IMG/VR virus record: IMGVR_UViG_3300031227_000482
Location: 1 to 22,162 of that record
Strand: one strand, 5' to 3'
Length of the DNA: 22,162 nt
Source of the DNA: a virus
Made by a program: the position numbers and the translations under genes. Below are positions 1 through 22,162 of this stretch, in pieces. The notes under the pieces were generated by a model. That model did not search any database. It saw nothing but the letters and a program-made list of their open reading frames with translations, and was not told the DNA's origin. Position 1 is the first letter of the stretch. Each line of letters begins with the position of its first letter.

Positions 1-69
1 GAAGAACCTAAAGAACCTAAACAAAATACAATATGGGATATTCATCAGCACAAATTAAAAATGACCTAG
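1..69 (+). CDS. 3' end of an unidentified gene (5' truncated)
   Basis: The first reading frame is open from the first base to a TAG at 67-69 and encodes 22 residues, beginning with a short EPK repeat and ending in HKLKMT. It would be the C-terminus of a gene that starts before the window. It overlaps the next possible gene (start at 33) by 37 bases, more than the other overlaps in the window, so one of the two may be wrong. No function can be read from so short a tail. Confidence 0.25.
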   Translation, partial: EEPKEPKQNTIWDIHQHKLKMT

Positions 70-371
70 AAACTAACTCCATAGCATATGAAGTGAAATC
101 AGATAAATGGGCATTAACTAAAACAATAGAAAACGTGAATGCGAAATCTAATAAAGAAAAAGTACCCATTATTAAAAAGAAAAATACAAAAGAACGCTTC
201 GTTCAACAATTCGCAAATGCAAAAGTAAATAAACCCAAAAAAACAAAATATGAATATAAGGGAAAAGGATCCCAAAAAAAGAAATATAGATGCACTTACG
301 AAAAAACAAACGGAGAATGGATACTGATAAAAGAAGAATTAGCAAGCAAAATGAGAGGAATGGGACAATAA
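33..371 (+). CDS. Lys-rich hypothetical protein, 112 aa
   Basis: I do not recognise this protein. It is strongly basic, with Lys-rich stretches around residues 48-53 and 67-84, and ends in MRGMGQ. A nucleic-acid-binding role is conceivable from charge alone. The ATG at 33 is the only ATG after an in-frame stop at 9-11 but has no evident Shine-Dalgarno (SD) sequence. The stop at 369-371 is followed closely by a strong SD for the next gene, so the two are probably co-transcribed. The neighbourhood (a small protein gene, then a sigma factor and the packaging genes) suggests an accessory phage gene just ahead of the late region. Confidence 0.5.
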   Translation: MGYSSAQIKNDLETNSIAYEVKSDKWALTKTIENVNAKSNKEKVPIIKKKNTKERFVQQFANAKVNKPKKTKYEYKGKGSQKKKYRCTYEKTNGEWILIKEELASKMRGMGQ

Positions 372-389
372 AAATAGGAGGATAAGTAA

Positions 390-746
390 ATGAGTAAAGA
401 TAAGAAAGAGGATAAACAACCTACAATGCCCGACAATCAATCGCAGGACGAATCAATACAAGTAGACGCACCAAAGGCAGTTAACCCCATAGAGGGCAAC
501 CTAAGCGTTCCTAAGGGCGAATTAAACAATATAAACAATACTGGAGGATGTATGTGCGATAAATGCAGAAAAGAAGCAGGTAAAAAGAAAAGAAGATTAG
601 ATAAAGCATTAGACGACCATAATAAAATGTATTCTAAAGGCAAATATGCTAAGGGAAAGAATATAGATAAACAGGTCAAAGTAATTAAGTCTACAGAGGA
701 GCATATTGACCTGATAGAAAAGAAATATAAGGACGAAAAGAAATAA
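390..746 (+). CDS. hypothetical protein with a CxCxxC motif, 118 aa
   Basis: A strong SD (aggagg, 376-381) precedes the ATG, so translation is likely. The protein is hydrophilic. It has an acidic, Gln/Asp/Pro-rich N-terminal half (residues 1-50) and a Lys-rich C-terminal half likely to be helical. Between them sits a CMCDKC motif (about residues 54-59). Three closely spaced Cys could bind a metal, but a complete zinc site is not visible unless it dimerises. I do not recognise the family. It is followed by about 450 bases without a convincing gene. One copy of the GCCCGAC motif (428-434) lies inside it. Confidence 0.65.
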   Translation: MSKDKKEDKQPTMPDNQSQDESIQVDAPKAVNPIEGNLSVPKGELNNINNTGGCMCDKCRKEAGKKKRRLDKALDDHNKMYSKGKYAKGKNIDKQVKVIKSTEEHIDLIEKKYKDEKK

Positions 747-933
747 TATCCAGCCCTGTCTACATAATCGACCCTTAATCGGGCAAACTTGGCAAGCATA
801 GGAGGACGCTACTACTTAGATGACGTAAGTAATAACGCTCAATAACAATCATAAATAATCATAAACAATCAAATATGAGCAAAAGTGATCATATAGAAGC
901 ATATGTTACACACAACGTAAATTCTTCGAATTT

Positions 934-969
934 CCGTATATGCCGTATATGCCGTATATGCCGTATATG
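934..969 (+). repeat. (CCGTATATG)x4 tandem repeat
   Basis: Four perfect 9-bp units lie head to tail, with a partial fifth (CCGT) to 973. The unit is rich in TATA steps. It lies in apparently non-coding DNA, shortly before the two perfect hairpins. Confidence 0.9.
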
Positions 970-1016
970 CCGTCAGTTCTTCTCTATGGTCAACCTAAGT
1001 GCCGCCTATATGGTCT

Positions 1017-1050
1017 ATTTCACTCATTTTTCTTCAAAAATGAGTGAAAT
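1017..1050 (+). other. perfect hairpin 1 (15-bp stem, CTTC loop)
   Basis: The left arm 1017-1031 (ATTTCACTCATTTTT) is the exact reverse complement of 1036-1050, with a CTTC tetraloop at 1032-1035. The T run is inside the stem and not after it, so this is not a standard rho-independent terminator. It pairs with a second, similar hairpin nine bases downstream. Confidence 0.9.
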
Positions 1051-1058
1051 CAGTAACG

Positions 1059-1090
1059 ATTCCACCCTTTTTCTTAAAAAAGGGTGGAAT
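1059..1090 (+). other. perfect hairpin 2 (14-bp stem, CTTA loop)
   Basis: The left arm 1059-1072 (ATTCCACCCTTTTT) is the exact reverse complement of 1077-1090, with a CTTA loop at 1073-1076. The layout matches hairpin 1: ATT-start, a C/A-rich block, five T, a CTT-type loop, five A. The outer stem bases differ from hairpin 1, yet both arms have changed together. Confidence 0.9.
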
Positions 1091-1116
1091 GTCCTATATA
1101 CGCCCTATATACGCCC

Positions 1117-1167
1117 GACATACGCCAGACAAACCTCGACATACGCCAGACAAACCTCGACATACGC
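1117..1167 (+). repeat. 21-bp tandem repeat, 2.4 copies
   Basis: The units at 1117-1137 and 1138-1158 are identical (starting GACATACGCC and ending AAACCTC). A partial copy, GACATACGC, follows at 1159-1167. The repeat lies just upstream of the sigma-factor SD. Confidence 0.9.
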
Positions 1168-1195
1168 TAACCAAGGGAGGTATAGATAAGTATAG

Positions 1196-1975
1196 ATGCT
1201 AAACGAAATTAGACCAACATCCTCGACATCCTCGACATCCTCAACATCCTCAACATCCTCGCCCGACATAAGCGACCTAAGTGACCTAAGTGACCTAAGT
1301 GAAATAAGCGACCCTAAGGAGGAGTTATATAGTTATATATCTAGGTATCCGCTTTTAAGTCGTTCAGAGGAGAGGTGGGAGTTTGCTAAGGGCCCGATTA
1401 GGAGGGATACGGAACTTCTCATTAATAGTAATTTAAGAATGGTGTACAAATTTGTCGGGCGTACAATAGAGGCGGATGTTGACCTAGAGTATATTGATTT
1501 TCTAGATTTATTTAATTCGGGTATACTGGGATTAAATGAGGCGATTAACAGATTCAACTCAGATTATGATGTAAGATTTGCTACATATGCTTATTATTGG
1601 ATAAAAGTGTATGTATATAGGGCAAAAGATTCAAAAAGGATAGTTCGCAGGTCTAATAACTGTTATATGGATGAATTTAAGCCTATGTCGCCCCCAAAGT
1701 CTGTCACTCCTGAAAATCCATATTATTATAAGCATTTAGGGGCAGATGCAGATATTCGGCTCCTCAACGCTCGGATACTCGCTATATTGCCTACAGAGGA
1801 GCTTAAGTGTATATACAGGGAGTATTTCTATGTCGGGCAATCAGCTAGGGATGTCGGGCGGTTAATTGGGCTTACTAGGAGGCAAGTTCAGTATAGGGTA
1901 TGTAAGATTAAGGGATTGATAGGTAAAGAGTTTAAGGAGGAAGATTTGAGGGCGATTATTAAGGGGGCGATATAG
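1196..1975 (+). CDS. phage-encoded sigma-70-family RNA polymerase sigma factor, 259 aa
   Basis: Residues 71-143 match sigma-70 region 2: a LINSNLRMVYKFV helix, then DFLDLFNSGILGLNEAINRF and a RFATYAYYWIK segment, as in core-binding and -10 recognition helices. Residues 195-245 look like region 4, with a helix-turn-helix at about 216-235 (SARDVGRLIGLTRRQVQYRV). There is no clear region 1 or 3. The role would be to redirect host RNA polymerase to phage promoters, plausibly for the structural genes downstream. Residues 8-39 are low-complexity TSS and SDL repeats made from 9-bp tandem DNA units. The SD GGGAGG (1175-1180) lies 15 bases before the ATG, which is long, but no other in-frame start fits. 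An RNA polymerase sigma-like assignment is firm; late-gene control is inferred. Confidence 0.85.
   Translation: MLNEIRPTSSTSSTSSTSSTSSPDISDLSDLSDLSEISDPKEELYSYISRYPLLSRSEERWEFAKGPIRRDTELLINSNLRMVYKFVGRTIEADVDLEYIDFLDLFNSGILGLNEAINRFNSDYDVRFATYAYYWIKVYVYRAKDSKRIVRRSNNCYMDEFKPMSPPKSVTPENPYYYKHLGADADIRLLNARILAILPTEELKCIYREYFYVGQSARDVGRLIGLTRRQVQYRVCKIKGLIGKEFKEEDLRAIIKGAI
1217..1309 (+). repeat. in-frame 9-bp tandem repeats in the sigma N-terminus
   Basis: ACATCCTCR is repeated five times (1217-1261). GACCTAAGT is then repeated three times perfectly (1274-1300), flanked by degenerate copies (1265-1273 and 1301-1309). All units are 9 bp and keep the frame, giving TSS-type and DLS-type peptide repeats. 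Confidence 0.9.
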
Positions 1976-1984
1976 GGAGGCAGG

Positions 1985-2011
1985 GAGGCATAGAATATTT
2001 TCAAATGCCTC
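1985..2011 (+). other. 7-bp stem with GAATATTTTC in its loop
   Basis: GAGGCAT (1985-1991) pairs with ATGCCTC (2005-2011) around a 13-base loop that contains the first GAATATTTTC repeat. It lies just after the sigma stop codon. No T run follows, so it is a weak terminator candidate at best. Confidence 0.4.
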
Positions 2012-2060
2012 TGGAGAATTATAAATGGCAAAGTTTGGAGTGGGAAATTAAAATTAAGAA

Positions 2061-2333
2061 GAATATTTTCAAATGGCCAATGTAAACTGAAAAAAGCAAA
2101 GTAGAGAATATTAAAATTTAAAAATCATTTAATAAAGCCTACCTTGTAAAAGCCAATGAATATAGGGGTAAACAGAGATTCTAATCTTATATTTATGAAA
2201 AACAAAAGGCGTTTGAGTTTATTTATAGAATAGGGCGAAGTTTTTAAGAATGTGCTGGAGTTTGATATGATTTATGAGAATTTAACAGAATATTTTCAAA
2301 TGAGGCCAGTAAACACAAAAAAGCAAAGTAGAG
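2061..2333 (+). repeat. two diverged 46-bp direct repeats
   Basis: The blocks at 2061-2106 and 2288-2333 share their first 15 bases (GAATATTTTCAAATG) and their last 17 or so (A-run then GCAAAGTAGAG), with a more variable middle containing GCCA and GTAAAC. They are separated by about 180 bases of AT-rich DNA. Confidence 0.75.
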
Positions 2334-2642
2334 CAAAGTTTTCAAAAGTAATCGCTGAAAACCCTTTGTTTATAGGGGTTTTAGAAGGTTTGTTTCTATA
2401 GATGTTGAAAAATGTAAAATTAGTTAAAACGAAATGGAAAAATGAAAAAGTTTTTTAAAATATATGAAAATGAAATGAGGTCAGAATTTATAGGCCCGAA
2501 CATAAGGGTTGTCAAAAACCAAAATAAATATCATTTTGGTCAGAGCAACCTCGAAATACCCTTTGTTTATAGGGGTTATTTTCGGAATATTTTCAAAATG
2601 GAAAGTTTTTTAAAATATATACGATTAGAGAATGGAACATAT

Positions 2643-2693
2643 GTCGGGCCGCCTATATAAAAGCTTATGCTTGTTTGTCGGGCCAATATAGGG
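2643..2693 (+). promoter_or_regulatory. paired GTCGGGCC sites with nested inverted repeats, upstream of terS
   Basis: GTCGGGCC occurs at 2643-2650 and 2677-2684. Between and around them are a CCTATAT (2652-2658) / ATATAGG (2686-2692) inverted repeat and an inner AAGC-TTAT-GCTT hairpin (2661-2672). The cluster ends about 30 bases before the small terminase start. It could be a protein-binding site for transcription control or a packaging (cos/pac) site. The repeats are seen; the function is inferred. Confidence 0.4.
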
Positions 2694-2720
2694 AAATGAG
2701 AATAAAGAGGAGGATATGGA

Positions 2721-3131
2721 ATGCCAGTAATGATTAATGATGGATTAGAGGAATTAGCTAATGGAATGTATGAGAACCCTAAGTTAAGCAAGAAGAAGCT
2801 ACATACGAAGATGAATAAGGAAGGTCATACAGTAGGCTATCAGCAGTTCGTTAGGAACAGTAGGCGGCCCGACGTATTAGAGCGTATAGAAGAGCTTAAG
2901 AATAAGGTAATAGACGAAGCCATAATAGGGGCCGCAGATAGGCTTAAGCTCTTGACCAAGCTATTAAAGAAGGAAGAAGCTAAGAACAGCCCTGATATAG
3001 ACGCTATAGTTAAGCTTACGCTGGCCATAGACAAGATAGACGACAGGAGTGTAGGGAGAGGAGAGAAGGACGGTGAGGTAGAACAGATAGTAATTATTAA
3101 GCTACCTGATAACGGAAGGAATAAAATATAG
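2721..3131 (+). CDS. terS: probable terminase small subunit, 136 aa
   Basis: The small terminase binds phage DNA and hands it to the large subunit. Support: it lies directly before the large terminase with a 10-base gap, its length is typical, and its layout fits. Residues 1-50 include a helix-turn-helix-like segment (NPKLSKKKLHTKMNKEGHTVG). A helical, probably coiled-coil, middle follows (about 55-110, including AADRLKLLTKLLKKEEAK), then a short tail with a beta-like VIIKLP stretch. A GAGGAGG SD (about 2708-2714) precedes the ATG at 2721. It contains a GCCCGAC motif (2867-2873). The family call rests mostly on position and fold pattern; sequence motifs for small terminases are weak. Confidence 0.7.
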   Translation: MPVMINDGLEELANGMYENPKLSKKKLHTKMNKEGHTVGYQQFVRNSRRPDVLERIEELKNKVIDEAIIGAADRLKLLTKLLKKEEAKNSPDIDAIVKLTLAIDKIDDRSVGRGEKDGEVEQIVIIKLPDNGRNKI

Positions 3132-3141
3132 GGGGGCGAAT

Positions 3142-5295
3142 ATGAGTAATATAAGTGACATAGAACATATGGGTAGTGTAGAGGAGGATTTATTCGGGGA
3201 TATAGAGGAGGTGTATGTAGGCCCGACTGAGGGTACTGAGGGTACTGAGGGTACTGCGAGCATCTTCGAAGAAGAGGCGAGCGTTGGTCATAGTAATAGT
3301 GTAAATGATGATAAAACAGTGAAAGAGGACAAAAAGAGTGAAGATGAAAAAAAGCGGGGATTTGGAACCGAAAAGTGTTGTTCGACTGCTCACGAATTTT
3401 CCAGTGATTCTGAGCTTAAAGAGGATACGGAAACCCCTATAAACATTGGCGATTCTCCAAGTTCTTTAAAAGCTGATATATATACGCCCGAAATAAGTAC
3501 ATCTGAAAAAAATTCTGGAGGTAAAATGGAACCGATGTCGCCCCCCATTGAGGAAATAAAAGAAATACATAAGGAATCGCCTCCTAAGGAATTGCAGGAA
3601 GTACCTAAAAAGCAATCTAAGCAATCTAAGCAATCTAAGCAATCTAAGCAATCTAAGCAATCTAAACCTAGGACTACTATATACAAGGGAGGTCGTCCTA
3701 AGGGTTCGAAGAATAAGGAATACAAGAATCAGAAGGTATTTGCGCCTCAGCCGGGACCGCAGGAAGAGTTTTTATCTAGTGTGGCTGATTGCGTTATATA
3801 CGGAGGTGCTAGGGGAGGTGGTAAAAGTTTTGCGTTATTTCTTGAGAGCCTTCGCCACATAGGTGTTCCGGGTTTTAATGCAGTATTTTTAAGAACGTCC
3901 CAGAGAGAGATAATAGGTGCTGGGCAGTTATGGGACACAAGTTACGAGTTATATAGTTCTATAAAAGGTTCAAAGCCTGTTAAGAGTTCTAGGAAGTGGG
4001 AATTTCCTTCTGGTGCTAAGATTGAGTTTGCAGGATTAGATAAGGAATCTGCTCAGCAAAGGTTTAGGGGGGCGAGTTTGAACTTGATATTATTTGATGA
4101 GGTACAGTTATTGGATGAGAGTTCGTTTTGGTTTCTACTGACCTGTAATCGTAGTACAACAGGAATTTCGCCATATATTCGTTGTTCTTGTAATCCTGAC
4201 CCTGATAGTTTTGTAGCTAGGCTTATAAGTTGGTGGATAGGGCCAGAGGGATATCCTATAAAGGCTCGTTCAGGGGTTGTGCGTTATTTTATGAGGGATG
4301 GTGATATGATTGTATGGGCTGATACAAAGAAAGAGTTATTGGCAATGGATACGGATTATGAGAAAGAGCTAAAGAGGATGAAAGGTGATGGTGGAGCTAA
4401 TTTAAAGGAAAGGCTTAAGATACTGAAGAAGTCGTATTTGAATCGTTATAAGAGTTTGACGTTTATAGGTAGCCTTGTAACTGACAACAAGATATTAATG
4501 GAAGCTGATGAAACGTATATATCTTCATTGGCGATTCAGGATAGGGTTTCGAAAGAGCGTGATTTAATGGGTAATTGGCTTATAAGGGGTGAGAAGGGTG
4601 ATATATTTGATTCTAAGGATTTCAAGGTAATGAAGCATATACCTGAGTTAACTGATTATAAGGGTGGTGTTGTTGAGTGTAGGATGTGGGATTTCTCATA
4701 TGTAGTTGATTACACGGCATCGGTTAAAATGCGTAAATACCCAAATGACCCCGTGTATTATGTGGTAGATGTCACACAATTCCGTTTAGGTCCTGCTGAA
4801 ACAGAGGATTTATTTTTAGGTACGAGTATGAAGGACAAGAAGTTAGCGGAGCAATTTGGTATAAATTATATGGTGCGTTGGGAGGAAGAGGGTGCATCGG
4901 CCGCAAAGAAGGTAACTGCTGACAGGATTCAGTTATTGGCAGGTTTTAATTGTGCGGGCGTTAGGACTCAGCAGAGGTCTAAGCGTGCTAGGGCGTTACC
5001 GTTTGCTGTACAGGTAGGTGGTGGCAATGTAGCGTTATTGGAGGCTGAGTGGAATGATAAGTTTAAAGCTCAGCATCATGCATTTACTGGTGAGAAGAGT
5101 ACAAAGGACAGGAAGGATGATATGGTTGATTGTAGTTCTTATGCGTTTGCTCAATTAACTTCTGGCTATATATATCCTACATTAGATTTAGTGGAAAAGG
5201 AGAAAAGTGGAGAGGTAGACATAATGGAAAAAATGTTAAAAGATCAAGAAGAGCTAGAAAATGATTTTTTAATGTGTAACGATTTGGATGATTAG
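3142..5295 (+). CDS. terL: terminase large subunit with a long N-terminal extension, 717 aa
   Basis: This is the ATPase-nuclease motor that packages DNA into proheads. The ATPase domain has Walker A GGARGGGKS (221-229), Walker B LILFDE (315-320) and a following coupling segment ending CSCNPDPD. The C-terminal nuclease domain has candidate metal-binding Asp residues D517 (MWDFSY), D543 (VVDVTQ) and D659/D660/D663 (KDDMVD). Large terminases usually place Walker A within the first 30-80 residues. Here about 190 extra residues precede it: acidic EGT repeats (about 30-38), a Ser/Glu/Lys-rich tract, six KQS repeats (157-174) and an AT-hook-like GGRPKGSKNK (183-192). The start has a purine-rich AGGGGGG site at 3130-3136. 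The core call is firm; the extension's role is unknown. Confidence 0.95.
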   Translation: MSNISDIEHMGSVEEDLFGDIEEVYVGPTEGTEGTEGTASIFEEEASVGHSNSVNDDKTVKEDKKSEDEKKRGFGTEKCCSTAHEFSSDSELKEDTETPINIGDSPSSLKADIYTPEISTSEKNSGGKMEPMSPPIEEIKEIHKESPPKELQEVPKKQSKQSKQSKQSKQSKQSKPRTTIYKGGRPKGSKNKEYKNQKVFAPQPGPQEEFLSSVADCVIYGGARGGGKSFALFLESLRHIGVPGFNAVFLRTSQREIIGAGQLWDTSYELYSSIKGSKPVKSSRKWEFPSGAKIEFAGLDKESAQQRFRGASLNLILFDEVQLLDESSFWFLLTCNRSTTGISPYIRCSCNPDPDSFVARLISWWIGPEGYPIKARSGVVRYFMRDGDMIVWADTKKELLAMDTDYEKELKRMKGDGGANLKERLKILKKSYLNRYKSLTFIGSLVTDNKILMEADETYISSLAIQDRVSKERDLMGNWLIRGEKGDIFDSKDFKVMKHIPELTDYKGGVVECRMWDFSYVVDYTASVKMRKYPNDPVYYVVDVTQFRLGPAETEDLFLGTSMKDKKLAEQFGINYMVRWEEEGASAAKKVTADRIQLLAGFNCAGVRTQQRSKRARALPFAVQVGGGNVALLEAEWNDKFKAQHHAFTGEKSTKDRKDDMVDCSSYAFAQLTSGYIYPTLDLVEKEKSGEVDIMEKMLKDQEELENDFLMCNDLDD
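3229..3255 (+). repeat. (GAGGGTACT)x3 in-frame repeat in terL
   Basis: Three perfect 9-bp units encode EGT three times, immediately after a GCCCGAC motif (3221-3227). They lie in the non-conserved N-terminal extension. Confidence 0.9.
3610..3663 (+). repeat. (AAGCAATCT)x6 in-frame repeat in terL
   Basis: Six perfect 9-bp units encode six KQS repeats (residues 157-174), forming a basic, flexible tract just before the AT-hook-like motif. Perfect identity of all units suggests recent slippage. Confidence 0.95.
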
Positions 5296-5322
5296 CTTAA
5301 AATTATAGGTGAGCTTATATAA

Positions 5323-5346
5323 ATTCTAAGAATTCTAAGTTATAAG
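5323..5346 (+). repeat. ATTCTAAG repeats before the portal gene
   Basis: ATTCTAAG occurs at 5323-5330 and 5332-5339. The second copy extends to ATTCTAAGTTATAA (5332-5345), whose exact reverse complement lies at 7876-7889 before the capsid gene. CTTATA (5314-5319) and TATAAG (5341-5346) flank the pair. A shared regulatory site is possible. Confidence 0.5.
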
Positions 5347-5379
5347 TCCTTAATGCTTAATATTAAATAGGAGAATCCT

Positions 5380-6819
5380 GTGGCAATAACAGATTTCATT
5401 AACAAGGCAAAAAACATATTCAGTGGTAATGGCAGTGTAAATGTAAATACAACTAATGATAGTGCGATATTTCAACAGATGGTACATTTACTAACTGGTG
5501 ATAATTGCAAGGGTAAAACATATACATATGACGAGATAATGATGGAGTATAAATCGTGGGTATATGCCTGTTCGAATATTAATGCTGCCGGTGTAGCATC
5601 TACGCCATTAAGGTTATATGCTACGACTAGTTATGGTCAGAGTAATAAGTATTTACATAATCATAGGGTATTGAGTAGTAAGGAAGTGAAAGAGTTATCT
5701 AATAGGGCTTCATATAAGGCATTGAGTAAGATAACTCCATCTGTAGAGGTTGTAGAGGTTGTAGATCATCCTTTACTTGATTTATTGCGTAAGTTTAATG
5801 ATGACCGTAATTATTATGAATCTATAGAGGGTACATCTATTAGTTTAGATATGATAGGTAATGCTTATTGGTATATGGATTTTGCTGGAATGTCAACGCC
5901 TCAGGAACTATATGTAATGATGCCACAGCATATGACGATAGTTGCTGGTAAGAGGAGGTTAATTAAGGGGTATATTTACAAAAAGAGTGGTGTAAATGGT
6001 GAAAAGCCAGTAGGTGTTAAGTTTAAGCCTTCAGAGATAATTCATTTTAAAACTGCATCTGTTACATCTGATTATTATGGTTTAGGACCTGCTATGGCAG
6101 CTGCGATGGCGATTGAGCGTAATGAGTTAATTGATATATCTGAGAATTCTGCATTAAAGAATAAGGCTCGTCCAGATGCGATTGTGCAGTATAAGGGTGG
6201 AAAGTTAGATCCTACTAGTAAGCGAGATGTTGAGAAGATGTGGAATAAGGCAGTAGGTGGTCCTCAAAAGAATGGTAAGATTAAGGTTATGGATGAGGAT
6301 TTTGATATTAAGGCTATGCCCGGCTGGACTCCTGAGGAAATGAAATATATGGAAGGTAGGATATGGACATTAAAAGAGATAGCGGCTATATATGGTGTTC
6401 CTTATTCGATGTTAGATTCGAGTGATACGAAGAAGGCAACGAGTGAATCTGCTAAGTTATGGCATACTCAGAATGCTATTGTTCCAAGGACTAAGAGGTT
6501 GGAAGAGAAGTTAAACGAGAAATTAGTTCCGTTATATGATGACAGGTTATTCTTAATGTTTGATGATCCAACGCCTGAGAATTTAGAGCAGAAAACAACG
6601 ATAGATGACAAGAATATAACGAATGGTTCTATAACGATAAATGAGGTTAGGCGTTCTAACGGGCTTGTTCCTTATGAGGATGAGAAGTTTGACTCCCCAT
6701 TTGCTAGTGGAGGAGAGGTTCCAGAGCAATTAGAGGACTTTCAGGGTGATAATAAACCAGTAGAGAGTGGGGATAGTGAGGGTGGTGAGGATAGTAAGGA
6801 GGATAATAATGAAGAATAA
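5380..6819 (+). CDS. HK97-family portal protein, 479 aa
   Basis: The portal forms the ring at the capsid vertex through which DNA enters and to which the tail attaches. Family features include an N-terminal EYKSWVYACSNINAAGVASTPLRLY segment (56-80), a DMIGNAYWYMD strand pair (157-167), IIHFKTASVTSDYYGLGP (220-237) and a clip/stem region with LKEIAAIYGVPYSML (331-345). Near 417-436 it has a NGSITINEVRRSNGLVPYE segment typical of this family. The C-terminus is acidic and low-complexity. Translation starts at GTG, supported by a TAGGAGA SD (about 5369-5375). It contains a short 9-bp VEV-coding duplication (5743-5765). Its end overlaps the protease start by 11 bases, indicating translational coupling. 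Confidence 0.93.
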   Translation: MAITDFINKAKNIFSGNGSVNVNTTNDSAIFQQMVHLLTGDNCKGKTYTYDEIMMEYKSWVYACSNINAAGVASTPLRLYATTSYGQSNKYLHNHRVLSSKEVKELSNRASYKALSKITPSVEVVEVVDHPLLDLLRKFNDDRNYYESIEGTSISLDMIGNAYWYMDFAGMSTPQELYVMMPQHMTIVAGKRRLIKGYIYKKSGVNGEKPVGVKFKPSEIIHFKTASVTSDYYGLGPAMAAAMAIERNELIDISENSALKNKARPDAIVQYKGGKLDPTSKRDVEKMWNKAVGGPQKNGKIKVMDEDFDIKAMPGWTPEEMKYMEGRIWTLKEIAAIYGVPYSMLDSSDTKKATSESAKLWHTQNAIVPRTKRLEEKLNEKLVPLYDDRLFLMFDDPTPENLEQKTTIDDKNITNGSITINEVRRSNGLVPYEDEKFDSPFASGGEVPEQLEDFQGDNKPVESGDSEGGEDSKEDNNEE

Positions 6820-7822
6820 GTATGCGTTTAAGAAAGTTTATGACCATATGCAGGATGCAGAGAAGAAGGAAGTTGATGCTATTCTAAAAGAAGAAGGTGT
6901 TGATTTAGATTCTATAACTGTTGAGAGAAAGGCATTTGGTGAAGAGATTAAAGAAGAGGATATGGATTTTGAGAAGAGAACTGCTGTAGTTAGGGTTTCT
7001 ACTCGAGATGTTGATTCTGTTGGTGATGTAGTTGTTCCTTCTGGTGTTATATTAACTGAGTTTAAGAAAGAGGGAATGCCATTCTTTTGGCAACATGACA
7101 TAAGAGAAATGCCTATGGGTTCTGATGAATGGATAAAAACTGATGCATATGGTGTAAAAGCTAAATCTGTTTTTGCTGATACTGGAGAGGGTACGCCACA
7201 GGACATTCTATGGAAATTAGTTAAGCAGGGTCACCAGAGGCAGAGTTCTATAGGGTTTGCTTTAATACAGGCTGTTTACAAAGGTACTAAGGAATTTAGG
7301 GCAGTAGATAAACAATTAGCTGCTGTATGGCCTGAATACAAGAAGAATAGAAAATTCGTTAATAGGATAATTACTAAGGCTCTATTACTTGAGCATAGTC
7401 TAGTAGGAATAGGGTGTAATTCCGCTACAACAGTTGAATCAGTATCTAAACAGTGGAAAGATGCAGGTGCTGACGATGAGATTCTAAAGAAAGCTGGATT
7501 ATTCATTGAGGATGCTAATGAAGTTAAGGATGATATTGAGGATAAGGTTGAAGAAGTAGGGGAGATAGAAGATGGAGGAGATATTGATAAAGATGCTAAT
7601 GTCGTTGAACCAAAGGATAGTGTTGACGAAGAACCAGTTGAGAAAGAAGTTATTGAGGATGAAGTCAAAGGAGTCAAAGAAATTATAGAGCCTATTCCTA
7701 TTAAAAAGTTTGCTAAGGTAATTAAGAAGCCTACATATGTCAAGGTAATCAAAGAGCCTGACATTGATTTTAAAGAGATTGTAGATAGGGAAATAAGAAA
7801 AGCTTTAGGAAAAGTTGTTTAA
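6809..7822 (+). CDS. HK97-type prohead maturation protease (peptidase S78/U35-like) with acidic tail, 337 aa
   Basis: This serine protease cleaves capsid precursor domains during prohead maturation. Visible family features are a VRVSTRDVDSVGDVVVPSG strand-loop (61-79), the QHD motif with putative catalytic His96, the QSSIGF motif with putative catalytic Ser147, and LLLEHSLVGIGCNSAT (192-207) at the usual end of the fold. Residues from about 235 to the end are very Glu/Asp/Lys-rich, resembling a scaffold-like extension. I chose ATG 6809 because an AAGGAGG SD lies just before it. An in-frame start at 6767 would extend into portal-coding DNA without an SD. It overlaps the portal stop by 11 bases and precedes the capsid genes, as expected. 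Confidence 0.88.
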   Translation: MKNKYAFKKVYDHMQDAEKKEVDAILKEEGVDLDSITVERKAFGEEIKEEDMDFEKRTAVVRVSTRDVDSVGDVVVPSGVILTEFKKEGMPFFWQHDIREMPMGSDEWIKTDAYGVKAKSVFADTGEGTPQDILWKLVKQGHQRQSSIGFALIQAVYKGTKEFRAVDKQLAAVWPEYKKNRKFVNRIITKALLLEHSLVGIGCNSATTVESVSKQWKDAGADDEILKKAGLFIEDANEVKDDIEDKVEEVGEIEDGGDIDKDANVVEPKDSVDEEPVEKEVIEDEVKGVKEIIEPIPIKKFAKVIKKPTYVKVIKEPDIDFKEIVDREIRKALGKVV

Positions 7823-7975
7823 TAGTGTAACAGTTTTAAATTAAAGTGTAAAATTAATATAGATTTTGGTGTAGTTTATAACTTAGAATCCAAAGCCCTT
7901 AACCGGGACCGGACAACCTAATAAGTAAATAGCCGTAGAGAGAAGGTAATAAAAATATTAAAGAGGAAATTAAAA
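7823..7975 (+). other. intergenic leader before capsid gene 1
   Basis: This 153-base gap holds TTATAACTTAGAAT (7876-7889), the reverse complement of a 14-mer before the portal gene. It also holds CCCTTAACCGGG (7897-7908), close to CCCTTAATCGGG at 772-783, and a GC-rich ACCGGGACCGGACAACC stretch unusual in this AT-rich DNA. An AAAGAGGAAA SD precedes the ATG at 7976. A promoter or mRNA leader for high capsid expression is plausible, but I see no clear sigma-70 promoter. Confidence 0.35.
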
Positions 7976-9247
7976 ATGATAATTAAGTTAAAAAATAATT
8001 GGGTTGATTCAGAAGATAACATCCATAAGTCGGGAACTATTTTAGATATAGATTCTGATACCGCTAAAGAGCTTATTGACGCTGAGAAAGCTATTGAGTC
8101 CGATGGCGTTGTAAAGGAAGTTAAAGCTGAAGATATGTCAGTTGCTGTAAAAGAAGCTGTTGCTGAAGCTATGAAGAGCCTTAAGGTTGATGAAGTAAAG
8201 GAAGAAGTTAAAATTGATGACATCGAAACTATCGAAGTTGTTAAAGATGCTCCTATATGGAAAGATACGGGCGAATTCTTACAGGCTGTTGTAAAAGCTG
8301 GTAAAGGAAATAGGGCTGATGAAAGGCTTTATAAGTCTACTGGTCAGAATGAAGATGGTGCTGACGCAGATGGTGGATTCCTTGTTGAACATAGAATTGG
8401 CAATGAAATCTATAAACTCGCAGCTCAGGAATCAGTACTTTTCCCTAAATGTGATGTAAAAGAGGTCGCTCCAAATTCTAACGGCTTAAAAATCAATATG
8501 GTAAATGAAACTACACGTTCTGCTACTACATTGTTTGGTGGAGTTCGTTGTTATTCTCCTGCTGAAGGTGTTGCTAAAACCCCATTCAAGCAGGCCTATT
8601 CTCAGGTTGACATTGACCTTGGAAAACTCTTCGCTGTAAATTATTGCACAGATGAGTTGCTTCAGGACAGAACAGCACTTCGTAGCTTTATTGCTGACGA
8701 TGTAGCTAAAAGCCTTGCTTGGAATATCGACAATGATATCTTGCACGGAACTACTAATACTGCTATGCAAGAGATTGAAAATAACGCCGCTACTGTTCGG
8801 GTTACTGTTGCTGGAGCAAATCCAACAGCTGCTGAGCTTACTACTATGTATGTTTCTATGGCACCGGGTTGTATTGCAAGAGCTGAATGGTATATGAGTT
8901 TATCTCAATACTCAGCTATTATGCAGTTAGAAGATACCTCTGGTCGTAAACTTATACAGCCTAATTTCGAAATTAGTCCTTATGGAACTCTTTTCGGTAA
9001 GAAGGTTAATTGTATTGAGCAGGCAGATGTTGATGCCAACGATACGAGCATAATGTTTCTTGACTTGTCGAGTTACCTTGTTATTAAGCGTGGCGGAATT
9101 CAAGAAGCGCAAAGTATGCATGTCAAGTTCCTGGAGGACGAGATAGCCTTCAGATTCGGTTTAAGGATGGGTGGATCACCTAAACTTATAAGTACTGTTA
9201 CGCTTCCTGACGGAACGATAATCAGTCCTTTCGTTACAAGAGATTAA
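7976..9247 (+). CDS. major capsid protein 1, HK97 fold, 423 aa
   Basis: This forms the icosahedral shell. From about residue 116 the sequence has the HK97-type layout: a STGQNEDGADADGGFLV start after which the N-arm begins, a spine-helix/P-domain region (residues 210-260, with DLGKLFAVNYCTDELLQD), and a C-terminal KFLEDEIAFRFGLRMGGSP-TLPDGTIISPFV ending common in phage capsids. Residues 1-115 are charged and partly helical, fitting a delta-like scaffold domain removed by the neighbouring protease; the cleavage point is inferred. A strong terminator follows the gene (9270-9301). The next gene encodes a clear paralogue. Its SD-bearing leader and terminator suit a highly expressed gene. Confidence 0.9.
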   Translation: MIIKLKNNWVDSEDNIHKSGTILDIDSDTAKELIDAEKAIESDGVVKEVKAEDMSVAVKEAVAEAMKSLKVDEVKEEVKIDDIETIEVVKDAPIWKDTGEFLQAVVKAGKGNRADERLYKSTGQNEDGADADGGFLVEHRIGNEIYKLAAQESVLFPKCDVKEVAPNSNGLKINMVNETTRSATTLFGGVRCYSPAEGVAKTPFKQAYSQVDIDLGKLFAVNYCTDELLQDRTALRSFIADDVAKSLAWNIDNDILHGTTNTAMQEIENNAATVRVTVAGANPTAAELTTMYVSMAPGCIARAEWYMSLSQYSAIMQLEDTSGRKLIQPNFEISPYGTLFGKKVNCIEQADVDANDTSIMFLDLSSYLVIKRGGIQEAQSMHVKFLEDEIAFRFGLRMGGSPKLISTVTLPDGTIISPFVTRD

Positions 9248-9269
9248 GAATAGTCATTGAATAAAACTA

Positions 9270-9301
9270 GGGGCTGAGTTGTTACAGCTCAGCCCCTTTT
9301 T
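9270..9301 (+). terminator. rho-independent terminator between the two capsid genes
   Basis: GGGGCTGAG (9270-9278) pairs with CTCAGCCCC (9288-9296). The stem can extend inward through a G-U pair, and it is followed at once by TTTTT. This is the best terminator in the window. It would reduce read-through from capsid gene 1 into capsid gene 2. Confidence 0.92.
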
Positions 9302-9369
9302 ATATTATTTTAAAAATTAAATATTCATTACGCCCTAATACAATGGGTTAAATACAAAAGGAGATGAAG

Positions 9370-10851
9370 ATGAAGATGAATAAAAGAGTAAAATTAGGTG
9401 AGTCCATTCAGGAACTCATTAAGGGTAATAAGCCTAACAAAGCTATTATCAAATCAACAGGACAAAACGAAGCTACCGCAGCTGATGGTGGCAACCTTGT
9501 TCAAAACAATCTTATAGCTACAATACTTTCTCCGGACTTTATGGCTGGATCCATATATGAGAAGTGTACTATTTTTAATGTTGGTGATGACAATGCCGGT
9601 GTAAAAATACCTATTTCCAATGAGCCTACTAGAAATGCTGCTGGAATACTTGGCGGCGTATTAGCGTATGTAGTTGGTGAGGGTGTTGCTAAAACTCCTT
9701 CTGACGCCGCATTTAGTATATTAGACCTTGGCTTTAATAAGATAGCTGTTGTAATTACTTTAACTGATGAAATAAAAAGTGACTCAGAACTATTAGGTCA
9801 GTTTGTTCAGAAAGCTGCTTCGGATGCTATTAAGTGGATTGTTGATACGAATATTGTATATGGTGGCGGAGCGTTGAATGCTATAGCGAATCATCCTGCT
9901 ACTGGTTTTTCTGATGTTGCGGGTGTTATAACTGCTGCTGAGCTAAAAGATATTTATGACCTTTACTACCAGAACAAGAATGGTTGTTGGGTAGTTTCTC
10001 AAGATATGTGGATAGATATTACTAATCTTTGGGATACGGCTACTCAGACTCCTCAAATTCCTTTAACTTGGGATATGGACGGAACGCCTATTTTATGGGG
10101 TTATCCTGTAATTGTTTCTGATGTTATGAGAGATACGAGTTTAGTATTAGGCGATTTCAGTCAGTATGTTATTGCTCAGAAAGAAATGACACAGGCTGTA
10201 AATGAGTCCTTGAAGTTTGTAGAAGATGAAAGTTATTTGAGATTCGTTCTTAGAATAAACGGATCTTCAATGTGGGCTGGACCAATGACCTTAACTGACG
10301 GTTCTGTAGTTCATCCATTTGTTATGAAAACTGATGATGAGCAAAGTACTTCTTCTGAAGGGTTTAGTTCTTCTTCGAGTTCTATTGATTCAAGTAGTAC
10401 CTCAAGTACAAGTCCGGGTTCAACATCGAGTACAAGTTCTTCGAGTTCTTCTAGTTCTATTGATAGCTCAAGTTCTGAGTCAACAGATGAAAGCAATAGT
10501 TCTGGTAGTTCTGACAGTAGTTCAACCAATAGTTCTCAAAGTTCTTCAAGTTCTTCGAGTTCATTTGACTCGAGTTCTTCTGAGTCTGGCGGTGACTGTA
10601 ATGCAAGTTATGTTGCTTCTACGTTTGCTACCGCAGATATTAATGGAACATATGCTATAGATGGACAATACAATGGCAAAGCTAAGTATTACAATGGAAC
10701 ATATTGGTTATTCTTCGCAGATAGTAACCCTGATTATTGGGCGATATCTGGAGATGCCGGCGATCCTCAGAACCAATGGGTAACATCTAAGGATACGGCT
10801 GGCGATTGTCCTGATGGAACCTATGTTGGCGAAGCTGGAACATTGGTATAA
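9370..10851 (+). CDS. second HK97-fold capsid protein with Ser-rich linker and C-terminal module, 493 aa
   Basis: Residues 28-320 are paralogous to the upstream capsid protein. Shared landmarks are KSTGQNE near the start, GEGVAKTP, an LDLGF/IDLGK strand, and a matching ending (SLKFVEDESYLRFVLRINGSS, then LTDGSVVHPFV). It lacks the roughly 95-residue N-terminal delta-like domain of capsid protein 1. Residues 325-406 are a Ser-dominated linker. Residues 407-493 form a small Gly/Tyr/Trp-rich module (NGTYAIDGQYNGKAKYY, YWLFFA, YWAISGD, CPDGTYVG), likely beta-rich and surface-displayed. Its exact function is unknown; binding to a cell-surface or mucus polymer is inference. ATG 9370 is six bases after the GGAG SD (9360-9363); 9364 and 9376 are alternatives. 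It could be a minor or alternative shell subunit. Confidence 0.85.
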   Translation: MKMNKRVKLGESIQELIKGNKPNKAIIKSTGQNEATAADGGNLVQNNLIATILSPDFMAGSIYEKCTIFNVGDDNAGVKIPISNEPTRNAAGILGGVLAYVVGEGVAKTPSDAAFSILDLGFNKIAVVITLTDEIKSDSELLGQFVQKAASDAIKWIVDTNIVYGGGALNAIANHPATGFSDVAGVITAAELKDIYDLYYQNKNGCWVVSQDMWIDITNLWDTATQTPQIPLTWDMDGTPILWGYPVIVSDVMRDTSLVLGDFSQYVIAQKEMTQAVNESLKFVEDESYLRFVLRINGSSMWAGPMTLTDGSVVHPFVMKTDDEQSTSSEGFSSSSSSIDSSSTSSTSPGSTSSTSSSSSSSSIDSSSSESTDESNSSGSSDSSSTNSSQSSSSSSSSFDSSSSESGGDCNASYVASTFATADINGTYAIDGQYNGKAKYYNGTYWLFFADSNPDYWAISGDAGDPQNQWVTSKDTAGDCPDGTYVGEAGTLV

Positions 10852-10856
10852 TATTT

Positions 10857-10881
10857 GGGTGGTCACACTTTGCGACCACCC
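10857..10881 (+). terminator. terminator-like hairpin after capsid gene 2
   Basis: GGGTGGTC (10857-10864) pairs with GACCACCC (10874-10881) around a 9-base loop. The tract after it (TCCTTTAAT) is only moderately T-rich, so termination may be partial. Its right arm overlaps the left arm of a second hairpin that would hide the SD of the next gene. Confidence 0.6.
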
Positions 10882-10895
10882 TCCTTTAATGGAGG
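10880..10895 (+). promoter_or_regulatory. SD-sequestering hairpin before the connector gene
   Basis: CCTCC (10880-10884) can pair with GGAGG (10891-10895), which is the SD of the gene starting at 10902, across a TTTAAT loop. It shares two bases with the preceding terminator-like stem, so the two structures compete. Confidence 0.5.
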
Positions 10896-10901
10896 CTTAT
10901 T

Positions 10902-11771
10902 ATGGCTCTGACCACTGTAAAGTTATATAATGATTACACTGGCGAAAAGGGAACTACTGAGGAGAATACTCAGTTAGATTCTCTTATTACTAATGTATCT
11001 CAATTAGTCGAACAGAAATGTGGGCGTACATTTGGTACAGCTACTTACAAGTATTGGCTTAATGGTGATGGAAGCAACATTCTTTTTCTTCCACAGTATC
11101 CAATTACAAGAGTAAAGCGTGTATCTAATTGCACTCATAATGTAATGCAGGTAGAAAACTCAGGAAGCGATACGGCTACTGTTTCTTCAAATGTTTCTTC
11201 AATAACTTTAAATTCATTAAGTGCTATTGGCGATGAAGTTGATACTTATTTATATTATACTGACTATGCTAATGTCTACAGTATGACGGCAGCAATAAAT
11301 GTAGTTGATAATTGGACAGCGACTCAAGTAGATACTCCTAGTAACGAAACCTCCTTAACGCAGTTTATAAAACCGATATATGCTGAGGATGCTGTAGGCG
11401 AAAAGGTACATATTGATTTGGCTTCTAGTAATTCATCCTTTGGTATTGCTTATGAATCTAGGAATAGCTTGGAAATGTTTCAGGGTGTATTTAACTGTGG
11501 AACAAACAATATTTATGTGGAATGGGTTGCCGGGTATACCCTTCCTTTAGATGATGATAACCATAACTCCTTAACTGTAGATGGCGATTTACCAGCAGGG
11601 TTGACCTTGACGGTTAATAAGATTATAAAGGATTACTTAGATGACCTTGAATTAGATGGTAATTTAAAGTCTGAGAAATTAGCGGATCATGGATATACGC
11701 ACGATGGCGTTAATTCTATTATCGAGCGGTACTGGCGTGACCTTTCTGAATATAGTTATGTTAATCCATAG
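10902..11771 (+). CDS. head-tail connector protein (gp6/gp15-like), 289 aa
   Basis: The product is likely the first ring below the portal. The N-terminus (residues 2-45) matches the connector pattern: LTTVKLYNDYTGEKGTTEEN then DSLITNVSQLVEQKCGRTFG, an alpha-helical DNA-packaging adaptor fold. A YWLNGDGSNILFLPQYPITRVKRV beta segment follows. The usual C-terminal GYTLPLDDD..LPAGLTLTVNKIIKDYLDDL helix is near 215-250. The middle (about 80-200) is longer than in compact homologues, which run to about 100-200 residues, and may be an inserted beta domain. The SD GGAGG lies 6 bases before the ATG. The order portal, protease, capsid, connector supports the call. Confidence 0.8.
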   Translation: MALTTVKLYNDYTGEKGTTEENTQLDSLITNVSQLVEQKCGRTFGTATYKYWLNGDGSNILFLPQYPITRVKRVSNCTHNVMQVENSGSDTATVSSNVSSITLNSLSAIGDEVDTYLYYTDYANVYSMTAAINVVDNWTATQVDTPSNETSLTQFIKPIYAEDAVGEKVHIDLASSNSSFGIAYESRNSLEMFQGVFNCGTNNIYVEWVAGYTLPLDDDNHNSLTVDGDLPAGLTLTVNKIIKDYLDDLELDGNLKSEKLADHGYTHDGVNSIIERYWRDLSEYSYVNP

Positions 11772-11779
11772 GGAGAATT

Positions 11780-12103
11780 ATGAGTTTAAAGCGAATGTTA
11801 AATAAAACCATGAAGATTAAGCGTTTAGCTACCCCCACACTTGATTCTACCGGTGGTGCTGTTATTACTGAATACGGAACTACCACAGCTAAATGCCGTA
11901 TAAGGCTCTTGGCGGCCGCTGAGAGGACTGTAAGTGGCAGGGAAGGCATTGTATCATCCCATATGATTTATGCCCCTACAGGTACTGTTGTAGCTTCTAA
12001 TGACGTTGTTCGTGTAAATGAAGAAGATTATGATGTACAGTATGTAAATAATCCACATGGAATGAATAAATTTTTACAAATAGAAGTTGCTTTAAGGAGA
12101 TAA
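11780..12103 (+). CDS. head closure / head-tail joining protein, 107 aa
   Basis: The small beta-barrel protein closes the connector after packaging. The length, the ATPTLDSTGGAVITEYGTTTAKCRIRLL opening and the EEDYDVQYVNNPHGMNKFLQIEVAL ending match the phage head-tail joining (SPP1 gp16-like) family. It sits 8 bases after the connector stop, with a GGGAGA SD, and 1 base before the next gene. Assignment combines sequence pattern with position. Confidence 0.8.
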   Translation: MSLKRMLNKTMKIKRLATPTLDSTGGAVITEYGTTTAKCRIRLLAAAERTVSGREGIVSSHMIYAPTGTVVASNDVVRVNEEDYDVQYVNNPHGMNKFLQIEVALRR

Positions 12104-12104
12104 T

Positions 12105-12440
12105 ATGTCAAAGGTTAGATTAAGTTGGTATCCTGCAGCATTTTTATCTGAGGTAGATAGGACAATAAACAGAAGGTTATATCAAGCTTCAGAGGAATAT
12201 GAGCAACTTGTACAAGCTTCATTCGGTCAAGCCGGCAAACCTAAAGTAGTTTCTGGTAAGTTAAAGGAGTCTATTAAGTCTGGTAAGGTTAGGAAAAACA
12301 AATATAGGGTTGGAACTAATGTCGATTATTCACGCTATTTAGAATATGGAACCAGCCGGATACATAAACTACCGTTCTTTCGTCCAACGTTTTATACTTA
12401 TTTTTCTAGATTTAAACGATTATTTAGTGGGAAATTTTAA
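12105..12440 (+). CDS. HK97 gp10-like tail/neck protein, 111 aa
   Basis: The HK97-gp10 family acts at the head-tail interface or in tail completion. The characteristic VSGKLKESIKSGKVRKNKYRVGTNVDYSRYLEYGTSRIHKLPFFRPT segment (about residues 49-94) is nearly diagnostic: Y-A/S-x-Y-L-E-Y-G-T followed by PFFRP. It is basic and starts one base after the previous stop, with an AAGGAGA SD inside that gene. The C-terminus is slightly short and ends in a basic KRLFSGKF. Confidence 0.9.
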   Translation: MSKVRLSWYPAAFLSEVDRTINRRLYQASEEYEQLVQASFGQAGKPKVVSGKLKESIKSGKVRKNKYRVGTNVDYSRYLEYGTSRIHKLPFFRPTFYTYFSRFKRLFSGKF

Positions 12441-12442
12441 TT

Positions 12443-12865
12443 ATGCATTTATATTTGACCGAAGCTATAATGACCTTATACAACTCCGATGATGGAGCTA
12501 CATTAAGGTCTATGTTAACAACGCCTAACGGTATGTTTGATACAGAGGCTCCTAATGGTACTAAGTTTCCATATATAACATTTTCAGTTATATCAAGCCC
12601 TACTGATAGGACGTTCTGTGATAATGATGATATACCAATTGTTCAGTTCAGTTGCTTTGGCGATACTATTAAAGGGCAGAGTAGTAAAAGTGTGTTACAG
12701 ATAGGTACCGAATTACTAAACTTAATACGGAATACATTGTTAGCTGAAGCGAGAGGATATACAAATTGGTCGTCTATATTGCTTAATACTTTTAAGGTAA
12801 AGGATCCTGATAAGGGATGGATGGTTGTTTACGAGATGGAATATAAGTTAGAAAAAACAAGATAA
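12443..12865 (+). CDS. probable tail terminator / tail completion protein, 140 aa
   Basis: The protein would cap the tail tube and join it to the head. The layout fits the family: an N-terminal helix (HLYLTEAIMTLYNSD), a FPYITFSVISSPTD strand-turn near residues 48-61, a PIVQFSCFGDT strand, then a helix (SVLQIGTELLNLIRNTL) and a final strand pair ending MVVYEMEYKLEKTR. Position between the gp10-like gene and the tail tube gene is the normal place. It starts 2 bases after the previous stop and has no strong SD of its own, so coupled translation is likely. Confidence 0.75.
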   Translation: MHLYLTEAIMTLYNSDDGATLRSMLTTPNGMFDTEAPNGTKFPYITFSVISSPTDRTFCDNDDIPIVQFSCFGDTIKGQSSKSVLQIGTELLNLIRNTLLAEARGYTNWSSILLNTFKVKDPDKGWMVVYEMEYKLEKTR

Positions 12866-12887
12866 TAGATAAAAAAGGAGAAATAAA

Positions 12888-13235
12888 ATGGGTAAAATAC
12901 CGGGATATAATGGGACAGTAACAGTTGACGGCGTCACTCAATGTGCTTATGGGTGGAGTTTTAGTGAAGAGATAAACATTAACGAAACACCAACTTTTTG
13001 TAGTGGTCAAGATATGGAATATACTCAGGGTTTAAAAACATCAACTGGTACAATTAGTACTTATGATAGAATTACAGATTCAACTGGTACAATAGTTTTA
13101 AGTAATTCAAATGTTGGTTCGGTTACGATTACCGCTGAAGTTATTTTCAATTCTACGAACATTGAGAATCAGGTTGGCGAAACTCAGATATTTGAGCATA
13201 GTTTTACTTGCGATGGTGGAGCAACTTTAAGTTAA
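12888..13235 (+). CDS. probable major tail tube protein, 115 aa
   Basis: Position (after the tail terminator, before the chaperone and tape measure) and a predicted all-beta, Thr/Ser/Gly-rich composition suggest the tail tube subunit. The sequence GYNGTVTVDGV...WSFSEEININETPTFCSG and the following strand-rich run with VGETQIFEHSFTCDGG fit the short tail-tube type, though at 115 residues it is shorter than many tube proteins (130-200). It has a strong AAAGGAGA SD, as expected for a major virion protein. There is no diagnostic motif, so confidence depends on context. Confidence 0.65.
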   Translation: MGKIPGYNGTVTVDGVTQCAYGWSFSEEININETPTFCSGQDMEYTQGLKTSTGTISTYDRITDSTGTIVLSNSNVGSVTITAEVIFNSTNIENQVGETQIFEHSFTCDGGATLS

Positions 13236-13265
13236 GCTTAAGTTAATAAAAAAAGGGAGGCAGAA

Positions 13266-13709
13266 ATGAGTAGTATAACAGAGAATAGTGATGTAATTGA
13301 AATAAAAGTTGGTGGAAAGGAATTAAAAGCTAAAAAATTAAATATAGGTTTCTTACTTGGCCATTTTCAAAAGATTGTTAAGGATGAAAAAGAAGCTGAT
13401 ATGTATAAAGTAGCTTCTAATTTAGAGGGAACTGACAAAATTGATTTTTTAATTAGAGCATTTGAAATTATTCCTAGTGGTAATGACCTAACTCTTTTAG
13501 CTGGAAGCAAGGCTGAGTGCTTAGACGGCAAGAAAGAAATTCTTTTTATGTCAACAAAAGAATTAAATGATGGTATCGAATCTCCTGATTACTTTAATGA
13601 ATTAATAAAAATTGATGACATTGAATTACTAGATACTATTATTAATAGGATTTCTGGAATCGAAGAGGTAAAAAAAAATACCAAAATCAAAAAGAAGGTA
13701 AAGGTTTAG
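13266..13709 (+). CDS. tail assembly chaperone, short (gpG-like) product, 147 aa
   Basis: The protein is the chaperone that coats the tape measure during tail assembly. It sits between tube and tape measure, has the right size and is charged and helical. It ends in a Lys-rich tract (residues 135-147). Near its 3' end the gene has nine A in a row (13670-13678), with A_AAA_AAA in the zero frame at 13670-13676. The minus-one frame is then open to 14104, joining a long continuous protein. This is the conserved G/GT arrangement. It has an AGGGAGG SD (about 13253-13259). The chaperone call from context is strong. Confidence 0.85.
   Translation: MSSITENSDVIEIKVGGKELKAKKLNIGFLLGHFQKIVKDEKEADMYKVASNLEGTDKIDFLIRAFEIIPSGNDLTLLAGSKAECLDGKKEILFMSTKELNDGIESPDYFNELIKIDDIELLDTIINRISGIEEVKKNTKIKKKVKV
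13670..13676 (+). other. programmed -1 frameshift site, A_AAA_AAA
   Basis: The heptamer is read as gtA AAA AAA in the chaperone frame. Slipping back by one base links residue 137 of the short product to the overlapping frame. A downstream pseudoknot was not analysed. Confidence 0.85.
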
Positions 13710-14104
13710 ACTCATGTGACGAGGAGTTTTTAGCAATCAGCAGCGTTTTCGGATGGCTCCCTGTCCAGATTCGCAAACTCTCGCCATATGAGTTTTATTT
13801 ATATAGAGATTTTTCTCTTAATAAATTATATTATGAGGATGAATTTAAGATTATAATTGAAGCTATAAAAGGAAACGTTTCTAAGATGTCTGATGTATCT
13901 AAAATGTCTAAAAAACAAATTGAAAAGGATAAACTTACTCACGAAACAGAATACTTTGACAACTTAAGAATAGGCAGAGATAGCTTAATGAATAAAACTG
14001 GGAAGAAAGAGTTTAAAATTGATGAGGTTAAGGCAGAGATAGCTCGTTTATTTAAATCTGGCGAATTACAAAAGATTAAAGATAAGATTAAAGAGAAAAA
14101 ATAA
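13676..14104 (+). CDS. gpT-like extension of the tail chaperone, reached by -1 frameshift
   Basis: This frame continues from the slip site for 142 residues, making a fusion of about 279 residues with the upstream chaperone. Its N-terminal part (FLAISSVFGWLPVQIRKLSPYEFYLYRDFSLNKLYY, about 17-55) looks conserved and has no usable start before ATG 13886, so independent translation would lose it. The rest is Lys/Glu-rich and helical (YFDNLRIGRDSLMNK, then a KIDEVKAEIARLF helix). The stop TAA overlaps the tape measure ATG (TAATG). In other siphophages the GT form binds the tape measure at low abundance. A start at 13886 would give a 72-residue fragment. Confidence 0.82.
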   Translation, partial: KYQNQKEGKGLDSCDEEFLAISSVFGWLPVQIRKLSPYEFYLYRDFSLNKLYYEDEFKIIIEAIKGNVSKMSDVSKMSKKQIEKDKLTHETEYFDNLRIGRDSLMNKTGKKEFKIDEVKAEIARLFKSGELQKIKDKIKEKK

Positions 14105-15600
14105 TGGCAACAGCAATAGCAACGGCATTTGTAGACTTTCAGGCCAATACTACTGGTATAGATAGGGCTTTAAGAAAAACAAAAAAGAAAGTTGGTGGAT
14201 TAGGTATGGCTTTTGGTAAGTTAGGTAAGGGCTTGGCCATAGGCGCTGCTATTGGTGGTGTTCTATTATTGAGTAAGGCTGTAAGAGGTGCGTTTTCTGC
14301 CTTCGGAGCTGAGCAACAATCTATAGCAAAACTAAATGCTATTCTAAAATCTACTGGTGGCGCTGCTGGATTTACTTCTAAAGAATTAGTTGACATGGCT
14401 CAAGAGTTACAAAACGTTACTACAATATCTAATGATGTAGTTATTAATACTCAAGCCATGCTAGCAACGTTTAAGCATATTAAAGGTGACCAGTTCAAAA
14501 GAGCTACCGTTTCCGTTCTTGATATGTCTGAAGCTATGAAGAATGCTGGTAAGAGCGAAGCTGATGTTAAGGCAGCAGCTATTCAATTAGGTAAGGCTTT
14601 AAATGATCCTATAACACAAGTATCTGCACTTGCTAGAGTTGGTATTATGTTTTCAGCCAGTGAAAAAGAAATGATAAAAACAATGGCTAAGGCCGGAGAT
14701 ATGGTTGGCGCACAAGGAATTATATTAAACGAACTGGAAGAGGAATTTGGTGGAGTTGCTGCAGCTATGAAAAATACATTACCGGGAGCTATGAAGGGAT
14801 TAAGTAATGACTTTGGTGATTTAGGTAAGGCAATTTTAGGTGCATTTGGTGCCCAAGATATACAAGGAGTAATTAATTCTTTTGCTTTAAAAATAAGAAA
14901 AATTACTGAAACGATAAAGATAATGACCGAAAGAGGTGTATTTACAATATGGTTAAGTAATATTAAAGCTACTATGGGTAAGGCTTGGATAGCATTAAAA
15001 GCGCCATTTCAAATGATGGGAGCATTAATAGGTGCTAGTATTGCTAAGTGGGTTGAATCATTTAAGTGGTTAGGTCAGAGTTGGGCAAAAATAATTCAAG
15101 GTAAATTTGATGAAATAAAGCCTCCGCCTGAGCATTTCCTTATAGCAGGTATTAAAGCCGTTGCTGATGTAGCTATTAAAAATGGAATATTAATTGATAA
15201 ACTAGAGAATGAGCGTGTAGCTAAAAACAAAGCTGCTGGTAAGAAAAAAGTTGAAGAAGAAAAGGTTGTCGCTAAAAAAATTGAAGATATTGCTAAAGAG
15301 GTAGCAAAGGTTGTTGATAAAGAAGAAGTAAAGAAACAAAAAGCTAAAAAGAAAACATTAGGTATAGGTATTTCTTCTGGGTTCGAATCCATATCATCAT
15401 TGGCTCAGCAGGCATTTTTTCAAGGCACTGAAGGCGCAGGTGTTGCAGGTGTTGCAGGTGGTAATGTTGTAGGCGGTGGAGCGGGTGGAGCGGGTGGAGC
15501 TGATACTACTTTTAATTCCATATTAACAGTGTTAAAAAATATAGATAAAAATATTAATAACATAGCTAACGACCCAACAAGAGGAACCGTTTTTGCATAA
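14104..15600 (+). CDS. tail tape measure protein, 498 aa
   Basis: The protein sets tail length and passes through the tail during injection. Typical traits: residues 1-35 have an ATAFVDFQANTTGIDRALRKTKKKVGG start, then a hydrophobic stretch (about 39-66, LGKGLAIGAAIGGVLLLSKAVRG), long helical regions rich in Ala/Lys, a Lys/Glu coiled-coil (about 360-420), and a Gly-rich C-terminal tract with GAGVAGVAGG repeats. At about 1.5 angstrom per residue, 498 residues would give a tail of about 75 nm, fairly short for a siphovirus. The stop and start overlap with the chaperone gene (TAATG). No lytic transglycosylase or peptidase domain is evident. Confidence 0.88.
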   Translation: MATAIATAFVDFQANTTGIDRALRKTKKKVGGLGMAFGKLGKGLAIGAAIGGVLLLSKAVRGAFSAFGAEQQSIAKLNAILKSTGGAAGFTSKELVDMAQELQNVTTISNDVVINTQAMLATFKHIKGDQFKRATVSVLDMSEAMKNAGKSEADVKAAAIQLGKALNDPITQVSALARVGIMFSASEKEMIKTMAKAGDMVGAQGIILNELEEEFGGVAAAMKNTLPGAMKGLSNDFGDLGKAILGAFGAQDIQGVINSFALKIRKITETIKIMTERGVFTIWLSNIKATMGKAWIALKAPFQMMGALIGASIAKWVESFKWLGQSWAKIIQGKFDEIKPPPEHFLIAGIKAVADVAIKNGILIDKLENERVAKNKAAGKKKVEEEKVVAKKIEDIAKEVAKVVDKEEVKKQKAKKKTLGIGISSGFESISSLAQQAFFQGTEGAGVAGVAGGNVVGGGAGGAGGADTTFNSILTVLKNIDKNINNIANDPTRGTVFA

Positions 15601-15617
15601 TATATAAGGAGATTTAA

Positions 15618-16409
15618 ATGGGCGGATATTCGTTTTTACAAGAAAGCTATCAAGTAACTGAAGGAACTAAAGCATCTTCTGGGACAAAAGCGTTTAAGGT
15701 GGAAGCTGGTGGCTCAGATAGTTTACCAGACTTGGGCGATTCATTTGACATTGATCATTTAGGAGTTGTGGCTGTTACTAGAGTTAAGGTAATAACATTT
15801 TATGACCCAGTTGATACAGATAATAATGGCTATACTTGGACAGTTAATTATTCTACTACTGACCCAGAAGAATCGTCACCCGTTAATGATACAGATTGTG
15901 ATCAAAGAACATTTTCAGTTGGCGGTGAAATTTTCAGTGTTGATTCTAAAAATTCTAATTGGGGGTGGTCGATTGGAGATGTAGGTGAACCCCCCCAACC
16001 CGATTCTATTAAAGGACAGAAATTGTTTTTCTCAAATCCTATTGGTTTAATTTCATATACTAAAGAAATTGAGGAAGGTAGTTATGAGGCTTTTAAAGCT
16101 GAAGTAAAACTTAAAGCTGGAAAAATAAATAAAACTGATTTTGAGAATCTTGGAAAAGGTAATGTATTATTTCTAGGAACAAATGGAAGCTTACAATCAA
16201 AGGCAGACGGAACAAGGGTTTGGAAATTTACATTAAATTTTAAGTGGAGGTCAATATCAGATGGAATAACAGAAAACGCCTTTCAATACTTATTTAGCAA
16301 AGATGGTAATTGGGAGATTCCAGCAACTAGTACGGCAGGTGATGGTTCATTTGTAAAAAACCTATATTCAACCGCAGAATTTAATACTGGATTAATAGCT
16401 CCTGCTTAA
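15618..16409 (+). CDS. uncharacterised tail-module protein, 263 aa
   Basis: I do not recognise a named family. The N-terminus carries two EGTK/SGTK-like repeats (residues 14-25). The middle has beta-rich, Asp/Asn-rich segments. Residues 145-235 hold a patterned stretch (SYTKEIEEGSYEAFKAEVKLKAGKINKTDFENLGKGNVLFLG, then WKFTLNFKWRS), which looks structural. I have an impression of similar proteins in uncultured phages with Ser-linked fibres, but cannot name them. A good SD (AAGGAGA) and position right after the tape measure suggest a distal tail or baseplate role, by analogy with gene order. Confidence 0.6.
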   Translation: MGGYSFLQESYQVTEGTKASSGTKAFKVEAGGSDSLPDLGDSFDIDHLGVVAVTRVKVITFYDPVDTDNNGYTWTVNYSTTDPEESSPVNDTDCDQRTFSVGGEIFSVDSKNSNWGWSIGDVGEPPQPDSIKGQKLFFSNPIGLISYTKEIEEGSYEAFKAEVKLKAGKINKTDFENLGKGNVLFLGTNGSLQSKADGTRVWKFTLNFKWRSISDGITENAFQYLFSKDGNWEIPATSTAGDGSFVKNLYSTAEFNTGLIAPA

Positions 16410-16413
16410 TATT

Positions 16414-17301
16414 ATGCCTAAAGAAAATCAAATAAACCATCAAAAAGTTGGCGACAAAGCTGTTGATACTGAAAATTATAATAAGATAATTGACTCAGCT
16501 AATCAATTTAATAACCTATTTTTTGACCCCGTAACAATGGAATATTATAGTGACGATGGTATAAATATAATGTCAATAGCTAGCACTGGAACTGATGTAG
16601 ATTTAGATTCAGAAGCAACTGCCAAAGCAACTGACCCATCTGGCGGCCTTAGGAAAACATTAGAGAATAATCCTTCTTCTAATTCTGACAGTTATGAATA
16701 CCAACAAATATTTGATGCTAATAATGCGGCCGCTAATGCAACCTCTTCTGTACCTATTTTTATAGCAGATGATACGCCTCAGGCAGATAGTAATATAGGT
16801 GCGTCCGGGGCAACTAAATTTGTTGCATATGATTCTACATATAGACCACAGACTGACGATGAGCCTACAACAAAATCTTTTGAAATAACTACGGATATGG
16901 ACACAGACAATGTTCCTGACAAAGATAAGGTTTGGAACGAGGATACTAATTCTTTTAAAGAAACTAATCTATATGGAATAAAAGAAATTAATTATAATGC
17001 AGAAGAAATAACGACTGAAAAAATAGATTCCAGTGAAATAGAGTGGGAAGCCGGCTCAGAATTTACAGAAGCATCAGGCGATACTAAATATGTTTTAGTA
17101 GTAGTTAAGGGTGGAGAAACTCAAGAGGTTAAATATTTATATCCTACAGAGCTTAATGTAGTAACTAATATGACTTATGATGGTTATACTGGAGAATTAA
17201 TTATGACCAAAACTCCTGCATATGTTCTTGGGTATAGTACATCGGGTGAAGTTGAAGATATTATTACTACTGCATCTGATTGCCCACCTGCATATACATA
17301 A
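16414..17301 (+). CDS. uncharacterised acidic tail-module protein, 295 aa
   Basis: The protein is acidic (Asp/Glu/Thr/Ser-rich) and ends in CPPAYT. The N-terminus (MPKENQINHQKVGDKAVDTENYNKI) looks like a hydrophilic helix. Residues 100-150 are Ala/Ser-rich and the last third has a VLVVVKGGETQEVKYLYP strand pair. No transmembrane segment or known motif is visible. It starts 4 bases after the preceding stop, so the two are probably translated together. A tail structural role follows from position only. Confidence 0.55.
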   Translation: MPKENQINHQKVGDKAVDTENYNKIIDSANQFNNLFFDPVTMEYYSDDGINIMSIASTGTDVDLDSEATAKATDPSGGLRKTLENNPSSNSDSYEYQQIFDANNAAANATSSVPIFIADDTPQADSNIGASGATKFVAYDSTYRPQTDDEPTTKSFEITTDMDTDNVPDKDKVWNEDTNSFKETNLYGIKEINYNAEEITTEKIDSSEIEWEAGSEFTEASGDTKYVLVVVKGGETQEVKYLYPTELNVVTNMTYDGYTGELIMTKTPAYVLGYSTSGEVEDIITTASDCPPAYT

Positions 17302-17321
17302 TTTAATAGGGAGAAATATAA

Positions 17322-18107
17322 ATGCCATTACAGCGTAGAGGCGATACTGAAAGGTTACTAAAATTTGATACTGGCGATTTAATGAATGAGTGTTGCTGTC
17401 CGGGCTGTACCGATCCACCTTGTCATAAGTTTGAAGCCTGTTGTGATGGCGCTTATTATGACGACCTACCTACATATCCACATTATATAGTAATAACAAA
17501 TTCACAATATTTAACATTAGGTTCTCCTGATTGTGTTGTATATCATTATTGCTGTTATTGTGACCATAGCGAAACTATTGAACATACAACAGTTCAGAAT
17601 GAATCAGAAGTATATGCGAGTACTTATACAGATTGCTCTAGTTGTAATGATGATGACGGAGCAAATTGTGGAAACTGTAATCATTGTAATAGTTGTGATC
17701 CGCCACTTAATAATGTATATAAAGTAACGTATGATGTTACTTTAGATCCTGTATCTTGGCGTCCTGAAGATATCAAAAAGGCATCAAGGGAAATTAATGG
17801 AACTCATAATTTAGTATGGAATGGTGGTCCGGTAGGCGAATGGTGTAACTGGCAAGTACCTTCTGCTACTTTAAAATATTGGCGATTGAGCTTTACTTGG
17901 AGTTGGAGTTCAAAGTGGTGGTATGGAACTGCTATTGCAAACGCAGCATACTCAACAGCATACTATAGTCATTTCTATACTGTTAATGGTTATCCAATAC
18001 CTGAAGGAAACCCTTGTGTTATAGCTGACGCATATTTAACATTAGATGGAGCAATTTACCATCGTGTATTATTAGATGGTGGATCGGCTGTAATATCAGA
18101 GGTATAA
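17322..18107 (+). CDS. Cys-rich uncharacterised protein, 261 aa
   Basis: This protein has about 19 Cys, many clustered: an ECCCPGC cluster near residues 24-29, CC near 39, YCCYC near 76-80, and an NCGNCNHCNSC run near 115-125. The second half has few Cys and is rich in Trp/Tyr (WRLSFTWSWSSKWWYG). Such Cys could form metal sites or disulfides; a purely cytosolic metal-binding structure and a virion surface role both remain open. A GGGAGA SD precedes the ATG. The family is unknown to me. Its neighbours are tail and fibre genes, and the next small gene is also Cys-rich. Confidence 0.6.
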   Translation: MPLQRRGDTERLLKFDTGDLMNECCCPGCTDPPCHKFEACCDGAYYDDLPTYPHYIVITNSQYLTLGSPDCVVYHYCCYCDHSETIEHTTVQNESEVYASTYTDCSSCNDDDGANCGNCNHCNSCDPPLNNVYKVTYDVTLDPVSWRPEDIKKASREINGTHNLVWNGGPVGEWCNWQVPSATLKYWRLSFTWSWSSKWWYGTAIANAAYSTAYYSHFYTVNGYPIPEGNPCVIADAYLTLDGAIYHRVLLDGGSAVISEV

Positions 18108-18114
18108 GAACATA

Positions 18115-18384
18115 ATGAGTATATCTAATTTTTTTGAATCAATACACTGTAAAAGTAAGGCGCATTGTAAAACGTGTAGGAATTTAAATGGTGGTCAGAA
18201 ATGGAGAATAGCTGTTAATGGTGAAGTGAATCCTGATTTCGAATGTCCTTATGGAAAGAAGTGGTTAAGTAAGCAAAAATCTAAAGTAAAATCTAAAGTA
18301 AAATCTAAAGTAAAATCTAAAGGTTGCGGTGGATGTTCTGGCAAAAAGAATAAGTTCAAAGAGCTATTGAAATCTATAGTGTAA
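18115..18384 (+). CDS. small Cys-rich, Lys-rich protein, 89 aa
   Basis: An N-terminal domain (residues 9-45) has C-x5-C-x2-C (CKSKAHCKTC) and a later FECPYGKKW; together four Cys could form a zinc site. A KSKV repeat follows, encoded by a 12-bp DNA unit repeated about 3.8 times (18277-18322), then CGGC and a Lys-rich end. I recall a similar HCRTCR...CPxGxxW pattern in other uncultured phage tail modules, but have no name for it. It starts 7 bases after the preceding stop without a strong SD, so coupling is likely. Confidence 0.6.
   Translation: MSISNFFESIHCKSKAHCKTCRNLNGGQKWRIAVNGEVNPDFECPYGKKWLSKQKSKVKSKVKSKVKSKGCGGCSGKKNKFKELLKSIV
18277..18322 (+). repeat. 12-bp in-frame tandem repeat (AAATCTAAAGTA), 3.8 copies
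   Basis: Three perfect units (18277-18312) and a partial fourth encode KSKV repeats in the small Cys-rich protein. This is another slippage-type expansion that preserves the frame. Confidence 0.9.
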
Positions 18385-18443
18385 CGATTTATATTAAAAT
18401 CATTAAAATTACTATAAGGATTTATAATTAAAGGAGAATCAAA

Positions 18444-19259
18444 ATGCCAGAGATAGAAGTAAATGTCCAAAATCAAAACGAATTATTTTCAATTATAGCT
18501 ACTAAATTCACTGAGTTTACTCAAAGGGTGTATTTTTACACTGAAGTCCTAGGCGTAAAAACTGATAGAAACCTAACGGCAGACGAAACAACTACGTTTT
18601 ATTTCTTTGTAAAACGTTCATCTAGCGAGGTTGTTGAAGTAGAGGGAACATTTACGGCTGGTAATAATTACGCAGACTATGATTTTACAACTGCAAAAAC
18701 TGCGGTTGACGGGACCTTTACAGCCTCCGTTGTAATATCTGACTCTGATGACAATCCTCAAGTTATGGGTGATGGGTCTATATTCTTTGAGTTAAACCCC
18801 GGAACCGGAACTTCCACTGAATTAGATACTTCCATAATCGTCAACTGGAGTTCAATAACTTCCATTGGCCTCCGTCCATGGAATATGGGTAATGAGATAA
18901 CTATCATAAGTAATTGCGCATCTTCCCCTTATGACGTTGCTATTAATGATGCAGGAACAACCTTCTTTTTAGATGAGAGTTTAGCTTGCGATTTTACTTT
19001 CAATCTTCCCACAGCTTCCAACTCTTTTAGTTCTACTCGTTCTTTACAGTTCGCCTTTCAGCAGAATAACAATGCTAATGTTATGATAATACAAGCTCCT
19101 ACTGGCGAAACTATTGCTGACTCTTCTGCTGGAGGGACTGTAAAGAGTGTTAGGAATTGGGGGTCAAGTCAAATTCCTATTGCGATGATAGAAGTTAGAC
19201 CTATTAGTACGACCACTTGGCAAATAGTAGAAATATATTCTGCTTTCGAAACAACTTAA
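18444..19259 (+). CDS. probable tail fibre / baseplate protein, 271 aa
   Basis: The N-terminal half (residues 30-130) reads as a beta-sandwich: YFYTEVLGVKTDRNLTADETTTFYFFVKRSSSEVVEVEGTF then YDFTTAKTAVDGTFTASVVISD, similar in style to baseplate N-terminal domains. The C-terminal half (about 145-270) looks like a beta-strand-rich tail-fibre domain: NEITIISNCASS...TTFFLDES..CDFTFNLPTA, an ANVMIIQAPTGETI strand pair and a final WQIVEIYSAFETT. These resemblances are by pattern, not by a confident family match. A strong AAAGGAGA SD precedes it and it lies directly before a Ser-linked adhesin. Confidence 0.6.
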   Translation: MPEIEVNVQNQNELFSIIATKFTEFTQRVYFYTEVLGVKTDRNLTADETTTFYFFVKRSSSEVVEVEGTFTAGNNYADYDFTTAKTAVDGTFTASVVISDSDDNPQVMGDGSIFFELNPGTGTSTELDTSIIVNWSSITSIGLRPWNMGNEITIISNCASSPYDVAINDAGTTFFLDESLACDFTFNLPTASNSFSSTRSLQFAFQQNNNANVMIIQAPTGETIADSSAGGTVKSVRNWGSSQIPIAMIEVRPISTTTWQIVEIYSAFETT

Positions 19260-19278
19260 AATTTAATAGGGATATTTA

Positions 19279-21390
19279 ATGGCCGTAACATTCAGATCAA
19301 ATGCCTTAACGCAGAGTTCAATTAATGTTCTTACTATTAATTGTACATTACCTGCTGGACTTGCCGTTGATGATTTAATGATTCTTCATATTTGCTCTAA
19401 TTCAGGTGGTAATGTAGAGCCAGACCCTCTAACTGGCTGGAATAGAATATTTAGAGAAGGCTTTGGTGGAAGTCAAGTCGTATTAATAAAAGTAACTGTT
19501 CAGGCAGATATTGATGCTGGATTTATTACTGTTGACCAAGATGGGCAGAACGGACCTATAATGGCTAACCTTACTGCTTTTAATGGAGTTGATACGACTG
19601 ATCCTATTTCTGAAATTCAAAATACTTCCTATGCAGGTCCGCCTTTTATTATTCCATCCATTACTCCTGACACAAACAATTCGTTAATGGTGTTAATGGC
19701 TAATAGACCTAGTAATAGTAGTTCTTTTAGTGGATATAGTATAGCTGTTTCAAATCCATCTTGGACTGAGCATTATGATGTTAAGGCAACGGCTGAATGG
19801 GCTGGTAGTCAAGCAATGGCAACTGGATCAAGAGCCTCAAGTGTATCAACTGGATTAGGTAATATAGATTCAACGGGTTATGGACATGGCATTATGTTTT
19901 CTATAAATCCTGACGGTTTTGATTATGATAGTTCAAGTTCTTCATCTTCTTCGTTATCTTCTGAGTCAAGCCTATCTTCTTCCTCTTCTTCTCAATCAGA
20001 TGGATATTACTGTTGCACGGATCCTGAATGTTTCTCAACAGATGCTACTTGTTCTCATTTTTCTGCTTGGACAATTAATGGTGCGACGCAAGATACAACT
20101 GACAATTGTTCCTTACACGGAAGTACATCTTATTTCTTACCGGACAATGGACAGGTAAGATTATATAAAGATGCAGGTAAAACATCCTTAGTTGCTACTG
20201 GTCAGGCTGCTGGCGCAGGAACGATTACGTTAACAGAGAGGAATGATTCAGGTATAACTGGTTCTGTTGTATGGGATGGTTCTTCAAGTATAACTAATTT
20301 TACATTAGATTGCTTACACAGTTCTTCAAGTTCTTCTGATTTTTCTTCTTCAAGTACGTCTGAAAGCTCTGAGTCTGAAGGTAATACATCAAGCTTTAGT
20401 AGTTCTTCGAGTTCAACTGAGGGCTGTTATTGCGACACGTGGGAATGCACAGGTGATTGCACTCATTTTTCTGCTTGGGATTTTTTAGGAACGAACCTTA
20501 ATAATACTAATGATTGTAAGTTGTATATATTATTCGATTCATTTGTTGCTAATACACAGCAAGTACAGGTTTACTCAGATGCTGCATATACTAGCTTAGT
20601 TGCAATTGGTCAAGCTGGGTATGTTACAATAGAATTACTTGAGCAGAATAGTTCAGGAATAACAGGTGTAGTAACTTGGGATTTAGTAGTTGTATCATCT
20701 CCTTCGTCTGCTATTGTAGAATGTGATCTATATGCATTAAGTTCTTCAACTAGTTCCTCTTCTTCATATGGCGAAAGTTCATCTAGTAGTTCTGAACAAC
20801 TTAGTGATTCTTCTGAGGGATTTTCATCAAGTTCATCAAGTTCTATTTCAAGCGCATCTACTAATTCAAGTTCTAGCTCAGAAGGAAATAGTTCATCTTC
20901 GAGTTCGACATCGAGTTCTTCTTCTAGTTCTTCGAGTCAATCTAATTCAAGTAATAGTAGTTCTTCTTCTGAAGGTAATAGTTCTTCTTCGAGCACTTCA
21001 TCTTCTTCTGAATCTCAAGAGTTTACGGCTGATGGTTGGACTTGGGGATATGCCACTCCTACCGGAACGGATGCAGTAAAATGGACGAACTGGAAATATA
21101 AAGAATCAGCAGTAGAGGCTAGAAACACAGGCGATTATGGAAATCTTGAGGTTAAGAATCATGAGTCATTTGTATCAGACGTAAAGAATTCATTAACAAC
21201 TCAGGAAAAATTAATAACAATATCTTATGACGACTATGGAACCGGCTTTGGTAGCGGGGATGTTTATTATAGGTCAAGTAATACAATATTTAGTCAGGAT
21301 AGTAATGAAGTAGCTGGACCTTCTTGGGTTTCTTATAGTGAAGCTATTCAAATATACAATAGATATATACAAATTATGGTGGTTATATAA
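19279..21390 (+). CDS. modular Ser-linked tail adhesin/fibre protein, 703 aa
   Basis: The product has a bead-on-string design. Residues 1-217: a beta-rich N-terminal domain (LAVDDLMILHICS..TGWNRIFREG..., then AFNGVDTTDPIS), a layout seen in phage tail and surface adhesins. Residues 242-345 and 383-482: two copies of a Cys-containing module, each with a CSHFSAW or CTHFSAW motif, a V(R/Q)(L/V)Y...AG/A..TSLVA strand pair and an NSSGITG or NDSGITG near the end. Residues 579-703: an aromatic C-terminal domain (GWTWGYATPTG...). Ser-rich linkers occupy 218-240, 346-382 and 487-578. Its stop overlaps the next start (TAATG). Carbohydrate or cell-surface binding is likely but not shown. Confidence 0.75.
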   Translation: MAVTFRSNALTQSSINVLTINCTLPAGLAVDDLMILHICSNSGGNVEPDPLTGWNRIFREGFGGSQVVLIKVTVQADIDAGFITVDQDGQNGPIMANLTAFNGVDTTDPISEIQNTSYAGPPFIIPSITPDTNNSLMVLMANRPSNSSSFSGYSIAVSNPSWTEHYDVKATAEWAGSQAMATGSRASSVSTGLGNIDSTGYGHGIMFSINPDGFDYDSSSSSSSSLSSESSLSSSSSSQSDGYYCCTDPECFSTDATCSHFSAWTINGATQDTTDNCSLHGSTSYFLPDNGQVRLYKDAGKTSLVATGQAAGAGTITLTERNDSGITGSVVWDGSSSITNFTLDCLHSSSSSSDFSSSSTSESSESEGNTSSFSSSSSSTEGCYCDTWECTGDCTHFSAWDFLGTNLNNTNDCKLYILFDSFVANTQQVQVYSDAAYTSLVAIGQAGYVTIELLEQNSSGITGVVTWDLVVVSSPSSAIVECDLYALSSSTSSSSSYGESSSSSSEQLSDSSEGFSSSSSSSISSASTNSSSSSEGNSSSSSSTSSSSSSSSSQSNSSNSSSSSEGNSSSSSTSSSSESQEFTADGWTWGYATPTGTDAVKWTNWKYKESAVEARNTGDYGNLEVKNHESFVSDVKNSLTTQEKLITISYDDYGTGFGSGDVYYRSSNTIFSQDSNEVAGPSWVSYSEAIQIYNRYIQIMVVI

Positions 21391-22162
21391 TGCCAAGCGA
21401 AAGTTCATCCAGCTCAAGTAGAGATAGCTCAAGTAGTTCTAGCATAGATTCTAGCTCTTCAAGTTCGGAACAATATAGCGAAAGCTCAGGTAGTTCTTTA
21501 AGCTCAAGTTCTGAACAATATAGTGAAAGTTCAGATAGTTCTAGCTCATCGTCAAATCCTCCAACAGTTATTTACTATGACGACTTCAGCACACCATTAG
21601 GTTCATATCTTAATGGCACTGCTCCAGATACTAGACCATCATCGGAAGTATGGTATGCTTCTACAACGGACACTAGCTTAGGAGAGAGATATATTGATGC
21701 TAGTGGAGTCGTAGGTGGTGCGGCTGTCGATGCGGCAAATTTTACAGTAGCAGCACATCTTCCGTTTGTTCCAGTACAGGGTAAAATTTATGAATTATCT
21801 GCTGATATAACACCAAGAGAATCCGACTACCGAACTCAAATAGCATTGGGCTTTAGTCAGTATAATGGGCTGAATGGTGGTTATAGACAGGCTGGTATAA
21901 GCGGCTACGGCAATGAGCGTTTATATCTGAACGGTAACGATGCAACTGGTAAGATTGGTGTATCACCGGGTGTAATGAACAATGGACTTGATGCCGATGT
22001 AGGGGATTTTAACCGTGACCAGAAATATGCAGTGAAGATTGTTTTTGATACTGGTGAAGTTTTATCTGCTGATTGGACTATGGAATTCTTTATTGATGGA
22101 GTTCAGACACAAGCCCCTACCAAAGTTGATACTGGTGATTATGGAGATATTGCTTTTGTAGG
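21390..22162 (+). CDS. Ser-linked LamG-like fibre/adhesin protein (3' end outside window)
   Basis: An open frame begins at ATG 21390, overlapping the previous stop, and runs off the window end (257 codons seen). The product begins directly with a Ser-rich linker (about residues 3-58, containing two EQYSESS units). A concanavalin/LamG-like beta domain follows: YYDDFSTPLGSYLNGTAPDTRPS (about 65-87), GKIYELSADITP, IALGFSQYN, and a later WTMEFFIDGVQT. DDF/NGTAPDT openings are common in such sugar- or matrix-binding domains. There is no N-terminal anchor before the linker, which is odd for a virion protein. Function is inferred from fold pattern and neighbours. Confidence 0.75.
   Translation, partial: MPSESSSSSSRDSSSSSSIDSSSSSSEQYSESSGSSLSSSSEQYSESSDSSSSSSNPPTVIYYDDFSTPLGSYLNGTAPDTRPSSEVWYASTTDTSLGERYIDASGVVGGAAVDAANFTVAAHLPFVPVQGKIYELSADITPRESDYRTQIALGFSQYNGLNGGYRQAGISGYGNERLYLNGNDATGKIGVSPGVMNNGLDADVGDFNRDQKYAVKIVFDTGEVLSADWTMEFFIDGVQTQAPTKVDTGDYGDIAFV

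Follow-up and report, generated by a model that had tools for sequence, protein, structure and literature searches.

Why would one phage carry two adjacent major capsid genes, and what might the second subunit do that the first does not? The window, meaning the whole 22,162-nucleotide stretch analyzed here (positions 1 to 22,162 of IMG/VR viral record IMGVR_UViG_3300031227_000482), raises this question within an otherwise normal order of head genes: terminase (3142–5295), portal protein, S78 prohead protease, first capsid protein (CP1), second capsid protein (CP2), and head-tail adaptor. The portal gene (5380–6819; PF04860, E 1.7e-55), the protease gene (6767–7822; PF04586, E 6.1e-8; phrog_80 head maturation protease, 3.1e-11) and the adaptor gene, which is the first after CP2 (10902–11771; phrog_442, E 1.9e-14), lie on the plus strand, as do CP1, the CP2 core and all of the domains and hairpins of this locus located below. 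The true start of the protease probably lies inside its listed ORF.

CP1 (7976–9247, 423 aa) matched the HK97-fold major capsid profile PF05065 with an E value of 1.8e-31, and the CP2 ORF (9364–10851, 495 aa) comprises a capsid core (9364–10341; PF05065, E 7.4e-22), a Ser linker, and a module. In both proteins the profile matches were above the cut-off and spanned the whole capsid domain, and the two sequences aligned with 34% identity over 328 aa (E 1e-44). The listed ATG of CP2 directly adjoins an AGGAG motif; judging from the sequence, the start may instead be the ATG at 9370 or 9376. AlphaFold models were built for CP1 from 23 relatives (mean pLDDT 70.8) and for CP2 from 17 (58.4, with the core better than this overall mean), and Foldseek and VIA-align matched both predicted folds to HK97, GTA, and other capsids. 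Among solved structures, the best Foldseek matches of the CP1 model were GTA/HK97 capsids (best E 2.4e-15); the CP2 model matched solved capsids in the PDB (E 5.4e-11) and aligned in VIA-align over 257 residues (Z 16.5, rmsd 6.5). CP1 and CP2 are thus true paralogues, both of the HK97 fold. An earlier, sequence-only reading had proposed tandem capsid paralogues, an idea that a non-HK97 prediction for the second protein was to have refuted; structure prediction returned the HK97 fold for each, and the pair proved conserved in relatives (below). As an observation the earlier reading is confirmed; its interpretation, a possibly mixed shell with the second subunit placing a binding module on the surface, is supported in part. 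The shared landmarks listed in that reading were correct overall, except that CP1 reads AEGVAKTP and not GEGVAKTP.

HK97-fold encapsulins matched the CP2 model nearly as well as phage capsids did, which would fit a CP2 that acts outside the shell as a capsid-derived neck, collar, decoration, or encapsulin-like product. However, CP2 sits between CP1 and the head-tail adaptor and is co-inherited with CP1, and no cargo gene was recognized within the 22-kb window; we consider such a role highly improbable.

An assembly or annotation artefact can be ruled out, since the same arrangement occurs on 22 contigs from several metagenomes, and production of CP2 by frameshifting can be ruled out because the two are separate ORFs with their own starts and only 34% identity. 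The pair differs in this respect from T7/T3 gp10A/gp10B and Listeria PSA/A118, which share with CP2 a capsid variant bearing a C-terminal extension but use frameshifting within a single gene to make the two forms; the two ORFs found here do not correspond to a single gene read with frameshift or slippage.

The 22 contigs with a CP1-CP2 pair (window included), which represent a group of uncultured tailed phages, were recovered by IMG/VR scans of the kind the earlier reading had suggested, and the gene order was identical in all of them. In a tree of 75 capsids, the CP2s formed one clade (100/97) and the CP1s another (89/70; 99/95 in a smaller tree), with 30 single-capsid relatives as a third group (100/100). 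CP1 and CP2 distance matrices were correlated (r 0.88; 0 of 2000 permutations as high), with some local reshuffling, e.g., in L016 and L009. Together, the separate clades and the matched distances indicate one old duplication retained by descent. With CP1 as the query, every high-scoring CP1 followed by at least 1 kb of sequence has a CP2, and about 60 lower-scoring single-capsid relatives, some with up to 5 kb of following sequence, have none. On average, the capsid proteins of the paired phages differ at ∼65% of positions. One contig, L024, carries a GIY-YIG endonuclease gene (5028–5828, E 1.1e-7) directly after CP1, in the place held by CP2 in relatives; the contig ends 1 kb beyond this gene with no CP2 within the visible sequence, and the gene is possibly a homing insertion between two capsid genes. 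Bradyrhizobium sp. Leo170 (L046/L039) was considered as a second type of pair and rejected, as its 602-aa ORF looks like a fusion of a portal protein and a capsid fragment; it is counted among the single-capsid relatives. The cultured phages nearest to CP1 and CP2, Streptomyces phage Dagobah and Pseudomonas phage Alize, are <30% identical and have one annotated MCP each. CP2 had no match among plasmids, and a scan of genome contigs returned distant capsids only. In the literature covered, which takes in few subscription journals, we found nothing matching on tandem or paralogous phage capsid genes.

The two paralogues differ first at their N-termini. Ahead of the shared KSTGQ block, the window's CP1 has 119 residues and its CP2 has 29, in agreement with the earlier claim that only the first protein carries an N-terminal region, and the same holds across the group: CP1s have a median of 115.5 residues (93–136), single-capsid relatives 118 (95–170), and CP2s 29 (11–51). 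The CP1 extension (7976–8332, ∼119 residues ahead of the shared core) was modeled as a small beta-containing domain (residues 2–41) followed by a low-confidence charged stretch (43–93). Given its position and the neighboring S78 protease, its assignment as a delta/scaffold domain is plausible by analogy: it has a delta-like length, and the protease is its likely processor. CP2 has no such region.

We propose a two-subunit capsid in which CP2 would be a minor vertex subunit with its Ser tail displayed outside, a reading we hold to be reasonably probable. CP1 would be the major subunit, its N-terminal region driving procapsid assembly and presumably being cut off by the adjacent S78 protease. 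CP2, lacking that region, should not build a shell by itself, so that it should need CP1-built shells and enter them as a minor component. Two systems suggest where. T4 gp24, a duplicate of gp23, forms 11 vertices (PMC10580926); gp23/gp24, like CP1/CP2, are diverged paralogues from a duplicated HK97-fold capsid gene, both kept in one phage, and in our phages the two are also co-inherited (22 pairs, r 0.88). SaPIbov5 Ccm, a capsid-protein homologue found in pentamers only (PMC8569155), resembles CP2 in having a shorter N-terminal region than its full-length counterpart, the phage phi12 CP, and co-assembles with that full subunit. Unlike CP2, Ccm keeps a shorter, 87-residue delta region; it is also satellite-encoded and redirects another phage's shell, whereas CP1 and CP2 belong to one phage, with CP2 adjoining that phage's own portal, protease, CP1, and adaptor genes. 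CP2 would thus most likely form pentamers at the eleven non-portal vertices, a position proven for T4 gp24 and assigned to CP2 purely by analogy; by the same analogy, each head would present as many as 55 Ser-tethered tails. Random mixing of CP2 into hexamers, or its placement in a portal-proximal ring, would be alternatives.

At its C-terminus, CP2 carries the Ser linker and module that the sequence-only reading had described for the second protein alone. The poly-Ser linker (about 10342–10596) is predicted to be disordered (residues 328–421, pLDDT about 22–34), and the VIA alignment of CP2 stops at HK97 gp5 residue 381–382, which places the beginning of the linker at the C-terminus of the capsid fold. 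The module that follows (84 residues, family A7; 10597–10848) was aligned with six other CP2 modules. A Ser run was present in 21 of the 21 CP2s with a readable C-terminus and was long in nearly all, the tails ranging from five Ser (L125) to >200 residues, module included. Eleven CP2s bear the module (window, L005, L012, L014, L016, L017, L036, L051, L052, L053, and L058), and the 10 other readable CP2s end in Ser only. Across the group, the tail thus often ends in an exchangeable module.

Searches with the module gave no convincing family match among Pfam, PHROG, and PDB sequences, and it was absent from 50,697 phage records. The same module was found in L050 (4413–5261) and L054 (4407–5384), behind a ∼110-residue N-domain and a Ser linker, in proteins that have no PHROG match and sit between the portal and scaffold-like genes; L050 has a capsid of another family (phrog_283). 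These are putative head-display proteins, and their independent head-block context best supports a candidate virion-surface role for the module, which is also borne by a Ser-linked NHL-repeat-like protein in L059. In CP2, the flexible poly-Ser tether extends the capsid end and would often hold the exchangeable module outside the head, where its probable role would be to anchor the virion to some surface or glycan. Display on T4 goes through a separate protein, Hoc, and gp24, unlike CP2, is not known to carry a poly-Ser display tail.

Displayed capsid extensions have precedent in T7, whose 10B C-terminal extensions lie on the outer surface, and in T3, whose extension is Ig-like (PMC8811829, PMC5009743). 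In contrast, the CP2 module is not a recognized Ig-like domain, and the comparison with Ig-like display made in the earlier reading stands only in the sense of a displayed extra domain, with no Ig match among Pfam, PHROG, and PDB sequences. A resemblance in architecture, with no sequence relation claimed, is offered by the secreted carbohydrases of Saccharophagus degradans, which carry carbohydrate-binding modules on polyserine linkers (PMC2386152): both kinds of module are small and linked through long Ser runs.

The tails also bear on whether CP2 needs a vertex at all. CP2 could co-assemble with CP1, either scattered at random through hexamers as well as pentamers or mixed in a controlled way, and act simply as a carrier of tail and module. 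The common fold and 34% identity of CP1 and CP2 are compatible with this, T7/T3 10B is a minor subunit with the 10A fold, and the Ser tail occurs in every readable CP2. Against it, the paralogues have been separate since before the group radiated and no loss of CP2 was seen in the CP1 clade, which suggests a dedicated structural position for CP2, and L125 has kept a CP2 with a five-Ser tail, so that CP2 is retained even where display is minimal. We judge simple co-assembly rather unlikely. The nearly tailless L125 also fits a CP2 that mainly sets head size or shape (e.g., isometric vs. prolate), with the Ser tail secondary, as does the ability of SaPIbov5 Ccm pentamers to turn prolate shells isometric (PMC8569155). 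This reading is improbable in view of the Ser run in every readable CP2, long in nearly all, and the recurrence of the module on head-block proteins of other phages. A minor subunit at the vertices, with its tail outside, remains the arrangement we prefer.

Two RNA hairpins lie between the capsid genes. The earlier reading placed a terminator there, and a terminator-like hairpin of 13 pairs followed by a T run indeed lies directly after CP1 (9269–9297). A strong hairpin occupies this position in nearly all relatives, with differing stem sequences, but its T tract is weak in L005, L009, L012, and L014, where it may stabilize mRNA rather than terminate transcription; partial termination and mRNA stabilization are both possible. 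A small hairpin with an A-rich loop lies upstream of the CP2 ribosome-binding site (9332–9348), with similar elements in relatives (L005, L009, L016, L017, L125, and others). Counted by script, such hairpins preceded 17 of 22 CP2 genes; among the remaining genes at these loci the count was 11 of 178 (Fisher p 2e-13, uncorrected for kinship), and CP1 generally has none comparable ahead of it. The stems vary yet stay complementary (GCCC/GGGT, CGCC/GGCG, AGCC/GGCT, AACC/GGTT, GCTC/GAGC, and ACTC/GAGT), and the CP2-leader hairpin is possibly a regulatory RNA element. Between them, the two hairpins would probably set the CP1:CP2 ratio.

Specialization of a capsid paralogue for the vertex and display on a capsid extension each have precedents; here the two would be joined in one gene, in a conserved combination that persists across phages despite an average divergence of about 65% of positions between their capsid proteins. 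More tentatively, and as less likely than not, we suggest a widespread, undescribed system in which a scaffold-less vertex CP2 serves as a display platform, carries an exchangeable Ser-tethered adhesion module, and has its dose set by the CP2-leader hairpin, possibly bound by a phage protein. CP1/CP2 would be a natural, modular surface-display capsid, in which the placement of a scaffold-less subunit within an HK97 shell becomes testable. The conserved pairs also suggest that two major-capsid genes side by side in a metagenomic phage are not necessarily an annotation error.

Several other features of these phages were observed. Upstream of the terminase genes, the window encodes a sigma-70-like phage factor (1196–1975; Sigma70_r2, E 4.1e-7), and L003 likewise has one there (1574–2242; Sigma70_r4, E 1.7e-5). 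The terminase large subunit ORF begins with an N-terminal extension of ∼200 residues with QSK repeats (3142–3720), followed by the ATPase domain. Poly-Ser tethers recur in the virion genes of these phages: a 703-aa tail-region protein (19279–21390) has several Ser linkers that separate Cys-rich modules, and an adaptor-like protein of L003 (10026–10406) has a Ser C-terminal end.
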